Source of the DNA: an uncultured Lachnospiraceae bacterium
Lineage (GTDB): Bacteria > Bacillota > Clostridia > Lachnospirales > Lachnospiraceae
Direction of reading: 5' to 3'
Assembly: GCA_947644545.1 (NCBI GenBank)
Contig: CANRZW010000003.1
Location: 1-64,000 of the forward strand
Length of the DNA: 64,000 nucleotides
Made by a program: the position numbers and the translations under genes. This document shows, one piece after another, positions 1-64,000 of this stretch. Each line of letters starts with the position of its first letter. Positions within the stretch are counted from its first letter, which is position 1. The notes beneath the pieces were generated by a model. The model did not search any database. It was not told the DNA's origin and saw only the letters and a list, made by a program, of their open reading frames with translations.

Positions 1-2
1 TT

Positions 3-71
3 GACGGAGCAGGCGGCAGCGGAACGGCCGCGTTCGCGGCCGAGGCGATCCGGATCTACTGCAGGGAGTGA
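3..71 (+). CDS. C-terminal tail of an unidentified protein (5' part outside window)
   Basis: An open frame enters from the left edge and runs 22 codons to a TGA at 69-71. The peptide is Gly/Ala-rich (DGAGGSGTAAFAAEA). Being open to the edge on the same strand as the next gene suggests the end of an upstream gene, but the piece is too short to assign to a family. It could also be a chance open frame. Confidence 0.35.
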   Translation, partial: DGAGGSGTAAFAAEAIRIYCRE

Positions 72-180
72 CAGGCGGTATGATGCATGCCGTGTTACAT
101 GCATGCCGGAAAAAGCACAGGACAGGTGGTGGATTAGTATGCCTTGTTGTGTCATAATTTTAGCGGAAACGAAAGATTGT

Positions 181-208
181 AAAACGCTTCGGCATGGAGG
201 TAAAAATG
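181..208 (+). promoter_or_regulatory. Recurrent CTTCGG/GGAGG leader element, copy 1
   Basis: Contains AACGCTTCGGCATGGAGG followed by TAAAA and the ATG at 206. GGAGG (196-200) is the Shine-Dalgarno sequence of the XRE gene. The same core recurs at 6641-6670 (-), 17989-18032 (-), 18217-18253 (+), 21003-21045 (+), 41014-41057 (-) and 47535-47567 (+). The function of the conserved part 5' of the Shine-Dalgarno is unknown. Confidence 0.7.
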
Positions 209-943
209 AGCTTAGGAAATAACATTAGTTTTTTGCGCAGACAGAAAAAACTGACACAGGAACAACTTGCTGACAGGGTGAACGTCACCAGACAGACCGT
301 GTCGAGATGGGAAGTTGACGAAGTGGTTCCGGAGCTGGACAGGCTTGTGGAGTTATGCGGAATTTTTGCGTGTAAACTGGATACCCTTGTGAGAGAAGAC
401 TTATCGGACCAGAGTGAAATCTATTCAGAGATAAGGATCAAAAGAATGGCTCCGTTTAAGCTGGCTGCTTATGTGATTATTTCTTCGGATCCGGAAAGCG
501 ATGCGATAGGGTATATGGAAAGGTGGGCAGAAAACTGCGGCCTTAAAAAGGTGTGTCCTGATGTTAAACTGATCGGATGGGATTTTCCTTTTGTATCACA
601 GGAACAGCAGAATCGATTCGGGCTGCACGGATATGTTGCGGCATGTGTGCTTCCGGATGATTTTCAGACAGAGTATTCCGGTGTGAAGTTTATGGAGAAC
701 AGAGAAGCCGATTATGCTGTGATAACGATCAAGGAGCCATTCATTCAGCCGTTTGAAAGAATTCCAAATGCTTATAAACTGATCATGGAATATCTGCAGG
801 CGAACAATTTTAAAGAGAGGAATCAGGAGAATATCATCGGATGCTTTGAATATGAGTACAAGAAAAATGATATCACCTATATGGATGTGTTCATTCATGT
901 GGACGGTGTGACAAAAGCGGATGCTTTTTCCATGTACAGCTGA
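206..943 (+). CDS. XRE-family regulator with C-terminal GyrI-like effector-binding domain
   Basis: A cytoplasmic DNA-binding regulator of about 245 residues. Residues 5-60 form an XRE helix-turn-helix (LTQEQLADRVNVTRQTVSRWE is the recognisable core, given here in part as LTQEQLADRVNVTRQ). The segment from about residue 75 to the end resembles the AraC/GyrI-type effector-binding fold, which in related proteins binds hydrophobic or cationic small molecules. The ATG at 206 is preferred over 194 because GGAGG lies five bases before it and because the recurrent leader element ends at this ATG. No operon partner is visible; the next gene is convergent. Target and ligand are unknown. Confidence 0.75.
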   Translation: MSLGNNISFLRRQKKLTQEQLADRVNVTRQTVSRWEVDEVVPELDRLVELCGIFACKLDTLVREDLSDQSEIYSEIRIKRMAPFKLAAYVIISSDPESDAIGYMERWAENCGLKKVCPDVKLIGWDFPFVSQEQQNRFGLHGYVAACVLPDDFQTEYSGVKFMENREADYAVITIKEPFIQPFERIPNAYKLIMEYLQANNFKERNQENIIGCFEYEYKKNDITYMDVFIHVDGVTKADAFSMYS

Positions 944-989
944 AAAAGGGGCTGGCGGGCATGGAATGTGCATCAGCCCGTTCCACACC

Positions 990-2384
990 CTATACAAAGA
1001 AATTCGGCGCATTATCTGTAAAAATATTTTTCAAGATCAATAATCCTTTTCTTAAATCATCTTCCGTATCGGGCGAAGTGACAGACACCCGTATGTAAGA
1101 TGATTTTTGTATGTTTGTCATAGCAAATCGGTGAGAGCCTAAAATATGCACGCCCTTTTGTAGTGCGAGCAGTTCGATCTCTTCGCTTGTCAAATGCTCC
1201 GGAAGCGGGAGCCAGTAGAAGAAGCGCACGATATCATCTGACCCGGGCACATCAAAAACTGACTTAAAAATCCGGTTTCTTCTTTCGGCCAGTGCAAGTT
1301 TTTGATGAACAATATGGAAGGCCATGCCGCTTTCGATCAATTCCGCCACAATTTCCCCGTTCAGGGACACGGTTTTCAGGTTGATGTTGAGCATACCGGC
1401 AACCAGCGCTTCCCTGTATTTTGCCGCAAAAGCCAGAAACGCCACGCGCAGTCCTGCGCACAGGGACTTTGAAATGCTGCAAATATGAATGGTCTGTTCC
1501 GGAAACATGGAAAAGAATGATTTGACACCTTTCGGGGCCAAAAAGGAGTAAATATCGTCCTCGATCAGCAGCAGATGAAATTGACGCGCAATGTCAGCGA
1601 TTTCCTGTCTGCGGGCTGCCGGCATAAAAATACTTGTGGGATTGCTGCATGTCGGCATGAGGTAAAGTCCTTTTATTTCGGTATTCCGGCAGGCCTGCAG
1701 CAGAGAAGCCGGGGTCATTCCACATCCGTCCGTCTCAATGGAAATGAGCTGTATATGAAGAAAATTAGCCAGTCCCTTAAAATTGGTGTAGGTAAAAGCG
1801 TCCACCGCAATTTTATCTCCCGCTTTGAAAAGGGAGATCAGTACAACCGATAAAGCGTTCTGCGCTCCGGCAGACAGCAGGATATTCTCTTTCGGTGCGT
1901 CAATGCCGAAATGATGAAGCCACTTCCGGGCAGCTTTCACCTGCCGGTCCGTTCCGAAAGGATTGCTGTATTCTAACAGTCGGATATTGTCCGTGCTGTT
2001 TACAACCTTTCCGGCGGCGTTCAAAACGCTTTGATTCCATTCATAAAAGGGCTTGATCATGCCCATTTCAATGACAGGGCTGCCTTGATCCAGAAACGTG
2101 TCCTGCGCAGAAATGCCCGGAGAAACAAAGGTGCCTTTTCCCGTTATTGCATACAGAAGCCCTTTTAGTTCACAGAGCTTATAGGCCCTCGTGATGGTGC
2201 TTAAATTCAAATCCAGAAAGTCAGCTAACTCCCTTTGCGGCGGCAGCTTTGTATTTTCCGGCAAGGCACCGCTTAAAATATCCTTTTCCAGACTGGCGGC
2301 TATGGATAAATAGTATGGTCTTTCCAGGTCTGCCCTTCGTGGTTTCCAGGACATAGGATAGTTTTCAAAAGAATTGAACGGCAT
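990..2384 (-). CDS. MocR-family regulator (GntR HTH fused to PLP aminotransferase-like domain)
   Basis: 464 residues, normal for MocR/PdxR proteins. Residues 22-90 are a GntR-type winged helix (LPPQRELADFLDLNLSTITR), and about 110-460 a fold-type I aminotransferase-like domain that includes the Lys-bearing segment SISKSLCAGLR. MocR proteins generally sense PLP or a PLP-amine adduct and bind direct repeats. The start at 2384 has GGAGGAG eight bases upstream. The gene is divergent from an ECF S component across a 183-bp spacer holding two copies of ATTGTATGC, so it probably controls that transporter and itself. A PdxR-like role in vitamin B6 supply is inference only. Confidence 0.85.
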   Translation of the reverse strand: MPFNSFENYPMSWKPRRADLERPYYLSIAASLEKDILSGALPENTKLPPQRELADFLDLNLSTITRAYKLCELKGLLYAITGKGTFVSPGISAQDTFLDQGSPVIEMGMIKPFYEWNQSVLNAAGKVVNSTDNIRLLEYSNPFGTDRQVKAARKWLHHFGIDAPKENILLSAGAQNALSVVLISLFKAGDKIAVDAFTYTNFKGLANFLHIQLISIETDGCGMTPASLLQACRNTEIKGLYLMPTCSNPTSIFMPAARRQEIADIARQFHLLLIEDDIYSFLAPKGVKSFFSMFPEQTIHICSISKSLCAGLRVAFLAFAAKYREALVAGMLNINLKTVSLNGEIVAELIESGMAFHIVHQKLALAERRNRIFKSVFDVPGSDDIVRFFYWLPLPEHLTSEEIELLALQKGVHILGSHRFAMTNIQKSSYIRVSVTSPDTEDDLRKGLLILKNIFTDNAPNFFV

Positions 2385-2403
2385 ATCCGTTTCTCCTCCC
2401 TAA

Positions 2404-2456
2404 ATTGTATGCAACACAATTCTAACATTGTATGCCTACAATGACAAGGTTACAAT
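2404..2456. promoter_or_regulatory. Divergent promoter region with MocR operator repeats
   Basis: ATTGTATGC occurs as a direct repeat at 2404-2412 and 2427-2435, 23 bp apart. Each copy also starts an inverted repeat of the type ATTGT-N6/7-ACAAT (2404-2420 and 2427-2442). For the + strand gene, TTGTAT (2429-2434), a 16-bp spacer and TACAAT (2451-2456) make a plausible promoter lying over the second repeat. Direct repeats of this spacing fit binding by MocR dimers. The operator assignment is inference from position. Confidence 0.55.
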
Positions 2457-2499
2457 GAGAACACAGCGTTAGGCTGCGAAAAGGAGATTACTATTCACG

Positions 2500-2571
2500 A
2501 TGCCCTGTACTCTGCCGCAGGGTATCCGGCCGATAACTTTACGGTTTCAAAAGGAGGATGAGAGAATATGA
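2500..2571 (+). CDS. Possible 23-codon leader ORF coupled to the ECF S-component gene
   Basis: An ATG-initiated 23-codon frame whose TGA (2569-2571) overlaps the ATG (2568) of the transporter gene as ATGA, the usual form of translational coupling. A possible Shine-Dalgarno (AAGGAG, 2481-2486) lies 13 bases upstream, farther than ideal. The AAAGGAGG serving the transporter sits inside this frame. It may be chance; no peptide family was recognised. Confidence 0.25.
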   Translation: MPCTLPQGIRPITLRFQKEDERI

Positions 2572-3137
2572 AGAAAATGACAGTAAGAGACATCACGCGG
2601 ATCGGGATCATGGCGGCAGCAGTCTATGTTGCGTCAGCCTTTTTACAGATTCCAATACCGACGGCCATCGGCAGTACAAGACTTCACATGGGCAATGTCA
2701 TGTGCCTGTTGTCAGGTATGCTTCTGGGGGCGGTGCCCGGCGGACTTGCAGCCGGTACAGGCTCCATGTTTTTCGATCTGACGAATCCGGCATACATAAC
2801 GTCTGCGCCTTTTACCTTTGCGTTCAAGTTCCTTATGGCGTGGTTATGCGGGAAAATCATTGCCAAATGCAGGACAGGCCTGAAAATCCGCTTTATCGGC
2901 GGTGCTGCAGCGGGGGCTTTCCTTTATGTCCTGCTCTATATTTCCAAAACCTTTATCGAAGATCGTTTCGTTCTGGGGCTGCCGGTAGAAGCTGTCATGC
3001 TTACCGTGGCGCAAAAGAGTGCAGTATCAAGCGCAAATGCGGTCATTGCGGTCATAGTTGCGGTTCCTTTAGGGCTTGCACTGCGCCCGGTGGCTGCAAA
3101 ATTTATACTTCCATGTCCTGATGCTGACCGTAAATAG
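2568..3137 (+). CDS. ECF transporter S component (substrate-binding membrane subunit)
   Basis: A 189-residue polytopic membrane protein with about six hydrophobic segments, the size and layout of S components, which capture a vitamin and dock with a shared EcfAA'T module encoded elsewhere. The N-terminal start (TVRDITRIGIMAAAVYVAS) and the glycine-rich segment around residues 48-65 (LLGAVPGGLAAGTGS) are typical. AAAGGAGG precedes the ATG. The neighbouring MocR regulator makes a B6-type substrate attractive, as PdxR-like proteins control pyridoxine genes in Firmicutes, but the substrate cannot be read from the sequence. No ATPase or T subunit is nearby. Confidence 0.75.
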   Translation: MKKMTVRDITRIGIMAAAVYVASAFLQIPIPTAIGSTRLHMGNVMCLLSGMLLGAVPGGLAAGTGSMFFDLTNPAYITSAPFTFAFKFLMAWLCGKIIAKCRTGLKIRFIGGAAAGAFLYVLLYISKTFIEDRFVLGLPVEAVMLTVAQKSAVSSANAVIAVIVAVPLGLALRPVAAKFILPCPDADRK

Positions 3138-3353
3138 TGCTTTGCCGGGTGTTTCTCGGGACAGGGCCTTCGGTCCGTAGATGTTAAGCTGACGAATGCG
3201 AAAAATCTGCCTGAGTGTACGAATGAAAATGCAACTGTGCTTTTCAGCCCAGATATGATAAAATAGACACGAATGAACCAAAAACGGAAAAAGAAAATGA
3301 AGATATTAGTATAATCAGGAAAGAGACTGCAAAAGAAATTTCAGGAGGCGATT

Positions 3354-3881
3354 ATGAGCCAGTGTATCAGAGAATTGACATTGAACCTGGGAGATTGCAC
3401 AGGAGCAGGAAGCGTTTATAAAAGAATTGCCGCCAGAGGAATCATCAGGCGTGATGACAAATATCTGGCAATCTACAGTAAATACGGCGATTACAAATTT
3501 CCGGGCGGCGGCAGAGAGGCCGGGGAAGAGCTGGAAGACACCCTGCTGCGGGAAGTGCAGGAAGAAACCGGCTGCAGGATCATTCCGGAAAGCATCGGGG
3601 ACTACCTGCTTGTGCATGAGCGGCGAAAAGGCAATCCCGAAGACTGGCTGGAGATGGACTCCTGGTATTTTTTCTGCGATATTGAAGAAACGGTGTATGA
3701 GCGAAGTCTGGACGATTATGAGAAAGAGTATGGCTATCAGGTTGTGTGGATGACTTTGGAGGAGATGATCCGGAAGAACGAGGCGGGAGACAGGGAGAAG
3801 ACGCCGTGGATTCTGCGGGAGGCGATGGTCATGCGGGAGCTGGCCGGGCTGGAGGGCAGACTCTGCGAATCAGCAGAATAA
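3354..3881 (+). CDS. Nudix hydrolase
   Basis: 175 residues with a full Nudix box near residues 50-72 (GREAGEELEDTLLREVQEE, then TG), matching G-x5-E-x7-REUxEExGU, the Mg2+-binding catalytic site that hydrolyses nucleoside diphosphates linked to another group. The N-terminal segment IAARGIIRRDDKYLAIYSKYG is typical of NTP-pyrophosphatase-like members. The ATG at 3354 has AGGAGG upstream. The lipoprotein gene follows 19 bases after the stop, so the two may be co-transcribed. The exact nucleotide substrate is not predictable. Confidence 0.88.
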   Translation: MSQCIRELTLNLGDCTGAGSVYKRIAARGIIRRDDKYLAIYSKYGDYKFPGGGREAGEELEDTLLREVQEETGCRIIPESIGDYLLVHERRKGNPEDWLEMDSWYFFCDIEETVYERSLDDYEKEYGYQVVWMTLEEMIRKNEAGDREKTPWILREAMVMRELAGLEGRLCESAE

Positions 3882-3900
3882 GAGAAAGGAATGGATTTTT

Positions 3901-4848
3901 ATGAAAAAAAGGATTGGCGGCCTGCTGGTGGCAATAGCCGTTTCGCTGGCGGCAGCGGGCTGTAAAGAAGGGGCTTCTGTCCCGGAAAGCAGCGGTATGG
4001 AGAAGGAGATGCCGTCTCTCGTATCTCCTGTACAGCCGGACTATCAGGACGGAACTTTGACTTACTCGAATCTGGCCGGGGATCAGTCCCGGCGCGAAGT
4101 GGAGGAGATCCTGCTGACTGCCGGTATTCCGGAAAAATATGTGGATATGCTGTTTCTATGGGTCAATGATTTTAACCAGTGCATGAGTAAATGTGAGACT
4201 TTTCATTTGATAGACGGGTTTGTAACGGAGGATATCCCGGTCGTCGATTACGGCGACTATTATCCGATGTCTACCGCATGGTTTAAGACGAATCAGAGAA
4301 AATATGGTGATGTACTTTGCCGGATCGCCGCTTTTTTGCTGATGCAGGATCAGATCACGGCGAAAGCGATGATTGAAGAGGAGCTGTGGGAATGCTGGCA
4401 GGATACACAATGGCTGTGCAGTGACAATGACGCGATCAGTAACAACCCGCTCATTGATTTTGACCAAAAACAGCAGAGCCTTTACTATACGGTTTATAAT
4501 CCGGTGACGATCACGCCCGGCTGCCCGGCGGAAGAGATGGCTGCATGTATTTCAGAGGAGTGGCAAAGGCGGGGGATATCTTTTGCGGAAGGCGGAGTTT
4601 CGCTGATCACGATTTGGACGCAATACGAAGCGCAGACAGCGGCGGCACATGCGGCGGTGCTGGTTCAGGATGGGGACGCATATCTTCTGCTGGAAAAGAC
4701 GAATCCGCAGTCGCCTTATCAGGCAACCAGGTTTTCAACGGTGGAGCAGGTGAAACAGTATATGTATGAGTCGATTCATATAGAAGATGTCCGTTATGAT
4801 ATGGAGACAGGAACCTATATTGTCATGAAAAATGACCGGATGCTTTAA
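3901..4848 (+). CDS. Putative lipoprotein, possibly DUF4300-like
   Basis: 315 residues with a lipoprotein signal: KKR charged end, hydrophobic stretch, and lipobox LAAAGC with the lipidated Cys at residue 21. The mature part is soluble and acidic. The segments beginning LTYSNLAGDQSRREVEEIL and LWVNDFNQCMSKC recall DUF4300 lipoproteins of Firmicutes, though I am only moderately sure. It should sit on the outer face of the cytoplasmic membrane. No catalytic motif is evident. It follows the Nudix gene by 19 bases and is followed by a GNAT gene after 50 bases. Confidence 0.65.
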   Translation: MKKRIGGLLVAIAVSLAAAGCKEGASVPESSGMEKEMPSLVSPVQPDYQDGTLTYSNLAGDQSRREVEEILLTAGIPEKYVDMLFLWVNDFNQCMSKCETFHLIDGFVTEDIPVVDYGDYYPMSTAWFKTNQRKYGDVLCRIAAFLLMQDQITAKAMIEEELWECWQDTQWLCSDNDAISNNPLIDFDQKQQSLYYTVYNPVTITPGCPAEEMAACISEEWQRRGISFAEGGVSLITIWTQYEAQTAAAHAAVLVQDGDAYLLLEKTNPQSPYQATRFSTVEQVKQYMYESIHIEDVRYDMETGTYIVMKNDRML

Positions 4849-4898
4849 AACGGAAAATAACGGAGCTATGTTTTGCCACAAAGAAGGAGGCCGACAGG

Positions 4899-5303
4899 AT
4901 GCAGATCAGAGCAGCAGACAGGAAGGACAGGGAAGTGCTTTCACGGCTTGACAGACACATCAGGCCGGAAGAACTGGAAGTCGGTATATCGCTTGGCAGA
5001 GTCCTGGTGGCCGAAGAGAACGGGCAACTGGCCGGATGGTTGAGATGGAATCTGTTCTGGGACAATACGCCTTTTATGAACATGCTGTTTTTGCTGGAAG
5101 AATATCGCGGACAGGGATTTGGGGGAGAGATGGTTTCTGTCTGGGAAGAGCAGATGAAAGCGGCGGGATATGAATGCGTCATGACGTCCACGCTGTCCAA
5201 CGAGGAGGCCCAGCACTTTTACCGCAGAAAACGCTATGTGGATGTAGGGGCGCTGCTGCTTCCGGGAGAGCCGCTGGAGATCATTTTCATTAAGAAATTG
5301 TGA
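4899..5303 (+). CDS. GNAT-family N-acetyltransferase
   Basis: A 134-residue single-domain acyltransferase using acetyl-CoA. The acetyl-CoA pyrophosphate loop (motif A) is LEEYRGQGFG near residues 67-76, preceded by the beta-strand MNMLFL and followed by a C-terminal motif NEEAQHFYRRKRYVDVG typical of small GNATs. AAGGAGG lies upstream of the ATG. The acceptor substrate is unknown. It is the third gene in a closely spaced + strand group (Nudix, lipoprotein, GNAT), with no shared pathway obvious. Confidence 0.85.
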   Translation: MQIRAADRKDREVLSRLDRHIRPEELEVGISLGRVLVAEENGQLAGWLRWNLFWDNTPFMNMLFLLEEYRGQGFGGEMVSVWEEQMKAAGYECVMTSTLSNEEAQHFYRRKRYVDVGALLLPGEPLEIIFIKKL

Positions 5304-5480
5304 GCTGCATAACATATTCCTGAAAGCGACAGGCAATAAAGCGAAAAATTCTCTGCTGCGCAATTTAGTGTAAAAAATGGAATGAGTTCAGCTGGAATTT
5401 GTGACGCTTCGTTAAGAAGTTCTTGATTTGAAATTCCGCAGAGTGGGATTATGGAGATTAACGTAGAAAAGAGGGAAAAA

Positions 5481-6359
5481 ATGAAAGACTTAAGAGTGGC
5501 ATTTTTACAGATCGCACCGACGGGTTCGGTGGAAGGCAACTTGGAAAAGGGCAGGACATACTGCAGGATGGCGAAGGAACAGGGGGCGGATATCGCTCTT
5601 TTTCCGGAGATGTGGAGCAGTGGGTATCAGATTCCGGAAGAGATTGACAGGCTGAAAGCGCTGGCCGTTTCCCGGGACGGTGACTTTGTGCAGGCATTTC
5701 AGGCGTTGGCGAAAGAGTTGCAGATAGCAGTCGGCATCACGTATCTGGAAGCCTGGGAGCCGTTGCCCAGGAATACGATCACGCTGTTTGATCGGCATGG
5801 CAGGGAAGCTTATACGTATGCCAAGGTGCACACCTGCGATTTCGGGGAGGAGTGCAGGCTTACGGCAGGGGACGACTTCTATGTGGCCGATCTGGATACG
5901 GAGAAGGGAACGGTCAGGGTCGGCAGTATGATCTGCTATGACAGGGAATTTCCGGAGAGCGCCCGGATCCTGATGTTAAAGGGTGCAGAGCTTGTGCTTG
6001 TACCAAATGCCTGCCCGATGGAGATCAATCGTATCTCTCAGCTGCGGGGCAGGGCTTATGAGAATATGATCGGCATCGCCACCGTGAATTATCCTGAACA
6101 GCAGCCGGACTGCAACGGCCATTCCACGGCCTTTGACGGGATTGCCTACAGGCCGCAGGATGCGGGTTCGCGGGATACCTTGTTTATGGAAGCCGACGGT
6201 TCGGAAGGGATCTTTATAGCCGATTTTCCGATGGATGAGATACGTGATTACCGGAGCAGGGAAGTACACGGAAATGCCTACCGCCATCCTCATAAGTATG
6301 GTCTGCTGGTGGCGGAGGAGATCAGGGAGCCTTTTATCAGGAAGGATTACAGGCGATAA
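5481..6359 (+). CDS. Nitrilase-superfamily carbon-nitrogen hydrolase
   Basis: About 292 residues with the complete Glu-Lys-Cys triad: Glu43 in LFPEMW, Lys115 in YAKVH, and Cys152 in SMICYDREFPES. Such enzymes hydrolyse amides or N-carbamoyl groups (omega-amidase, N-carbamoylputrescine amidase and relatives). The arrangement RVGSMICYDREFPE is typical of the amidase branches rather than true nitrilases. The ATG at 5481 follows GAGGGAAAAA; an in-frame ATG at 5451 would add ten residues and cannot be excluded. It appears to be transcribed alone after a 147-bp gap. Confidence 0.88.
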   Translation: MKDLRVAFLQIAPTGSVEGNLEKGRTYCRMAKEQGADIALFPEMWSSGYQIPEEIDRLKALAVSRDGDFVQAFQALAKELQIAVGITYLEAWEPLPRNTITLFDRHGREAYTYAKVHTCDFGEECRLTAGDDFYVADLDTEKGTVRVGSMICYDREFPESARILMLKGAELVLVPNACPMEINRISQLRGRAYENMIGIATVNYPEQQPDCNGHSTAFDGIAYRPQDAGSRDTLFMEADGSEGIFIADFPMDEIRDYRSREVHGNAYRHPHKYGLLVAEEIREPFIRKDYRR

Positions 6360-6640
6360 ATTAAGGAAGAAAGGAACGGTATTGGTGTAAGGGATTTGAC
6401 TCGTCAGGCAGAGTTTTAAGATGGCCGGCAGAATGAATTTTGAATTGGAACGGCCGGAAGCGGTCAGGCAGTACAGTAGTTTTGCATGGCATGTACCGAG
6501 CGGGATGGCAGAGTATGGCTGCCGCATAATACAGACTTGCAGCAGCCATGATTTTTCATCCTATAGTGAATTTCTTCATTTCTTCTTCCGCATATTCGAG
6601 TTCACAGCGAATCTCGCAAAGTCAATTTGTAAAGCAGGTT

Positions 6641-6670
6641 TATTTTTACCTCCATGCCGGAGCGCTTTGC
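6641..6670 (-). promoter_or_regulatory. Orphan copy of the recurrent CTTCGG/GGAGG leader element
   Basis: On the minus strand the stretch reads AAGCGCTCCGGCATGGAGG followed by TAAAAATA, nearly identical to the copy at 181-208 except that ATG has become ATA and CTTCGG has become CTCCGG. No gene follows: downstream frames close after five to eight codons. It lies within the gene-free stretch 6360-6706, about 40 bases after the stop of the carboxypeptidase gene on the same strand. It may be the remains of a lost gene's start. Nothing else was recognised in that stretch. Confidence 0.5.
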
Positions 6671-6706
6671 GTTGAATAAATTGCTCATCTGAGGATTGAT
6701 TCAATC

Positions 6707-8206
6707 TTATATGCCGTAAATCTCCGTATACTTTTCTTTAAAATACCGGATGAGCGGTTCGGCGGATATTTCCTTTCCGCAGACTGCCTTGATCGCGTCC
6801 TTGGGCTTGCGCGTATTGCCGTACCAGTGGATCTTCTGATTCAGCCATGCGGTGATGTCTTTGATTTTTCCGTTCTTAAGCAGTTCGTCCACATTCCCCA
6901 GTTCTTCCTGCAGAGTATCCAGAAGCATACCGTCGTAAATGCTGCCCAGCAGATAGGAAGGGAAGTACCCAAAGCCGCCGCCCGACCAGTGCATATCCTG
7001 CAGGATGCCCTGAGCGTCGTCTGCGGGTGTGATCTGCAGATAATCCTGCATTTTCTGATTCCACAATGCGGGCAGGTCACCTACCGGCACATGATCTCGG
7101 AAGATCGCCTTTTCCATTTCGTAGCGCAGTATGATATGGAAGCAGTAGGTCACTTCGTCTGCGTTCACACGGATAAAGCTGTTTTGCACGTGATTGATCT
7201 CCTGGTAGAAGGCTTCTAACGGGATTTCCTTAAAGGCAGGCAGCAGTTCACCCAGCTTGTCGTAAATGGGCAGCCAGAAGTTCTTATTCCGTCCCAGAAT
7301 ATTTTCATAGAACCGGGACTGGCTTTCGTGAAGCCCCATGTAACCGCAGCTGCCGGCTACGGTGTTGTCATATTCCGGGTTGATGTTCTGTTCAAAAATG
7401 GCGTGTCCGCCTTCATGGACAGCTGAGAAGATGGAACTGAGCGGATCATTCTCATAATAGTGATTGGTTAAACGCACATCCCTGGAAGAAAAGTTGAGGG
7501 TAAAAGGATGCTCTGTCTCCCCGACACTTCCGGCGTCCTTGCTAAAGCCGATATAATCAAGCAAAAGATCCTGTACCTTCCGCTGGCCGTCGGGATCGAA
7601 ATAGCCTTTGAAGGCCGGATTTTCCGGTTTCTGCTTTGCAAGAATCTCTTTTACGAAAGGAATCAGCTCTTTTTTCAGCGCTTCAAACAGGCCGTCGATG
7701 GTGGCGGAGTCCATGCCTTCCTCATACTGGTTGAGAAGAGCGTCGTAAACTTCCACGCCCGGATCGGTATAGCCGGTCATCTCTACAGTCAGGTCGATCA
7801 TCTTCTGCAGATAAGGTGCAAACAGGCTAAAGTCGGATTTTTCCTTGGCATCCACCCAGATATTGCCGGCCTCTGCCTGGGTCTGCACGCAGGTCTTATA
7901 CAGATCGGCTGGAATGCGCTTGTTGCGGTCGAAGTCGCGCTTCATGCGTGTGACGATAAATTTCCACGTGTCCGTGAGGGCATCATATTCTGCCGGTTTG
8001 GCCAGTTCGGTCAGCATTTCCCCCATCTGTTCGGAGGTGGACATGGCGAAGACCTCTGTGGAAAAGTGGGTCAGCGCTTCCACATGACCCTCCTGTCCCA
8101 GCTTCGGGGTGCAGGTCTTCATGTCCCAGTACAGCAGCGTGAGCACGTGCTCATACTGATTCATCTTTTTCAGATACTCCTGAAATTCTTCTAATAATTT
8201 ACTCAT
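6707..8206 (-). CDS. M32-family metallocarboxypeptidase
   Basis: 499 residues, the usual length of Taq-type carboxypeptidases. The zinc motif HEGGH (within SAVHEGGHAIFEQN) lies near residue 265, followed by the family segments GLHESQSRFYEN and the IRVNADEVTY stretch that carries the third zinc ligand region. The enzyme is a cytoplasmic zinc carboxypeptidase of broad specificity. The start has GAAGGGAGA upstream. An extended -10 (TGATATAAT, minus strand, -10 at 8293-8288) and a perfect inverted repeat in the 5' leader (8245-8277) suggest regulation. Confidence 0.95.
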   Translation of the reverse strand: MSKLLEEFQEYLKKMNQYEHVLTLLYWDMKTCTPKLGQEGHVEALTHFSTEVFAMSTSEQMGEMLTELAKPAEYDALTDTWKFIVTRMKRDFDRNKRIPADLYKTCVQTQAEAGNIWVDAKEKSDFSLFAPYLQKMIDLTVEMTGYTDPGVEVYDALLNQYEEGMDSATIDGLFEALKKELIPFVKEILAKQKPENPAFKGYFDPDGQRKVQDLLLDYIGFSKDAGSVGETEHPFTLNFSSRDVRLTNHYYENDPLSSIFSAVHEGGHAIFEQNINPEYDNTVAGSCGYMGLHESQSRFYENILGRNKNFWLPIYDKLGELLPAFKEIPLEAFYQEINHVQNSFIRVNADEVTYCFHIILRYEMEKAIFRDHVPVGDLPALWNQKMQDYLQITPADDAQGILQDMHWSGGGFGYFPSYLLGSIYDGMLLDTLQEELGNVDELLKNGKIKDITAWLNQKIHWYGNTRKPKDAIKAVCGKEISAEPLIRYFKEKYTEIYGI

Positions 8207-8244
8207 GGCGTCTCCCTTCTCATTCTAGTCTTGTAATGAGTTGT

Positions 8245-8277
8245 ATAGTTAACGACATAAGAAATTTCGTTAACTAT
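8245..8277. promoter_or_regulatory. Inverted repeat ATAGTTAACG/CGTTAACTAT before the M32 peptidase gene
   Basis: Perfect 10-bp arms at 8245-8254 and 8268-8277 separated by 13 bases. It lies immediately downstream of the peptidase gene's -10, where a repressor operator would sit. The half-site ATAGTTAACGA also occurs right after the -10 of the dehydrogenase gene at 18084-18094. A leader hairpin is an alternative reading. Confidence 0.5.
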
Positions 8278-8503
8278 GGCTTTTAAAATTATATCACATT
8301 TTTGGTAATCTGTGGTAGAATGTATAGGACGATAGGGCGAACGTTTGTTTTGATGGTTACGATTTACGGCGAACCGTGACTTTCGATGTGACGTTTTGAC
8401 GTGACAGGTTATTGCTGTTATCGGTGTCCGGCATATTGCGGCGGGCATCCGGCCCTTGGAGAAAATGGCTTTTTTTCATGAGAAAATGATTCAGGGAATA
8501 GAA

Positions 8504-11500
8504 ATGGAGAGGACTATGAACGCGGTTTTCCGGGATATCTTCCGTGCGATCCATGAGGGAAAATGGATGAGCATCGAATACCACAACAGAGAAGATCAGA
8601 TCACGAAATACTGGATTGGCATCCGTGATCTGGACGTTCACAGCCGTACCCTTTCGGTGGACGGTCTTCATCTGCGGCAGTATACGGTAGAGTCTTATGA
8701 CAGGATCCGGATTGATGCTATCCAGTCCTCCAGAATCATAGAAGGCTCTTACTGCCCCGTCAATGAAAAGCTGGTTCAGGATATTTATTTAAATCCCCAC
8801 AAGTATACAGCGCTGTTTGACAACACTGCCAATTTAAAGATCCTCGGGTATCTGGAAATGTGCAACCGTCTGGACTGCGTGCCGTACAAGTCGGATTTCA
8901 GTCTGGTGCGCTATCTGGATCACGACACGATCAGAGGAGAGCTGTATCAGCTGAGTTCGGAGCAGTTCCGGGAGATCGTGAGGAATTTCCAGTACCAGTC
9001 GGAATCCGACGGGCGGGAGGATGGCCGGCTGCAGATTAGACAGCTGGCGATGAATGTCCTAAGCATTCATATGGCGAAAGGGCTGTACGTGCTGGCTTAC
9101 CGCAAGCTGCATCTGGACGTAAAGCAGCGGGCGCTAAAGCCGGAGGAAGAGATCACGATCTGCACGGAGTTTGGGATCAAAGAGGAGCGGGGACGGCGCC
9201 CTGTGGAGCTTGTGACCAAACAGAGCATCCGCCGGTTTCTGGACGGTGACGAGTATGAGCTGCTTGCGGATTTCGAGGCGAATCAGGAACGGATCAAGGA
9301 CTGTATCATGCGGCGGATGCCCAGGGGTAGCTGCAATGTGGACGACATGCCGTATATTATCGGGCTGGAAGCGGATATTGCGTTGGATCTGCATAAAGAA
9401 TATCAGGCCGTTATGAAGCTGTATCAGAAAAAGGAAGTGCCGGTGCCGATCCGGGCCTTTTTCGGAGATCTGCTGGAGCGGCCCAGAAGGACGGCGGCTT
9501 ATCCGATTGCGCTGATCAACCGGAACATCAATATGGATCAGCTGCTGGCAATCCACAACGCCATGAAGTATCCGGTAGCCTATATTCAGGGACCGCCGGG
9601 CACGGGGAAGACGAATACCATCATCAACACCATCGTGACGGCCTTTTTCAATGAGCGCACGGTGCTGTTTGCGTCTTACAACAACCATCCGATCAACGGC
9701 GTCTACGAGAAACTCTCCACCATAGAGTATAACGGAAAGACGATTCCCTTCCCGATCCTGCGGCTGGGCAACCAGGAGAAGGTGAAGGAGGCGCTTTTGA
9801 CGATCAGGCGGCTCTACCGGGAGGTACAGAACGTGAAGGTGTTCGAGGATACGCTGGACCGCAACAAGGATGACCGGAAGAAGCGGGCCAGACGGCTGTC
9901 GGAGCTGCTAAGACGGTATGAGGAGCTGCTGGATCTGCGGGAACGAGAGGAGACCATAGACCGGGTGCTGGAATATGAGGAGAAAAAGGGCGCTCTGCTG
10001 CAGACAATGGCTTTCGAGCAGGACTTGAAGGTCAGGCAGCGTGGACAGCTCCGCAGGAAGATCGAGGTCACGGGGGAGGTGTCGGAAGCGGAAGCGCTTT
10101 CCCTGCTGGATGATAATATAGAAGACCTGAAAAAGTACCTCTACTATATCTCGGCAGGCTATATCAAGAAGATCGGGCAACAAAAAAACGCCGACCTGCT
10201 GGAGATTCTGGAAATGGAGGAGGAAGGAAAGCAGCTGGAGGCTTTTGGCAGGTATCTGGGGAAAAAGGAGAATATCTTAAAGCTGCAGAAGATCTTTCCG
10301 ATCATCGCCACCACCTGTATCTCGGCCCATCGTCTCGGAGAGCCGGAGCCGATGTTTGATATGGTGATCATGGACGAGGCCAGCCAGTGTAATATTGCGG
10401 TTTCGCTGGTGCCTATCCTGCGGGGGACGAGCCTGATGCTGGTAGGCGACCCGCAGCAGCTCAATCCGGTGATTTTGCTGGATGAGCTGACCAACAATAA
10501 ACTGCGGAAGCGTTATACGGTGTCCGATGAATATGACTACCGGAAAAATTCCATCTATAAGACGTATCTGGCCTGTGACGCGGTCAGTGACGAGACGCTT
10601 TTGCACAACCATTACCGGTGTCATAAGAATATCATCGGGTTTAACAACCGTAAGTATTATCATTCCAAACTCAGTATCCTGTCCGAGAGCAGGGAAGAAC
10701 AGCCCCTTGTCTATCTGGATATGCAGGATACCTTCTCGGAGCTTAAGAATACGGCACCGGCGGAGGCCGGTGAGATTGCCAGATATGCCGCGCTGAACAG
10801 GGATAAAAATATCGGCGTCATTACGCCCTTTGTCAACCAGAAGAAGCTGATCGAGGAAGCGCTGGCCCGGGCGAAGGTGGATAATGTGACCTGCGGGACG
10901 GTTCATGCCTTTCAGGGCGACGAGAAAGACGTGATCCTATTTTCCACGGCGATCACGGAGCAGACCCAGGCGGGCACCTATGAGTGGCTGAAAAATAACA
11001 AAGAGCTGATCAATGTGGCAACGTCGCGGGCCAGAGACAAGCTGATCGTTCTTTCCAGCAGGCGGCATCTGGAACGTCTGCACCAGAAGGAAGGGGAAGA
11101 CGATCTGTATGAGCTGGCCCAGTATGTGTGGTCCAACGGAACCTCTGCGGTGACGCCCAAGCAGACGGCCTCCCGGGCGCTGGGCGTTAAGCCTTTCAGC
11201 AGCGCCACGGAGGAGGCTTTTCTGGAAAACCTGAATCATGTGCTGGGGAATATCTGGCTGACCCAGAGCCGCTATACGGTCCACAAGGAGGTGGCCATCG
11301 CCCATGTCTTTCAGGGGAACGAATGCTGTAATGACCTCTTTTATAACGGACGCTTTGACTTCGTGGTGTATGAGAAGCACGGGACGACGGAGCTGCCGAT
11401 CCTGGCCATCGAACTGGACGGCAAAGAGCATTTCGAGGACGAAATAGTGCAAAACCGCGACCGGAAGAAGAAGGCCATCTGCGACGAACATGACCTGCAG

Positions 11501-11584
11501 CTGATCCGGGTGGAAAATTCCTATGCCAGACGGTATCATCATATTAAAGAAATCCTGATCAATTTCTTCTCCATTGCCCATTGA
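8504..11584 (+). CDS. SF1 helicase with N-terminal WYL-like and C-terminal nuclease-like domains
   Basis: About 1,026 residues. The N-terminal 60 (EGKWMSIEYHNREDQITKYW) look like a WYL/Sm-like ligand domain. Walker A GPPGTGKT is near residue 362, Walker B VIMDEASQC near 620, motif III GDPQQLNP near 648 and motif VI NVATSRARDKLIV near 835, which together mark a UPF1/Dna2-type superfamily 1 helicase. A coiled-coil insertion (about 445-590) separates motifs Ia and II. The last 90 residues (LAIELDGKEHFEDEIVQNRD) resemble a DUF2726/PD-(D/E)XK-like nuclease. An extended -10 (TGGTAGAAT, 8313-8321) lies upstream. Starts at 8465, 8504 and 8516 are all possible. It stands alone. A role in nucleic-acid processing or anti-phage defence is inference. 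Confidence 0.8.
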   Translation: MERTMNAVFRDIFRAIHEGKWMSIEYHNREDQITKYWIGIRDLDVHSRTLSVDGLHLRQYTVESYDRIRIDAIQSSRIIEGSYCPVNEKLVQDIYLNPHKYTALFDNTANLKILGYLEMCNRLDCVPYKSDFSLVRYLDHDTIRGELYQLSSEQFREIVRNFQYQSESDGREDGRLQIRQLAMNVLSIHMAKGLYVLAYRKLHLDVKQRALKPEEEITICTEFGIKEERGRRPVELVTKQSIRRFLDGDEYELLADFEANQERIKDCIMRRMPRGSCNVDDMPYIIGLEADIALDLHKEYQAVMKLYQKKEVPVPIRAFFGDLLERPRRTAAYPIALINRNINMDQLLAIHNAMKYPVAYIQGPPGTGKTNTIINTIVTAFFNERTVLFASYNNHPINGVYEKLSTIEYNGKTIPFPILRLGNQEKVKEALLTIRRLYREVQNVKVFEDTLDRNKDDRKKRARRLSELLRRYEELLDLREREETIDRVLEYEEKKGALLQTMAFEQDLKVRQRGQLRRKIEVTGEVSEAEALSLLDDNIEDLKKYLYYISAGYIKKIGQQKNADLLEILEMEEEGKQLEAFGRYLGKKENILKLQKIFPIIATTCISAHRLGEPEPMFDMVIMDEASQCNIAVSLVPILRGTSLMLVGDPQQLNPVILLDELTNNKLRKRYTVSDEYDYRKNSIYKTYLACDAVSDETLLHNHYRCHKNIIGFNNRKYYHSKLSILSESREEQPLVYLDMQDTFSELKNTAPAEAGEIARYAALNRDKNIGVITPFVNQKKLIEEALARAKVDNVTCGTVHAFQGDEKDVILFSTAITEQTQAGTYEWLKNNKELINVATSRARDKLIVLSSRRHLERLHQKEGEDDLYELAQYVWSNGTSAVTPKQTASRALGVKPFSSATEEAFLENLNHVLGNIWLTQSRYTVHKEVAIAHVFQGNECCNDLFYNGRFDFVVYEKHGTTELPILAIELDGKEHFEDEIVQNRDRKKKAICDEHDLQLIRVENSYARRYHHIKEILINFFSIAH

Positions 11585-11595
11585 TCCTGCGGAAT

Positions 11596-11651
11596 GCAGG
11601 CAGGAAAAACATGGTGCAGTATATAGGGCTGCCCATGGCATTCCTGCCTGC
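11596..11651. terminator. Bidirectional terminator between helicase and Rpn genes
   Basis: Perfect 11-bp inverted repeat GCAGGCAGGAA (11596-11606) and TTCCTGCCTGC (11641-11651) with a 34-base loop, placed between two convergent stop codons. There is no long T-run, so its efficiency is uncertain. Confidence 0.5.
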
Positions 11652-11667
11652 CGCTGACAGATGTTCG

Positions 11668-12732
11668 TTACATGTCGGCGAAGTTTAAACCCTGTGCTTC
11701 CAGTGACTTTTGCAGGCGGTTGAGTTTGTCGGTTAATGCTTTTATTTCATCGGCCAGAGCGTTTTTCTCATTGAGCAGAGCACTATTCTCATCGGCCAGA
11801 GCATTATTCTCATTAAGCAGAGAGTTATTCTCATTAACCAGAGCATTTTTCTCATCAGCCAGAGCATTATTCTCATTAACCAGAGCATTTTTCTCATTGG
11901 TCAGAGTATTATTCTCATCGGCCAGAGCGTTCCGCTCATCCAGCAAGGTTTTGTTTTCCTGGATCAGCGATTCTTTTTCGGAAGTCTGCTGGGCTATGAA
12001 ATTCTGGAGGTCCCGCTGTGTGCGGTAGTAATCCTCCCGCGCCTCGCATTCCATGCGGATGCGTTCTTCCCGGGTAAGCTGATAGACGGTTTCGGCGGCT
12101 TCTCTTATGGCTTCATTTTCCTGTGCGAGCATATTGATCTCCTCCCATGTTGTTGCTTTGAACAGTCTTGCCCAGCAGTCAAGCTGAAGGGCTTTATCCT
12201 GTTTGGTTGCCAGTTCTATATGAGTTAAGTCTAACACGGAAAGACGTAGTTTGTCACTATATAATGTATAATCTTTAACATTTAACAGCTGATAAGTGGC
12301 ATAGAATTCCGGATGTGCAGGGAACAGGGTATAGTTCAGCAGACCGATCTGAATAACAGGTCTGGCATCCCGATAGTCTTTTCCGGCCTGGAGGGTATCA
12401 AAACTTCTGCAAAGATAACTCAGGGAACGCTCTACCCAGTTATGCTGGTTGATCACCTGGAGTTCCAGATTGATGATGGCGAGATCATTCAGATGGACTT
12501 TGACATCCAGAATAAAGGTTTTGTCCGTGAAGGAGGTGCCCAGTTCGATGGGATTGGTGATCTCTACGGTAGAGACTTCTTCTGCGGAAAGATGCAGAAG
12601 AGAGCAGATCAGGCACTTTAATACTGCATTATTGCGCTGTAGAAGAGCACGGAAAAGATAGTCGTTGGTCATGGGAATGACAAGCGGTCCGGAGGTGGGA
12701 AATGTTTGATGTGGCAGTTTGAATTGTGTCAT
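11668..12732 (-). CDS. Rpn-family PD-(D/E)XK nuclease with heptad-repeat tail
   Basis: 354 residues. The N-terminal 200 match the Rpn/PDDEXK_2 group often annotated as recombination-promoting nuclease or putative transposase: MTNDYLFRALLQRNN, the acidic Asp in FILDVKVH, and the E-x-Q element INLELQV. Residues 261-337 are eleven perfect-length heptads of the type NALADEN, predicted to form a long coiled coil. The start at 12732 follows GAAAGGACA. Rpn proteins cleave DNA in vitro and may act in recombination or phage defence; this assignment is from the family, not from anything shown here. Confidence 0.78.
   Translation of the reverse strand: MTQFKLPHQTFPTSGPLVIPMTNDYLFRALLQRNNAVLKCLICSLLHLSAEEVSTVEITNPIELGTSFTDKTFILDVKVHLNDLAIINLELQVINQHNWVERSLSYLCRSFDTLQAGKDYRDARPVIQIGLLNYTLFPAHPEFYATYQLLNVKDYTLYSDKLRLSVLDLTHIELATKQDKALQLDCWARLFKATTWEEINMLAQENEAIREAAETVYQLTREERIRMECEAREDYYRTQRDLQNFIAQQTSEKESLIQENKTLLDERNALADENNTLTNEKNALVNENNALADEKNALVNENNSLLNENNALADENSALLNEKNALADEIKALTDKLNRLQKSLEAQGLNFADM
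11722..11952 (-). repeat. Eleven tandem 21-bp units encoding a heptad coiled coil
   Basis: Within the Rpn gene, 231 bp consist of 11 successive 21-bp units coding for variants of NALADEN, NALVNEN and NSLLNEN. On the plus strand the units read as CAGAGCATTATTCTCAT-like blocks. Several units are almost identical in nucleotides, so copy number is likely to change by slippage without breaking the frame. Confidence 0.9.
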
Positions 12733-13010
12733 AGAAATGTCCTTTCTTTGGTAAGATGTGTTCGGGACTGCAGAGCTGCAGTACCGAGGTAAATGATGTT
12801 ACATAGAATTGATAAAAAGTGTTGAAAGAATGGTGCAACTCTTTTAAGATAGGTTATAACACGGAGCGGGATGAAAGGCAATAGAAAGAGGAGCAGCAGC
12901 ACGTAGAAAAATCGGGTTGTTTACAGGGTGAATAGTGCCAAAGGATACAATATATAGTATTACACATATCGTTTAAGATGGAATCATTACCATATATGCA
13001 TTGTACAAAA

Positions 13011-13039
13011 TTCACAAGGGGTGTCTGATTCTGTATACA
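13011..13039 (+). promoter_or_regulatory. Candidate promoter for the alpha-galactosidase gene
   Basis: TTCACA (13011-13016), a 17-bp spacer and TATACA (13034-13039), 27 bases before the ATG. The rest of the 333-bp gap 12733-13065 is AT-rich near its right end; a second possible -10 (TACAAT) occurs near 12941. No operator symmetry was recognised. Confidence 0.45.
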
Positions 13040-13065
13040 CACAATATTGACGAAGGAGGATATCT

Positions 13066-15297
13066 ATGAATATCGTATATCATGAAAGTACCAGAACGTT
13101 TCATCTGTATAACGACAGGATCAGCTACATTATGACGATCCTGCGAAACGGCCATCTGGGGCAGCTGTATTTCGGGAAGCAAATCCAAGACAAGGAGGAT
13201 TTCTCTTATTTCCTGGAGATGAGCGAACGGCCCATGTCGTCTTGTATCTATGAGAATGACAGGAGCTTTTCGCTGGAGCATATCAGGCAGGAATACCCGG
13301 TGTTTGGCACTACAGATTACCGGCAGCCGGCAGTGGAGGTGCGGCAGGAGAACGGCAGCCGCATCTCGGACTTTTGCTACAAGGGTCATGTGATCACGGA
13401 CGGGAAGCCTGTTCTGCCGGGATTGCCGGCGACCTATGCGGAGGCGGACGAGGAGGCGAAGACGCTGACCGTTATGTTAGAGGATGGGGTGACGGGGGTG
13501 CAGGTGGAACTGTACTATACGATCTTTGCCAGAGGAGGCGTACTGGCGCGCAGTGTGCGGATCAGCAACGGCGGCACACAGGCCGTGCGCCTGAGCCGGG
13601 CCATGAGTCTGTGTCTGGATCTGCCGGACAGAGAGTATGTGTGGCAGCAGCTTTCCGGCTGCTGGGCCAGAGAGTGTCATATCCGTACCCGCAATCTGGA
13701 GCCGGGCATCACAGCCATCGGCAGTATGCGGGGCAACTCCTCGCATGAGCATAATCCTTTTGTGGTGCTGAGGCGGCCGAATGCCGACGAGCGGCAGGGG
13801 GAGGTCATCGGTATTTCCCTTGTCTACAGCGGCAATTTCAGACTGCAGGTGGAAGTAGATGCGCATGATACGCTGCGGCTGCTGGCGGGGATCGATCCGG
13901 AGACTTTCGAGTGGAAGCTGGAGAGCGGGGAATCTTTTCAGACGCCGGAGGCTGTTATGGTCTATACCGACCGGGGACTGAACCATATGAGCCAGACCTT
14001 TCATAAGCTGTACCAGAGACGGCTGGCCAGAGGTTACTGGCGTGATAGGGTGCGGCCGATCCTCAATAACAACTGGGAAGCAACGTATTTCGACTTTACG
14101 GAGGAACGTCTGGTGGAGATCGCATCAAAGGCGAAAGAATGCGGTGTGGAGCTTTTTGTTCTGGACGACGGGTGGTTTGGTGCAAGAAGCAGCGACAGAG
14201 CCGGTCTGGGAGACTGGCAGGCCAACAGGGACAGGCTGCCCAACGGCATCACCGGACTGGCGGAGCGGATCGAGGCAATGGGGATGCGGTTTGGACTCTG
14301 GTTCGAGCCGGAGATGACCAACAAGGATTCGGATTTCTATCGGGAGCACCCGGACTGGATCCTGGCGACGCCGGGGCGTAGCCAGTCCCATGGCAGATAT
14401 CAGCATGTGCTGGATTTTTCCAGAAAAGAGGTGGTGGATGCCATTTATGAGCAGATGGCGGCGATCTTAAGGGAAGCGAAGATTTCTTATATCAAATGGG
14501 ATATGAACCGCAGCATTACGGAGTGCTATTCGGCGGGCTGGCCGGCGGACCGGCAGGGAGAGATCTACCACCGGTATATACTGGGAGTATACGATCTGTA
14601 TGACCGGCTGACGACAGAATTCCCGCAGGTGCTCTTTGAGTCCTGTTCCAGCGGCGGTGGGCGGTTCGATCCGGGGATGCTCTACTATGCGCCCCAGGGC
14701 TGGGTCAGCGACGACAGTGACGCGGTGGAGCGGTTGAAAATTCAATATGGCACTTCCCTGTGCTATCCGGTAAGCAGCATGGGTACGCATGTCTCTGTGA
14801 CGCCCAACCATCAGGTATTCCGTGATACGCCGTTGCATACGAGAGCCAACGTGGCGTATTTTGGTACTTTCGGCTATGAGTTGGATCTGAATAAGCTGAG
14901 TGAGGAAGAGAACGAGGAAGTGAAGGAACAGATCGCCTTTATGAAAAAATACAGGCAGGTACTGCAGTACGGTACGTTCTACCGATTGAAAAGTCCTTTC
15001 GAGGGGAACGAGACTGTCTGGATGGCGGTGAGCGAGGACCGGAAGACCGCGCTGGTGGGCTGGTATCGTGTGCTCAACTGTGTTAACGGCAGCTATACGA
15101 GGGTGCGGCTGGAAGGACTAAATCCGTCTTATTGTTACCGGAATGTGTACAGCGGTACATGCCATTTCGGAGATGAATTGATGTGTGCGGGGCTGATTAC
15201 CAGCGACGAGACGGCCGGGCAGGTGCCGGCCGGGGTGAAGCCGTATACGGATTTTGAATCCAGGATCTATGTGCTGGAGGCAGAAGACCGACAATGA
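13066..15297 (+). CDS. GH36 alpha-galactosidase
   Basis: 743 residues, the length of the large bacterial GH36 enzymes that release terminal alpha-1,6-galactose from raffinose-family oligosaccharides or galactomannan. The nucleophile motif KWDMNR is near residue 478 and the acid/base motif SDDSD near 546, the positions known for characterised members. The SCSSGGGRFD segment lies between. No signal peptide is present, so it acts on imported sugars. GAAGGAGG precedes the ATG. The cluster downstream on the opposite strand (FucU-like, two oxidoreductases, AraC) is also sugar-related, but no transporter lies nearby. Confidence 0.95.
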   Translation: MNIVYHESTRTFHLYNDRISYIMTILRNGHLGQLYFGKQIQDKEDFSYFLEMSERPMSSCIYENDRSFSLEHIRQEYPVFGTTDYRQPAVEVRQENGSRISDFCYKGHVITDGKPVLPGLPATYAEADEEAKTLTVMLEDGVTGVQVELYYTIFARGGVLARSVRISNGGTQAVRLSRAMSLCLDLPDREYVWQQLSGCWARECHIRTRNLEPGITAIGSMRGNSSHEHNPFVVLRRPNADERQGEVIGISLVYSGNFRLQVEVDAHDTLRLLAGIDPETFEWKLESGESFQTPEAVMVYTDRGLNHMSQTFHKLYQRRLARGYWRDRVRPILNNNWEATYFDFTEERLVEIASKAKECGVELFVLDDGWFGARSSDRAGLGDWQANRDRLPNGITGLAERIEAMGMRFGLWFEPEMTNKDSDFYREHPDWILATPGRSQSHGRYQHVLDFSRKEVVDAIYEQMAAILREAKISYIKWDMNRSITECYSAGWPADRQGEIYHRYILGVYDLYDRLTTEFPQVLFESCSSGGGRFDPGMLYYAPQGWVSDDSDAVERLKIQYGTSLCYPVSSMGTHVSVTPNHQVFRDTPLHTRANVAYFGTFGYELDLNKLSEEENEEVKEQIAFMKKYRQVLQYGTFYRLKSPFEGNETVWMAVSEDRKTALVGWYRVLNCVNGSYTRVRLEGLNPSYCYRNVYSGTCHFGDELMCAGLITSDETAGQVPAGVKPYTDFESRIYVLEAEDRQ

Positions 15298-15319
15298 AAA
15301 GCCATAAGAAATACGATAA

Positions 15320-15349
15320 CAGGAGGGCTGTCATGCGACGGCCCTCCTG
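15320..15349. terminator. Terminator between alpha-galactosidase and FucU-like genes
   Basis: Perfect 9-bp inverted repeat CAGGAGGGC / GCCCTCCTG with a 12-base loop, between two convergent genes. Only a short T-containing tail follows. Confidence 0.6.
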
Positions 15350-15358
15350 CTTGTCAAG

Positions 15359-15796
15359 TCAGGTTACGACACCCTTTTGGAGCATGATATTGGCATACAG
15401 TGCAGTCTCACCTGTGGCAATGATCGCATATGCCGTTTTTGCCTCATCGTAGAAAGAAAATCGTTCCAGATAACCGATCGCGTCCCGCTCTGCCGAACCG
15501 GTGTCGGTGACAATTTCTTCATAAGACTTCCAGATCGGCGTTTCCACCGGATCACCGGGCATGACCTGCATCAGCCGGACGGGATGTTCGACATAAGTGT
15601 CGAGCGGGAACACCTGCAGGATTGCACGCAGGAGTTCGCAGGTACCATGACCGTCCATGCGTATCACGATGGCATCCTTTCCTATTGATTCGGCAGGAAA
15701 ATTTCCGTCTGCAATGATGAGCCTGTCGCTGTGGCCCATCTCGCACAGCACTTTTAGCAGCTTGGGCGATAAAATTTTTGGAATGCCTTTCAGCAT
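15359..15796 (-). CDS. RbsD/FucU-family sugar mutarotase
   Basis: 145 residues. The N-terminal LKGIPKILSPKLLKVLCEMG and the GHSDRLIIADGNFPAE segment that supplies the active-site His and Asp are characteristic of the RbsD/FucU family, which interconverts alpha and beta anomers of fucose or ribose. The length fits FucU more than RbsD. GAGG lies just before the ATG at 15796; an upstream in-frame ATG at 15808 has no good ribosome site. It is last in a minus-strand group behind an aldo/keto reductase and a dehydrogenase, suggesting a route for oxidation of a free sugar. Confidence 0.88.
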   Translation of the reverse strand: MLKGIPKILSPKLLKVLCEMGHSDRLIIADGNFPAESIGKDAIVIRMDGHGTCELLRAILQVFPLDTYVEHPVRLMQVMPGDPVETPIWKSYEEIVTDTGSAERDAIGYLERFSFYDEAKTAYAIIATGETALYANIMLQKGVVT

Positions 15797-15883
15797 GATA
15801 AACCTCATTTCTGCGCTGCCTTATGTGCAGCAGGAGTCTGTGTCAGGCAGCGCATGGCCACAGACAATGCACAGGATCTATGT

Positions 15884-16885
15884 CTATACCCCATCTATAT
15901 CCCAGAGATCTTCCCATCCCCGGGCGCCTTCCCAAAGAAAGACCTGTCCTTTGATCAGGCGGCAGTTTTTATCTTCCTGCCGTATTGCCTCCATTTCCTG
16001 ATCTGTCAGAGGATCCTCCGTGACGCATTTCAGATTGGACAGGTACTGAGGTTCTTTTACGGAAAAGGGAATCGGTACCTGGCCGCGCTGCGCTGCCCAT
16101 TTCAAGCAGATCACGGCCGGATGTACACCGTGTGCTCTGGCTGCCGCGGCAACTGCCGGCAGTTCGATATCTGCCACGTCATCTGCGGTTCTGTCCCGCT
16201 CGGGTCTGGATGGAGAACCAATGGGACAATATCCGATCGGCAGGATGTTGTGTGCCGTTGCGAAATCAAACAGTTCCGGCTGCTGGAAAGACGGATGCAG
16301 CTCCATTTCCAGGGCTGCAGGCTTGATGCGGCATAACGGCAACACTGCTTTCAGCTTGGGAATGGTCATGTTGCTCATGCCGATGTAGCGCACGAGTTTC
16401 CTGTCTACCAGCTCTTCGCACTGCCGCCAGGTCTGCATAAATTCGTCCACCGAAAAGGGTTTTGAATCTGGATTTCTGGAATCGCCGCTGCAGCCGGGGG
16501 CGTGGTAATTGGGAAACGGCCAGTGCACGAAATACAGATCGAGATATTCCAGCCCCAGATCCTGCAGGCTCTTCCGGCAGGAGGTAAGGACCTGGCCTTC
16601 TCCATGCATGTCATTCCACACCTTGGAAGTGATAAACAGATCCTTGCGCCGGATTACGTTCTCTGTGAAAAGACGGCCGAGTACCGCGCCGATCTGCTTT
16701 TCATTCTGATAGACTGCCGCACAGTCAATCAGACGGTAGCCACATTGTATGGCGCCGTATACTGCCTCGGAAACGGTTTCGGCATCGTACTTATCCGATC
16801 CGAAAGTTCCCAGGCCTATGGCGGGGATTTTCTCCCCGCTGTACAGTTCTCTTGTTGGTATTTTGTTCTGTTCTATTTTTAACAT
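15884..16885 (-). CDS. Aldo/keto reductase
   Basis: 333 residues with the AKR tetrad in place: Asp54 and Tyr59 in LIDCAAVYQNE, Lys88 in ITSKVWND and His121 in YFVHWPFP. The start IPAIGLGTFGSDKY is the NADPH-barrel signature. The ATG at 16885 follows GGAGAGG with ideal spacing; an in-frame GTG six bases further out is less likely. It probably reduces or oxidises a sugar or polyol within the fucU/dehydrogenase group. The substrate is not evident. Confidence 0.92.
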   Translation of the reverse strand: MLKIEQNKIPTRELYSGEKIPAIGLGTFGSDKYDAETVSEAVYGAIQCGYRLIDCAAVYQNEKQIGAVLGRLFTENVIRRKDLFITSKVWNDMHGEGQVLTSCRKSLQDLGLEYLDLYFVHWPFPNYHAPGCSGDSRNPDSKPFSVDEFMQTWRQCEELVDRKLVRYIGMSNMTIPKLKAVLPLCRIKPAALEMELHPSFQQPELFDFATAHNILPIGYCPIGSPSRPERDRTADDVADIELPAVAAAARAHGVHPAVICLKWAAQRGQVPIPFSVKEPQYLSNLKCVTEDPLTDQEMEAIRQEDKNCRLIKGQVFLWEGARGWEDLWDIDGV

Positions 16886-16929
16886 TGACACCTCTCCTAG
16901 TATGCTCTGCTTTTGTTACCTTCATGTTT

Positions 16930-17991
16930 CTAATCAGGAAAGACTACGGCAACCTTACCGCATTGGCCGCTTGCCATAAGACGGTATGCTTCGTCTGCCT
17001 TTTCCAGCGGAAATTCATCCGTGATCAGATCTTCCGGATGGATATTCCAGCGCACGAGCCGTTCCACAAGTTCTTCCATTCTCCAGAGCGAAGTCACCCA
17101 GGAGCCATAGATCGTCTTCTGCCCGTGAATAATATCCGGGCTGGGATTGAAAGTGCATGTGCCGCCTTCTCCCACGAAAGCGATCTTGCCCCATTCCCTG
17201 GTCGCACGGATGGCAAGCTGTCTGCCCGGATCGCTGGCGGATGCATCGATGGCGCGTTCTACGCCTCTGCCGCCGGTTGCTTCCATGATCTGTGCCAGTG
17301 CATCGTCGCCCGGCTTTACAACCAGATCTACCAGCCCGAGCTTTTTCGCGAGAGCGATGCGGTAGTCGCTTATTTCAACGCCGATCAGCTGGTTGGCGCC
17401 GAGCGCTTTCGCCAGCATTAACGCCGCAAGACCCACCGGACCGAGACCTGTGACAAGAACGGCGTCATTTCCTGAAATACCGATCTTCTCGATCGCTTCA
17501 TAGACAGTGCCGAAACCGCATGCCACCTGAGCACCGTCTTTGTAGGTCAGTTCATCGGGCAGTTCGATCAGGTCTTTCTCGTCAGCCAGGATATAGGGGG
17601 CCATGCCGCCGTTTCTCTGCCAGCCATATGCCTGACGGAATCTGCTTTTACAGGAAATATAATATCCTCTGCGGCAGTCGTTGCAAACACCGCAGCCGGA
17701 GATGTGATACACAATGACCCGGTCGCCCTTCTTAAAGCGTTTCAGGCCTTCGCCTTCTTCTACGATCTGTCCGCATGGTTCATGACCGGCGGCCATACCC
17801 GGAATATAGCCTTCCGGCCCTTTGCCGGTATGTTCTCTGTAGATACAGCGAATATCGCTTCCGCATATGGTAGATGCCTTCGTCTTAACGACTACCTGTC
17901 CATATCCAGGTTTGGGAATTTCAAAGTCCTTCAATTCCACGGTTGAATTGCCGGGCAGGATCGCGCCCTTCATCATCATTTTTACCGCCAT
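16930..17991 (-). CDS. Zinc-dependent medium-chain dehydrogenase
   Basis: 353 residues of the MDR family. Catalytic zinc ligands are Cys43 (STICGSD) and His70-Glu71 (AAGHEPCG); structural zinc ligands are Cys100, Cys103, Cys106 and Cys114. The Rossmann glycine motif is TGLGPVGLAAL. Such enzymes oxidise secondary alcohols or polyols with NAD(P)+. The ATG at 17991 is set by the leader element whose GGAGG lies six bases upstream; the ATG at 18003 lies inside that element. It is first of the minus-strand group and divergent from an AraC regulator that may control it. Confidence 0.92.
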   Translation of the reverse strand: MAVKMMMKGAILPGNSTVELKDFEIPKPGYGQVVVKTKASTICGSDIRCIYREHTGKGPEGYIPGMAAGHEPCGQIVEEGEGLKRFKKGDRVIVYHISGCGVCNDCRRGYYISCKSRFRQAYGWQRNGGMAPYILADEKDLIELPDELTYKDGAQVACGFGTVYEAIEKIGISGNDAVLVTGLGPVGLAALMLAKALGANQLIGVEISDYRIALAKKLGLVDLVVKPGDDALAQIMEATGGRGVERAIDASASDPGRQLAIRATREWGKIAFVGEGGTCTFNPSPDIIHGQKTIYGSWVTSLWRMEELVERLVRWNIHPEDLITDEFPLEKADEAYRLMASGQCGKVAVVFPD

Positions 17992-18032
17992 AGTTTCCTC
18001 CATTCTGAAGCGTTTTTTGCTGAGGAACGCGT
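17989..18032 (-). promoter_or_regulatory. Recurrent leader element, copy before the dehydrogenase gene
   Basis: Reading the minus strand, GCGTT (18030-18026), CCTCAGC, an A-run, AACGC (18014-18010), TTCAGAATGGAGG, AAACT and the ATG. GCGTT and AACGC can pair, placing CCTC in the loop, and CCTC is complementary to the GAGG of the Shine-Dalgarno. It differs at a single position from the copy before the TetR gene at 41014-41057. Confidence 0.7.
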
Positions 18033-18083
18033 GCAGAATCTCAAATTTTGCGCTGCGATCTTAACGCCTCTCTTTCTGATTAT

Positions 18084-18099
18084 CGTTAACTATAGTATA
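18084..18099 (-). promoter_or_regulatory. Dehydrogenase -10 region with CGTTAACTATA operator-like half-site
   Basis: On the minus strand TATACT (18099-18094) is a plausible -10, directly followed by ATAGTTAACGA. The same 11 bases follow the -10 of the M32 peptidase gene. Only one half-site is present here. Confidence 0.4.
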
Positions 18100-18216
18100 G
18101 ACCGGCAGCAGAAAAAAACCAGTTTTAAACATGCCGACTTTCAGGCAAATATGTCGTGTTTTTGCAGGTATTTTGTTGTATAATCAGGTTATCGGCTATC
18201 TGGTGATCCGTACTGA

Positions 18217-18253
18217 AAATGCTTCGGCATGGAGATAAAGAGGGAGATCTATG
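18217..18253 (+). promoter_or_regulatory. Recurrent leader element, divergent copy before the AraC gene
   Basis: AATGCTTCGGCATGGAGA, then TAAAG and a separate GGGAG before the ATG at 18251. The core matches the other copies, but GGAGG is changed to GGAGA and the true Shine-Dalgarno lies about ten bases further on. This weaker match was kept because the 12-base core GCTTCGGCATGG is exact. Confidence 0.5.
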
Positions 18254-19108
18254 CGCAGACTTTATAACGATATGGACATCTGTTTTCGGATGGAAGGTAT
18301 TTTTGTTCGTGTTCTGAATATCGTGTTTGAACAATTTACCCGCACGATTCCTGCCCACATGCATGGCAGCGGCTGTTATGAGATTCATTACGTTCCTTGC
18401 GGCAACGGAAAACTGAGCGCAGAAGGGCGATATTATGACATTGCACCGAATACGCTTTTTGTTACCGGGCCGCACGTCGAGCACGCACAGGTGCCGATCT
18501 TGCCGGATCCCATGCAGGAGTATTGTGTCTATTTTAAGATTGACAGACAGGATCAGATCCGTGGGAAGGCTCCCGTCATGGAGGCCTTCACCGGTATGCG
18601 ATTCTGGCATGGACAGGATACGCAGGGCATACATCATCTCATGCAGCAGTTGTTTACCGAACTGGAATGCCATTATATCGGCTATCAGGAACAGGTAAGG
18701 CTTCTGCTGGCACAGCTGATTCTTATGACTGTCCGCAATTACCAGCACAAGCAGATTTCCCGGACATCTTTTGCCCCCAATAACCTGACGGATTCCAAAT
18801 CCGTTATTATAGAAGAATATTTTCTGTATGAATATCATGCCCTTTCTCTGGATGTGCTTGCCGACCGGCTTAAGCTGAGTGCGCGGCAGACACAGCGCCT
18901 GCTGCTTAATTATTATGGGAAATCTTTTCAACAGAAAAAGAAGGAAGCCCGCATGTCAGCGGCCGCGATTCTGTTATCCGACGTGGACAGGAACATTTCG
19001 TCCATCGCGGAAGAACTGGGTTATTCCTCGGCAGAGCACTTTTCTTCCGCATTCCGCAGTTACTACCGGATCAGTCCGAGAGAGTACAGGAAGTCAATAT
19101 CGCCATAG
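18251..19108 (+). CDS. AraC-family transcriptional regulator
   Basis: 285 residues. The N-terminal half is a cupin-like sensor (HMHGSGCYEIHYVPCGNG and the EGRYYDIAPNTLFVTGP strand set). The last 100 residues hold the two AraC helix-turn-helix motifs, with LSLDVLADRLKLSARQTQR in the first and ISSIAEELGYSSAEHFSSA in the second. It is divergent from the dehydrogenase/aldo-keto reductase/FucU group, the usual placement for a sugar-responsive activator. GGGAG lies four bases before the ATG. The inducer is unknown. Confidence 0.9.
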   Translation: MRRLYNDMDICFRMEGIFVRVLNIVFEQFTRTIPAHMHGSGCYEIHYVPCGNGKLSAEGRYYDIAPNTLFVTGPHVEHAQVPILPDPMQEYCVYFKIDRQDQIRGKAPVMEAFTGMRFWHGQDTQGIHHLMQQLFTELECHYIGYQEQVRLLLAQLILMTVRNYQHKQISRTSFAPNNLTDSKSVIIEEYFLYEYHALSLDVLADRLKLSARQTQRLLLNYYGKSFQQKKKEARMSAAAILLSDVDRNISSIAEELGYSSAEHFSSAFRSYYRISPREYRKSISP

Positions 19109-19198
19109 TACGGGGAGGCGGACGGCATACCGGCGCGGCATGGGAGACAGAAGAGCAGGAAATGGATAAGGCAGACAAGGCGTTAAGGAGCAGACAAC

Positions 19199-20179
19199 AT
19201 GATTGAGGCACGAGAGCTTAGAAAAGTATATAAGGTCAACCACAAACAACCCGGTTTAAAGGGCGCCTTCGCCAACCTGTTTCATGCGGAATGGGAACAG
19301 AAGGTGGCTGTAGACGGGTTGTCTTTTCAGATGGAGCAGGGCAGGGCGCTGGCCTGTATCGGGGAGAACGGCGCCGGGAAATCGACGCTGATCAAGATGA
19401 TGATCGGGATCCTCACGCCCACTGCGGGTGAGATCCGGGTATTCGGGACGGATCCGCGCCGGGGCGGCCGCGGTTACCTGAGAAGGATCGGGGTGGTGTT
19501 CGGGCAGAAAACCAACCTGTGGACAGACATTCCGGTGATCGAGAGTTATCAGGCGGTGAAAACGTTATACAGGCTGGACGAGGGGATGTTTCGAAAGAAC
19601 TATGACCGGGTGGTGGAGCTTCTGGCGCTGCAGCCGCTGCTTTCCGTTCCGGCCAGGAAACTTTCTCTGGGACAGCGGATGCGGGCGGATATCGGTATGG
19701 TCTTTCTGCACAGTCCGGAGCTTCTGTTTCTGGACGAGCCGACGATCGGGCTGGATATCAATGTGAAGCATACCATCAGGACATTTCTGCGGCAGATGAA
19801 TGAGGAGACGGGGACGGGGATCTTCCTTACCAGCCATGATCTGGACGATATCGACGAGATCTGTGACGACGCCATTGTGCTTTCCGGGGGCAGGCTGATC
19901 TATGACGGTACGCTGGATCAGCTGAAACACCGGTTTGTGCAGGATAAGATGATACAGGTGACGGGAAAGCAGGAGCGGGATATCCGCAGCCTTCTGCCGC
20001 TTGCCAGGATCATCATGGAGGGGCGGGTGGTCAAGATCGTGTATCCGGTCAGGGAATATTCTTCGGCCGAGGTGCTGGCGGCGGTGTCGGGCTGTTTTGC
20101 GATTGAGGACATCACGATCGAAGAGCCGGATATCGACGAGGTGGTCTCCCGGATCTTTGCAGGGGAGGGCATGTTATGA
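19199..20179 (+). CDS. ABC-2 exporter ATP-binding protein
   Basis: 326 residues. Walker A GENGAGKST spans residues 55-63, the Q-loop lies in VVFGQKTNLW, the signature is LSLGQ (a variant of LSGGQ) near 155, and Walker B LLFLDEP is near 178 with the switch His in TSHDLDD. The 60-residue C-terminal extension is typical of the drug- or polymer-export type with partner permeases of the DUF990 kind. The stop overlaps the next start as ATGA, giving translational coupling. It works with the two permease genes that follow. Confidence 0.93.
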   Translation: MIEARELRKVYKVNHKQPGLKGAFANLFHAEWEQKVAVDGLSFQMEQGRALACIGENGAGKSTLIKMMIGILTPTAGEIRVFGTDPRRGGRGYLRRIGVVFGQKTNLWTDIPVIESYQAVKTLYRLDEGMFRKNYDRVVELLALQPLLSVPARKLSLGQRMRADIGMVFLHSPELLFLDEPTIGLDINVKHTIRTFLRQMNEETGTGIFLTSHDLDDIDEICDDAIVLSGGRLIYDGTLDQLKHRFVQDKMIQVTGKQERDIRSLLPLARIIMEGRVVKIVYPVREYSSAEVLAAVSGCFAIEDITIEEPDIDEVVSRIFAGEGML

Positions 20180-20979
20180 GGACTTTCTGGAAGCTGACTG
20201 CGATCTCCATGCAGAGTCATCTCTATTACAGGACCAGTTTTTTCATCAATCTGTTAAGTCCCGTGGCGCTGCTTGGCGGGCAGTATCTGCTGTGGGCGGC
20301 GCTCTACGCGCAGCAGGAAGGCGGCGCCATCGGCGGGATGGAGCGGGCGGAGATGTTTACCTATATCCTGCTGGCTTTTGCCATGAGCAACCTGTTGAAC
20401 TGGGCGGGGGAAAACACGTTGGCCAGGGAGATCAAGACGGGGCTGGTGGTAGCCAGATGTGTCCGGCCGGCCTTCTTTCTGACACAGTATATGGCACAGA
20501 TGCTGGGAACGCTGCTGACACAGGGGGCGGTTAACCTGCTTTTGGTTTTTGCGGGCTTTGCCTGTTTCGGAAAATATATGACAGTGCCGTCAGTTTCTGC
20601 TCTCATTGCCTTTGTGCCCTGCCTGCTTCTGGCGGTGGCGCTGCGGCTTTTGATGATCGATGTATTCAGCCTGCTTTGCTTCTTTACCACGGGATATCTG
20701 GGGATCGCCTGGACCAGGGCAGCGCTGTTCGACTTTTTCTCCGGGGCCATGATTCCGGTGGCTCTGTTTCCCGGGTGGTTGAAAACAGCCGCCTGCTGTA
20801 CGCCCTTCCCCTATATGTTGCAGGTTCCGGTGGCGGTGCTTCTGGGACAGGAGACGATGGCCGGGTTCGGGATGCCGGGAATATACGGGCTGCAGATCGT
20901 CTGGATTCTGGTGTTTCTGGCGCTGCATGTCATTCTGTACGGTCTGGCGCGCAGAAACCTGACGATCGCCGGCGGTTGA
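20176..20979 (+). CDS. ABC-2 permease, first subunit
   Basis: 267 residues with about six membrane helices, resembling DUF990-type ABC-2 permeases that pair with a second, related subunit. The ATG overlaps the ATPase stop. The N-terminal LTAISMQSHLYYRTSFFINL is typical of this group, where a short cytoplasmic helix precedes TM1. The export substrate is unknown. The next gene begins 63 bases downstream after a leader element, so the two subunits may be set at different translation levels. Confidence 0.85.
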   Translation: MRTFWKLTAISMQSHLYYRTSFFINLLSPVALLGGQYLLWAALYAQQEGGAIGGMERAEMFTYILLAFAMSNLLNWAGENTLAREIKTGLVVARCVRPAFFLTQYMAQMLGTLLTQGAVNLLLVFAGFACFGKYMTVPSVSALIAFVPCLLLAVALRLLMIDVFSLLCFFTTGYLGIAWTRAALFDFFSGAMIPVALFPGWLKTAACCTPFPYMLQVPVAVLLGQETMAGFGMPGIYGLQIVWILVFLALHVILYGLARRNLTIAGG

Positions 20980-21002
20980 GATGAGAAAAAGAATTTGTGC
21001 AG

Positions 21003-21045
21003 AAGCGTCCTCAGCGTAAAACGCTTCGGAATGGAGGAAACGATG
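21003..21045 (+). promoter_or_regulatory. Recurrent leader element, copy between two permease genes
   Basis: AAGCGT (21003-21008) and ACGCTT (21021-21026) are perfect 6-bp complements. CCTCAGC lies in the loop between them, followed by CGGAATGGAGG and the ATG at 21043. This copy sits inside an operon, showing that the element can act on the mRNA without being part of a promoter. Confidence 0.7.
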
Positions 21046-21822
21046 ATCAGGATTTTTCTTAGCATGAAGGCGCAGTATATCAAGACGGAAATGGAATATG
21101 CGGCGAATTTCTGGATGATGCTTCTGTCGGGCGTGCTGAGCCGCGTGGTGAGCATGGCGGCTCCCTTTGTCATCTACAGCAATATTCCCGATATCGCTGG
21201 CTGGCAAAAGGACGAGATCTATCTGATCCTGTCGTTTCTCTTTATTGCGGAGGGCCTTTGCAGCGTGCTGTTCGAGGGGATATGGCAGATGCCGGGCATG
21301 GTCTTTGCGGGCGAATTCGACTGTATCCTGTCGCGGCCTGTCTCCCCGCTGTTTCAGGTGTTGTCTTACGGGATGGGACTGCAGGGCATCAGTGTGTTTC
21401 TGGTGGGCGCGGTCAGTATGCCGGTCTTCTTACGGAGGCTGGGGCTGCTGCATTCGTGGGGCGTGGTCATGAGCCTGTTTTTGATCCTGTGCGGAACGGT
21501 GCTGTGCATGTCGATCTACCTGCTTGGCAACAGCGTGGTGTTCTGGTTTGATGCAGGCGGCAGGACGGCGCTGCCCTATACGCTGTCCCAGCTGGGGCAG
21601 TATGCCAGATATCCGCTGGAACTCTATCCGGGAGTGGTGCGTTTCCTGCTGCTGTTCCTTGTACCGTACGGGTTTATCTGCGTCGTGCCGGTGGAGATCC
21701 TGCGGGGCAGTGTAGCCTGGCCGTGGTGCCTTGGCGTGGCGGGGATGAGCGCAGGGTTCTTCCTGCTGGCGCGAGCCGTGTTCTGCAGAGGCATCCGGCA
21801 CTATGAAAGCGTGGGGATGTAA
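21043..21822 (+). CDS. ABC-2 permease, second subunit
   Basis: About 259 residues and six predicted membrane helices, paralogous in layout to the preceding permease (MIRIFLSMKAQYIKTEMEYA resembles the first subunit's start). The ATG at 21043 has GGAGG five bases upstream; the frame is open further back, but the conserved leader places the start here. Together with the upstream ATPase and permease it forms a heteromeric ABC-2 exporter. The gene is convergent with the histidine kinase gene. Resistance or polymer export are both possible roles. Confidence 0.85.
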   Translation: MIRIFLSMKAQYIKTEMEYAANFWMMLLSGVLSRVVSMAAPFVIYSNIPDIAGWQKDEIYLILSFLFIAEGLCSVLFEGIWQMPGMVFAGEFDCILSRPVSPLFQVLSYGMGLQGISVFLVGAVSMPVFLRRLGLLHSWGVVMSLFLILCGTVLCMSIYLLGNSVVFWFDAGGRTALPYTLSQLGQYARYPLELYPGVVRFLLLFLVPYGFICVVPVEILRGSVAWPWCLGVAGMSAGFFLLARAVFCRGIRHYESVGM

Positions 21823-21856
21823 GGCGTTATCATAAGTTTCCGGAGTGCCTGACTTC

Positions 21857-23164
21857 TTAAGATTCGACGGAGACACCCTGATAAGACAGGGTGGCAACGG
21901 CCCGGAAAAGATTGTCTGCGCCGGAGGTCTGCAGGCAGCCGTTGTACTTTTCGGCGGCAGTGCGGGCGCTTTTCAGGCCCCAGCCGTGGAGTCCTTTGTC
22001 AGCTTTGGTGGTCTGCAGTACACCTTCCTTTTCAATCAGGGGAGCGGCGAAAGTGTTCTCCACCTTGATGATCAAAAGCTGATTGATGCGGCGGATCGTC
22101 AGCCGGATCAACCGCTTCTCCGCTTCCGGCACCTTGCCGGCGGCTTCCAGCGCATTGTCGAGAAGATTCCCCAATATGGCGCAGAGATCCGCACTCCGGA
22201 TATCGGTATGCCGGGGGAATTCCACATGGGCCTGCATGTCGATCCGGCCGGCTTTGGCCCTGGCGGCTTTGCTGTTGATCAGGTAGTCTATCGTCTCGTC
22301 GCCCGTCCATACGGCGGCCGTCATCTCCTGCACGGGCGCCTGCAGTTCCTGCAGATACTGCAGGGCCTGTTCCGTCTTCCTATGAGCAAGAAGCTGCTGT
22401 AGCACCCCGATATGGTTATGGAGATCGTGGAACAGTTTTGCGTTGACCGTATAGACAGCGTTCAGGGCGGTATAATCCCGCTCCAGCAGACCGGCCTGTT
22501 CGGATTTCAGCCGGGCCAGCTCCTTTTCCGTCTCGTACTGCCGGTGCGTGTAAAATACAAGAACCGACATCAGCAGGACAACAGCCAGAATGATCCAGGT
22601 ATCCAGTGTATCCGGCGGCAGTCCGGGCACGGTCTGTCCGGATAAGAGTATGACTGCCAGAAAGCCTGCCAATACGGGAAGCGAAATAAGGCGGAAAGTG
22701 TCGGCGGGTTTCTCCTTCTGCTGCCTTGAGAGATACAGCGCAAAGGCCGTAAGCAGTCCGTGAACAAGCCAGACAACAAGCTGTCCGCGGCCCGTCTCGT
22801 CGGCAAGAAAGGCCGGGGTCTGCAGCAGGATGCAAAGCCAGGCGGCGGAAAGAAACTGCCACAGAGCAACGGCGATCTCGTAATAGATGCTCACGAACAG
22901 GCTCATGCGGGCGTCTGTGCCCTGCAGACGGACGGCACAGAACACGATCCAGAGAGCTTCCGCACCCCGGAAATAGAGATCCTGCCGGGGAAAGCCTGTC
23001 AGTGACAGGAAGACTGAGAGCGCGGCGGCGCCGGCAAGCGCTGTTATGATATTCTTTTTCTCCGGGCGTCCCAAAGGGAACAGCCGGAACAGAAGCAGCA
23101 GACAGACTGCGGTGCGCACGCATCCGGCGGCAGCCTGTGAAGCCAGAAGGATCCAGTTTGTCAT
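21857..23164 (-). CDS. GHKL sensor histidine kinase, AgrC-like
   Basis: About 435 residues. The N-terminal 200 carry six or so membrane helices, followed by a coiled linker. The phospho-accepting His lies in FHDLHNHI (around residue 240), the N box in LGNLLDNALEAA and the G box in GLHGWGLKSA, features of HPK10/AgrC-type kinases that sense peptides. The start ATG overlaps the response regulator stop as ATGA. No agrB or agrD is visible within the window, so the signal is open; the adjacent convergent ABC exporter is a possible target or partner. Confidence 0.88.
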   Translation of the reverse strand: MTNWILLASQAAAGCVRTAVCLLLLFRLFPLGRPEKKNIITALAGAAALSVFLSLTGFPRQDLYFRGAEALWIVFCAVRLQGTDARMSLFVSIYYEIAVALWQFLSAAWLCILLQTPAFLADETGRGQLVVWLVHGLLTAFALYLSRQQKEKPADTFRLISLPVLAGFLAVILLSGQTVPGLPPDTLDTWIILAVVLLMSVLVFYTHRQYETEKELARLKSEQAGLLERDYTALNAVYTVNAKLFHDLHNHIGVLQQLLAHRKTEQALQYLQELQAPVQEMTAAVWTGDETIDYLINSKAARAKAGRIDMQAHVEFPRHTDIRSADLCAILGNLLDNALEAAGKVPEAEKRLIRLTIRRINQLLIIKVENTFAAPLIEKEGVLQTTKADKGLHGWGLKSARTAAEKYNGCLQTSGADNLFRAVATLSYQGVSVES

Positions 23165-23880
23165 ATGTGCATTCCCCAATAGTGATTGATCTTTTCTTTT
23201 ACTTCCTGCAGGTGAGAGCGGCTTATGGGAAGCGGTGTGCCGTTTTTCAGGACGGCCATACCGCCTTTGATCTGCATGATGTGGATGAGGTTGACGATGC
23301 AGCCTCTGTCGATATAGATAAATTCTTCGGCGTCCAGCTCCTCAAAAACCTGCCCGAGACTTCGTCGTACCTTGAAGAGGCCATGGGCCGCGGTGATGCA
23401 GGCATTTTTCCCGTCCCGCTCGATATAGTAGATGTCTTTGCAGGGGATTTTCTCAAGGCGGCTGTTGGTCTGGATGGTATAGGTCTTTCCGCCTTCCAGT
23501 TCAATCAGCCTGACGGCATCCCGTATGGCCGGGAAAAGCCTTGTCGTAATATCGTTTTTCGGGACATAGCGGAAGATAGACAGCTCAAAAGCGTCGATGG
23601 CGTATTCGATATGAGAAGTGATAAAGATGATTTTCACCTCCGGTAGAAAAGGTTTGATCCTGGCCGCAATCTCCATGCCCGTGCTTTCCGGCATTTCGAT
23701 ATCCAGTAAGATCAGGTCGAAGAAAAAACCGTCCTCCGTGATATCGCAAAGCAGATTTGCGCTGTTTGTATAAAGTTCGATCTGTCCGATGCTTCCGCAC
23801 TGCCTCAGACAGTCTTCCGTTATTTCCCTGTTTGTCTGCACGATCGTTTCCTCGTCGTCGCAGATCGCTATATGCAGCAT
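23161..23880 (-). CDS. LytTR-family response regulator, AgrA-like
   Basis: 239 residues. The receiver domain has the acidic pair Asp8-Asp9, the phosphorylation site Asp60 in LILLDIEMPES and the conserved Thr/Ser and Lys regions. The C-terminal LytTR DNA-binding domain begins near residue 135 (DIYYIERDGKNACI). Such regulators bind two direct repeats upstream of their targets. It is co-transcribed with, and translationally coupled to, the GHKL kinase. GTGAGGTGAT lies before the ATG at 23880. Confidence 0.9.
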   Translation of the reverse strand: MLHIAICDDEETIVQTNREITEDCLRQCGSIGQIELYTNSANLLCDITEDGFFFDLILLDIEMPESTGMEIAARIKPFLPEVKIIFITSHIEYAIDAFELSIFRYVPKNDITTRLFPAIRDAVRLIELEGGKTYTIQTNSRLEKIPCKDIYYIERDGKNACITAAHGLFKVRRSLGQVFEELDAEEFIYIDRGCIVNLIHIMQIKGGMAVLKNGTPLPISRSHLQEVKEKINHYWGMHI

Positions 23881-23986
23881 AAGATCACCTCACTTACGGG
23901 GGTATTATACTACTTTGGGGCGTTAATCTCAACCGGAAATCACGGCCAAAGGAACATACTAATTAATAGACTTGACTTTATAGATA

Positions 23987-23995
23987 TGGTATAAT
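23987..23995 (+). promoter_or_regulatory. Extended -10 promoter for the 24058 gene
   Basis: TGGTATAAT, a consensus extended -10 (TGnTATAAT), lies 62 bases before the ATG. A TTGACT lies only 12 bp upstream of the -10, too close to serve as its -35, so the extended -10 probably carries this promoter. Confidence 0.55.
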
Positions 23996-24057
23996 CTAGA
24001 GGGCAGAGAAATGCGGGGATTGGTAATCATTCAAGACGATACAGGAGGATATCATAA

Positions 24058-24537
24058 ATGGCAACAGAGAAAACAATACATCAATATCTCGGGGAAGCAG
24101 GTTTTGAGCCTGTTGAGGACAGGGCGATCATTGTGAAATATGCGCCTGGCGAGGCTTTAAGTGACAAACTGGCGAATTTCTTCAGTACGGAGTTCTTTGT
24201 CCTGCAAATGTGTAAAGAGGAACTGGTTCTGGTTCCGGTGAATGCCATGACTACCACACTGGTGAAGGATATATCTTTGCGGTTATCTTATTCTTCCATT
24301 CAATCCGTAGAAGTTGCGGAAGAAGGAATGAACTATGCGATTACGATCGTGACAGACAGTGATACGATACGTTTATTGACGCAGAAAAAGGAATTAAGCG
24401 AACTGCGCACTTCCGGGACACTGGCTACGGGACAGAGTTTTCTGAATATAGGGGCAATGGGAACGATGTTTACGAAATCCCTGAACTGGCACAGAAAAAA
24501 CATAGACGATACTTTGCAGACGCTGCAGAGCCTGTAA
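24058..24537 (+). CDS. Conserved-looking hypothetical protein, possible PH-like fold
   Basis: 159 residues, soluble, no signal peptide. I do not recognise the family. The predicted pattern is a run of beta-strands (FFVLQMCKEELVLVPVN, ISLRLSYSSIQSVEVAEEG, YAITIVTDSDTIRLLTQKK) followed by a C-terminal helix (LNWHRKNIDDTLQTLQSL). That order, seven strands then a helix, resembles bacterial PH domains, but this is only a visual impression. AGGAGG precedes the ATG. It is a single gene, convergent with the WYL pair. Confidence 0.7.
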   Translation: MATEKTIHQYLGEAGFEPVEDRAIIVKYAPGEALSDKLANFFSTEFFVLQMCKEELVLVPVNAMTTTLVKDISLRLSYSSIQSVEVAEEGMNYAITIVTDSDTIRLLTQKKELSELRTSGTLATGQSFLNIGAMGTMFTKSLNWHRKNIDDTLQTLQSL

Positions 24538-24570
24538 ACGGTTACGGCCTCTAAAGGAAGCAAGGACCGG

Positions 24571-24594
24571 CCGCGGCAAAAGAGCAGGCCGTGG
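24571..24594. terminator. Hairpin between convergent genes
   Basis: CCGCGGC (24571-24577) pairs with GCCGTGG (24588-24594) with one G-U pair and a 10-base loop, between the 24058 gene and the WYL gene on the other strand. The T-run is weak. Confidence 0.35.
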
Positions 24595-24597
24595 AAA

Positions 24598-25551
24598 TCA
24601 CAGCGCAGCCTGCCGTCTGAGCCGTTCTTTGATCTGTTGCAGGAAAGCATCGTTGCCGAGCACTTTGATCATGGGACCAAAGGACAGGATCTCGATCAGA
24701 AGTTCGGTCTCCGTTTCCTTATTATAATATAGTAAGCACTCGTAGGTGTCGTCACTCACCCTGCGGGTGCTTTTCTCATAATTGGCAAATTGCAGCATGG
24801 CGCGTTCCAGTGCATTGCGGCGGTTTTTGATGAGGATGCGCACAGGTTCCTGATAGTAGGCGCGCTGCAAAAGCCGGTTTAAGTCCGGCGGCTGCCGGAC
24901 GGTTCTGGAAGTTAACATAACTTCACGTATGCGGCTCAGATTGAGGGTGATCACCTTCGGGCTTCGGCGAAGATCCACTGCCAGCAGACGGAAACAGTCG
25001 TTTTTCACGGAATATTCCAGACGGCACGGCAGATAGCTGTGATGCAGTCTGCGGTGGCAGCGCGATTCATAGAGGATATCCACACATACGTGATTCTGGA
25101 TTGCGGACAGGAGCGTCCGGAAGCGTTTCCTGTAGGCCGGATCCTGGTAATCGTCCCTGTAGGCAAAACGGTCATAGTAATAGAAATCGTCTGGCAGGTA
25201 AAGGGGTGGAACGTCGGCAAAGGCATGATGGATCGAGTCGATCTCTTCCTCATCCAGGAAAAGTCCGATCTTATCGTCCAGCAGGATCGCTCGAATGTAT
25301 GCTTTCTGCAAGTTGGTGAGAGGGACATAGAAGTCGGCGGACAGCCTTGTGTGCAGATAACCGTCCCGCTTCTCATAAAATCCCCACTCCTGCCGGGTCA
25401 GTCTGGGCAGCAGGTAGAGAACGCTTTCTGCAAAACAGGTGTCCTGGATGCGGGTCTTAAGTTCCTTCTCCGACAGGCAGGGGTTTTGGGTGACCAGGGA
25501 TTGAATCACCTGAAAATAGCAGTTATATATTTCTGAGAATAGTTCTGTCAT
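24598..25551 (-). CDS. WYL-domain regulator, second of a tandem pair
   Basis: About 317 residues. The middle of the protein (VCVDILYESRCHRRLHHSYLPCRLEYSVKND, cited here in part as HSYLPCRLEYSVKND) has the WYL layout: a strand with an (I/L)-Y motif, then a turn and the P-x-x-L-x-Y segment. The C-terminal segment (ELLIEILSFGPMIKVLGNDAFL) matches the WYL C-terminal extension. The start at 25551 has AGAAAGGAA and lies inside the end of the upstream WYL gene. Such proteins sense nucleic acids or nucleotides and regulate defence or repair genes. It lies divergent from the tRNA-like/DUF2828 unit. Confidence 0.8.
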   Translation of the reverse strand: MTELFSEIYNCYFQVIQSLVTQNPCLSEKELKTRIQDTCFAESVLYLLPRLTRQEWGFYEKRDGYLHTRLSADFYVPLTNLQKAYIRAILLDDKIGLFLDEEEIDSIHHAFADVPPLYLPDDFYYYDRFAYRDDYQDPAYRKRFRTLLSAIQNHVCVDILYESRCHRRLHHSYLPCRLEYSVKNDCFRLLAVDLRRSPKVITLNLSRIREVMLTSRTVRQPPDLNRLLQRAYYQEPVRILIKNRRNALERAMLQFANYEKSTRRVSDDTYECLLYYNKETETELLIEILSFGPMIKVLGNDAFLQQIKERLRRQAAL

Positions 25552-25570
25552 AAGTTCCTTTCTGTCCTTT

Positions 25571-26905
25571 TCAATCTTCATCCTTAAAATAGAGACGATA
25601 CGTCGTGAGAAGATCCCTCTGAAAACGTTCCTTAAGCAGCGGGCAGTCTGACTCTACAGAGACGATCCGTCCGATAAAAGTGCGGATCCACGGCAGCATC
25701 TCGTTGGCGTCAAACACGTCGATTTCATAGGTAAAAGTATCAGGTGCGGTTCGCCGGATGACGCCGCCTTTCCCCTCGCGTCGCAGCCGGTTCAGGATAT
25801 AGGCCTCGGCCCCTTCCCGGATATGGAGCGTCAGCTTCACATGTTCGATGCGCCGTCCGCTGCCTTTAAGGTGAAAGTCCCGGTTGTTCAGAGCATGGAG
25901 GGTCGTGCGGTCCGCCGGATGGCCGGATGTGCATGATGAGGGGGCGCTTTGAAAAGACACGCCCCAGGCAGATGCTTTGTGATTCTCCAGCTTTTCCCGG
26001 ATATTTATGTAGTCTGAACAGGGAGCGCCCGCCGTTACAGTCTTGACCGCATCCAGCCGAATGGCGGCAAAGCGCTTTTTGGACGGAAGATAGAGGCACA
26101 GATAGCGTCTGCCTGTGCGCGTGCTGATAAAGATTTTCAGCGGAATGCCTTCGGTGTCCAGAAAGCGGTCCGACTTCGTGCTTTTGACGTGCAAAAGGAC
26201 GGCCCTGTGTGCATGCATTGCCTGCAGGAGGGGCAGCAGCACTTCGTCCTCCAGCGTATGGACGAAGAAATTGTGTTTGATCCGGAACAGGTCGTTCTGG
26301 AAAGAGGCCGTGTCCATAATGGTGTGCCCGATCACGCCATGGGGTGAGAAAAGCTGATACAGCTTGATGGCGTTTTTCAGCCCGGGGTGTGCGCCAAGCA
26401 GTTCCTGAAAAGGCGGATTGAGCCGGTACAGCACTTCCTTGCCCTTTTTCTCTTTGACCAGCATACCTTCCGCGGCATACTGGTTGCATTTGCGGCGGAC
26501 GCTCTGGGGATCGAATATTTTACCGTAATCGGCAAGGAGACCGTCGGTGATCTCGTCGGCCGTGCGGTCGGGGGATTTTCGCAGATAGTCCAGGATATAG
26601 AAATGCAGCATGATATCGTTGTCCGTGAAACTTTTGGCTTTCCATACCCGATACAGCGGGTTGGTGTCGAGAAGGTTGCTGTCAATGGACAGATAGATAT
26701 TCTTGCCCTTCGCCGTTCCGCTGCCGGTGTACTCCTGCCTGACATAGCCGGACAGCCAGCTTTCCAGCCGGCGGCGTTCGTTATCGTAGGTGCGGCTGCT
26801 CCAGCCGCCGAATTCGTCGCGGGTCTTAAAACCGTACACGAAGAAGTCGCGGACGTATTCTCTGCTTTTGGCAAAGGATTTGATGAGTTCATGGAATTCT
26901 GACAT
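25571..26905 (-). CDS. WYL-domain regulator, first of a tandem pair
   Basis: 444 residues. An N-terminal winged-helix region (about 95-165, RTADEITDGLLADYG then VRRKCNQYAAEGMLVKEKKG) is followed by a WYL domain near 245-310 (AVLLHVKSTKSD, GIPLKIFISTRTGRRYLCLY). The C-terminal extension includes LTLHIREGAEAYILNRLR. Its end overlaps the next WYL gene. The 5' end faces the tRNA-like RNAs and DUF2828 gene across about 130 bp, so it is the likely regulator of that unit. Activation or repression cannot be told. Confidence 0.85.
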   Translation of the reverse strand: MSEFHELIKSFAKSREYVRDFFVYGFKTRDEFGGWSSRTYDNERRRLESWLSGYVRQEYTGSGTAKGKNIYLSIDSNLLDTNPLYRVWKAKSFTDNDIMLHFYILDYLRKSPDRTADEITDGLLADYGKIFDPQSVRRKCNQYAAEGMLVKEKKGKEVLYRLNPPFQELLGAHPGLKNAIKLYQLFSPHGVIGHTIMDTASFQNDLFRIKHNFFVHTLEDEVLLPLLQAMHAHRAVLLHVKSTKSDRFLDTEGIPLKIFISTRTGRRYLCLYLPSKKRFAAIRLDAVKTVTAGAPCSDYINIREKLENHKASAWGVSFQSAPSSCTSGHPADRTTLHALNNRDFHLKGSGRRIEHVKLTLHIREGAEAYILNRLRREGKGGVIRRTAPDTFTYEIDVFDANEMLPWIRTFIGRIVSVESDCPLLKERFQRDLLTTYRLYFKDED

Positions 26906-26989
26906 GGGATCACCGCCTGAGAGTGGAGTTATCAGTTTGCTTTATTGTACCACCTTCGCAACTTTTTTGAAATGATTCTTCTGCCGGAA

Positions 26990-26998
26990 TGCTATATT
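26990..26998 (+). promoter_or_regulatory. Candidate promoter for the tRNA-like RNAs
   Basis: Extended -10 TGCTATATT (26990-26998), with TTGAAA at 26967-26972 at a longer than usual 20-bp spacing. The predicted start would fall about 30 bases before the first tRNA-like RNA. No sigma-54 -24/-12 element is seen, unlike the RtcR-controlled RNA-repair operons. Confidence 0.45.
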
Positions 26999-27034
26999 CT
27001 GGTTACAGACAGAGGAAAACGATCCGGAGGGGGA

Positions 27035-27149
27035 CGCCGCAGTAGCTCAGTTGGTAGAGCGCGGAGAAATAAGTCTTGCAAAAGGCTTTCACAGCAATCC
27101 TGATCACCTTTTAAGTGCGTTGTCGCGGGTTCGACTCCCGCCTGGGCGA
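27035..27149 (+). ncRNA. tRNA-Lys(UUU)-like RNA with a 41-nt insert in the anticodon stem
   Basis: The acceptor strands CGCC-(G)-CAG (27035-27042, G39 bulged) and CTGGGCG (27142-27148) form 7 bp. TA at 27043-27044 and the D-arm GCTC AGTTGGTA GAGC (27045-27060) are canonical, as is the T-arm GCGGG TTCGACT CCCGC (27125-27141). The anticodon loop CTTTTAA (27108-27114) would read UUU. Its stem is C62 G63 / C105 A106 C107 against GTGCG (27115-27119), a perfect 5 bp, but 41 nt (27064-27104) are inserted between the second and third base. Without the insert the RNA is 74 nt, tRNA-sized. The insert contains hairpin AAGTCTT-GCAA-AAGGCTT. No CCA is encoded. It is probably a tRNA mimic akin to Y RNA, not a working tRNA. 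Confidence 0.8.
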
Positions 27150-27183
27150 ATGCCTTCGGATCTTTCCCGCGTCTGCAAAAAGC

Positions 27184-27271
27184 GCCTTACCGTGGAAAAA
27201 TAAGTCTTGCAAAAGACTTTCACAGCAATGCAAACTGGTTTATGCAGGTTCGAATCCTGCCCCGGTAAGGC
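27184..27271 (+). ncRNA. Second tRNA-like RNA: acceptor/T-arm minihelix with shared hairpin
   Basis: GCCTTACCG (27184-27192) and CGGTAAGGC (27263-27271) pair over 9 bp, extended after a bulged T by GG/CC. A canonical T-arm GCAGG TTCGAAT CCTGC lies at 27244-27260. There is no D-arm and no anticodon arm. Instead, 27194-27229 repeats the 36-nt segment of the first RNA (27063-27098) with two changes. It folds as AAGTCTT-GCAA-AAGACTT, where the first RNA has a G-U pair, then TCACAGCAAT. This shared part is probably the protein-binding module. Confidence 0.75.
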
Positions 27272-27330
27272 TGTTTGTGGTGGTTAGTAAAGCGTAAGAG
27301 AAAGAAAAAGAAGAGAAAGAGGAAACGGGC

Positions 27331-28845
27331 ATGAACTTTATGGACAGATTACACAGGGTGATAAATAACGAGAAAAAGTTGACGGAAAACGGCGCGCGCG
27401 GCTATGCTGCCACGGGCAGTGCACTGGTGGATCTGAATTTTGCGGCAGCGTCTTTAAGGAACAGGACGGCAGCGGAGATTGTCAGAGGGTTTATTCCGGC
27501 CTTCTATGAGGACAGAGTACTGGCGGTCAAGTGGCTGTTTTTCCTGCGGGATGTAAGGGGCGGCCTGGGGGAGCGGAGAAGTTTTCGTATTATCATCCGC
27601 TATCTGGCGGAAAGCGCGCCGGAACTGATAAGCGGTCTGATCGATTTGATGGCGGAGTACGGACGATACGACGATTTGTTGTGTTTGTTTGATACGCCGC
27701 TCGAGGAAGCGGCGCTGACGGCATTGATGCGGCAGCTGGAACAGGACGTTATAAACAGCGAGACGACAGGGAAGGTTTCCCTATGCGCGAAGTGGATGCC
27801 GGGCAACAATACGTCTTCCCCGGAATCCCGCCGGGACGCGGCAAAGCTGCAGCATTTCATGGGAATGACCGCGAAAGAGTACAGGAAGATGCTGTCCTCT
27901 CTGCGGGCGCATCTGAATGTGACGGAAGTGTATATGAGCGACAACCGCTGGAGCGAAATTGCGTATGCGGGGGTGGCTTCCAGGGCCAATGTGATTTACC
28001 GGAAGGCCTTTATGCTTCATGATCAGGAGCGGCGCGAAGCGTATCTGGAGGCGGTGCAGAATAACCGTGCGGCGATCCATGCAGACGTGTTGATGCCGCA
28101 TGAGATTGTGGCGCAGTATACGGTGCGTTCCGGGTGGAGACTGCAGACAGGCGCGGAAGATGCGACGCTGGAAGCCCTGTGGAAGAACCTGCCGGTGATG
28201 GAGACAGCGGCCGCAAATGTTCTCTGCGTGGTGGACGGCTCCGGCAGTATGCTGTGTCCGGTGGGCGACGGCAGTCTAACGGCGCTGCATGTTTCCAATG
28301 CGCTTGGCATCTACTTTGCGGAGCAGCTGCGCGGCGCATACCACGACAGGTTTATTACCTTTTCAGCCAGCCCGAAGTATGTGGATCTGTCGGCCTGCAG
28401 GACACTTCGGGAAAAGCTGGAACTGGCGCTTGCACACAGTGACTGTACCAATACGAATATAGAGGTGACTTTTGAACTGATCCTGCAGACGGCGGTGAGA
28501 GGCCGCCTGAGCCAGCAGGAACTTCCGGGGACGGTGCTTGTCATCTCGGATATGGAGTTTGATATGGCGGTAAGCGGCAACGGCAAAAGAACGCTTTTTG
28601 ATACGATCGGCAGACGCTTTGCGGCTCATGGCTACCGGATGCCGAAGCTGGTATTCTGGAATGTGAACAGCAGGACTAATGTGATTCCGGTGCGGGAGAA
28701 TGAACTGGGCGTGGGGCTGGTCAGCGGCTTTTCTGCCAATGTCTGCAATATGGTCCTTTCCAATGAGCTGGATCCTTACCAGTGCCTGAAAAAGGTGCTT
28801 GACGGGGAAAGATACAGAAGGGTGGAGGCGAGGCTGAATGCCTGA
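27331..28845 (+). CDS. DUF2828 (TROVE/vWA-like) protein
   Basis: 504 residues. The N-terminal LTENGARGYAATGSALVDL and the segment VKWLFFLRDVRGGLGERR are marks of DUF2828, an alpha-helical repeat region related to the TROVE domain of Ro60 that binds RNA. From about residue 295 a von Willebrand A domain follows with the metal-ion site DGSGS (302-306 region, in VVDGSGSM), a Thr-containing TNTNIEVTF and LVISDMEFDM. Ro60 binds Y RNAs and tRNA-like RNAs; the two tRNA-like RNAs directly upstream on the same strand are the natural partners. It lies divergent from two WYL regulators. A purine-rich tract with GAGGAAA precedes the ATG. Confidence 0.88.
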   Translation: MNFMDRLHRVINNEKKLTENGARGYAATGSALVDLNFAAASLRNRTAAEIVRGFIPAFYEDRVLAVKWLFFLRDVRGGLGERRSFRIIIRYLAESAPELISGLIDLMAEYGRYDDLLCLFDTPLEEAALTALMRQLEQDVINSETTGKVSLCAKWMPGNNTSSPESRRDAAKLQHFMGMTAKEYRKMLSSLRAHLNVTEVYMSDNRWSEIAYAGVASRANVIYRKAFMLHDQERREAYLEAVQNNRAAIHADVLMPHEIVAQYTVRSGWRLQTGAEDATLEALWKNLPVMETAAANVLCVVDGSGSMLCPVGDGSLTALHVSNALGIYFAEQLRGAYHDRFITFSASPKYVDLSACRTLREKLELALAHSDCTNTNIEVTFELILQTAVRGRLSQQELPGTVLVISDMEFDMAVSGNGKRTLFDTIGRRFAAHGYRMPKLVFWNVNSRTNVIPVRENELGVGLVSGFSANVCNMVLSNELDPYQCLKKVLDGERYRRVEARLNA

Positions 28846-29046
28846 AGGCGTGGCGCTGTATTGTATTCTGTCGAGTGAAGGAGCGTTCTTTTCAGAAGTT
28901 TGGCAGTAGAATGTTATCAGGTGGGGATTTGTTCAGGCAGGAAGAAACATTTTTCCGCTTTGTGGAATCCAGAACTGAGAATACAAACTTCATCATAGAA
29001 CTTATACAGAATAAAACTTCGTTTGCAAATCGGACAGCTTCCTGAT

Positions 29047-29096
29047 CATATTCTACTCATTCTTGTCAAACGTTTGGTTAGAATGAGTAGAATGTG
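29047..29096. repeat. Nested 50-bp palindrome between convergent genes
   Basis: ATTCTACTCATTCT (29050-29063) and AGAATGAGTAGAAT (29080-29093) are perfect 14-bp complements, extended to 17 bp with one G-U. The loop itself contains the palindrome CAAACGTTTG (29067-29076). It sits after the DUF2828 gene and before the stop of the convergent isoprenoid-synthase-like gene. It may be a terminator without a T-run, or a binding site. Confidence 0.6.
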
Positions 29097-29119
29097 GGTA
29101 GAAATACAATAAATCTTTT

Positions 29120-30316
29120 TCAGCTCATTTTCTGCCTGCTCTGCAGCATCTGTTTTTTCATCTTCTTCAGGAAATCCAACGAAAACGGCAGATACGTCTC
29201 CAGCGCCTTCAAATATTCTCTGGAAAAGAACTGCTGATTCGCGGCGGCGGTCAGGAGGGAGATTTCCACACAGTGTTTCAGGACAAAGCCTTTCAGTCCG
29301 GGATTGACCGGCTCGAAATCCCGGATCACGTGCCAGGAGAACCAAAGCAGGCGGTTGGTGTATTGTTCTAACTGCTGTCGGCTTTCGGCCCCCGTCATCA
29401 GCGTTTGACTTCCTGCGTTCCTGTCTTCTTCGATATCCTGCAGATCGTCCACCAGCTGTAAAAGAAAACCGAATTTCAGATAGAAGTTCTCTTCATATTC
29501 CCGCCAGTCCGTGGCGGCAAAAAGGTAATCCGCCAATACGGAGGTACTCCCTTTGCGGATGGAAATTTCCAGGATCTGAGCTTCCGTCAGCGGGGTTTTC
29601 TGCTGCCGGATACTGTTATTCTGGGCTTCCAGAAGCGTCAGCAGTGTTTTCGTGATCTTCTTTCTGGCAGAACCCTCATATGCCGTCAGGATCATATCCA
29701 AAAGCCGGCAGGTCTTTTCTTCCAGCGCATTGTGCGGCGTGACGGTCTCGTCTCTTAATTTGGAGGCAATCATCCGGTTGTACCGCTCTTTGTCCTGCCG
29801 GGTGATCCTGGCGTCGTCAATATAATTGTCGGTATAGGGATAGAGCAGGCTGTATGCCAGAATCGGATCCCCGGCATGCTGTTCCTTTCCCTGCATATCC
29901 AGTATCATGGCATAGATAAAATAGTTGCGCAGAGTCTGCCAGATCTGTGCCGGACGCAGGGATTCGTCGAAGGCTCTAACGCTGTTTGTAAAGTGCTTTG
30001 CCTCATGTTTGAAGGCTTCCAGCTGTTGGCGCTCCATCCAGTCATAGAGCGAGAGGATTTTTTCCTTTTCCAGAAGTTCCATGAGATCCGTTTCCAGTTC
30101 CTGTTCCAGTGCATCCTGCGCTGCTTTGTCTTTCGGTTTCTGGCGCAGCTTCTTTTGCATTTTCTGGGAAAAATCCTGTACAAGCGCTTCATTTTCTTTT
30201 TTCTGTGCCGGTGTTATGTGCGGAAAGAGGTCGGCGTTTTCTGCCAGAAAATCCGGAAAACAATCCGGCTGCGCTTCCCATACTGCTTTGATCGCCTGTG
30301 TCTGTAATTGTTTCAT
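29120..30316 (-). CDS. Class I isoprenoid-synthase-like protein
   Basis: 398 residues, all-helical, no signal peptide. Two acidic clusters suit class I trans-isoprenoid synthase folds that bind Mg2+-diphosphate: YPYTDNYIDDAR near residue 160 (D-x3-DD) and LLQLVDDLQDIEEDRN near 285 (DD-x2-D-x3-D). The N-terminal 100 residues are charged and Lys/Glu/Gln-rich, unlike ordinary prenyltransferases. It could be a squalene/phytoene synthase-like enzyme or a non-catalytic relative. No other isoprenoid gene is near. An extended -10 (TGCTATAAT on the minus strand, -10 at 30443-30438) lies about 120 bases upstream. Confidence 0.65.
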   Translation of the reverse strand: MKQLQTQAIKAVWEAQPDCFPDFLAENADLFPHITPAQKKENEALVQDFSQKMQKKLRQKPKDKAAQDALEQELETDLMELLEKEKILSLYDWMERQQLEAFKHEAKHFTNSVRAFDESLRPAQIWQTLRNYFIYAMILDMQGKEQHAGDPILAYSLLYPYTDNYIDDARITRQDKERYNRMIASKLRDETVTPHNALEEKTCRLLDMILTAYEGSARKKITKTLLTLLEAQNNSIRQQKTPLTEAQILEISIRKGSTSVLADYLFAATDWREYEENFYLKFGFLLQLVDDLQDIEEDRNAGSQTLMTGAESRQQLEQYTNRLLWFSWHVIRDFEPVNPGLKGFVLKHCVEISLLTAAANQQFFSREYLKALETYLPFSLDFLKKMKKQMLQSRQKMS

Positions 30317-30437
30317 TGTAATCCCCGTTTCTTTCTCCTGTTGTTCATGATATCAGGAAAGTAATTTCTTATGTCGTTTATTAAAAGTCTGCAGATTTGC
30401 AGGGTTATGGTGTAAATTTTCGTAATTTTCCTGCACT

Positions 30438-30583
30438 ATTATAGCATACCGGGAACATATGCGGGGAGAAAATGTGATTGTTTCTTTACACGGGCATCGG
30501 ATTAAGTAGCTGTAACGAAGAGCGCTCCCTTATCAGGGAAAACAGTTTTAAATGCAGTAACAATGTGGTATATTCAATATAAT
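30438..30583. promoter_or_regulatory. Divergent promoter elements in the 30317-30711 gap
   Basis: The 395-bp gap holds a minus-strand extended -10 TGCTATAAT (-10 at 30443-30438) for the isoprenoid-synthase-like gene and a plus-strand TATAAT (30578-30583) about 130 bases before the AAA/nuclease gene, with only a weak -35. Nothing else was recognised; there is no open frame with a good ribosome site. Confidence 0.4.
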
Positions 30584-30711
30584 CAATGACACGATATCAT
30601 GACTGCAAAGGCGCACCTGCGCGGCCGCACAGCAGAGTGAAGTTTCGGTCTGTCACAGTGCAGCAGGAATGTGTAAGATATGGATGGACGCAGAGAGTAA
30701 GGCGGTGAAAT

Positions 30712-32424
30712 ATGGCGGAAAAAGCAAGTCTTCCCATTGGGATTGAGGATTACGGACGGATCCGTAGAGAAGGATTTTACTATGTTGACAAAACGAGACT
30801 GATCAAAGATCTTCTGGAGCATATTGCATATGTAAATCTCTTTACGCGCCCGAGGCGGTTTGGTAAAACCCTGAATATGAGTATGCTGCAGTATTTCTTT
30901 GAGACGGGCAGCGACGGCACGCTTTTTGAAGGGCTGGAGATTGCCGGGGAGAAGGAACTTTGTGACAAATATATGGGAAAATTTCCGGTCATTTCAATCA
31001 GCTTAAAAGAGGTGGGAGGAGAGGATCTCGAAGCGGCAAAAAGGATTCTGCGTTCGGTTATTGGCGATGAGGCGATCAGATTCCCGTTTCTTTCAGAGAG
31101 CGAAAGATTGACGGAAATAGAGCGTCAGCAGTACCGGAAACTTGTGGAACTGGATCACAACGGTGAATATGCAATGTCGGATGAGCTTTTATCGAAAAGC
31201 CTTCTGACATTATCCCGTTTTCTGCAAAAGCATTATGAACAGAGTACGATCATACTGATCGATGAATATGATGTGCCGCTTGATAAGGCATACCAGGCTG
31301 GGTATTATGACGCCATGGTTGAGCTGATCAGGAATCTGTTTGGAAGAGCCCTTAAGACAAACAGCAGCCTGCATTTTGCGGTTTTGACCGGATGCCTGCG
31401 GATCTCCAAGGAAAGTATCTTTACCGGCTTCAACAACTTTAATGTATATACGGTAAAGGATGTACAGTATAATGAGTATTTTGGATTTTCAGATGCAGAA
31501 GTAAAAGAAATGCTTGCATACTACGGATTTTTGGAGAAATTTGATATTGTTAAGGAATGGTATGACGGTTACCGCTTTGGTGAATTGGAAGTATACTGCC
31601 CGTGGGATGTAGTGAGCTACTGCCATGCGCTCAGGATGCATTCGTCTGTGATGCCGCAGAACTATTGGGTAAATACAAGCAGCAACAGCATCATCAGGAA
31701 ATTCATAGAGAAGGCGGACGCAACTGCCAGAGATGAAATCGAGCTGCTGATTGGTGGTGAACGTATTTACAAAAAAGTGCGGCAGGAATTGACATACAGA
31801 GATCTGGATTCCAGAGCTGATAACCTATGGAGCATTCTTTTTGCGGCGGGTTATCTGACACAGTGTGGGCAGGACGATGGAGGGAGGACCGCACTGGCCA
31901 TTCCAAACAGGGAAATACAGTGGATTTTTAGAGAACAGATACAGGAATGGTTTGAAACGGAGTCGAAAAGAGATATACAGAAGCTGGAGCGTTTTTGCAG
32001 GGCATTTGAGGAACATGATGCAGCCGCTATAGAGAAAGGGTTTACGGCATACCTGCGAAAGACGATCAGTATCCGTGACGTCAGTGTCCGGAAGGAAATG
32101 AAAGAGAATTTCTATCACGGAATCCTGCTGGGGTTGTTTGCCGGCATGGAGGGATGGAAAGTGAAGTCCAATGCTGAGGCCGGTGAGGGCTACAGCGATA
32201 TCATCGTAGAGGTTGAGGAGAAGGAGATCGGCATCATCATAGAATGTAAATATGCCGAACAGGCGGCATTTGATGATGCCTGCAAGGCGGCGCTTAAGCA
32301 GATCGAGGACAGGAGTTATGAGGAACGTCTGGTTGACGATGGCATGACCAGGATACACAAATATGGGATTGCATGTTACAAAAAGCGCTGCAAAGTAATG
32401 ACAATGGTGTCAGATCGTATATAA
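30712..32424 (+). CDS. AAA-ATPase-like protein with C-terminal PD-(D/E)XK nuclease-like domain
   Basis: 570 residues of the common AAA-ATPase_like (PF09820-type) plus PDDEXK_9 family. The N-terminal signature is LPIGIEDYGRIRREGFYYVD, the P-loop is RPRRFGKTLN near residues 46-55, and the Walker B region is TIILIDEYDVPLD near 180. The C-terminal nuclease-like core is GYSDIIVEVEEKEIGIIIECK (cited as SDIIVEV and IIIECK), giving the D...E-x-K arrangement. These proteins are widespread and multi-copy in gut Firmicutes and Bacteroidetes; their role is unsettled. AAGGCGGTG precedes the ATG. Confidence 0.9.
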   Translation: MAEKASLPIGIEDYGRIRREGFYYVDKTRLIKDLLEHIAYVNLFTRPRRFGKTLNMSMLQYFFETGSDGTLFEGLEIAGEKELCDKYMGKFPVISISLKEVGGEDLEAAKRILRSVIGDEAIRFPFLSESERLTEIERQQYRKLVELDHNGEYAMSDELLSKSLLTLSRFLQKHYEQSTIILIDEYDVPLDKAYQAGYYDAMVELIRNLFGRALKTNSSLHFAVLTGCLRISKESIFTGFNNFNVYTVKDVQYNEYFGFSDAEVKEMLAYYGFLEKFDIVKEWYDGYRFGELEVYCPWDVVSYCHALRMHSSVMPQNYWVNTSSNSIIRKFIEKADATARDEIELLIGGERIYKKVRQELTYRDLDSRADNLWSILFAAGYLTQCGQDDGGRTALAIPNREIQWIFREQIQEWFETESKRDIQKLERFCRAFEEHDAAAIEKGFTAYLRKTISIRDVSVRKEMKENFYHGILLGLFAGMEGWKVKSNAEAGEGYSDIIVEVEEKEIGIIIECKYAEQAAFDDACKAALKQIEDRSYEERLVDDGMTRIHKYGIACYKKRCKVMTMVSDRI

Positions 32425-32429
32425 CATCT

Positions 32430-32597
32430 GGGCCAAAATGCTGTTACCCGGTAACAGTTCAGTCCAGGCCTTTGCATTTACTGCAAAGGCCGTGAGAATA
32501 TGTAAATTGGGCCAAAAGAATCTGCCCCTCGCCGAAGGCGACTTGGAATGGGCAGATTCCGTAACAGGAAAGCCGAAGGCTGAACTGTTACGTTACC
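32430..32597. other. Multi-hairpin structured element
   Basis: The gene-free stretch 32425-32784 starts with a dense set of inverted repeats: CTGTTACC/GGTAACAG (32441-32457); GGCCTTTGCA/TGCAAAGGCC (32467-32491); GAATCTGCCC/GGGCAGATTC (32518-32559) enclosing TCGCC/GGCGA; and GTAACAG/CTGTTAC (32561-32591). The outer arms GTAACAGTTCAG (32451-32462) and CTGAACTGTTAC (32580-32591) also pair, so two folds compete. GGGCCAAAA is directly repeated at 32430 and 32509. It could be a structured RNA, a terminator array or a small non-autonomous element. Confidence 0.6.
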
Positions 32598-32690
32598 CAT
32601 GCACACCGGCCGGTTAGAAATTGATTTAATCTGCGGATCATGGTACTATAGGATACTATAAGGAAGGAACTTTGGAAGGGGGATTTCTAT

Positions 32691-32717
32691 ATGAGAAGAT
32701 ATGTTATGTCTGCATAG
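32691..32717 (+). CDS. 8-codon leader peptide before the CD3324-family gene
   Basis: The frame MRRYVMSA and TAG is preceded by GGAAGGGGGA seven bases upstream, a strong ribosome site. Its last codon and stop (GCATAG) start the hairpin at 32714-32755. The same layout, with a different peptide also ending Ala-stop, precedes the DUF1062 gene at 34042-34068, which argues against chance. Confidence 0.6.
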   Translation: MRRYVMSA

Positions 32718-32755
32718 CACTGGCTATTGCAAAGAATTGTTATAGCCAATGCTAT
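32714..32755 (+). promoter_or_regulatory. Leader hairpin after the 8-codon peptide (CD3324 gene)
   Basis: ATAGCA-C-TGGCTAT (32714-32727) pairs with ATAGCCA-A-TGCTAT (32742-32755), 13 of 14 positions, loop of 14. TGCATAGCA, TGGCTATTGCAAA is shared with 34062-34083. The leader peptide's stop codon lies in the 5' arm, so a ribosome on the leader would open the stem. The Shine-Dalgarno of the gene follows at 32774-32780. Confidence 0.6.
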
Positions 32756-32784
32756 TCCCGGCAATAAATTTCAGGGAGGCAGAC

Positions 32785-33057
32785 ATGGGCTATAGGAGAG
32801 CAGAAGAAATTCTGCCAAATGAAATAATAGAGTTGATACAGCAGTATGTTGACGGAACCAGCATCTATATCCCGCGCAAAACATCACACAGACAGGGATG
32901 GGGAACCGGTACACAGATCAGGCAGGAGCTTTCGCGGCGTGACAGACAGATTTACGAGGAGTATCTTGCGGGAAGCAGGGTTGAGGAATTAGCCTGCAAA
33001 TATTATCTGTCAGAAAAAAGCATACAGCGTATCCTGAGAATACAAAAGTATTCTTGA
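32785..33057 (+). CDS. CD3324-family small HTH protein
   Basis: 90 residues. The pattern MGYRRAEEILPNEIIELIQ, YVDGTSIYIPRK, and the C-terminal RVEELACKYYLSEKSIQRIL is the CD3324 family of Clostridia. The last 35 residues look like a resolvase/Mor-type helix-turn-helix, so DNA binding is likely. GGGAGG lies five bases before the ATG at 32785. It is preceded by a leader peptide and hairpin and followed by a strong terminator, so it forms its own transcription unit. Targets are unknown. Confidence 0.85.
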   Translation: MGYRRAEEILPNEIIELIQQYVDGTSIYIPRKTSHRQGWGTGTQIRQELSRRDRQIYEEYLAGSRVEELACKYYLSEKSIQRILRIQKYS

Positions 33058-33111
33058 AAAGTAAGAAAGCAACGGGCATATCCCTGGTCGGATAGCGTGT
33101 TGTCCGTACAG

Positions 33112-33147
33112 GATGAGCCGGCATATGGAATCGGCTCATCTTTTTTT
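33112..33147 (+). terminator. Rho-independent terminator after the CD3324-family gene
   Basis: Perfect 9-bp stem GATGAGCCG / CGGCTCATC with an 11-base loop followed by seven T residues, a textbook intrinsic terminator on the plus strand. Confidence 0.92.
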
Positions 33148-33248
33148 GTAAAAATGCGTGAGGTGGATGGCAGGATGAAAATATGCTACGCTATACCACA
33201 AAGGAAACAGCAGTCTGCGTACAACAGAGTTGTGGAAGGAGGAACTGT

Positions 33249-33274
33249 CATAGAATCCGGAGCAGGATTCTATG
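33249..33274 (+). promoter_or_regulatory. Hairpin with GGAG in its loop before the methyltransferase gene
   Basis: CATAGAATCC (33249-33258) and GGATTCTATG (33265-33274) form a perfect 10-bp stem with loop GGAGCA. It ends 11 bases before the ATG at 33286. The loop's GGAG is a Shine-Dalgarno-like sequence that the stem would bring nearer to the start codon. Its role is unproven. Confidence 0.4.
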
Positions 33275-33285
33275 GTTAACATGCC

Positions 33286-33990
33286 ATGGTGGGATCATCG
33301 AAAGAATACATGCAGAATTTAAAACAATGGCTTCGGGATACGGCAGATACGCCGCTGGAAGAAATGTCAGATTTCTTTACGAAGCGGCTGGATGATTACG
33401 AAGAACATATGTCGAACTGGGAGGAATCTTATCGGATATTTGCCGAAAACCTGCCTATGAGATGCGAAAACATTTTAGACCTAGGGTGCGGAACCGGCCT
33501 GGAACTGGATAAGATCTGGCAGATAAATCCGCAGATTGAAGTGACAGGGGTAGATCTGTGTGCTGATATGCTGGACAAACTGCTTGCTAAACATCATGAC
33601 AAACCCCTCACCACAATATGTGAGGATTACTTTCAATATGAGTTTGGCTATGATAAATGGGATGCCGTCATATCCTTTGAGAGTCTGCATCATTTCCTGC
33701 CAGAACGCAAAAGGGAATTGTACCGGAAGATCTGCCGCAGCCTGAAAGAACAGGGCGTTTTTATCGTGGGAGATTACATTGCCTGCTGCGACGAAGAAGA
33801 GGAGCTTTTGCGCACTGTGTATTTGGACAAAAGAAAACGGTCGGCAATACCGGACGATTGTTACGTGCATTTTGATATTCCCCTGACGCTGGCGCATGAA
33901 AAAGAATTGCTGCAAAGCGCAGGATTTGTGATCGAAAAAGTACTGGATGGCAACGCAACGATACTGATAGCGGGCAAAGGGGAACTGTGA
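33286..33990 (+). CDS. Class I SAM-dependent methyltransferase
   Basis: 234 residues. Motif I ILDLGCGTGLELD (about 65-77) binds SAM, followed by the acidic GVDLCADML and the motif IV-like DAVISFESLHHF and GVFIVGDYIACC. A Rossmann-like methyltransferase of the small-molecule or cofactor type; the acceptor is unknown. Start choice is weak: ATG 33286 has no ordinary ribosome site but lies just after a 10-bp hairpin carrying GGAG; ATG 33310 is an alternative. It lies between the CD3324 and DUF1062 genes, which share leader architecture, so the three may respond to the same stress. Confidence 0.88.
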   Translation: MVGSSKEYMQNLKQWLRDTADTPLEEMSDFFTKRLDDYEEHMSNWEESYRIFAENLPMRCENILDLGCGTGLELDKIWQINPQIEVTGVDLCADMLDKLLAKHHDKPLTTICEDYFQYEFGYDKWDAVISFESLHHFLPERKRELYRKICRSLKEQGVFIVGDYIACCDEEEELLRTVYLDKRKRSAIPDDCYVHFDIPLTLAHEKELLQSAGFVIEKVLDGNATILIAGKGEL

Positions 33991-34041
33991 CCGTTCTGAC
34001 GGAGCGATTTTGATATTATAACGAAAGGAGAGACAGGCTTT

Positions 34042-34068
34042 ATGACTACACCCGATTATTTTGCATAG
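34042..34068 (+). CDS. 8-codon leader peptide before the DUF1062 gene
   Basis: The frame MTTPDYFA and TAG lies behind AAAGGAG (34024-34030). It ends in GCATAG at the start of the hairpin that follows, exactly as in the leader at 32691-32717, though the first seven residues differ. Length, last sense codon, stop and downstream sequence are conserved while the peptide is not. Confidence 0.6.
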   Translation: MTTPDYFA

Positions 34069-34114
34069 CATGGCTATTGCAAAAAACAGGATGAAATAAT
34101 GTGATAGCCCATGC
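34062..34114 (+). promoter_or_regulatory. Leader hairpin after the 8-codon peptide (DUF1062 gene)
   Basis: GCATGGCTAT (34068-34077) pairs with ATAGCC-C-ATGC (34104-34114) with one bulged C, loop of 26. TGCATAGCATGGCTATTGC repeats the sequence of the CD3324 leader apart from one inserted base. The ribosome site of the gene (GGGAG, 34134-34138) lies 20 bases beyond the stem. Confidence 0.55.
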
Positions 34115-34144
34115 ATCGTGATATGGAATGAACGGGAGATGCAA

Positions 34145-34717
34145 ATGAGCTATTTAAGGAAAATTGAATATGAAATTGTCCTGAAAGATTCCTTTTGGGT
34201 GATCAGGAGCTGTCCGAAATGTGGCAGAAAGACGCATTATAGAAACACAAATAAATTCCGCATCAATGCCAATGGCAATAAACTGGATGTCTGGCTGATC
34301 TATCATTGTACGGAATGTAAACACACGCTCAATATAGCCATTTATGAACGGAAGAAGGTTTCTTCGATACCAAAAGAAGAATATCAATGTTTTCTGGAAA
34401 ATGATGAAACGCTGGCGGAAATGTATGGCAAAAGGATGCAGCTGTTTCGGACAAATAAAGTGGACATTGATCCTGACAAACTGCATTATGAATTTGTAAA
34501 GCAGCATGAGACTATGGAAAACTGTGAATTTGGAGAGCAGGTTGTGATCACGATAAACAATCCCTGTCAATTAAAGATTCATCCGGAAAAGCAAATTGCC
34601 ATGGTTTTGGGATTGTCTCGAAGTCAGGTTAAAAGTCTGCTCGAGAAGGGGGATATAGGCCCGAAGGCAGAAATGCCTCAGACTATTACTTTCAGTGTTA
34701 ACGCCTGCCGGATTTAA
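34145..34717 (+). CDS. DUF1062 family protein
   Basis: 190 residues. The N-terminal SCPKCGRKTHYRNTNKFRIN and YHCTECKHTLNIAIYER form a four-Cys zinc ribbon (CPKC and CTEC), the mark of DUF1062. The C-terminal third (LGLSRSQVKSLLEKGDI) resembles a small helix-turn-helix. A nucleic-acid-binding regulatory role fits but is not shown. The ATG at 34145 has GGGAG six bases upstream; an upstream ATG at 34118 lies beside the leader hairpin and is less likely. A strong terminator follows. Confidence 0.85.
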   Translation: MSYLRKIEYEIVLKDSFWVIRSCPKCGRKTHYRNTNKFRINANGNKLDVWLIYHCTECKHTLNIAIYERKKVSSIPKEEYQCFLENDETLAEMYGKRMQLFRTNKVDIDPDKLHYEFVKQHETMENCEFGEQVVITINNPCQLKIHPEKQIAMVLGLSRSQVKSLLEKGDIGPKAEMPQTITFSVNACRI

Positions 34718-34743
34718 ATGCTGTAAACGGCGGCAATATTATA

Positions 34744-34779
34744 AACGGCGGTTTTGATACGGATTTCAAAACCGCCGTT
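34744..34779. terminator. Terminator between DUF1062 and hydrolase genes
   Basis: Perfect 14-bp inverted repeat AACGGCGGTTTTGA / TCAAAACCGCCGTT with an 8-base loop between convergent genes. The internal TTTT/AAAA makes it suitable for both directions. Confidence 0.8.
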
Positions 34780-34798
34780 AACCATTAATATCCTGGTT

Positions 34799-35602
34799 CT
34801 AATCTCTGCAAAGAATATTGTGCTCCGCCCAAAAATCCTGCAGCACTTCATTGAATTTCTGCGGTACATCCATATTCACGCAGTGCCCGGCATCATCAAA
34901 GATGACCATCCTGCTTTGCGGCTCTGCTTTCTTCCACATCTCTACGGCGCTCAGTTCCATTGGCAGATCGTATTTTCCACACCCGATCAGCAGTGGATAT
35001 GTTCTGGGTGCCGTCTCTTGTCTGTTTACCATACTGCCCAGAGAGGACAGATATTGAAAGGATCTCTTTGGAAACCGGATATTCATAGCGTAGAATTGAT
35101 CCTGCGCCTGCTGCGTATAGGCGGATATTTTCCTGTTTGCCCGGGCAAACCATTTGATGGAGATCAGGGCTTTCAGCATCATAAGCATCTGGGATGCGAA
35201 ATTTTCTTTCTGCATTCCGGGGTCAAAATGATTGATATCGTAGCCGCCGAAGCAGGCAAGGGAACTTACCGCGGCAGGATACCTGTTTGCAAAATCCTGT
35301 GCCAGGACGGCTCCCAGAGAAACGCCGACAATGTGCACTTTCTCTATCTTTTCCTTTTTCAGGATATTGTATATCCAGAGGGACATTTTATTGATACTGT
35401 CGCCCCTTCTGGTGTCGGTTGACTGTCCGTGCCCGATGAGATCGACTGCCAGCACGTTATAGCTGTCTTTGAAATACGCCGTTTGTGCGTCAAACATTCT
35501 GTGATCCACAAATGCGGCATGGAGAAAGAGAACCCATTCCCTGTGGTCGCGTCCGCTGATATAATAAGTAATTGGCGAGTTGTCTGCTCTGAATGACTGC
35601 AT
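34799..35602 (-). CDS. Alpha/beta hydrolase
   Basis: About 267 residues. The oxyanion strand VLFLHAAFVDHRMFD, the nucleophile elbow GVSLGA (Ser near residue 105), an acidic residue in IGCGKYDLP and the catalytic His in DDAGHCVNMDVP give a complete Ser-Asp-His fold. It resembles 3-oxoadipate enol-lactonase/haloperoxidase-like esterases, a broad group in which substrate cannot be inferred. ACGGGGAC precedes the ATG at 35602; a TTG further upstream is possible. It stands alone between a convergent terminator and a divergent sigma-factor gene. Confidence 0.88.
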   Translation of the reverse strand: MQSFRADNSPITYYISGRDHREWVLFLHAAFVDHRMFDAQTAYFKDSYNVLAVDLIGHGQSTDTRRGDSINKMSLWIYNILKKEKIEKVHIVGVSLGAVLAQDFANRYPAAVSSLACFGGYDINHFDPGMQKENFASQMLMMLKALISIKWFARANRKISAYTQQAQDQFYAMNIRFPKRSFQYLSSLGSMVNRQETAPRTYPLLIGCGKYDLPMELSAVEMWKKAEPQSRMVIFDDAGHCVNMDVPQKFNEVLQDFWAEHNILCRD

Positions 35603-35805
35603 TTTTTCGTCCCCGTTTCCTTGATAAATGTGTGACAAAAAAATTATACCGTATGAAGACGGGGAAATAAAGAAGCAAATAAATATTACAAATAGTTTGT
35701 GACAAAAAGAGGGGCTGGCGCGTCTTATCTATGAGATCTCAAGATTGCAACATCACACGGAAGCTATAGCAAACTTACATAACAACGCAGAAAGGAGATG
35801 CATTC

Positions 35806-36270
35806 ATGTATGATGTGATGGAATTGTTCCGCCTCTATAAGGATGATGTCTACAGGCTGGCGGTCAGTTACACCCATTCCATCCAGGATGCGGAAGATGT
35901 CTGTCAGACGGTCTTTCTGAAACTGATGGAGCAGAGCAGCCTGACGCCCGGCAGGGAGAAGGCATGGCTGATGCAGGTGACGGCCAACCAGTGCCGGAGT
36001 CTCCTGCGCTCTGTCTGGAGGAAAAGGACAGGGCCGTTTGAAGAAGCGCACAGGGAAGAGATAGTGTTTGAACAGCCCGCACAGAGTGATGTCTGGGAAT
36101 GTATCGGCAGGCTGAAACCCAAATATCGTATCGTCGTCTATCTTTTCTATTATGAAGGATATACGGTCCGGGAAATCGGAGAGATACTACATATTTCTGA
36201 CAGTGCTGTCACAACAAGAATGTCGCGGGCAAGGAGGATATTGGAGGAAGCGTTAAAGGAGGAGGTCTGA
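35806..36270 (+). CDS. ECF RNA polymerase sigma factor (cassette 1)
   Basis: 154 residues. Region 2 is at the N-terminus (YKDDVYRLAVSYTHSIQDAEDVCQTVFLKL), cited here only by its start YKDDVYRLAVSY and the DAEDVCQTVF core that contacts the -10. Region 4 is near the C-terminus (YEGYTVREIGEILHISDSAV), the -35 reader. GAAAGGAG precedes the ATG. The following gene, three bases after the stop, encodes a membrane protein likely to be its anti-sigma partner. Target promoters cannot be named. Confidence 0.92.
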   Translation: MYDVMELFRLYKDDVYRLAVSYTHSIQDAEDVCQTVFLKLMEQSSLTPGREKAWLMQVTANQCRSLLRSVWRKRTGPFEEAHREEIVFEQPAQSDVWECIGRLKPKYRIVVYLFYYEGYTVREIGEILHISDSAVTTRMSRARRILEEALKEEV

Positions 36271-36273
36271 TTG

Positions 36274-36906
36274 ATGGAAAACAGAGTGAAAGAAGTATAT
36301 GGACAGATCAGAATGCCGGAGCAGTGCAGCCAGCGTATTGAAGGGGCAATGCGAAATAAACAGCGAAATAAGCAGGCGGACACATCAAAAAATCCGGCGG
36401 GATACAGACGGCTTCCGGGGCCGGCAGTCGCGTTGGCAGCGGCTCTGCTGCTGGTGCTGGTCAACGGAACCGCATATGCATATACCGGAGAGGGGATCAT
36501 CAGCCGGATTTTATCTTTTGCCAACAATGCCATATTTACGGAATCGGTGGATGAAGAGGGGAATATGGTTTCCAGCGCCACGCTTGACACGGCAAATGCG
36601 ACGGCACCGGCAGTCTATCAGGATGGCCGTCTCTGGTTTACGGCGAACGGAGAAAATATCGACATTACGGAGCAGATTTCCGACAGTCAGGCGTATATTT
36701 ATGATTACAGGGACAGCCAGGGGATCAAGCATTATCTGATCCTGGGCGGCGATCCGGAAACGTTCAGCTATGCGGAATTTCTGTATGATGAGAATAAAAA
36801 TCCGGCATGGGTCGGGGGATATTTCACGTCAGGAAAAGTGGGAGAAACGATCAATCCCGTCTGGCTGGAGAATGCCAAGGCGAAACTTGGGATTCCGTGG
36901 CCGTAG
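36274..36906 (+). CDS. Putative anti-sigma factor, single-pass membrane protein
   Basis: 210 residues: about 48 cytoplasmic residues, one hydrophobic segment (VALAAALLLVLVNGTAYAY, about 50-68), then an extracellular domain with LWFTANGENIDITEQI and HYLILGGDPETFSYAEF. I do not recognise the extracellular family. Position straight after an ECF sigma gene with AAAGGAGGAGG as ribosome site suggests an anti-sigma factor that holds the sigma at the membrane. No zinc-binding HxxxCxxC motif is present. It is shorter than the DUF4179 partner of cassette 2. Confidence 0.65.
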   Translation: MENRVKEVYGQIRMPEQCSQRIEGAMRNKQRNKQADTSKNPAGYRRLPGPAVALAAALLLVLVNGTAYAYTGEGIISRILSFANNAIFTESVDEEGNMVSSATLDTANATAPAVYQDGRLWFTANGENIDITEQISDSQAYIYDYRDSQGIKHYLILGGDPETFSYAEFLYDENKNPAWVGGYFTSGKVGETINPVWLENAKAKLGIPWP

Positions 36907-36955
36907 GTAAAAACAGTGATTGTTGATGTTCAAATGTCATCAGGTTAAGGCGGAC

Positions 36956-37091
36956 GCACCTGACAGGATAGGTTCTTCTGCGAACACGCTTTCGCTCGGT
37001 TCCAAACGCAGCGGTACCAGGTTCGTGAAAAACCTCACCAGGTACCGGCGTTTTCCAACGGTTCTCAGAAGAATCCTGTTCTATCAGGTGC
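36956..37091. other. 136-bp structured element with imperfect terminal inverted repeats
   Basis: Within the gene-free stretch 36907-37213, outer arms GCACCTGA (36956-36963) and TCAGGTGC (37084-37091) enclose CAGGA/TCCTG, then TTCTTCTG (36973-36980) and CAGAAGAA (37066-37073). An inner stem CGGTACC (37012-37018) / GGTACCG (37041-37047) contains AGGTT/AACCT. The layout suits either a structured RNA or a MITE-like element with about 30-bp imperfect ends. No open frame lies inside. Confidence 0.6.
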
Positions 37092-37213
37092 TGTGTACTG
37101 GCTTAATTAACTGATATTGTTTGTGAAAAAGAAAAATATAACGCCGATTGTCCACGATAGATTTGAGATTGGATAAAGAGATTATTATGAAACCTAGTAA
37201 AAAGGAGACTGTT

Positions 37214-38446
37214 ATGAAGAACAAATGGATAAAAACACTGGCGGTGGCACTGGCCGTGGTCTGCATGGCCGGATGCGGGGTGAAGGATGCGGCAGGACCG
37301 CTTTCGGAAGGCGTGATGGCGAAGGAAGCAGAGTCCGGTCAGGATCTGGCAGAGAAGGTGTCTGCGGAAACGAAGGCTGCGTCGAAGGGCAGACAGGATA
37401 AGCGTGCGGCGGCTCTGAACGGGGAATTGTTCGACGGCCGGAGCATACAGATCTGGAAGGGGAAGGAAAATACGCTTCTGACTTTAAAGGAAGATATGCT
37501 GTATCTTTATGACGCGGTGACGGCACAGATCGTGGCGCAGACGAAGACAGAAGAATGGGATATGCTTGACTTTTATTCGTATAAGGATGGATATTGTGCG
37601 ATCGGTGTACCCAAAAGCGGATTACCCTATGCGGATGCGGAGAAAGAGGGGGAACAGATGGTGGGATTCAGCTTTGAAGGGGAGATGGGCTGTCTGTGTA
37701 TTTTTTATGATAATGTCCTGAAAGAGACGCGGAGAATGGTTTTGAATGATATTGTACCGACCGCAGCGCTGGCTGAATGGACTGTTTCACATGACGGAAC
37801 ACTGCTTGCCTATTGCGATAATTGGGAGGGGATGAATCTTTACGATCTCAACAGCCGGAAGAAACAGAAAGTGACGGATTTGTGGACGAGTGAAAACAAC
37901 ATTGATCTTTTGGGGGCTTCAGCGCTCTTCTTTGATGAAGACGACAGTCATATTGTGTTTAGCGGTCAGACGGATCAGAATGGCACATCGGTTCCGTCAT
38001 GGGGGCTGGTCGGCATAGACGGCAAAGGCTATGAAAATCATATCATGCAGTATGATCTTGGCACGGCGACAGGGTACAGCGGCAAAAAGCTGCTGTTTGG
38101 AGAGGATAGCCTGTTCTTTGAGGGCGGAATGGGTGTGATCGATACGAAAACGGGAAAGGCGGCGTACAATACGGAGAAGGTAAGTTCACTGCCGGTAAGC
38201 GGACCTTTCTTTTCTGATGACGGATCGGTCTATGTCACGGCGGCTCTGGATACGACCCGGATGGAGATTGCGGTCTGGCGGACGTCGGATTTCTCCTTAC
38301 TGCATAAAGAAGTGATTGAGGACGACAGAGAAGAGATGTTCTACCGTTCTCCCCAGGTATGCCTGTTCCCGGAGCTTCGGGCGTGCATTGTCTGTATGGG
38401 AGGGCATAACGATATCCCCCAGAAGACAGTGCTTGTGCAGTACTGA
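37214..38446 (+). CDS. Putative lipoprotein with beta-propeller-like body
   Basis: 410 residues. Signal peptide and lipobox AVVCMAGC place the lipidated Cys near residue 20. The mature part is strand-rich with recurring short units ending in D-G or W (DGTLLAYCDNWEGMNLYDL, DDSHIVFSGQTDQNGT, DDGSVYVTAALDTT), like WD40/TolB-type propellers, though the exact family was not recognised. AAAGGAG lies six bases before the ATG at 37214. It lies between two sigma/anti-sigma cassettes and may sense envelope state; that is inference. Confidence 0.7.
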   Translation: MKNKWIKTLAVALAVVCMAGCGVKDAAGPLSEGVMAKEAESGQDLAEKVSAETKAASKGRQDKRAAALNGELFDGRSIQIWKGKENTLLTLKEDMLYLYDAVTAQIVAQTKTEEWDMLDFYSYKDGYCAIGVPKSGLPYADAEKEGEQMVGFSFEGEMGCLCIFYDNVLKETRRMVLNDIVPTAALAEWTVSHDGTLLAYCDNWEGMNLYDLNSRKKQKVTDLWTSENNIDLLGASALFFDEDDSHIVFSGQTDQNGTSVPSWGLVGIDGKGYENHIMQYDLGTATGYSGKKLLFGEDSLFFEGGMGVIDTKTGKAAYNTEKVSSLPVSGPFFSDDGSVYVTAALDTTRMEIAVWRTSDFSLLHKEVIEDDREEMFYRSPQVCLFPELRACIVCMGGHNDIPQKTVLVQY

Positions 38447-38472
38447 ATTGCATAGAAGATTTTAAGAGTGGA

Positions 38473-38510
38473 AGAGACCGGTCCGTTTGTGAGAGGACCG
38501 GTCTCTTTCT
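38473..38510. terminator. Strong terminator between lipoprotein and DUF4179 genes
   Basis: Perfect 12-bp arms AGAGACCGGTCC (38473-38484) and GGACCGGTCTCT (38495-38506) with a 10-base loop, then TTCT. Placed between convergent genes. Confidence 0.8.
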
Positions 38511-38539
38511 GATCATTGTGGTATACTGTTCCGGCACAC

Positions 38540-39571
38540 TTATGGAAGCAGGATCTCATCCATGGCATCGCCTACCAGGAGTGCGCTGGCCTTGTCCACG
38601 TCAATTACGTTGGAGAATCGCGCTGTCTTCGTATAATCGCCATCACTGTATCCGGCCGTGAGTTCCTGGTATCCCATCTCCTCTATAACCGTGCCGTCCT
38701 CATACCGGATGCCGTTGACGAATAAAGAACGCAGGGTGTCTGCCTGATCCAGATTGATTCCTTCCAGTGTTTCCAGCTGTCTGATATCTTCTTCCTCGCA
38801 GGTTACTTTCACGCTGATCGGTGTAAGTTCTACTGTTTTAACCGTGACTGCGCAGCCTGCGATCTGGTAATCTTTGTTGACTTCATAACGGACAGGTTTT
38901 GTAGTGTGCAGATTGAGTGCGAATTCCCAGTTTCCTTCTAAGACCGGACTACCGGCGACTGCCTTTTCTCCCGGCGCATTCAGCGAGGTAAACTGAATCT
39001 TCATAGTCAGGTTTTCCTCACCGGGATTTTGTTTCGTCCCTGTGATCTCAAAGTATCTGCTGTTGGAGACGGCCTGTCTGTGTTCGTCTACAAAATTCCA
39101 GTTTAACATACTGAAGGGATCGGAGCCGTCCGGGTAATCAATAGAAAAATTCATATTATGGCCGGGTGTGATCTGGATCGATTCATCCGCTGCCGTTATT
39201 TCAAACAGCGCGTAGAAGCAGTTATTATCCTGAATGGTCTGTATCGCCTGCAGGGTAAGCCCGCCATCCGATATCGTCTGATACGCTTCCTGTGCGATCT
39301 GATCCATCACCAGCTCTTTTTGCTGTTCCTCGTCTGCCTCAAAGACCTCCTGTGCCTGTTTGTTCCACTTAAAGATCTCTGACGCGCTCACAGTCATTCC
39401 AAGTACAGCTGTCATGGCAGCCGCTAAAATAATGATCTTATTCTTTTTCATCCGTTTCACCTTTTTGACCTTTCTGTCATCCAGCCCGGCAAGGGTACTT
39501 AATACAGTCTGATGCACATGCTCCGGCACCTCGGGAAATTCATCGTACCAGTTCTTTTTTTTCATATCCAT
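38540..39571 (-). CDS. DUF4179-type anti-sigma factor
   Basis: 343 residues. A short cytoplasmic part with WYDEFPEVPEHVHQTVLSTL, a basic stretch KVKKVKRMKKNK, one membrane helix (IIILAAAMTAVLGMTVSA, about 47-64) and a large extracellular domain that matches DUF4179-type proteins. These pair with ECF sigma factors in Clostridia. The start overlaps the sigma gene by about 30 bases, giving tight coupling. It should bind the sigma through the N-terminal part and sense an envelope signal through the outer domain. Confidence 0.8.
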   Translation of the reverse strand: MDMKKKNWYDEFPEVPEHVHQTVLSTLAGLDDRKVKKVKRMKKNKIIILAAAMTAVLGMTVSASEIFKWNKQAQEVFEADEEQQKELVMDQIAQEAYQTISDGGLTLQAIQTIQDNNCFYALFEITAADESIQITPGHNMNFSIDYPDGSDPFSMLNWNFVDEHRQAVSNSRYFEITGTKQNPGEENLTMKIQFTSLNAPGEKAVAGSPVLEGNWEFALNLHTTKPVRYEVNKDYQIAGCAVTVKTVELTPISVKVTCEEEDIRQLETLEGINLDQADTLRSLFVNGIRYEDGTVIEEMGYQELTAGYSDGDYTKTARFSNVIDVDKASALLVGDAMDEILLP

Positions 39572-40091
39572 ATACTCCCTCTAATTTTTCTTTTAAAAGT
39601 CTTCTGCCCCGATACAGCCTTGTTTTTACCGTACCCTGTGACAGCTTTAATATCCGGCAGATTTCTTTGATGGAAAATTCCTCCACATAAAACAGTACCA
39701 GGGGAATTCTGTAATGCTCATCCAATTCCATGACCACCTCGAACACATCCGGGTAATCCTCCTGCCCTGCAGCAGCCTTCACATCTTCATAGTAAATGCC
39801 CGTATTGTCCGGCCTGTTTTCATAGTAAGGTTCTGTTTCATAGTAATCTTCGTAAGGAACCTGCGCCTTTCTGGAACGGATAATATAGTTGCATTCGTTG
39901 ATCAGTATTCTGGTAAGCCATGTCTTGAAATACATCTCATTCCGTAAGGTTTGTAATTTTTCGAAAGCATGTAAGATTGCGTTTTGCATCGCATCGGCGC
40001 AGTCGTCATCATTTTTTAGAATAGACTTTGCGATGTGATACAGGCTCTTCTCAGCCTCAAGTACCTGTGCCGTAAACTGTTTCTTGTTCAT
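39540..40091 (-). CDS. ECF RNA polymerase sigma factor (cassette 2)
   Basis: 183 residues. Region 2 contains DDDCADAMQNAILHAFEKL and TWLTRILINECNYI; region 4 contains FSIKEICRILKLSQGTVKTR, the helix-turn-helix that reads the -35. The linker is acidic and Tyr-rich (YEDYYETEPYYENRPD), which is unusual. It is co-transcribed with the overlapping DUF4179 anti-sigma gene. A 16-bp palindrome (40140-40155) lies 50 bases upstream and may be a control site. Confidence 0.92.
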   Translation of the reverse strand: MNKKQFTAQVLEAEKSLYHIAKSILKNDDDCADAMQNAILHAFEKLQTLRNEMYFKTWLTRILINECNYIIRSRKAQVPYEDYYETEPYYENRPDNTGIYYEDVKAAAGQEDYPDVFEVVMELDEHYRIPLVLFYVEEFSIKEICRILKLSQGTVKTRLYRGRRLLKEKLEGVYGYEKKELVR

Positions 40092-40139
40092 TCTTTTATA
40101 GTCCTTATCGTTAAATTGCAGGCGGTTTGCCTGTTTTTA

Positions 40140-40155
40140 TGAAACGGCCGTTTCA
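40140..40155. promoter_or_regulatory. 16-bp palindrome before sigma cassette 2
   Basis: TGAAACGGCCGTTTCA is a perfect palindrome in the region 40092-40386 between the sigma gene and the TetR gene. Operator function is a guess from symmetry and position. Nothing else was recognised in that stretch. Confidence 0.4.
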
Positions 40156-40386
40156 TTTTACAATAATTAGATGATAGAGACGATGCAAAGGTCACAGATT
40201 TTTTCGGTTTTTTTAAAATGTCGTGCACGGGCTTGAATTTTCCCGTCACGGAACATGATTCGGAAAGCAGTAAAAGGGGAAAATATATGTCTGGAAAAGA
40301 TGTGGGAACTGAACGGGGCAAGAGTATTTTATCCTGCTCCCGGCGCAGGGCCGGATGGATGCGCACAGCCGGGAGTCAGGATAATA

Positions 40387-41016
40387 TCAGAGATCCGTTA
40401 CCGGCAGCGTCAGGTAATTGAGCGCTCCTTCCGGCACGCCCGTACCCCGTTCCAGCAGGGCTACCAGCCCGCGGATCGTACCTTCCGAGTCTTCGGCGGT
40501 GGCGGAGAGGAAGGTGTTGTCCAGCTTGACGGCGAGCACGATCAGGACGATCTCGGCAAGGGCAGCCGGGTATTCAAACTGAATATCGCCGATGGCGATG
40601 CCCTGCTTGATGATCTCGGTCAGGCTGGGTTTCAACTCGGAAATCAGATGATTCATGTATTTCTGGTGCAGAAAAGCGCTTTCCTGGGCGTTTGCCATGA
40701 CGGCTGCGCTGTTGTCCTGGCTTAAGAAGGCGTCCGAAGAGTTGCGGCACGCCTGCAGGATCATGGCCATGCGGGTAAAGGGAGAGATCTCTGTCTGTCC
40801 GGCCAGGGTTTTGGCCGTTTTCAACGGCTTCTCATAGTTTCGTTTGATCAGTGCGTCGAGGATCGCTTCCTTGGAAGGGAAATAGTAGTAGATGCTTCCC
40901 TTGCCGATTCCGGCTTTTTTCGCAATATCGCTGACGGAGATATTCTGTATTGTCTCGTCCTCCAGAAGCTGGTGGAGTGCGTCTAAGATTCTGTCATATT
41001 TCTTTGTGTCCGGCAT
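40387..41016 (-). CDS. TetR-family regulator of the lipid/peptide-like operon
   Basis: 209 residues. The N-terminal helix-turn-helix is NISVSDIAKKAGIGKGSIYY with the usual following YYFPSKEAILDAL. The C-terminal ligand domain is helical and unassigned. The ATG at 41016 is set by the leader element whose GGAGG lies five bases upstream. The gene is divergent from the SCP2/hydrolase/condensation/ACP/ligase operon. Two palindromic sites (41240-41255 and 41283-41299), the first overlapping that operon's promoter, are probable operators, so the protein most likely represses the operon until a lipid-like ligand binds. Confidence 0.92.
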   Translation of the reverse strand: MPDTKKYDRILDALHQLLEDETIQNISVSDIAKKAGIGKGSIYYYFPSKEAILDALIKRNYEKPLKTAKTLAGQTEISPFTRMAMILQACRNSSDAFLSQDNSAAVMANAQESAFLHQKYMNHLISELKPSLTEIIKQGIAIGDIQFEYPAALAEIVLIVLAVKLDNTFLSATAEDSEGTIRGLVALLERGTGVPEGALNYLTLPVTDL

Positions 41017-41057
41017 AGTTTCCTCCATTCCGAAGCGTTTTTTGCTGAGGAACGCGT
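41014..41057 (-). promoter_or_regulatory. Recurrent leader element, copy before the TetR gene
   Basis: On the minus strand GCGTT (41055-41051), CCTCAGC, an A-run, AACGC (41039-41035), TTCGGAATGGAGG, AAACT and the ATG. It is identical except for one base to the dehydrogenase copy at 17989-18032, while the genes behind the two are unrelated. Confidence 0.7.
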
Positions 41058-41239
41058 GCATGGCGTACCTGCGTCCTTTGCTGTCGCTGTCTCTGACACG
41101 TTCTCTGGAAAACACAGCGCTTTTCATGAATATTTCGCAAATAATATAAGCAATCATATCATAAACGGGATTTCCATACAATTATAAATAGTGCCATAAA
41201 AACCGGAAAAACTGATGTGTAAATTAGATAAAAATGTAG

Positions 41240-41299
41240 TTGACCGATGGTCGAAAAGTGTGGTACTGTTTGTTTAGAGGCGTTCGACCATCGGTCGAA
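41240..41299. promoter_or_regulatory. Two TetR-type operators over the SCP2-operon promoter
   Basis: TTGACCGATGGTCGAA (41240-41255) and TTCGACCATCGGTCGAA (41283-41299) share the dyad GACC-N3-GGTC. The first overlaps a -35 TTGACC (41240-41245), which with an 18-bp spacer and TGGTACTGT (-10 at 41264-41269) makes a plus-strand promoter. The rest of 41017-41442 holds the TetR leader and nothing else recognised. Confidence 0.7.
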
Positions 41300-41442
41300 A
41301 TGCCGCGAATTATGGAGCGTATACATCATGTCAGTCACAACGGCGCATTCTATAAGACAGGAAACGGTGCGGCAGGAGAGACATCTGCACTGCCGCAAAG
41401 CGATGTTACACTATGAGGGGAGAAAAAGGAGGATAAGGAAAA

Positions 41443-41886
41443 ATGACTTACGCAGATTTATTTTATGAGATCAAGGGAAAATTTATGGGAGCCGATGTGA
41501 GTGATATTCATGAGCATCTTGCGTTCCAGTTCAACATCGAGGATGAGGAAGCGGGCGGCGCGTTCTATGTGGAAGTGAAGGACGGCGTGCTTTATGTGGA
41601 ACCTTACGAGTACTATGACAGGGATGCGATGTTCATCTGTGCGCCCGAGGTACTGTTTGCCATTGCGGACGGAACGATGGATCCGGTGGCTGCCTTTACA
41701 GAGCAGAAGCTGCGGGTGGAAGGCAATATCGAGAAGGCGCTGCGGCTGAAAGAGATCATCGAGATGAAGAAGGCCGCGCAGGAGAAGAGCCTGGCGAAGA
41801 AGGCGGCAGATAAGGTGGTAGACACGGTTGTGAAGACCGTAGCCAAGAAAGTAGTGGAGAAAGAGAACAAGAAGAATAAGAAGTAA
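41443..41886 (+). CDS. SCP2 sterol-carrier-like protein
   Basis: 147 residues. The first 105 form an SCP2-type lipid-binding fold (HLAFQFNIEDEEAGGAFYVE, VKDGVLYVEPYEYYDRDAMF and ALRLKEIIEMKKAA). The last 40 are an amphipathic Lys/Ala/Val-rich helix (KVVDTVVKTVAKKVVEK) that could sit on a membrane. SCP2 domains bind acyl chains or acyl-CoA. As first gene of the TetR-controlled operon it may hold or deliver the acyl substrate or product of the enzymes that follow. GGAGGATAAGGAAAA precedes the ATG. Confidence 0.8.
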   Translation: MTYADLFYEIKGKFMGADVSDIHEHLAFQFNIEDEEAGGAFYVEVKDGVLYVEPYEYYDRDAMFICAPEVLFAIADGTMDPVAAFTEQKLRVEGNIEKALRLKEIIEMKKAAQEKSLAKKAADKVVDTVVKTVAKKVVEKENKKNKK

Positions 41887-42005
41887 GAGTAAAAGTATTT
41901 AAGAGCGTAAAGCAAAAAACAAAGCGCTAAGAGTATAAAGTAAGAAGAGCAGGAAGCCAAAACATTTAAGAGCATAAAACCATAAAGAAAGAAGATGATA
42001 TAACG

Positions 42006-42965
42006 ATGGGAGTATTGAAAAACATCGTTGCGGCAGCAGGAATTTTGACCGCGGCAGGGATAGGAGAGACGGTATATTTTTACAACAGGACCATGAAGCG
42101 GGGGAATGCGAAGACGGAGCGGACGACGAAGATGTCCGGTACGGACTGGGAGAAGTACTTTCCGCTGATGGAGGAGAGAAAAGGGTTTGTGATGGAGCAG
42201 CCGCACAGCGACGTGTATATGACCGCTTTTGACGGGCTGCGTCTGCACGCAACTTATTTTCCGGCGCTGGAAGAGTACCGGAAGGAGTCGGGGATCAACA
42301 AGGCCGTGATCTGTTTTCACGGTTATACGGGCGAAGGGTTAAGCAACCACATGGCGATCGCCGATTATTTCCTCAAACACGGATATGCCATATTGATGCC
42401 GGATGCGCGGGCGCACGGCGAGAGCGAGGGAGAGTATATCGGGTTCGGCTGTCTGGACAGGAAAGATGCGAAGGGCTGGATCGACTGGATGATCCGGGAG
42501 TGCGGCGAGGATGTGGAGATCATGCTTTTTGGCACTTCCATGGGCGGCGCTACGGTGCTGATGACAAGCGGCCTGGAGCTGCCGGACAATGTGAAGGGGA
42601 TTGTGTCGGACTGCGGTTTTACCTCTCCCAAAGAAGTATTTACCCATGTGTTGAATACGATGTATCATCTGCCGGCTTTCCCGGCCATTCAGGGGGCGGA
42701 CCTGATCAACAGAAAACTTGCGGGTTACGGTATGGACGAGTGTAATGCCAAATATGAGGTGCAGAAGGCGAAGGTGCCGATCCTTTTCATACACGGCTCA
42801 GCGGACACTTTCGTGCCCTGCAGCATGTGCCATGAGATCTATGAGAACTGCCGTTCTCCGAAGCGGAAGCTGATCGTCGAGGGGGCAGCCCATGCGGAGA
42901 GCTACTACAAGGAAATGGCGCTTTATGAGAAGACGCTGGATGAGTTTGCCGAGGAGATTTTTTAG
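42006..42965 (+). CDS. Membrane-anchored alpha/beta hydrolase
   Basis: 319 residues. A short hydrophobic N-terminus (IVAAAGILTAAGIGETVYFY) suggests a membrane anchor. The hydrolase core has VICFHGYTGEG, nucleophile elbow FGTSMGGA, and the late Asp and His in HGSADTFVPCSM and GAAHAESYY. It resembles serine hydrolases of the acyl- or peptide-releasing type. Within the operon it could act as a thioesterase-like release enzyme or acyltransferase. The 119-bp gap before it is purine-rich with two copies of TTTAAGAGC-R-TAAA. Confidence 0.85.
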   Translation: MGVLKNIVAAAGILTAAGIGETVYFYNRTMKRGNAKTERTTKMSGTDWEKYFPLMEERKGFVMEQPHSDVYMTAFDGLRLHATYFPALEEYRKESGINKAVICFHGYTGEGLSNHMAIADYFLKHGYAILMPDARAHGESEGEYIGFGCLDRKDAKGWIDWMIRECGEDVEIMLFGTSMGGATVLMTSGLELPDNVKGIVSDCGFTSPKEVFTHVLNTMYHLPAFPAIQGADLINRKLAGYGMDECNAKYEVQKAKVPILFIHGSADTFVPCSMCHEIYENCRSPKRKLIVEGAAHAESYYKEMALYEKTLDEFAEEIF

Positions 42966-43027
42966 AAGGATTGGCAGGATCTGTGCCGTTTCGGCGGCAT
43001 AAGAGAAAGTATGGAAGGAATTACGAT

Positions 43028-44431
43028 ATGAAGACTAGAAAAGGGTATAAAACATATCCGCTGACGGTAGCGCAGAAGTTCCACTTTTACTATGCGGATT
43101 ACTGTCCGGGCAAAGAGGTTCTGAATGTGGGCACGAGCCTGACGATAGAGTTCGAACTGAATATTGACGAGCTTCGCAAGGCGATCTACAAGGCGTATGA
43201 ACGCTGTGAGTCCATGCGTGCACGGCTTGTGTATGACAGGAAAGAGGAAGAATGGTATCAGTATATCGTGGAAAAAGAAGACCGCGAGATAGAGTATGTG
43301 GATTTCACGGGTAAGACCATGGAGGAAGCGGAGGCGGAGATGACGGCTTGGACGCGGGTGCCCTTTGACAAGGAAGATGCGCCGATGAACAAGGTCGTTA
43401 TCATCAAGACGCCGGACGGTTTTGAGGGTATGTTCCTTGTGGGTGACCACAGATTTCTCGATGCACAGTCGCTGATCGGTTTTATGAAGGATGTGATCGA
43501 GTTATACTGTAACGCGAATTTCGAGGGGATTCCTTATCCGGCGGATATGCGTTCTTATATCGAACAGGTGGAGAAGGATCTGGCTTATGAGGCTGGCAGC
43601 AGGGCGCAGGCGAGAGACCGGGCTTATTTCCACAAGCTGATCGAGGAGTCAGAGCCGATCTACAACGGGATCGAGGGACCGAAAAAGCTGGAGGAAGCCA
43701 GGGCGGCGACTGGCAATCCGAATCTGCGGGCAGCGCCCACCGGATCGGACAGCTTCGCGGCGGCTATCGACGTTTTCCATCTGGAAGAAGAGCCTACCAG
43801 AAGACTGATGACTTTCTGTGAACAGCAGCATATTTCCCTGCAGTGTCTGCTGGTGATGGGCATCCGTACCTATTTACAGAAGATCAACACGTGCGACGAT
43901 GTGTCCATGCAGATCGCTTATGCGCGCCGGGCTACCTTACAGGAGAAAAAGTCGGGCGGTACGAGGATTCACTGTTTCCCGTTCAGAACGGTCATTCCCG
44001 AGGATAAGACCTTCCTGGAAGGTATCTTCGAGATCAGGGATAAGCAGAATGAGGTGTTCCGGTATGTGAATTTCAACCCCGGAGAGTATCTTGGCTACAG
44101 GAGCCAGCTGTATAAGCTGCCGCGCGGGATGGGGTATGAGACGGTGTCCCTCACCTATCAGCCGGCCACTCTGCGGGAAAAAGGACTGACGGATTTAGGC
44201 GGCATCCGCTACAAGACAAAGCGGTACTGCAACGGATATTATTCGGACGGGCTGTATCTGACGGTGATGCACAGAGCGGAAGACAACGGGCTGGATTTCA
44301 GCTTCGAGCACCAGACGAAGGCGTATACGAAGGAGCAGCTGGAGTATTTCTATTATTATATCTGTAAGATCATGTTTAAGGGGATTGAGAATCCGGATCT
44401 GAAGATTGGAGAGATTATCAGACTTGTGTAA
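43028..44431 (+). CDS. Condensation-domain-like protein
   Basis: 467 residues, the size of a single NRPS condensation domain or a PapA/WS-type acyltransferase. The start YPLTVAQKFHFYY is the C1 motif region. The active-site motif is DHRFLDA (141-145 as H-x3-D), keeping the second His and Asp but replacing the first His and final Gly of HHxxxDG. Such stand-alone domains join an acyl or aminoacyl group from a carrier protein to an amine or alcohol. AAGGA lies eight bases before the ATG at 43028. It lies in line with a free ACP and AMP-ligase. Confidence 0.85.
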   Translation: MKTRKGYKTYPLTVAQKFHFYYADYCPGKEVLNVGTSLTIEFELNIDELRKAIYKAYERCESMRARLVYDRKEEEWYQYIVEKEDREIEYVDFTGKTMEEAEAEMTAWTRVPFDKEDAPMNKVVIIKTPDGFEGMFLVGDHRFLDAQSLIGFMKDVIELYCNANFEGIPYPADMRSYIEQVEKDLAYEAGSRAQARDRAYFHKLIEESEPIYNGIEGPKKLEEARAATGNPNLRAAPTGSDSFAAAIDVFHLEEEPTRRLMTFCEQQHISLQCLLVMGIRTYLQKINTCDDVSMQIAYARRATLQEKKSGGTRIHCFPFRTVIPEDKTFLEGIFEIRDKQNEVFRYVNFNPGEYLGYRSQLYKLPRGMGYETVSLTYQPATLREKGLTDLGGIRYKTKRYCNGYYSDGLYLTVMHRAEDNGLDFSFEHQTKAYTKEQLEYFYYYICKIMFKGIENPDLKIGEIIRLV

Positions 44432-44560
44432 TCGGGGTTAAGGGATAAAGGAGCTTCGCGGTTGAGAGGGCAGCATACACAAAAGCCCCTCTCGAGCCCG
44501 GCTCCGGAAGCGTGTTTCAGAGCGCATCAGAAAAGAGCGTATGGGAAAGGATGAGAGATT

Positions 44561-44785
44561 ATGTTAGAACAGTTGAAGGATATCATTGTAAATTATGTGG
44601 AAGTGAAGAAGGAAGATATCAAGCCGGAGTCACGTTTTATCGAAGACCTGGGATTTACTTCTTTTGACTTTATGAGCATGCTTGGCGAGATCGAGGATGT
44701 GATGGATGTCGAGATCGATCAGGAGCAGGTGGTGGATATCCGCACCGTGCAGGAAGCGGTGGATTATCTGGAGAAGCTGGCGTAA
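44561..44785 (+). CDS. Stand-alone acyl/peptidyl carrier protein
   Basis: 74 residues. The 4'-phosphopantetheine attachment Ser34 lies in DLGFTSFDFMSM, followed by the conserved helix III and IDQEQVVDIRTVQEAVDYL. It carries the acyl or aminoacyl intermediate between the AMP-ligase that follows and the condensation-like protein before it. A hairpin (GAGAGGGC with GCCCCTCTC) in the 129-bp gap before the gene may adjust its expression. Fatty-acid-synthesis ACPs have DSLD at the Ser, so this is a dedicated carrier. Confidence 0.92.
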   Translation: MLEQLKDIIVNYVEVKKEDIKPESRFIEDLGFTSFDFMSMLGEIEDVMDVEIDQEQVVDIRTVQEAVDYLEKLA

Positions 44786-44929
44786 GGAACCGTCATCGAG
44801 ACAGGTGGACGTTCGCAGGCATTTAATATGGCCGGTATGATCTATGATAAAGGGGTGGATGTTTATCGCGGGTGATACCGGCGTTGACAGGCGTGCAGGG
44901 CACGCAGAGGGAAGAAAGAGGGAAAAGCT

Positions 44930-46468
44930 ATGAACGAATTGCGCAGTACGATCTATGAGCTGCTTGTGAAAGCACAGGAAGCATATGGCACGCTGGATGC
45001 CATCCGGTATAAGGTAAAAGAAGCCGGAGACGGCGGCAAAAAGGAAACGAAGGTGGCTGCAAAGACGTACACGCAGCTGCGGCAGGACAGCGAACATTTT
45101 TCGGCCGCGCTGAATAAGCTGGGAGAGCAGGGGAAGCATATCGCTCTTGTGGGAGCTACTTCCTACTCCTGGATTGCCGGGTATTACGGGATCGTGAACG
45201 GCGGCAGCGTGGCGGTGCCCCTGGATGCCAATCTGCCGGCAGAAGATTTGTGTGAGCTGATCGACAGGGCGGATGCGACCACTTTTCTCTATGATGCGTC
45301 GAAGGAAAATGTGGCGCTTATGGCGGCAGAGAAATGTCCCAAGCTGCAGCACCTGATTGCGATGGAAGAGGAAACGGATGTGCCAGGCGCCCTTTCCATG
45401 TGGAACCTGATCGCAGAGGCGCCGCAGCGGCCGGCCTTCGAGCCGCAACCGGAAGACCTAGCAATGATCATGTTTACTTCGGGAACTACGGGAAAAAGCA
45501 AGGGCGTCATGCTTACACACAGGAATCTGGCGGAGAATGCGACGGCGCTGGATATGGGCTATGAGCCGGGAACGGTGCTGATGAGTGTACTGCCCATCCA
45601 TCACGCCTACTGTCTGAGCATGGATATCCTGAAAGGCACCTCCGTGGGAGCGGTCATCTGCATCAACGATTCGTTGCTGCGGGTGGCTAAGAATATCAAA
45701 CTTTTCGAGCCGAATATGATTCTGATGGTACCGTTGATGGTGGAGACGTTAGCAAAGAAGCTGGAGGAAGCGTCTTTGATCCCCGCCCCGCTGGTGAAGA
45801 TCAAGGTGTTTGGTAAGCAGTTCCATACCATCTGCAGCGGCGGAGCCTACCTGAATCCGGCCTATATCGATCTGTTTAAAAAGTATGGGATCAAGATCCT
45901 GCAGGGGTACGGCATGACGGAGTGTGCTCCGGTCATCAGCGCCAACTCCAACAGCGCGTTCAAGGCCGGTTCTGTCGGCAGATGCCTGCCCAACTGTGAA
46001 GTGAAGATCGTGGATGAGGAGATCTGGGTCAAGGGCACCAGCGTGATGCAGGGCTATTACCAGATGCCGGAGGAGACGGCGCAGACGTTAGAGGACGGCT
46101 GGCTGAAGACGGGAGATCTGGGGTACATAGACGAGGATGGTTTCCTGTTCCTGACCGGACGTAAGAAGAACCTGATCATTACGCCGAACGGCGAGAATGT
46201 GTCGCCGGAAGAGATCGAGAACAAGATCGGCGCCCACCGGCTGGTACAGGAAGTGCTGGTTCGTGACAGCGAAGGCGTGATTGAGGCGGAGATCTTCCCG
46301 GATTACGAGTATGCGTCCAAGAAGAAGATCAAGGATCTGCAGGCACAGCTGCAGTCTGTCATCGACGACTATAATAAGACCGCACCGCTCTACAAGCGAG
46401 TCTTCAAATTGAAGGTGCGTGACGTCGAGTTTGAGAAGAATACGACGAAGAAGATCAAGAGATTCTGA
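44930..46468 (+). CDS. AMP-dependent synthetase/ligase
   Basis: 512 residues of the ANL superfamily. The ATP P-loop MFTSGTTGKSKG spans 181-192, the YGMTE motif is in GYGMTECAPV, the hinge region is TGDLGYIDEDGFLFLTGRKK, and the adenylation Lys lies in TTKKIKRF at the C-terminus. It would activate a carboxylic acid as its AMP-ester and load the adjacent carrier protein. Residues lining the substrate pocket do not permit a choice between fatty and amino acid. It is last in the TetR-controlled operon. Confidence 0.93.
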   Translation: MNELRSTIYELLVKAQEAYGTLDAIRYKVKEAGDGGKKETKVAAKTYTQLRQDSEHFSAALNKLGEQGKHIALVGATSYSWIAGYYGIVNGGSVAVPLDANLPAEDLCELIDRADATTFLYDASKENVALMAAEKCPKLQHLIAMEEETDVPGALSMWNLIAEAPQRPAFEPQPEDLAMIMFTSGTTGKSKGVMLTHRNLAENATALDMGYEPGTVLMSVLPIHHAYCLSMDILKGTSVGAVICINDSLLRVAKNIKLFEPNMILMVPLMVETLAKKLEEASLIPAPLVKIKVFGKQFHTICSGGAYLNPAYIDLFKKYGIKILQGYGMTECAPVISANSNSAFKAGSVGRCLPNCEVKIVDEEIWVKGTSVMQGYYQMPEETAQTLEDGWLKTGDLGYIDEDGFLFLTGRKKNLIITPNGENVSPEEIENKIGAHRLVQEVLVRDSEGVIEAEIFPDYEYASKKKIKDLQAQLQSVIDDYNKTAPLYKRVFKLKVRDVEFEKNTTKKIKRF

Positions 46469-46501
46469 TATTCGGCGATTTTCCATTATTGCGCGTCCGG
46501 C

Positions 46502-46521
46502 GCAGTGTCAGCTGACACTGC
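46502..46521. terminator. 20-bp perfect palindrome overlapping the AraC stop codon
   Basis: GCAGTGTCAGCTGACACTGC is a perfect palindrome between the convergent ligase and AraC genes; the AraC stop lies within it. It can act as a terminator hairpin for both, though a T-run is lacking. Confidence 0.45.
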
Positions 46522-47365
46522 ACTGGGCGTATTTTTTGGGAGAAATACCGACCGCTTTGGTAAATGATTTAAAGAAGTTACTGTAATCGGTGAACCCGCT
46601 TTTTTCAAAAGCTTCCATCACACCTGTGCCGTCACTCAGGAGAGCTTTGGCAATGCTGATTCGTCTTGCAGTGATGTATTTACCTACGGTGGTACCGGTG
46701 GCAGCTTTGAAGATGCGGCAGATATAGGATTCGCTTATGTAGAATTCACCGGCAAGCTGTCCGATGGTCAGCGGGGCGGTAATATTCTGGTTGATGTATT
46801 TCAGAATATCGTCTACCTGATGATTGTATCCTATGGGATTGACGATGGAGGACGGTTGGTTTAACAGCGTGAGACGGCCCACCAGGACCAGAAGCTCCAT
46901 GAAGGCAGTTTGCTCCAGAATGTCATGCCCATAGCCTTCGGCTCCCGTGATTTTGTTGATGTAGTAGAGAAAACGGTTCTGCTGTTCCTTGTTCAGCGAA
47001 AGCTTATGGCAGAAGTTCCCGGGGCGGTTCGTAAAACAGGCATCCAGATTTGTCTCAGGGGAGGAAAGCTGTTTGGTATATTCCGGATGGATGGACAGGA
47101 CAATGCGCTCATGGACAGCCTTGTCTGCCTGCGTGATCTTGTGGCTTTCATATTGATTGATAATGAAGAGGTCGCCGGGTTCAATGGAGTAGAATCTGTT
47201 GTCGATCAGAAACTGCCTGCCGCCGGAGATAGAATAGTAGATTTCATAGCAATCATGGATATGCATGTCCATGGTTTTTTCTTCTTTATATAAATGAGCG
47301 ATGGAGAAGGTCTGGGTGGAGGCACAGTTTTCAATGGCCTGCTGACAGGAGGAAAATTCTTTCAT
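46508..47365 (-). CDS. AraC-family regulator of the uronide genes
   Basis: 285 residues. An N-terminal cupin (HIHDCYEIYYSISGGRQFLI, RFYSIEPGDLFIINQYESH) and two C-terminal helix-turn-helix motifs (LTIGQLAGEFYISESYICRI and GVMEAFEKSGFTDYSNFFKS). It is divergent from kduI-kduD-GH88, so it probably activates those genes when unsaturated uronides or a keto-deoxy sugar is present. The kduI promoter has TATAAT at 47477-47482 but a poor -35, as expected for activator dependence. Confidence 0.9.
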   Translation of the reverse strand: MKEFSSCQQAIENCASTQTFSIAHLYKEEKTMDMHIHDCYEIYYSISGGRQFLIDNRFYSIEPGDLFIINQYESHKITQADKAVHERIVLSIHPEYTKQLSSPETNLDACFTNRPGNFCHKLSLNKEQQNRFLYYINKITGAEGYGHDILEQTAFMELLVLVGRLTLLNQPSSIVNPIGYNHQVDDILKYINQNITAPLTIGQLAGEFYISESYICRIFKAATGTTVGKYITARRISIAKALLSDGTGVMEAFEKSGFTDYSNFFKSFTKAVGISPKKYAQCSVS

Positions 47366-47534
47366 GCGCTGAGATCCTTTCTTGCGTACGGTTCTGTTCC
47401 TTTTATTATAGGGGGAGTGTTCAGTATTTGCAATATTTGCGGAGAGATTTGAAAAGAAAATGGTGATTTTTTAATATATAATGAAATCACAACAGAGCAG
47501 CCAGATCTGCATGGGGAATTATATAAGAGAAGAA

Positions 47535-47567
47535 AGCGTGCGGCGTTTCGGAATGGAGGGTATTATG
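47535..47567 (+). promoter_or_regulatory. Recurrent leader element, copy before kduI
   Basis: AGCGTGCGGCGTTTCGGAAT then GGAGGG, TATT and the ATG at 47565. The core RTTTCGGAATGGAGG matches the other copies; the CCTCAGC loop and stem seen at 18 kb, 21 kb and 41 kb are not present here. Confidence 0.6.
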
Positions 47568-48425
47568 GAACTGAGAACAGCGTCTTCACCAAGGGATGTG
47601 AAGCATTACACGACTGAGAGACTGAGAGAGGAATTTCTGATCCAGAACCTGTTTATGCCGGGAGAGATCAAACTGGTATACAGTCATATCGACAGGATCA
47701 TCATGGGGGCGGCGGTGCCGACGAAGGCATTGAAGCTTTCGGCAGGAAATGAATTGCGGGCGGATTATTTCCTGCAGAGAAGAGAGATGGGAGTCATCAA
47801 TATCGGTGGTGACGGTAAGATCACAATTGATGGAAAAGAATATGCAGTAGGTTATAAGGAAGCCATGTATGTCGGCATGGGGGCGCAGGATATTATATTC
47901 GACAGTATGGATGCGAAAGATCCGGCCAGATTCTATCTCAATAGCGTTCCGGCGCACAGGACGTATCCTACGGTGCTGATCAAACCGGAAGGAACGCCGG
48001 AAGACGGTGTGGTAATCGTTAAGGAAGAGAATAAGGTTGAGTTAGGGTCTTTGGAAGAGGCTAATCACAGAGTTATCTGCAAATATATTCTTCCCGGACA
48101 GGTGGAGAGCTGTCAATTGGTGATGGGTATGACGAAGCTGCTGCCGGGTAGTGTGTGGAATACGATGCCCTGCCATACTCATGACAGGCGGATGGAGGTT
48201 TACCTGTATTTTGAGATGCCAAAGGACGCAATCGTGATGCACTACATGGGCGAACCGCAGGAGACAAGACATATCGTGATGAGAAATGAGGAGGCCGTCA
48301 TCTCTCCCAGTTGGTCGATTCATGCGGGATGCGGTTCCCAAGCGTACACTTTCATCTGGGGAATGGCGGGTGAGAATCAGACGTTTGGTGATATGGATGA
48401 TGTGGCAATGAAGGATCTGATGTGA
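47565..48425 (+). CDS. kduI: 5-keto-4-deoxyuronate isomerase
   Basis: 286 residues, the KduI length. The zinc site H-x-H-x4-E is seen in PCHTHDRRMEVYLYF, with a later His in the cupin barrel (SIHAGCGSQAYTFIWGM). The enzyme isomerises 5-keto-4-deoxyuronate, formed from unsaturated uronides, to 2,5-diketo-3-deoxygluconate. The ATG at 47565 is fixed by the leader element's GGAGGG; the frame is open upstream but unsupported. It stands first in an operon with kduD and a GH88 hydrolase, enough for entry of unsaturated uronides to the KDG pathway. Confidence 0.95.
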   Translation: MELRTASSPRDVKHYTTERLREEFLIQNLFMPGEIKLVYSHIDRIIMGAAVPTKALKLSAGNELRADYFLQRREMGVINIGGDGKITIDGKEYAVGYKEAMYVGMGAQDIIFDSMDAKDPARFYLNSVPAHRTYPTVLIKPEGTPEDGVVIVKEENKVELGSLEEANHRVICKYILPGQVESCQLVMGMTKLLPGSVWNTMPCHTHDRRMEVYLYFEMPKDAIVMHYMGEPQETRHIVMRNEEAVISPSWSIHAGCGSQAYTFIWGMAGENQTFGDMDDVAMKDLM

Positions 48426-48496
48426 TCTGCTGCAGGCAGGGGAATGGAGCGGTCTGGGGCGGTAAGGATGACGCAGGCAGAAAGGAAGAAGGAAGA

Positions 48497-49303
48497 ATGA
48501 GTGATTTTATGAAGAAGTTTTCTCTGGACAACAGGATTGCATTGATCACGGGAGCATCTTATGGAATCGGATTTGCGATTGCGACGGCCTATGCGGAAGC
48601 GGGTGCGACGATTGTTTTTAATGACATCAATCAGGAACTGGTAGATCAGGGACTGGCGGCTTATAAGGAAAAAGGCATCAAGGCCCATGGGTATGTGTGC
48701 GACGTGACAGATGAGGAACAGGTACAGGCGCTGGTTGCGAGAGTCGAAAAGGAAGTAGGTGTGATCGATATTCTGGTGAACAATGCAGGTATCATCAAAC
48801 GGATTCCCATGTGTGACATGACGGCGGAGCAGTTCCGTCAGGTGATTGACGTGGATCTCAACGCGCCGTTTATCGTATCGAAGGCGGTCATCCCGGGCAT
48901 GATCAGGAAGGGCCATGGTAAGATTATCAATATCTGTTCCATGATGAGCGAATTGGGGCGGGAGACGGTTTCCGCCTATGCGGCAGCCAAGGGTGGCCTG
49001 AAGATGCTGACGAGAAATATTGCATCCGAATATGGTGAGTACAATATTCAGTGTAACGGTATTGGACCGGGTTATATTGCGACGCCGCAGACGGCTCCTC
49101 TTCGTGAGATCCAGCCGGACGGTTCGAGACATCCTTTCGACCAGTTTATTATCGCTAAGACACCGGCGGCGCGCTGGGGCGAGACAGCAGACCTGCAGGG
49201 TCCGGCAGTATTTCTGGCATCCGAGGCGTCCGACTTCGTGAACGGTCATGTATTATATGTGGATGGTGGGATTCTGGCTTACATTGGTAAGCAGCCGCAA
49301 TAG
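48497..49303 (+). CDS. kduD: 2-deoxy-D-gluconate 3-dehydrogenase / diketo-deoxygluconate reductase
   Basis: 268 residues of the SDR family. The cofactor motif GASYGIG is at residues 19-25, NNAG follows near 90, and the catalytic Ser and Y-x3-K lie in ICSMMSELGRETVSAYAAAK (YAAAK). KduD reduces 2,5-diketo-3-deoxygluconate to KDG, the step after KduI. GGAAGAAGGAAG precedes the ATG at 48497, 71 bases after kduI. KDG kinase and aldolase are not in the window and must lie elsewhere. Confidence 0.93.
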   Translation: MSDFMKKFSLDNRIALITGASYGIGFAIATAYAEAGATIVFNDINQELVDQGLAAYKEKGIKAHGYVCDVTDEEQVQALVARVEKEVGVIDILVNNAGIIKRIPMCDMTAEQFRQVIDVDLNAPFIVSKAVIPGMIRKGHGKIINICSMMSELGRETVSAYAAAKGGLKMLTRNIASEYGEYNIQCNGIGPGYIATPQTAPLREIQPDGSRHPFDQFIIAKTPAARWGETADLQGPAVFLASEASDFVNGHVLYVDGGILAYIGKQPQ

Positions 49304-49425
49304 GATCTTATCAGGGTTGTCTCACATAATCGCACCGCGGCAAACGGGATTGATAACGATAGGAACAGATGTAAGAAAAGACTTAAGTGTAAATTTTGGA
49401 AAAGGCTTAAGAAAGGGGATACAGG

Positions 49426-50631
49426 GTGGAAATATTGTATAAGGACATGCCTGTCATATCGGATGAAGAGGTGGAACAAGCGCTTTGGTTTTCGATGGAA
49501 CAGGTAGTGCGTAATCTGCCGGAATTCACGCATAAGTTTCAGAATGCGTACAGTGAGAACGGCTTCTATCAGCCGATTGAAAATCGGGAATGGACGACGG
49601 GATTCTGGACCGGAGAGATCTGGCTGGCCTATGAGTATGCGAAGGAGAAAGAGGAGCGGGATCAGGCGATATCCGGGAATTCGGAAATATTGAAAAAGGC
49701 AGGGGAGATTCAGGCTGCCAGTTTCTTAAACCGGATTGAGAAGAAGATAGATGTGGATCATCATGATATGGGATTCCTATACTCTCCTTCCTGCGTTGCG
49801 GCTTATAAGCTGACGGGCAATACGGATGCGAGGAGAGCGGCAATTCTGGCGGCAGACCAGTTGATTACCAGGTATCATCCGGTGGGAGAGTTCATTCAGG
49901 CCTGGGGACCGATGGATGCACCGGAGAACTATCGGCTGATCATAGACTGTCTTTTGAATCTGCCGCTGTTATACTGGGCATCTGAGGAGACGGGAGACGA
50001 CAAATACCGGCAGATCGCAGAGAAACACATACACACGGCAATCCGGAATGTGATCCGTGAGGATTATTCTACCTGGCATACTTTTTTCTTCGATAGGAAG
50101 ACGGGAGCGCCGGATCATGGAGCGACCTGGCAGGGATACCGTGACGGTTCCGTCTGGGCCAGAGGACAGGCATGGGGCATCTATGGATGTGCACTGGCTT
50201 ATAAATACACGAAACGGGAGGAATATATCGAAGTGTTCCGGCATGTGACACAGTATTTTCTGGAGCATCTGCCGGCAGACATGGTGCCTTTCTGGGATCT
50301 GGAGTTTACGGATGGGGAAGAACAGCCCCGGGATTCTTCATCAGCATCGATCGCGGCCTGCGGTATCCTGGAAATGAGCAAGTCCATGGAAGAGAAGGAA
50401 GCCGCTGTTTATGAGAAATATGCGCGGCAGATGATGAAATCCCTGTATGATTTCTATGCAGTGAAGGAGTCGGAAGCATCCAATGGTCTTGTTCTGCACA
50501 GCACTTACTCGAATCACTCACCGTATAATGGCTGTAATCACTGCGGCGTAGATGAGTGCAACTCGTGGGGAGATTATTACTATATGGAAGCAATGACGAG
50601 ACTGCATAAGGAATGGATTTTGTATTGGTAG
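49426..50631 (+). CDS. GH88 unsaturated glucuronyl hydrolase
   Basis: 401 residues with no signal peptide, as expected for cytoplasmic GH88 enzymes that cleave the unsaturated uronic acid from oligosaccharides made by polysaccharide lyases. The fold is alpha6/alpha6; the Asp-bearing segments DHHDMGFLYSPS (about residue 108) and GATWQGYRDGSVWARGQAWG are family marks of the catalytic pair. The start is a GTG at 49426 behind AAAGGGGA. It is the third gene of the operon, producing the unsaturated uronate that KduI uses. The parent polymer (pectin, chondroitin or hyaluronan) is not evident. Confidence 0.92.
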   Translation: MEILYKDMPVISDEEVEQALWFSMEQVVRNLPEFTHKFQNAYSENGFYQPIENREWTTGFWTGEIWLAYEYAKEKEERDQAISGNSEILKKAGEIQAASFLNRIEKKIDVDHHDMGFLYSPSCVAAYKLTGNTDARRAAILAADQLITRYHPVGEFIQAWGPMDAPENYRLIIDCLLNLPLLYWASEETGDDKYRQIAEKHIHTAIRNVIREDYSTWHTFFFDRKTGAPDHGATWQGYRDGSVWARGQAWGIYGCALAYKYTKREEYIEVFRHVTQYFLEHLPADMVPFWDLEFTDGEEQPRDSSSASIAACGILEMSKSMEEKEAAVYEKYARQMMKSLYDFYAVKESEASNGLVLHSTYSNHSPYNGCNHCGVDECNSWGDYYYMEAMTRLHKEWILYW

Positions 50632-50665
50632 GAAGAAAAAGCATTATGGTCGTTTAAAGGCTGAT

Positions 50666-50699
50666 ACAGCAAGCGCTGTCCCAGCCTTTTTCCATTATT
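50666..50699 (+). terminator. Terminator after the GH88 gene
   Basis: AAAGGCTG-ATA-CAGC-AAGC-GCTG-TCCC-AGCCTTTTT, a two-tier hairpin ending in a T-run, just after the uronide operon. Coordinates are approximate by a few bases. Confidence 0.75.
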
Positions 50700-50795
50700 A
50701 TAATAGCACAAAAGTGGTAAAAATTCAAGACTGGCACTGCCGACAGGGTGATGCTATAGTAGTGATTGTCACTAAAAGTACAAGGAGGGATGCTC

Positions 50796-51326
50796 TTGAA
50801 TCAGGATTGGATGGTTTTACTGCAGGAGAATCAGGTGGGGAAGGTGATAGAGACAAACCGTGCCACGGCGCAGTATGGGCTTACGCTGACAGAAGAGGAG
50901 GCGAAGTTGATCGTCCGGGAGCGGACGAATACACTGCGGGAACAGAAACGGGTTGAGTTCGGGGACTCTATTACGCCCAGGATCATCTATGAATTCTGTG
51001 ACTCGGACTTTATCGATCAGAATAATTATGTGGAGACGATCGTCCGGCTGCAGGCGATTTTTTATCTGTATAAGAATGAGATGCTGGATGAGATATCTGA
51101 TGACGAGCTTCTGCATCTGATGAAGGAACAGTTCGAGGAGCTGTGTTTCGGAGATCTGGATTATCTGGAAGGTACGTGCCTGCATAACTTTGCACAGGCG
51201 GTCCGGGCAGGGTACTGCGGATATAAGGCAGCGGACGGACGCGGAGAGGCGACTGCCTTCGATGAAGTAAAGCGGTGGGACTATGATCTGTATCTGGAGG
51301 CGCTGCGGGATCTGTGCTGGAAGTAG
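50796..51326 (+). CDS. DUF6323 family protein
   Basis: About 176 residues, soluble, helical. The pattern YGLTLTEEEAKLIVRERTNTLREQKRVEFG, of which LTEEEAKLIVRERTNTL is the core, and the CDSDFIDQNNYVETIVRLQA segment are those of DUF6323, a family known only by sequence. AGGAGG at 50783-50788 is one base from the ATG at 50790 but eight from an in-frame TTG at 50796, so the TTG is the better start. It is paired with the DUF6179 gene that follows, an association I recall from other Clostridia. Confidence 0.8.
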   Translation: MNQDWMVLLQENQVGKVIETNRATAQYGLTLTEEEAKLIVRERTNTLREQKRVEFGDSITPRIIYEFCDSDFIDQNNYVETIVRLQAIFYLYKNEMLDEISDDELLHLMKEQFEELCFGDLDYLEGTCLHNFAQAVRAGYCGYKAADGRGEATAFDEVKRWDYDLYLEALRDLCWK

Positions 51327-51462
51327 GGGCAGTCTTTCGGTACGGTGAAGGATCCGTGACAGCAGCGGATTTTCGGAAGAGGATTATGGCAGTGGCAGGT
51401 TTGATGTTGGATCATGACAGGGGAAATTGTGTCGGATGGAGTGATCCGGGGAGGGGCATGAT

Positions 51463-52407
51463 ATGTATACAATGGAAGAACTGGTGCCGATCGTGGGCAG
51501 ACTGGCGGAAAAGTATTGTGCCGGTGAGAGTTCGTCGGTGACGTATGAAAAGGCAGAGCAGCTGATGGGGGCTGTCCTGTACTGTATTCGTGAGGCGGAA
51601 AATGCAGGGACAGATATGACAGGTCCTGCTGTACAAGGTGCAGGGGGAGATGTGACATATATGTCAGATAGCTTGGAGTTGTCGGATAATCCTGAGACGG
51701 ATCGGGGAAAAACAGTGAAGACTGTGGCAGCGCATCAAAAAGCCGTGGTGGTATCGAAGGAGATATCGGCAAAACAGGCGTATGAGAGGGGCGTAAAACT
51801 TGTAAAGCAGAAGACGGAATACGGGCTTGCACTGTACAACCGGCTGATGACGAACTTTGCATGGTATGGCAGCATGTGTCTGCATGATACGATGGTAAAG
51901 GGGATACCGGAATTTTTCAAGTGGTATGATTGTCTGCTGGAGCCGCAGAATACGATTCTGACACTGGATTATCCGGTGTTACGTGACCTGTCGGGGCTTG
52001 CGGGGATTGACAGAATCTATGGGTTCCTGGAATGTATCCGTTTAGAACAGAAATTCCTGGGGAAATTACCGCATGAGTATGTGCGCGCAGCACTGTCTGA
52101 ATATAACAGCGGGTACGCAGAAATGATAGAGAATATCTGTGAAATCGTGCTGCGGTCGGTGCTTATGCATATGCTGGCAAGGAGGCCGTTGTCGCAGCAA
52201 AAGCTGGAGCGGGATGACTGCTTGCGGATTCAGGCGCTGTGCGGGGCCAATGATACGGCGGGAATCAGGCTGCTGCTGGAGGAGTCTGTGAAAGGATTGA
52301 CGGCACAATATTTTGAAGGTGACGAAATATTGTCAGACTATCTGTGCTGTGCAGTGGAAGATATGGCGGTGCGCCTTAAGAATACTGCACCGTATAGGGA
52401 GCGATAA
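51463..52407 (+). CDS. DUF6179 family protein
   Basis: 314 residues, soluble, mostly helical. MYTMEELVPIVGRLAEKY and the later LYNRLMTNFAWYGSMCLHDT and FFKWYDCLLEPQNTILTLDY segments match DUF6179, of unknown function. It follows the DUF6323 gene after 136 bp and ends at a strong terminator. The two-gene unit probably makes a joint complex. No catalytic motif or membrane segment is seen. Residues 60-95 are low-complexity and may be a linker. Confidence 0.8.
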   Translation: MYTMEELVPIVGRLAEKYCAGESSSVTYEKAEQLMGAVLYCIREAENAGTDMTGPAVQGAGGDVTYMSDSLELSDNPETDRGKTVKTVAAHQKAVVVSKEISAKQAYERGVKLVKQKTEYGLALYNRLMTNFAWYGSMCLHDTMVKGIPEFFKWYDCLLEPQNTILTLDYPVLRDLSGLAGIDRIYGFLECIRLEQKFLGKLPHEYVRAALSEYNSGYAEMIENICEIVLRSVLMHMLARRPLSQQKLERDDCLRIQALCGANDTAGIRLLLEESVKGLTAQYFEGDEILSDYLCCAVEDMAVRLKNTAPYRER

Positions 52408-52432
52408 AGGGAGGCGTGCGGGCCTCCCTTTT
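52406..52432. terminator. Bidirectional terminator between DUF6179 and kinase-like genes
   Basis: AAAGGGAGGC (52406-52415) pairs with GCCTCCCTTT (52422-52431), loop of six, with A- and T-rich flanks. It overlaps the DUF6179 stop codon. Confidence 0.85.
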
Positions 52433-52442
52433 CGGAACAGTA

Positions 52443-53039
52443 TTATTTGATCGCTTCCGCCAGAATCCTGACACATGTGTCGATTCCAAGATCTCCGGCG
52501 TTCAGGAACAGATCATAATATTCAGGTGCGCCCCACTCCCAGTTGGTAACGGAATTGTAGAAACCGCTTCTTCGTTTGTCATGCCGTTTCAGTGCATTCT
52601 CGGCCTCAGACTGCTGGATGCCTTCTCTCTCGATTGCCCGCTGGATTCGCTTCTGTCTGTCCGCGTAGACGAATACTCTCAAAGCATTCTTATGCTCTCG
52701 CAGAATATAGCCGGAGGCCCTGCCGACGATCACGCAGTTGCCTTTCTCTGCAGCTTCTTCTATGATCCGTTCCTCCTCGAGAAACAGTTTGTCGGCCAGG
52801 GGCAGTTCCCGGTTGCCGGAGAGACCGCCGAGGCCCGTCTTCGCAAGATTCATCAGAATACCGCCGGCAGTGCTCTCGTCGAGATCTTCAATCTGGAAGT
52901 AAGGAATTCCCAGATTTTTGGCGGCTTTGATCAGAATATTTCTGTCATAGAGCTTATAGCCCAGAGCGTCCGCCAGTTTTTGGCCGATTTCATTCCCGCC
53001 GCTGGCATACCGTCGTTCGATCGTTACGATATTATACAT
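52443..53039 (-). CDS. Cytidylate-kinase-like protein
   Basis: 198 residues. The N-terminus TIERRYASGGNEIGQKLA is a P-loop-like variant (S-G-G-x-E-I-G) of the cytidylate kinase-like family (Cytidylate_kin2). YDRNILIKAAKNLGIPYF and VIVGRASGYILREHKN follow, the latter the Walker B-like segment. These proteins are common in Clostridia and of uncertain substrate; the usual NMP-binding Asp and Arg pattern is partly kept. Good promoter: TTGAGA, 17 bp, TATAAT on the minus strand. It is a single gene. Confidence 0.88.
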   Translation of the reverse strand: MYNIVTIERRYASGGNEIGQKLADALGYKLYDRNILIKAAKNLGIPYFQIEDLDESTAGGILMNLAKTGLGGLSGNRELPLADKLFLEEERIIEEAAEKGNCVIVGRASGYILREHKNALRVFVYADRQKRIQRAIEREGIQQSEAENALKRHDKRRSGFYNSVTNWEWGAPEYYDLFLNAGDLGIDTCVRILAEAIK

Positions 53040-53081
53040 AAATAATCCCCCCCTTTTTTCTGTTAGTTTTCTCTTAATTCT

Positions 53082-53110
53082 ATTATAAACACTCTTTTTG
53101 GATATCTCAA
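53082..53110 (-). promoter_or_regulatory. Promoter of the cytidylate-kinase-like gene
   Basis: On the minus strand TTGAGA (53110-53105), a 17-bp spacer and TATAAT (53087-53082), 43 bases before the ATG. This is the closest match to the sigma-A consensus in the window. Confidence 0.8.
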
Positions 53111-53184
53111 TTTATTTTTTCAGAAAATTTCAATTACTTGTTGCGATGCTGCACTCATGGTATGCTTTTGTCAATTACTGATGA

Positions 53185-53208
53185 AACGGGAGGGGAAACC
53201 TTCCCGTT
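53185..53208 (-). terminator. Candidate terminator after the anti-sigma gene of cassette 3
   Basis: ACGGGAGG and CCTTCCCGT form an 8-bp stem with one bulge downstream of the stop at 53270 on the minus strand, with a short T-containing tail. Confidence 0.45.
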
Positions 53209-53269
53209 GAAAGGAAGCGTAACAAAAACGGCCATATTGTGTTATTCGATCATGGCGGGGTGTATGAGG

Positions 53270-54733
53270 TTACTGCAGGCGGAGATAGCCGTCCAGGGAA
53301 TCCTGGATTTCCGGCACCGTCATGGACTCGCTCTGCCACAGGCTGCTGTTGTATCCCATGGGGCTTAACAGGAAGTCGTCCTTTCTGTCCTGATCGACGA
53401 CGAAGAGCAGGGTGTAGCGCAGCGTCTCGCCTTTATTTACCTGCTGATAGAAGAAGGACTTGCGCTCTTCGCCCTCGGTGTGGACCGCACTGTCGATGTA
53501 GACGGCGCTGTGATCCATCTGCAGATAATATTCCTCGGCGGGAACGGCTTCATAGGAATCCTCTGCCCAGGTGAGAGAGCCGTCCGGTTTTTTCTTGACA
53601 TAAGTCAGGTCAAGGTTCAGGGGAGCCTCAAAGGCGGCCGCCTCGTCATCGTAGCAGGTCACTTCTACGTCGACGCGCAGGATCTCCTGATTCGTGCGCT
53701 CTTCCGAAAGCAGCTGCAGGTTCTTGTCGTAGTGTTGCCTTGTGTAGGGGCGCAGGGTCTGATCGGGATTCAGCCAGCCGTCAAATCTGGTGTAGTCGAA
53801 GAAGCCCTCTTTGTCAAAGCCCGCAATGCTGTTTAGAAATGCATAGTCTGTGATCCTGTAACCGAAAGAACCGTCATACAGACGCAGTTCTTCGCCCAGC
53901 GGGTGAATCTTTTCCGCAGGGATGCCCTGCCGCATCAGGTCGTCCCATCTGCCGGCGGCATCCGTCTGTGCCGCGGCCGCAGCAGCCGCCTCCTTTTCTC
54001 TGAGTTCTTTATCCTCCACGGTCTCAAAGCTGCCGTCTCCGGTCCGTTCGATCTGCAGGGCTTCGGCGAATTTGAGCAGTTCTTCCCGGGGAACGGAATA
54101 GTCGGCCCGGATGTCGAGGACATAGCCGGCATGTTCGTTGAACAGGAAAAGCCAGGTGGCGGAGCGGTACTTATCGGCTTCTTTGAAGGTGATCACGTCC
54201 GCCGCCATACCGCCGATCTGCGTATGCTCCACCTGGTCTATGTGTTCCACGACGATCTGGCCGTTGATGCTGTCCAGTTCCGCCATGGTGTAGACGGGCA
54301 TAACGGTGATCCAGCGGTTGTCCGTCTGACTTCTGTACTGTCCGGAGCCGTCGTCGCTCATGCCTTCCGGCAGATAGCCTGCCTTTACCTGATATTCTCC
54401 GGGAATCAGGTCATAGTTGAGATCGAATGCGTAGGTGAGGCTGTCGGTCTCCTCCTGAATGTTTCTCTGAAAGTAGGATACTGCCGCATATACGCCTGAC
54501 GGTATGGCTGCGGCCAGGACAACGGCTGCCGCTGCGCCGATCCATCTTCTGTATGTTTTTGGCTGTTTTGCCATGGTATGAGAAGTTCCTCCGGTCGTTC
54601 TGGTTTGCGCAGCGGAACCTGAAAGTTTCTTTTTGTTCATCTTTTTTCGCTCCTCTTTTCGTATGATATCGTATGCTTCCTGCAGCCGGTCTTCCACCAC
54701 CTGCGGGAGTCTTTCTTCCCTGTATGTGTTCAT
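53270..54733 (-). CDS. Large membrane anti-sigma factor (cassette 3)
   Basis: 487 residues. The cytoplasmic N-terminus (about 65 residues, EDRLQEAYDIIRKEERKKMN) precedes a membrane helix (WIGAAAAVVLAAAIPSGVYAAVSYF region, 65-90), then a 400-residue extracellular part resembling DUF4367-type domains (GYLPEGMSDDGSGQYRS and IVVEHIDQVEHTQIGGMAAD). An Ala run separates two outer subdomains. The start overlaps the sigma stop as ATGA. It is predicted to bind the sigma factor of the same operon and release it on an envelope signal. Confidence 0.75.
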   Translation of the reverse strand: MNTYREERLPQVVEDRLQEAYDIIRKEERKKMNKKKLSGSAAQTRTTGGTSHTMAKQPKTYRRWIGAAAAVVLAAAIPSGVYAAVSYFQRNIQEETDSLTYAFDLNYDLIPGEYQVKAGYLPEGMSDDGSGQYRSQTDNRWITVMPVYTMAELDSINGQIVVEHIDQVEHTQIGGMAADVITFKEADKYRSATWLFLFNEHAGYVLDIRADYSVPREELLKFAEALQIERTGDGSFETVEDKELREKEAAAAAAAQTDAAGRWDDLMRQGIPAEKIHPLGEELRLYDGSFGYRITDYAFLNSIAGFDKEGFFDYTRFDGWLNPDQTLRPYTRQHYDKNLQLLSEERTNQEILRVDVEVTCYDDEAAAFEAPLNLDLTYVKKKPDGSLTWAEDSYEAVPAEEYYLQMDHSAVYIDSAVHTEGEERKSFFYQQVNKGETLRYTLLFVVDQDRKDDFLLSPMGYNSSLWQSESMTVPEIQDSLDGYLRLQ

Positions 54734-55248
54734 CGACGCCCTCCTTTCACATGATCGGTATTCAGTTCTTCCCGCAGCGCCTCGCGTCCGCGTTTCAGGC
54801 GGGTGGCCACGGTGTTTTCTTTCATTTCCATGCAGGCCGCGATCTCTTTGACTTTCAGTCCGTAGACATAATATAGAGTAAAGATGCTGCGGTCCTGTTC
54901 CCTGAGCGGTTCGATCAGCTCCCGGAATTCCAGGCTTTCGCCGTCTGGCGCCTGGGCTTCGGTTTCCGGGATATCTTCTACGGAAACGCTTCGTTTTTGC
55001 TTTTTCAGAATATCCTTACAGTGATTGATCAGGATACGGATCATCCATGTTTTGAAGTAAGCGTCCTGCCGTAATGAGCCGACTTTTTCGTAGCAGGTCA
55101 GGACGGTTTCCGACATGGCGTCCGCCACATCCTCTTCCTCCTTAAGAAAACCGCGGGCGACTCTGTACATGCTCAGCTTGTTTTTCTCGATCAGTTCTAT
55201 GAAGGCTTCGGCATCACCCCTTTTTGCCTTCTTCACAAGAAGTTCCAC
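54730..55248 (-). CDS. ECF RNA polymerase sigma factor (cassette 3)
   Basis: 172 residues. Region 2 contains EEEDVADAMSETVLTCYEKV and TWMIRILINHCKDIL; region 4 contains LKVKEIAACMEMKENTVATR. It is a third distinct ECF sigma in 20 kb; region 4 differs clearly from the other two, so their promoters should differ. It is translationally coupled to the anti-sigma gene (ATGA). GGAAAGGAGAC lies upstream of the ATG. Confidence 0.93.
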   Translation of the reverse strand: MELLVKKAKRGDAEAFIELIEKNKLSMYRVARGFLKEEEDVADAMSETVLTCYEKVGSLRQDAYFKTWMIRILINHCKDILKKQKRSVSVEDIPETEAQAPDGESLEFRELIEPLREQDRSIFTLYYVYGLKVKEIAACMEMKENTVATRLKRGREALREELNTDHVKGGRR

Positions 55249-55522
55249 CTGTTTTGTCTCCTTTCCTTGGATCAGTATATATTTTGGTACGATTCAGCGC
55301 GGTAAATGCGCAGATCTGTTTGACCGGTCTTCCTGTTCGGTCAGTTTCATGGTAAGAGCAGAATGCCTGCGTTTTGGCTTGCGGTTTCTGTTATCTTACA
55401 CCTATTAGACGGCCCTGGAACGGAGAAAATTGCAGGGAGTTGATTTTTTCTTGGCAAATGTCTGATTATGTCAGAAAAGGCGTTACTTACAGGCAAAATT
55501 AAAATTTGGAAGGGCAGTTGGA

Positions 55523-55551
55523 TTGAAAAAAGGGCGAAAATCTGGTAAGAT
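55523..55551 (+). promoter_or_regulatory. Promoter of the LytM-like/bactofilin genes
   Basis: TTGAAA (55523-55528), 17-bp spacer, TAAGAT (55546-55551), 40 bases before the ATG. The remainder of the 343-bp gap 55249-55591 shows no other clear element or good open frame. Confidence 0.65.
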
Positions 55552-55591
55552 AGGGTGGTGCCGCAGAGCATGCGGCGGAATGGAGAGGAAG

Positions 55592-56353
55592 ATGAGACGA
55601 CAAAGGCAGAGACATGTACATAAAGAAACCTTTTCCGTGCTTTTGATTCCGAATACGGGAGGGAAGAGCAGACAGTTCCATGTGACGCGGTTTTCCTTCC
55701 GGTTGTGTGTGGGCGCACTGGTCCTTGTGCTGCTGGCAGTCGCGGGGGCAGCTGCCTGGACGGGATATCAGTTTACCCGCCAGGAGAATGTGCGTAAACA
55801 GCTGGCAGAGCAGAAAGAGAAGATTGAGGCATTAGAGGCGCAGATGCAGACGCTGGAGCAGGAGAAAGGAACGCTTCTTGCTACGGTGGAGACTTTGGAA
55901 GAGGAGAAGACAGCTGCGGGAGAGGCAGAGTCTGCAGCAGACGCGGACGGGGAAGCAGGAGAAGAGAGCGTACCGGAGAAGGATACGTCCGTACCGCGGC
56001 GCTATCCTTATACGGGTATCAGCGCCGTGTTGTCGAACTATTCGGCGGAGCAGCCTTACTTGTCCCTGAACACCAATGCGGACGGCAATGTGGTCGCCAC
56101 AGGGGACGGTATGGTGGTAACGGTGGATTCGGACGATACTTATGCGCATATCATCGAGGTGGATCATAATAACGGTTACAGGACGCGTTACATGTGCCGT
56201 CAGGAGGCGCAGACCCAGATGCAGGTAGGCGCGCAGGTACAGGCGGGAGATATTCTGCTGACGGTGCAGGCGAATGATACGCAGCTGGATTATCAGATCC
56301 TGTTTGAGGAGGAGCCGATCGATCCGCTCACGGTATTCGAGGCAAAGGGATAA
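55592..56353 (+). CDS. Degenerate LytM/M23-fold membrane protein
   Basis: 253 residues: a basic cytoplasmic end, one membrane helix (LCVGALVLVLLAVAGAAAW, about 37-55), a coiled coil (about 62-105, KEKIEALEAQMQTLEQEKG), an acidic linker and a C-terminal M23-like domain. The M23 zinc ligands are missing: the place of H-x-H is held by YMCR and the first His is replaced in SLNTNADG. It is therefore probably a non-enzymatic regulator of a cell-wall amidase. GGAGAGG precedes the ATG at 55592. A bactofilin gene follows, as in many Firmicutes. Confidence 0.8.
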   Translation: MRRQRQRHVHKETFSVLLIPNTGGKSRQFHVTRFSFRLCVGALVLVLLAVAGAAAWTGYQFTRQENVRKQLAEQKEKIEALEAQMQTLEQEKGTLLATVETLEEEKTAAGEAESAADADGEAGEESVPEKDTSVPRRYPYTGISAVLSNYSAEQPYLSLNTNADGNVVATGDGMVVTVDSDDTYAHIIEVDHNNGYRTRYMCRQEAQTQMQVGAQVQAGDILLTVQANDTQLDYQILFEEEPIDPLTVFEAKG

Positions 56354-56425
56354 CAGGTAAAAGATAACAGGAGAGAAGCGTGAATGGCAGAGAAAGCTCT
56401 GTTATGGTAAAAGGAGGAAGAAATC

Positions 56426-56866
56426 ATGTTGGGTAAGAACAAAAGCAGCGCATCCGATACGGAGGCAAGGGTGAAGGTAGGCACCATGCTGGGAGACGGC
56501 ACGGTATTCGAGGGTGACTTAAAGGCGCCGGAAGCCGTGAGGATTGACGGCACCGTTAACGGCAACTGTACCTGCGAGAAAGAACTGATTCTGGGGAAGA
56601 ACGGGCATGTGAAGGGCAATATTTTCGCTCAGCATGTGATTATTTCCGGCAGAGTGGAAGGCGATATCGCAGCCCAGGGGAAGCTGGAGCTTCTGTCTAC
56701 CGGCAAGATTGTGGGTAATATTTCCGCCAGATCTCTTGTGATCGACGAGGATGCAAGCTTCGACGGCAGATGTACGATGACGGCATCCCAGGGCGATGAG
56801 GCGGTGAAAAAGATCGGAACCAGTCAGCCGGAAGCAGCAGACGAAAGTGATACTGCGAAGAAATAG
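56426..56866 (+). CDS. Bactofilin
   Basis: 146 residues. The central beta-helical DUF583 domain is clear: GTVFEGDLKAPEAVRIDGTV, GNCTCEKELILGKNGHVKGN and VEGDIAAQGKLELLSTG, with repeated G-x-(V/I) turns. Bactofilins polymerise without nucleotide into filaments that place cell-wall enzymes. The N-terminus is short and polar; no membrane helix. AAAGGAGG precedes the ATG. Pairing with the LytM-like protein suggests a scaffold for local peptidoglycan control. Confidence 0.92.
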   Translation: MLGKNKSSASDTEARVKVGTMLGDGTVFEGDLKAPEAVRIDGTVNGNCTCEKELILGKNGHVKGNIFAQHVIISGRVEGDIAAQGKLELLSTGKIVGNISARSLVIDEDASFDGRCTMTASQGDEAVKKIGTSQPEAADESDTAKK

Positions 56867-56888
56867 AGACGATGATACGGGAAGAGGG

Positions 56889-56924
56889 AAAGGCGTGAAT
56901 GGGTGAATCCGAAACGCCTTTTTT
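56889..56924 (+). terminator. Terminator after the bactofilin gene
   Basis: AAAGGCGT pairs with ACGCCTTT (stem 8 bp, 17-base loop) and ends in six T residues. Confidence 0.88.
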
Positions 56925-56990
56925 ATATCGGCAGGAAAGTATATATTCAGAAAGCCGTAGAGTTATGTTTTGCTGGGAGAAAGGAATGGT

Positions 56991-57470
56991 ATGGTACACA
57001 CGATCGATCCGGTCTATGACGAAAATTCCGAAATATTGATTCTGGGAAGTTTTCCCTCTGTGAAGTCGCGGGAGCAGCAGTTCTTCTACGGCCATAAGCA
57101 GAACCGCTTCTGGAAGGTTCTGGCGCAGGTATTGGGATGCGGTGTGCCGGAGGATATTCCGCAGAAGAAGGCCATGTTGACGAAGTATCATATCGCAGTC
57201 TGGGATGTGATCGCCAGCTGTGAGATCACGGGTTCTTCCGACGCCAGCATCCGGGATGTGAAACCCAACGATCTGTCCCGGATCCTGTCGGCTGCCGATA
57301 TTCGTGCGATCTATACCAACGGCGGCAAAGCCCACCAGCTGTATCAGAAATATATCTTTCCGGCTACCGGACGGGAGGCGTATCTGCTGCCCTCTACCAG
57401 CCCGGCCAATGCAGGTTATTCGCTGGAACGTCTGGTGGAGGCCTGGAAGGTGATACGGGACAGGCGCTGA
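56991..57470 (+). CDS. DNA-deoxyinosine glycosylase, uracil-DNA-glycosylase superfamily
   Basis: 159 residues. ILILGSFPSVKSREQQFFYG holds the UDG motif 1 variant (GSFPS for GxxPG) and LPSTSPANAGYS is the motif 2 loop. The length and the FWKVLAQVLG segment fit the hypoxanthine/deoxyinosine glycosylase family, which removes hypoxanthine from DNA after adenine deamination. AAGGA lies five bases before the ATG at 56991. It is transcribed in line with but after the bactofilin terminator, as a single gene. Confidence 0.9.
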   Translation: MVHTIDPVYDENSEILILGSFPSVKSREQQFFYGHKQNRFWKVLAQVLGCGVPEDIPQKKAMLTKYHIAVWDVIASCEITGSSDASIRDVKPNDLSRILSAADIRAIYTNGGKAHQLYQKYIFPATGREAYLLPSTSPANAGYSLERLVEAWKVIRDRR

Positions 57471-57562
57471 AGTTATGTCAGAGCGACGGCCTCGCATCCG
57501 AAGCCGTAATTGCAGGAAACAGGTCAAATATGTTACGATAGAAGAAATGACAGGAGGCTTTC

Positions 57563-59398
57563 ATGAAAGAATTAGAGTATCCTTTTGACAGCGAATTGAT
57601 TTTAAAGAGATCTAAGAAGCTCAGGCGTCAGCTGCTGGAGGGCAGGACGGATTTCCTTACGAAAAAGATTGCGGTGCTGGGAGGCAGTACGACACACGAT
57701 ATTATCAGGGTATTGGAATTGTTCCTGCTTAACCAGGGAATCCGCCCGCAGTTCTATGAGTCGGAATATGCACAGTACTGGCAGGACGTGATGTTTGATA
57801 ATCCGGAGCTTGTGGCGTTTGCACCGGATCTGATCTATATCCATACGTCTAACCGGAATGTGACGGCTTATCCGGCAGTTACGGATTCGGAGCAGCAGGT
57901 TGAGGCTGCCCTGGAAGAACAGTACGGGCATTTTCACGTTATGTGGGAGAAGATCGCCGGGAAATATCATTGTCCCGTGATCCAGAATAATTTTGAATAC
58001 CCGTTTTACCGGGTATTGGGGAATCAGGAGGCTGTGTTTTTACAGGGACGAATCAGCTTTCTGAACAGACTCAATGACAGATTCTATCAGTATGCAAGGG
58101 CGCATAGCGGCTTCTATATTCATGATATCAATTATGCAGCGGCATCCTACGGGCTGGACAAGTGGGCGGATCCGTTCTACTGGCATATGTATAAATATGC
58201 CATGTGTATGCCGGCGATCCCGGAATTTGCCTATAATCTTTCCAACATGATCAAGGCGGTCTTTGGAAAGAATAAGAAGGCGCTGGTTCTTGATCTGGAC
58301 AATACGCTCTGGGGCGGGATCGTAGGGGATGACGGCGTGGAGAATCTGGAGATTGGGCAGGAGACCTCGATGGGACAGGTCTATGCGGAATTTCAGAACT
58401 ATGTAAAGGCGCAGAAAGAGATCGGCGTTATGCTCAATATTAATTCCAAGAATGAATATGACAATGCTGTCGCCGGTCTTGAACACCCTGACGGAATCTT
58501 AAGGCCTGATGATTTTATTCTGATCAAGGCGAACTGGGAGCTGAAGAGCAGGAATATCCAGGAGATCGCCGCCGAGTTGAACATTCTGCCGGACAGCCTG
58601 GTATTTGTGGACGATAATCCGGCAGAGCGGGAGATCGTGGAGGCACAGGTTCCGGGAACGGCGGTGCCTGCGATCGGTACGCCGGAGCAGTATATAAGGA
58701 TCCTGGATCATGCGGGCTTCTTTGAAGTGACATCACTGTCAGAAGATGACAGGAAGCGCAATGACATGTATAAGGCGAATCTGGCCAGACAAAAGCAGCA
58801 GTTAAGCTTCGGCGATTACACAGAGTATCTGCTTTCCCTGGAAATGAAGGGTACAATCAGGCCGTTTGAACCGATCTATATGGCGAGGATCGCCCAGCTT
58901 ACCAATAAGAGCAATCAGTTTAATCTGACGACGAAACGCTGCACACAGGGAGATATTGAACAGTTTGCGGCGGATGACCGCTATATCACGCGGTACGGAA
59001 AGCTGGAAGATAAGTTTGGTGACAATGGTGTCGTTTCTGTTGTGATCGGCAGGAAGGAAAGCGCGGAAGAATGCGGGAATGCAGCCGCAGAGGGGCCGGT
59101 TGCGGAAGTATCTGCAGGTACGCCGGCATTGCATATCGATCTGTGGCTGATGAGCTGCCGGGTACTGAAACGGGATATGGAGTATGCGATGATGGACAGT
59201 GTGGTGGCGGCATGTGAACAGTGCGGCATCCGCACGATCTTCGGTTACTATTATCCTACCGCCAAGAACGCGATGGTCAGAGAGTTCTATGGAGGGCTGG
59301 GCTTTACGAAGGTCTGGGAGGACGTAGACGGCAGCAGTAAATGGCGGTTTGATATCCCGGAACCTTATGAAAAGAAGAACAGGGTGATTGCAGTATAG
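57563..59398 (+). CDS. HAD-IIIC (FkbH-like) protein with C-terminal GNAT domain
   Basis: 611 residues. An N-terminal SGNH-like part (AVLGGSTTHDIIRVLELFLL) is followed by the HAD core, with the D-x-D-x-T motif in LVLDLDNTLWGGIVGDDG (around 242-250) and the C-terminal acidic motif LVFVDDNPAEREIV. The end (about 470-600) is GNAT-like (GFTKVWEDVDG). FkbH proteins load glyceryl or related C3 units on a carrier protein from bisphosphoglycerate. The following ACP gene supports this. An insertion rich in Glu/Ala (EESAEECGNAAAEGPVAEV region) breaks the GNAT-like part. Confidence 0.9.
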   Translation: MKELEYPFDSELILKRSKKLRRQLLEGRTDFLTKKIAVLGGSTTHDIIRVLELFLLNQGIRPQFYESEYAQYWQDVMFDNPELVAFAPDLIYIHTSNRNVTAYPAVTDSEQQVEAALEEQYGHFHVMWEKIAGKYHCPVIQNNFEYPFYRVLGNQEAVFLQGRISFLNRLNDRFYQYARAHSGFYIHDINYAAASYGLDKWADPFYWHMYKYAMCMPAIPEFAYNLSNMIKAVFGKNKKALVLDLDNTLWGGIVGDDGVENLEIGQETSMGQVYAEFQNYVKAQKEIGVMLNINSKNEYDNAVAGLEHPDGILRPDDFILIKANWELKSRNIQEIAAELNILPDSLVFVDDNPAEREIVEAQVPGTAVPAIGTPEQYIRILDHAGFFEVTSLSEDDRKRNDMYKANLARQKQQLSFGDYTEYLLSLEMKGTIRPFEPIYMARIAQLTNKSNQFNLTTKRCTQGDIEQFAADDRYITRYGKLEDKFGDNGVVSVVIGRKESAEECGNAAAEGPVAEVSAGTPALHIDLWLMSCRVLKRDMEYAMMDSVVAACEQCGIRTIFGYYYPTAKNAMVREFYGGLGFTKVWEDVDGSSKWRFDIPEPYEKKNRVIAV

Positions 59399-59554
59399 CA
59401 TAATGGCAGCCAGGGTCAAATAAGTACAGGCGCCGGCAGCTGCCGGCGCAGTGGTTGCCAAATGATGGAAATAATGTTACCATTTGATGAAAACAGACAG
59501 GAGCGCACGGTTCGGGTAAGCCCGGATGAAAGCGGCGCGGAAATGGAGAAAAGG

Positions 59555-59794
59555 ATGAGCAGAGAAGAAGTATTCAACAAGTTAAATGAAGTGTTCAGAG
59601 ACGTGTTTGATGATGAGGAGATCAATGTGACGGATGCGACGACGGCAGACGATATCGAGGATTGGGATTCCCTGGAGCATATCAATCTTTTGGCGGCAGT
59701 GGAACAGGAATTCGGTATGAAATTCAATATGGGACAGGTTGTTTCCATGAAAAATGTGGGTGAGATGGCGGATATTATCATCAGCCAGATATAG
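59555..59794 (+). CDS. Acyl carrier protein of the FkbH-like locus
   Basis: 79 residues. The phosphopantetheine Ser39 is in DIEDWDSLEHINLL, and the following VEQEFGMKFNMGQVVSMKNV is standard for carrier proteins of FkbH loci and D-alanine-type carriers. GGAG lies six bases before the ATG at 59555. An in-frame ATG at 59462 would add 31 residues without homology; the shorter start is preferred. It is the likely acceptor of the C3 unit made by the FkbH-like protein. Confidence 0.9.
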   Translation: MSREEVFNKLNEVFRDVFDDEEINVTDATTADDIEDWDSLEHINLLAAVEQEFGMKFNMGQVVSMKNVGEMADIIISQI

Positions 59795-59803
59795 GGTACG
59801 AAT

Positions 59804-61345
59804 ATGGCAGAAAAATTGATTGGCAGAGTTCATGCGGTCTATGATCGACTGGACGGACTCGGCAGGAAGAAAGAAGCAGTCCTGGTGTGCGGGTTCTTTG
59901 CGGCGCTGGTTTTCGGCGTCGTGCTGGCTATGGGAACGCTTACTTCGGGATTTCATCTTGTGGATGACTGGGAATTTGCCCAGTATATGGACTGGATGAC
60001 GCTGGAGGGCAGAAGTTTTTGGGAATGTCTGTGTGAGTCGCTGGGATTTGACCTGACGTTGCGCTTTCGTCCTTTGTATTATATCAACCGCGTGCTTATG
60101 ACGGCTGTGTTTGGAATTAATCTGACAGCAATGTCAGTTGTTAAGGCGTTGGAGATCGTGGCCGCTCTGGTATTGCTCTATTACTGTGCGCGGCAGATGA
60201 AATGCAACATGGTGTATGCCGTGCTTTTTGCGTTGACGGTGATGGTCGGGTATCAGTCGCCGGTCTGGTGGAAGCTAGGACCGCAGGAATCCTATGATAT
60301 CATGATGTTTGCGCTCGGCTTCTGTCTTCTGCTTAGATGGTTACGGACAGGGAAAAGGCAGTACGCTTTCGGGAGTGTCGGCGCTTTATTCCTGATGTCG
60401 ATTTATAAGGAGCCTTTTATTCTGCTGCTGCCTTTTGTGGGGCTGTATGTTCTCTATGAGGAGATGCAGGGCAGGAAGGTGACATGGCTTAATTTGTGGG
60501 AGGCTGTAAAGAAAAGATTCCCCTATCTGCTGGTGATCGGCTGCATCTTCGTGGCGGAGATGTTCCTGATCGTGTTTGTTATTGGTACGAATAACTATTC
60601 GTATGTGGGACTGGATGAGAGTGTTACCATGGAGCAGTACGTGCAGGTGTGGAGTCTGGCGGCGCAGACGGATCTGAAGTGGTATGTGAGATTCGGCATC
60701 GTCCTTTGTTTGATTTTTCTGACTTACTGGGAGCAGACAAAGAAGCTGGGATGGGAGATCCTGCTGACGCTTTCCGTGATCGTACCGCAGTGCATTACTT
60801 ACAGTAAGACTGCGATAGCGGAGCGCTATCTGCTGCCCTGTGTGTTTGGATTTGCCCTGTTCTTTGTGGTTGTGGGATGCAATTTCAAGCCTCTGAGCGG
60901 CAAGCGCAGAGTGGTCTATCTGTTGTGTCTGTTTTTGATGCTGGCGGCTCATGGCCGGGTCATGCTGCGGGAGGCGGCTTATTTCACGTATCGTGGTGAG
61001 AGCATCAGAACGATGATGGAGTCTACGCTGGATCTTGTGCAGGGAACGGATAAGAAGGTGCTTTCCTGTTTCGCGCCGAATCTGGAGGGAAACAGGACTA
61101 TGTATTACTGGTTCAGACTGCATGGTTATGACGAAGTCTTTTACTGGGAAGAAGAAGAGAAAAAGATTAACCGCTCGTTTGGCCCGCGGGAGGACGAACA
61201 GGCGGCATTTGAAGAGATCGATGTCATTGTTATGTACAACAAGGAAGACAGACACTGGTGCTATGAACCAAGCCTTGATCTTAGCGGCTTTCAGGAAATC
61301 AATTGCGGCACGATCAATATGTATATAAGGCAGGACGGCTCGTAA
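59804..61345 (+). CDS. Polytopic membrane protein, GT-C-like
   Basis: 513 residues with about ten membrane helices and a soluble C-terminal 100 residues. The first outer loop has FHLVDDWEFAQYMDW, with an Asp-Asp pair after TM1 as in GT-C glycosyltransferases that use lipid-linked sugars. A second mark is the RFRPLYYINRVL segment. The exact family is not certain; DUF6056-type proteins look similar. It begins nine bases after the ACP stop. Within the locus it may transfer a sugar or modified group to a surface polymer. Confidence 0.75.
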   Translation: MAEKLIGRVHAVYDRLDGLGRKKEAVLVCGFFAALVFGVVLAMGTLTSGFHLVDDWEFAQYMDWMTLEGRSFWECLCESLGFDLTLRFRPLYYINRVLMTAVFGINLTAMSVVKALEIVAALVLLYYCARQMKCNMVYAVLFALTVMVGYQSPVWWKLGPQESYDIMMFALGFCLLLRWLRTGKRQYAFGSVGALFLMSIYKEPFILLLPFVGLYVLYEEMQGRKVTWLNLWEAVKKRFPYLLVIGCIFVAEMFLIVFVIGTNNYSYVGLDESVTMEQYVQVWSLAAQTDLKWYVRFGIVLCLIFLTYWEQTKKLGWEILLTLSVIVPQCITYSKTAIAERYLLPCVFGFALFFVVVGCNFKPLSGKRRVVYLLCLFLMLAAHGRVMLREAAYFTYRGESIRTMMESTLDLVQGTDKKVLSCFAPNLEGNRTMYYWFRLHGYDEVFYWEEEEKKINRSFGPREDEQAAFEEIDVIVMYNKEDRHWCYEPSLDLSGFQEINCGTINMYIRQDGS

Positions 61346-61414
61346 CGCAGCAGGCATAACGTTATAATTCCGTCTGCGCAGCTGCGGACAGGGGCAGCGG
61401 GATGTCAGGAGATG

Positions 61415-61816
61415 TTAATTACTTTCGAGCAGCTCGATCATGCCGATGGCGGCGTTGGTCAGAAATACGACCCGGCGGTTCTCTAAGGCCGGCGCCGGTG
61501 TGGGGGTATCAATGGCGATAAAGCCGTTTGCAGCCAGCTCGCCGGCAGCGGTCTCGATATCCGTGGTTTCATAACAGATATGATAGGGGCTGTTCTTATA
61601 TTTCCTGATCAGTCCGGCGACCACGGAATCTTCCGAAGCGGGAGATACCAGTTCGATGCGGTAACCGTCCCTGCTCAGAAAGCAGATGTTCACTTTGCGG
61701 ATGTCGTCATAGACAATATCCTGTTCAATATGATAACCGAGAGACAGGAAGGTCTGCCTGGCCTTTTCTATTTTTTTGACTAAATAACCGATATGGTGTA
61801 CGCTTAATGCTGGCAT
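61415..61816 (-). CDS. VOC-family (glyoxalase-like) protein
   Basis: 133 residues with two beta-alpha-beta3 repeats. Metal-ligand positions are His in VHHIGYL near the start, Glu in YRIELVSP, His in PYHICYE and Glu in GMIELLE, the layout of methylmalonyl-CoA epimerase-like proteins. It is the only minus-strand gene inside the FkbH/GtrA locus. VOC proteins commonly accompany HAD-IIIC and ACP genes in such loci, suggesting isomerisation or modification of the carrier-bound unit. Confidence 0.88.
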   Translation of the reverse strand: MPALSVHHIGYLVKKIEKARQTFLSLGYHIEQDIVYDDIRKVNICFLSRDGYRIELVSPASEDSVVAGLIRKYKNSPYHICYETTDIETAAGELAANGFIAIDTPTPAPALENRRVVFLTNAAIGMIELLESN

Positions 61817-61927
61817 GGGGAAACTCCTTGTCTGTATTGTAGATTAGAATTAATTGTAGCACAGAATGCGGCAAAGGGAAACGGGAAGTTCGCTCAGGCT
61901 GCGATCCGGAAAGAGGAAATAACAGAA

Positions 61928-62365
61928 ATGAAAACATGGAGAGCGTTGTTTGACAAATACAGAGATTTTATTATGGAAGTGATTCACTTTGGCATGGTAG
62001 GGGTGATCAATACCCTGATGGGCTGGGTGATCATGGCTGTGCTCTATAACCTGCTCCATATGAATTACTGGCTGTCCAGCGGAATCTCCTATTTTATCGG
62101 CAGTGTCTTCTCATATCACGCCAACAGTAAAGTGACTTTTAAGGTGGAAAATAAGGACAAACGGCTTCCGTGGCGTTTTGCCGTCAACATAATCGTTTGT
62201 TATCTGGCGGCATTCGGTGTGGCACAGCCTCTTGTGGAGAGGATTCTGGCGGCACAGCCGAAGGTGATCGTAGATAATGTGGCGATGGTTCTGGGAATGG
62301 GGCTTTTCATTGTCATGAATTTCTTCGGGCAGAAGCTGTTTGTATTCAGGAAGATACATCATTAG
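61928..62365 (+). CDS. GtrA-family flippase-like membrane protein
   Basis: 145 residues with four membrane helices. FIMEVIHFGMVGVINTLMGW and FIGSVFSYHANSKVTFKVEN are typical GtrA segments. GtrA proteins are thought to help flip undecaprenyl-phosphate-linked sugars for decoration of surface polymers. GGAAAG near 61912 lies before the ATG. With the neighbouring multi-pass proteins this supports an envelope glycan-modification locus. Confidence 0.92.
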   Translation: MKTWRALFDKYRDFIMEVIHFGMVGVINTLMGWVIMAVLYNLLHMNYWLSSGISYFIGSVFSYHANSKVTFKVENKDKRLPWRFAVNIIVCYLAAFGVAQPLVERILAAQPKVIVDNVAMVLGMGLFIVMNFFGQKLFVFRKIHH

Positions 62366-62497
62366 TATGTGAGTATTGGTATGTGAATATGTGGACAGGG
62401 GCATCGAATCATGAACACATGAACACATGAACAAGGGATGCTTTGGCGCAGGAGGATCGTTTCCTGTACAGGACGGAAGTAAGAAGGCGGCGTAATT

Positions 62498-64000
62498 ATG
62501 AAGAGATTGGCACAGCAGAAGTGGTTTTTGTGGATAACAAAATATTGGTTTCTTTTTCCGATCGTCGGTTTCCTGCTGCTGGCCGCCGGCGTCTTCTTTG
62601 GCTATGGAGAGCGCAGTTATATCGCGGTGCATGACAATATGGATCTGTTTCTGGCGCAGTATCAGATGTTGAAAAATACCAACGGTTTCCTAAAGCATGG
62701 GGTGGAAGTGCCGTTCCTTGGCGGGATCAGCAGAGACAATCTTCCGTCGGAACTGTCGCTGTACAGTATGTTGTATATGCTTTTTCCGACTTATACGGCG
62801 TATGTGCTGGGGATTTTGGGTAAAATATTGTTGGGGATGTTTTCCTTTCGGCTTCTGGCGGGGGAATTATATCATGACAAGTGTGTCATTTACAGACCGG
62901 TGATCTATATGACCGGGTTCGCCTACGGCATCATCTGGTTTTTTCCGGCATTCGGATTTGCCTTTGCTTCGATCCCGCTTTGTGTCTGGCTGCTGATCAG
63001 AATCTACAGGCGGCCCGGCAAATGGTGGTATTTCGGATTGTTCGTCTATCCGCTGGTGTCCTATTTCTCATATCATGGCCTCTTCATTCTGGGATATCTG
63101 CTGATCGCGGTCGTCTGGCTGTCGATCCGGGACCGGAAACCGGCGTGGTCGCTTATGGGAGCGCTGATCGTACTGGCCTTTGGCTATATCGGATGCGAAT
63201 ACCGCTTATTTGGACAGATGCTCTTGGGCGGGGAGGAGACGATCCGTTCCTCAATCGTCAATGCGGAGCTTTCCTGGCCGGAGATTCTGCAAGAGATCGG
63301 CATGGTCTGGCGGGACGGGATTTTTCATGCGGACGGAGTCCATGCCAGAGTGATCCTGCCTGTCTGCATCTTATATTTTCTGTTCTTAAACGGCAGATAT
63401 CTGTACAGAAAGCAGTGGCAGGAAATTTTTCGGGATCCCTTCAATTTTGTTATGGTGTTTATCCTCTTTAACAGTATCGTTTATGGGCTGTATGACTTTG
63501 GGCCGCTGAGGCGGCTTGTCGAGACGATCATACCGCCGCTTAAGGGATGGCAGTTTAACAGGACGATCTTTTTTAATCCGTTTCTCTGGTATGCGGCGCT
63601 GTTCATCGTGCTGATCCGTCTCTATGACAGGGGCATAGGGGCTGTATGGATCGCAAACCTGCTGATCTGTGCGGCGGTTCTCGCCGTGATTCTGACGCCG
63701 AACAGGTATAATGATCTTTATTTTACCTGCTATAACAGGGCGTATGAGTATTATCACGGAACCGAGGTAGATGAGCTGGATTATGAGCAGTTCTACGCGC
63801 AGGAACTTTTTGGGAAGCTCAAGGACAAGATCGGTTATCAGGGCGAGTGGTCGGCCGCCTACGGACTTCATCCGGCAGTCTTGGAGTACAACGGGATTGC
63901 CACGCTGGACGGTTATCTCGGTTTCTATTCCCAACAGTATAAGGAGGACTTCCGCAGGATCATCGCGCCTGCACTGGAGCGGGTGGAACAGACCAGGATC
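62498..64000 (+). CDS. DUF6044-like polytopic membrane protein (3' end beyond window)
   Basis: The frame is open for 501 codons from the ATG at 62498 to the right edge. MKRLAQQKWFLWITKYWFLF begins a first helix, and GERSYIAVHDNMDLFLAQYQ is an outer loop with an acidic D-x-x-D typical of DUF6044/YfhO-related GT-C-like proteins. About ten helices are visible, then a soluble segment starting near 63760 (GTEVDELDYEQFYAQELFG). AAGGCGG precedes the ATG. It is the last visible member of the FkbH/ACP/GtrA locus and probably an envelope glycosyl- or lipid-transfer protein. The 62366-62497 gap holds repeats of ATGAACACATG-like sequence. Confidence 0.8.
   Translation, partial: MKRLAQQKWFLWITKYWFLFPIVGFLLLAAGVFFGYGERSYIAVHDNMDLFLAQYQMLKNTNGFLKHGVEVPFLGGISRDNLPSELSLYSMLYMLFPTYTAYVLGILGKILLGMFSFRLLAGELYHDKCVIYRPVIYMTGFAYGIIWFFPAFGFAFASIPLCVWLLIRIYRRPGKWWYFGLFVYPLVSYFSYHGLFILGYLLIAVVWLSIRDRKPAWSLMGALIVLAFGYIGCEYRLFGQMLLGGEETIRSSIVNAELSWPEILQEIGMVWRDGIFHADGVHARVILPVCILYFLFLNGRYLYRKQWQEIFRDPFNFVMVFILFNSIVYGLYDFGPLRRLVETIIPPLKGWQFNRTIFFNPFLWYAALFIVLIRLYDRGIGAVWIANLLICAAVLAVILTPNRYNDLYFTCYNRAYEYYHGTEVDELDYEQFYAQELFGKLKDKIGYQGEWSAAYGLHPAVLEYNGIATLDGYLGFYSQQYKEDFRRIIAPALERVEQTRI

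Follow-up and report, generated by a model that had tools for sequence, protein, structure and literature searches.

A conserved RNA module with tRNA-like parts beside DUF2828, a protein of predicted Ro60-like fold, in bacteria and phages

The window, by which we mean the whole 64,000-nt stretch of Lachnospiraceae DNA analysed here, contains two overlapping minus-strand ORFs opposite a plus-strand DUF2828 gene. The coordinates and families given for this layout in the original prediction were borne out. WYL-B (24598..25581, minus strand) encodes a regulator of 327 aa and WYL-A (25571..26905, minus strand) one of 444 aa, and the two genes overlap by 11 nt. Both proteins matched PADLOC WYL models (WYL-B, 1.3e-11; WYL-A, 2e-5), and Pfam gave no family for either at E <= 0.1. 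Pfam WYL was detected in 6 of 10 members of the WYL-B alignment (best 2.9e-5), four of which ten had WCX, and in 5 of 12 members of the WYL-A alignment (best 1.6e-6). The assignment of both genes to WYL regulators was therefore upheld by PADLOC in the window and by Pfam in some relatives.

A conserved sequence of 22 bases, TTCGCAACTTTTTTGAAATGAT (26955..26976, plus strand), was recognized as a motif in relatives and is a putative operator. It is overlapped by a promoter-like site for the WYL genes (26944..26971, minus strand), the one site found in a consensus scan that gave a mean of 0.3 in shuffles. When up to three substitutions were allowed, the motif was present at 27/109 bacterial DUF2828 loci, always in sense and never antisense, and at 0/83 viral loci; it occurred at 21 of the 24 WYL loci (without duplicate loci, 25/105 overall and 20/23). 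The WYL homologues themselves were found by tblastn at 24/110 bacterial DUF2828 loci (23/105 without duplicates), which is a lower bound because many loci end early, and at no viral locus. Two further WYL genes at DUF2828 loci were identified with Pfam. The WYL pair and putative operator precede DUF2828 in a subset of Clostridia, and the pair is not a general feature of DUF2828 loci. The WYL pair is oriented divergently from DUF2828, with the putative operator between them, and is a candidate for the damage-responsive divergent regulator of an rtc-type operon.

The product of the DUF2828 gene (27331..28845, plus strand) has N-terminal helices and a vWA domain. Pfam matched it to DUF2828 (PF11443, E 9.2e-33) and, in the vWA part, to DUF7788 (PF25043, E 8.4e-39), and PHROG 850, 'RNA-binding protein', matched with E 1.5e-122. 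When its AlphaFold2 model (pLDDT 83) was compared with the PDB by Foldseek, all 11 matches at E <= 1e-3 were Ro60/TROVE chains (4.4e-8 to 5.4e-5). The TM score by query length was 0.34-0.55, thus the structural match to Ro60 is distant. The top two matches of a sequence profile search against the PDB were also TROVE, at a weak E of 0.27, and Pfam profiles gave no match to the TROVE family PF05731 in this protein or anywhere in its genome. The metal-site residues D302, S304, S306, T375 and D407 were invariant in 37/37 aligned sequences, namely the window protein and 36 picked out of 160 loci retrieved. Another alignment consisted of the window and 23 other loci from the 30 genomes with DUF2828, omitting five with an internal stop and one with an N run (L009). 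The prediction of TROVE-like and vWA parts with a metal site agrees with the predicted fold and with these invariant residues; by predicted fold, DUF2828 is a divergent Ro60-like protein.

Two consecutive tRNA-like RNAs, as had been proposed, precede the DUF2828 gene. RNA1 (27035..27149, plus strand) has the order acceptor, D arm, core hairpin, anticodon-like arm, T arm, acceptor. Its core module, AAGTCTT-GCAA-AAGGCTT-TC-ACAGCAA, lies at 27071..27097, and its anticodon-like hairpin, read from the sequence as CAC CTTTTAA GTG and of the Lys UUU type, at 27105..27117 (both plus strand). RNA2 (27184..27271, plus strand) has a 9-bp acceptor-like stem, a core hairpin and a T arm, and lacks a D arm and an anticodon arm; its core module, AAGTCTT-GCAA-AAGACTT-TC-ACAGCAA, lies at 27202..27228 (plus strand). 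Both RNAs are of the form in which the module is an internal hairpin. The Rfam tRNA model accepted 27036-27148 of RNA1 with 32.8 bits, though only by allowing 56 nt at a place for which it provides 15, and scored 27188-27268 of RNA2 at 16.7 bits, under the 29-bit threshold. ARAGORN called no tRNA in the window and missed both. RNA2 was unusually stable against shuffles (z -4.79). The fold of RNA1 was no better than chance (z 0.12; 108 of 200 shuffles as stable), hence the case for RNA1 rests on comparison. Against loci L033 and L034, identity with the window was 89-90% in RNA1 and 93% in RNA2, compared with 65-68% in the spacer between them and 51-59% in the leader that follows; L035 and L041 ranked in the same order at lower values. 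In a set of 49 hairpin-form RNAs, pairing in the acceptor stem was 80-94% at the individual positions and fell to 10-76% once the register was shifted by one or two. The nearest to RNA1 among the 39 unique tRNAs of its own genome examined was tRNA-Lys(ttt), and its anticodon-like triplet differed between relatives. The interval 26900-27340 gave neither a promoter-like site on the plus strand nor a terminator-like site.

RNA1 and RNA2 share a module composed of a 7-bp helix, two bases and ACAGCAA, with a G after the opposite strand. Such a module lay within 1.5 kb of DUF2828 at 97/104 bacterial and 63/83 viral loci (antisense, 6 and 2), amounting to 394 RNAs versus 8 antisense, and was not found at 7/104 and 20/83. 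DUF2828 loci without any conserved upstream RNA, named beforehand as the contrary outcome, were thus not the picture. Some records had been reached twice (L041 = L004, L058 = L008, L085 = L012, L075 = L010, and near-identical viral contigs), hence the recount without duplicate loci, which gave 92/99 and 57/76; the RNA counts of the first module scan and of the arm statistics are non-redundant. The final census set no condition on the last bases of the 3' strand, where the first scan (T, then A or T) had missed stems closed by C-G. The bare heptamer ACAGCAA occurred 355 times in sense and 10 times in antisense in the 1 kb 5' of DUF2828, and it had the 7-bp partner strand and the G in 244/354 cases versus 7/163 in antisense. 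The covariation of all seven core-helix pairs (7/7) was discarded as evidence; it is circular because the RNAs were chosen for pairing. The RNA alignment lists 61 of 77 RNAs. At a few census-negative loci (L057, L029 and L030), near-variants of the module were seen. We concluded that a conserved RNA module stands beside DUF2828 in bacteria and phages. The proposed search of DUF2828 relatives therefore gave an RNA module beside most of them, and WYL neighbours only in the subset described above.

The module occurs in two topologies that are circular permutations of each other: it is either a hairpin inside a tRNA-like RNA, as in the window, or an outer stem that encloses an insert. In circularly permuted tRNA genes and permuted tmRNA, the order of arms is changed by moved ends. 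The module RNAs are like them in this respect and unlike them in that both orders coexist in one family, with the module helix as the fixed point.

Parts of tRNA were found in many inserts. Anticodon-arm mimics with a 5-bp stem, a 7-nt loop, U33 and R37 were present in 80 of 348 RNAs, against 9.3 +- 3.2 in shuffles (highest 16 in 20 shuffles). Anticodon-type hairpins with 4 bp numbered 110 versus 26.6, so that about a quarter of the 4-bp cases are chance; RNA1, with its 3-bp anticodon-like stem, falls outside both statistics. A first anticodon count was dropped, being inflated by T loops, which likewise have 7 nt with U second. For the replacement counts, either T arms were cut off (about six of the 84 listed are still T-loop-like) or T-loop patterns were excluded. 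T arms were present in 112/348 RNAs and D arms in some inserts; 147/348 had neither of these arms nor an anticodon hairpin that could be recognized. A comparison of 11 hand-picked sequences of the RNA1 clade, which left out L039, where the hairpin is absent, and further copies of L096, showed a conserved frame in which no position varied more than the anticodon triplet. These results indicated that anticodon, T and D arms are joined to the module above chance, and we infer that the module RNAs are not expected to serve in translation. Phage-encoded tRNAs replace cleaved host tRNAs. The module RNAs are similar to these in that phages carry tRNA sequence and that UUU (Lys) is the most frequent triplet among the mimics; they differ in that the module splits the tRNA between the D and anticodon arms, or the RNA is an anticodon hairpin alone.

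The RNA ligase RtcB is encoded 3' of DUF2828 in the same direction at 18/103 bacterial loci (18/99 without duplicates), the closest relatives included, and two of these neighbours were checked by Pfam (RtcB, 3.5e-113 and 5.5e-55). At one locus, L106, DUF2828 is followed by RlaP (Pfam, 2.5e-53). No RtcB was found in the window or in its own assembly (95% complete); the window copy has lost, or never had, it. PrrC-type anticodon nuclease (PF13166), the one such family sought, had no match over the cut-off in the same genome.

Ro60 binds Y RNA on its outer surface and the ends of misfolded RNA in its central hole. In Salmonella, rsr-yrlBA-rtcBA combines the Ro60-type protein Rsr, the RNA YrlA and the regulator RtcR, and an Rsr-YrlA-PNPase complex is known. 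The DUF2828 loci resemble Ro60/Rsr with YrlA in the predicted fold, the adjoining tRNA-like RNAs and, in some relatives, the same-direction rtcB. They differ from Ro60/Rsr in that DUF2828 has no TROVE sequence match; from YrlA in the putative binding module of helix, ACAGCAA and G, the anticodon-arm mimics, the two permuted topologies and the several copies per locus; and from the Salmonella rsr operon with its RtcR in the WYL genes and putative operator. The YrlA model (RF02553) did not match the window RNAs at E <= 5. One long permuted phage RNA, L203, matched it with 38.3 bits (gathering 69) over positions 24-84 of 114; positions 1-23 and 85-114, the Ro-binding stem, were unmatched. Membership in YrlA was dropped, since the scores are sub-threshold and such matches are common in the phylum (191/299 genomes). 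The proposed likeness to Ro60 held for the predicted fold; that to Y RNA was partial, with the sub-threshold match of L203 to the tRNA-like half of YrlA and no match to the Ro-binding stem.

DUF2828 and its RNAs probably form a divergent ribonucleoprotein of the Ro60/Y-RNA type that belongs to an RNA-damage (tRNA-repair) operon. In many gut bacteria and phages, a distant relative of human Ro60 stands beside small RNAs that often imitate tRNA, in some cases as far as the anticodon, which suggests a particle for handling or shielding tRNAs under cleavage. The WYL proteins may repress the divergent promoters until an RNA-damage ligand releases them; DUF2828 would bind the helix and ACAGCAA wherever the RNA backbone is opened; the displayed tRNA parts could be decoys for anticodon nucleases or for enzymes akin to them, or could tether an enzyme that repairs or degrades RNA; and RtcB, where present, would reseal cut tRNAs. 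The decoy step, in which the displayed parts occupy these enzymes, is put forward tentatively. With equal caution, the system can be pictured as a display of swappable tRNA bait, in which a Ro60-like ring might hold the constant helix and ACAGCAA as a handle, read in both permuted forms, while interchangeable anticodon arms would be traded between bacteria and phages against anticodon nucleases.

The tRNA-like part might instead be a docking handle, through which DUF2828 acquires PNPase or some other enzyme in the way that Rsr does through YrlA, with the anticodon arms as leftovers of tRNA ancestry. YrlA contacts PNPase through its tRNA-like domain and Rsr through its basal stem, according to passages of a review (PMC8394870). 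On the sub-threshold match of L203, the order T arm, acceptor, D arm of YrlA is also that of long permuted RNAs, and the frequency of T arms fits a tether as well. We consider this reading rather unlikely, because an anticodon-type hairpin of at least 4 bp (about a quarter of the 4-bp cases being chance) stands without a T or D arm in 76 RNAs of the enclosing form, and because leftovers leave the variability of the RNA1-clade triplet within a conserved frame unexplained.

It is improbable that the WYL pair governs a phage-defence response with the ribonucleoprotein as effector and not as a repair device. DUF2828 was found in 682 of 50,697 phage records, which gives it relevance to phage-host conflict, and WYL regulators are described, in passages of PMC4012209, as predicted ligand sensors of defence systems. 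The RtcB and RlaP neighbours, however, indicate RNA repair, and DUF2828 matched no PADLOC model at E <= 0.1.

That the RNAs are leaders controlling DUF2828, by binding its product or by reading tRNA status, is very unlikely. Among 282 module RNAs outside the gene, 235 lie 5' of it, and the operator, if present, precedes them; the other 47, however, lie 3', some loci have 3 to 7 copies, and Felix O1-like phage warpig has two copies 3' of the gene amid tRNA genes. It is scarcely credible that the RNAs are phage-type tRNA genes, whether ordinary or in decay, that carry an inserted element and have no relation to DUF2828: hairpin forms do score as Rfam tRNA, up to 51 bits, and phage copies do lie in or near tRNA arrays, but an RNA model built on the enclosing form alone, which therefore missed the window itself, matched 18/30 genomes with DUF2828 (at least six of the 18 having supplied training sequences) versus 2/269 without, the exact shared-hairpin pattern occurs twice in the entire 4.07-Mb assembly, as RNA1 and RNA2 at the DUF2828 locus, and many RNAs keep the module without any tRNA part.

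If DUF2828 and its RNAs are a Ro60/Y-RNA-type particle, the widespread phage and bacterial DUF2828 family would have an RNA partner with a recognizable signature, and the Ro60/Y-RNA kind would extend to a class of RNA with anticodon arms. The role of bacterial Ro-like particles would also become directly testable, as the imitated tRNA can be read from many of the RNAs themselves and the neighbouring RtcB and RlaP genes suggest tRNA damage as the setting.

The Ro likeness of the phage protein is already published: the phage 'Ro-like RNA binding protein', PHROG 850 and CKA15_055 of a Listeria phage are the DUF2828 family. In passages of PMC12282133, the authors of the CKA15 study propose that this phage has an Rsr protein and that Y RNAs are among its highly transcribed non-coding regions, and these passages give no RNA structure or motif. 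The most transcribed of the regions by RNA-seq (26,236-26,727), and the sole one with coordinates there, beside two other highly transcribed ones, contains no ACAGCA; a link of the module to that region was accordingly dropped. In the literature searched, mostly outside subscription papers and preprints, the ACAGCAA module, its permuted forms and anticodon mimicry beside DUF2828 were undescribed. Of the 13 named phage regions that were scanned, three had no module RNA. The module RNAs of CKA15 lie at about 25,290-25,555, and Listeria phage AG20 has an annotated tRNA-splicing ligase 1.2 kb 3' of DUF2828.

The two WYL regulator genes of the window overlap on the minus strand (24598-25581 and 25571-26905) and face two tRNA-like RNAs, RNA1 (27035-27149) and RNA2 (27184-27271), and the DUF2828 gene (27331-28845). 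Rfam matched RNA1 as a tRNA with a large insert and RNA2 as a tRNA below threshold, and ARAGORN called neither a tRNA. Both RNAs contain AAGTCTTGCAAAAG[A/G]CTTTCACAGCAAT, and no further copy of this exact hairpin pattern was found in the 4.07 Mb assembly. The flanking genes, 24058-24537 (plus strand) and 29120-30316 (minus strand), matched no Pfam family above the cut-off.

The DUF2828 protein was modeled with AlphaFold2 from 37 sequences (pLDDT 83, pTM 0.77). At E ≤ 1e-3, the Foldseek matches of this predicted structure in the PDB were exclusively Ro60/TROVE chains: 9kop, 9l5y (Ro60 of Thermus phage phiLo), 2nvo (Rsr), 1yvr, 2i91, 1yvp, 9nf8, 9nep and 9nfa. The family is labeled RNA-binding in PHROGs and "Ro-like" in some phage records. 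Predicted viral structures sharing the fold included DUF2828 proteins of giant viruses; same-fold proteins were predicted for Pithovirus LCPAC304, Marseillevirus LCMAC202 and Cafeteria roenbergensis virus, with TM up to 0.79.

Of 299 genomes from the same family, 30 had DUF2828, including that of the window, and one module recurred in most of the regions upstream of these genes. It is built on a helix of 7 bp: after the 5ʹ strand (commonly AAGRYRC) come two unpaired bases and ACAGCAA, and after the 3ʹ strand comes a G. When pairing was not demanded, ACAGCAA occurred 355 times in sense and 10 times in antisense within 1 kb 5ʹ of DUF2828. The partner strand and G accompanied 244 of 354 sense copies, compared with 7 of 163 on antisense strands. 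We widened the set with 80 named bacterial loci, 80 IMG/VR loci and three named phages. Where 500 nt or more were available 5ʹ of the gene, the module lay within 1.5 kb of DUF2828 at 97 of 104 loci in bacteria and 63 of 83 in viruses (antisense, 6 and 2), and at 92 of 99 and 57 of 76 after removal of duplicates.

Named phages were scanned over 3-4 kb on each side of the gene, or less near record ends. RNAs were found in 10 of 13 regions: Listeria AG20, Enterococcus EFDG1, Mycobacterium Aegeus and Krypton555, Felix O1-like warpig, Campylobacter F372, Bacillus FADO, Sinorhizobium phiM12, Aeromonas AsFcp_2 and Staphylococcus SEP9. The same scan found none in the regions of Vibrio phi-ST2, Xanthomonas XbC2 and Fusobacterium Fnu1; that of phi-ST2 carried ACAGCAA six times in sense and never in antisense. 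In Listeria phage CKA15, the two main ORF labels of the most transcribed non-coding region accounted at 40 min for about 67% of the transcripts of the phage, according to PMC12282133. This region (26,236-26,727) lacks ACAGCA, and its transcript is a different abundant RNA.

The RNAs take two forms around the module. In the hairpin form, seen in the window, at L096 and L045 (two other DUF2828 loci) and elsewhere, the RNA starts with acceptor 5ʹ and D arm, continues with the module (3ʹ strand, G, loop, 5ʹ strand, ACAGCAA) and ends with anticodon arm, T arm and acceptor 3ʹ. In the enclosing form, the 5ʹ strand and ACAGCAA come first, followed by anticodon arm, T arm, acceptor, loop, acceptor, D arm and finally the 3ʹ strand and G; some members have only part of this arm order. 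The two forms are circular permutations around a constant module. Acceptor pairing was compared over the 49 hairpin-form RNAs that have both D and T arms: each position was paired in 80-94% of them and showed 3-6 pair types, against 10-76% pairing after a shift of the acceptor by one or two. The D stem was perfect in 46 of the 49. When the family genomes were searched with a covariance model built on the enclosing form, 20 of the 299 gave a match; 18 of these 20 belong to the 30 that carry DUF2828, and at least six of the 18 had supplied training sequence. The matches in the other two, where no DUF2828 was found, are orphan RNAs or chance (G135:C22:10892-10990, E 0.0018; G193:C65:3601-3664, E 0.0096).

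Anticodon arms were counted with the T arms cut off. A 5-bp stem with a 7-nt loop occurred in 133 of 357 inserts, compared with 49.8 ± 5.4 in shuffles (highest of 40, 61); loops of 5, 6, 9 and 10 nt showed a smaller excess, and those of 4, 8 and 11 nt none. U33 together with R37 was observed 87 times, against 9.6 in shuffles. The stricter final count was 80 of 348 RNAs (shuffles, 9.3 ± 3.2), or 110 when 4-bp stems were allowed (26.6 ± 6.0); among these 110, the most frequent anticodon triplets were UUU (19), GUC (8), GUU (8) and UGG (6). RNA1 was left out of these counts because its stem is 3 bp. Among 39 unique tRNAs of its own genome, from 30 fetched tRNA loci of 41 Rfam matches, RNA1 without its core aligned best with tRNA-Lys(ttt), at a score of 75.0 (Gly(gcc), the next isotype, 69.5), and RNA2 had no good counterpart (best score 30.5). 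The frame is preserved in relatives of RNA1, whose triplets are of Asp, Ile, Leu or Gly type. None of these tRNA parts was present in 147 of the 348 RNAs; the mimicry therefore belongs to the family, not to each member.

At 18 of 103 bacterial loci for which 800 nt or more were available 3ʹ of DUF2828, RtcB lay in the same orientation and began at -100 to 300 nt; the closest relatives, L033 and L034, are among them. Two of the RtcB genes were run against Pfam and matched RtcB at E 3.5e-113 and 5.5e-55. None of 79 viral loci had RtcB at that distance, and it is absent from the window and its assembly. At bacterial locus L106, DUF2828 is followed by a gene for RlaP, described in PMC7824862 as predicted to put back lost nucleotides ahead of RNA ligation. 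L103, from Butyrivibrio sp. MB2005, combines a divergent WYL gene, RNAs on both sides of DUF2828 and RtcB; an AlkZ-related gene (8875-10041; Pfam E 1.3e-88) follows RtcB downstream of DUF2828 there. WYL homologues were detected by tblastn at 24 of 110 bacterial loci, eight of which also had RtcB. A 22-base motif lay 5ʹ of the RNAs at 27 of 109 bacterial loci and 21 of the 24 WYL loci, never in antisense; L106 has an additional copy ahead of the WYL genes, and a promoter-like site on the minus strand overlaps the motif in the window.

The predicted fold, the module, its association with DUF2828 and the mimicry are shown here by computation; binding, processing, induction and effect are inferred. 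DUF2828 and its RNAs probably form a Ro60-like RNP acting in RNA damage, a frame common to two readings of the RNAs. Damaged tRNAs regulate the rtc operon of Salmonella, and the tRNA-like part of YrlA could competitively inhibit an anticodon nuclease, as the authors mention in PMC7790460. The anticodon arms of the DUF2828-linked RNAs make this idea more direct, so we slightly favor a decoy function over a pure tether role, each of the two being less likely than not.

That the phage protein resembles Ro is already in print, as is the suggestion that CKA15 has Y RNAs (PMC12282133), and a Ro60-related protein, not necessarily of DUF2828, is reported for Vibrio phage pir03 (PMC7765460). The literature searched, outside the main publications on RNA-repair operons and on Y RNAs of bacteria, contained no account of the RNA module, the permuted forms, the mimicry of anticodons or the way in which WYL genes, operator and RtcB are arranged around DUF2828; those main publications may already describe the operon arrangement in part. 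The Rfam YrlA model matched 191 of 299 genomes of the phylum below threshold, and weak YrlA matches are therefore unsafe; some were limited to the tRNA-like half and are perhaps adjacent tRNA genes.
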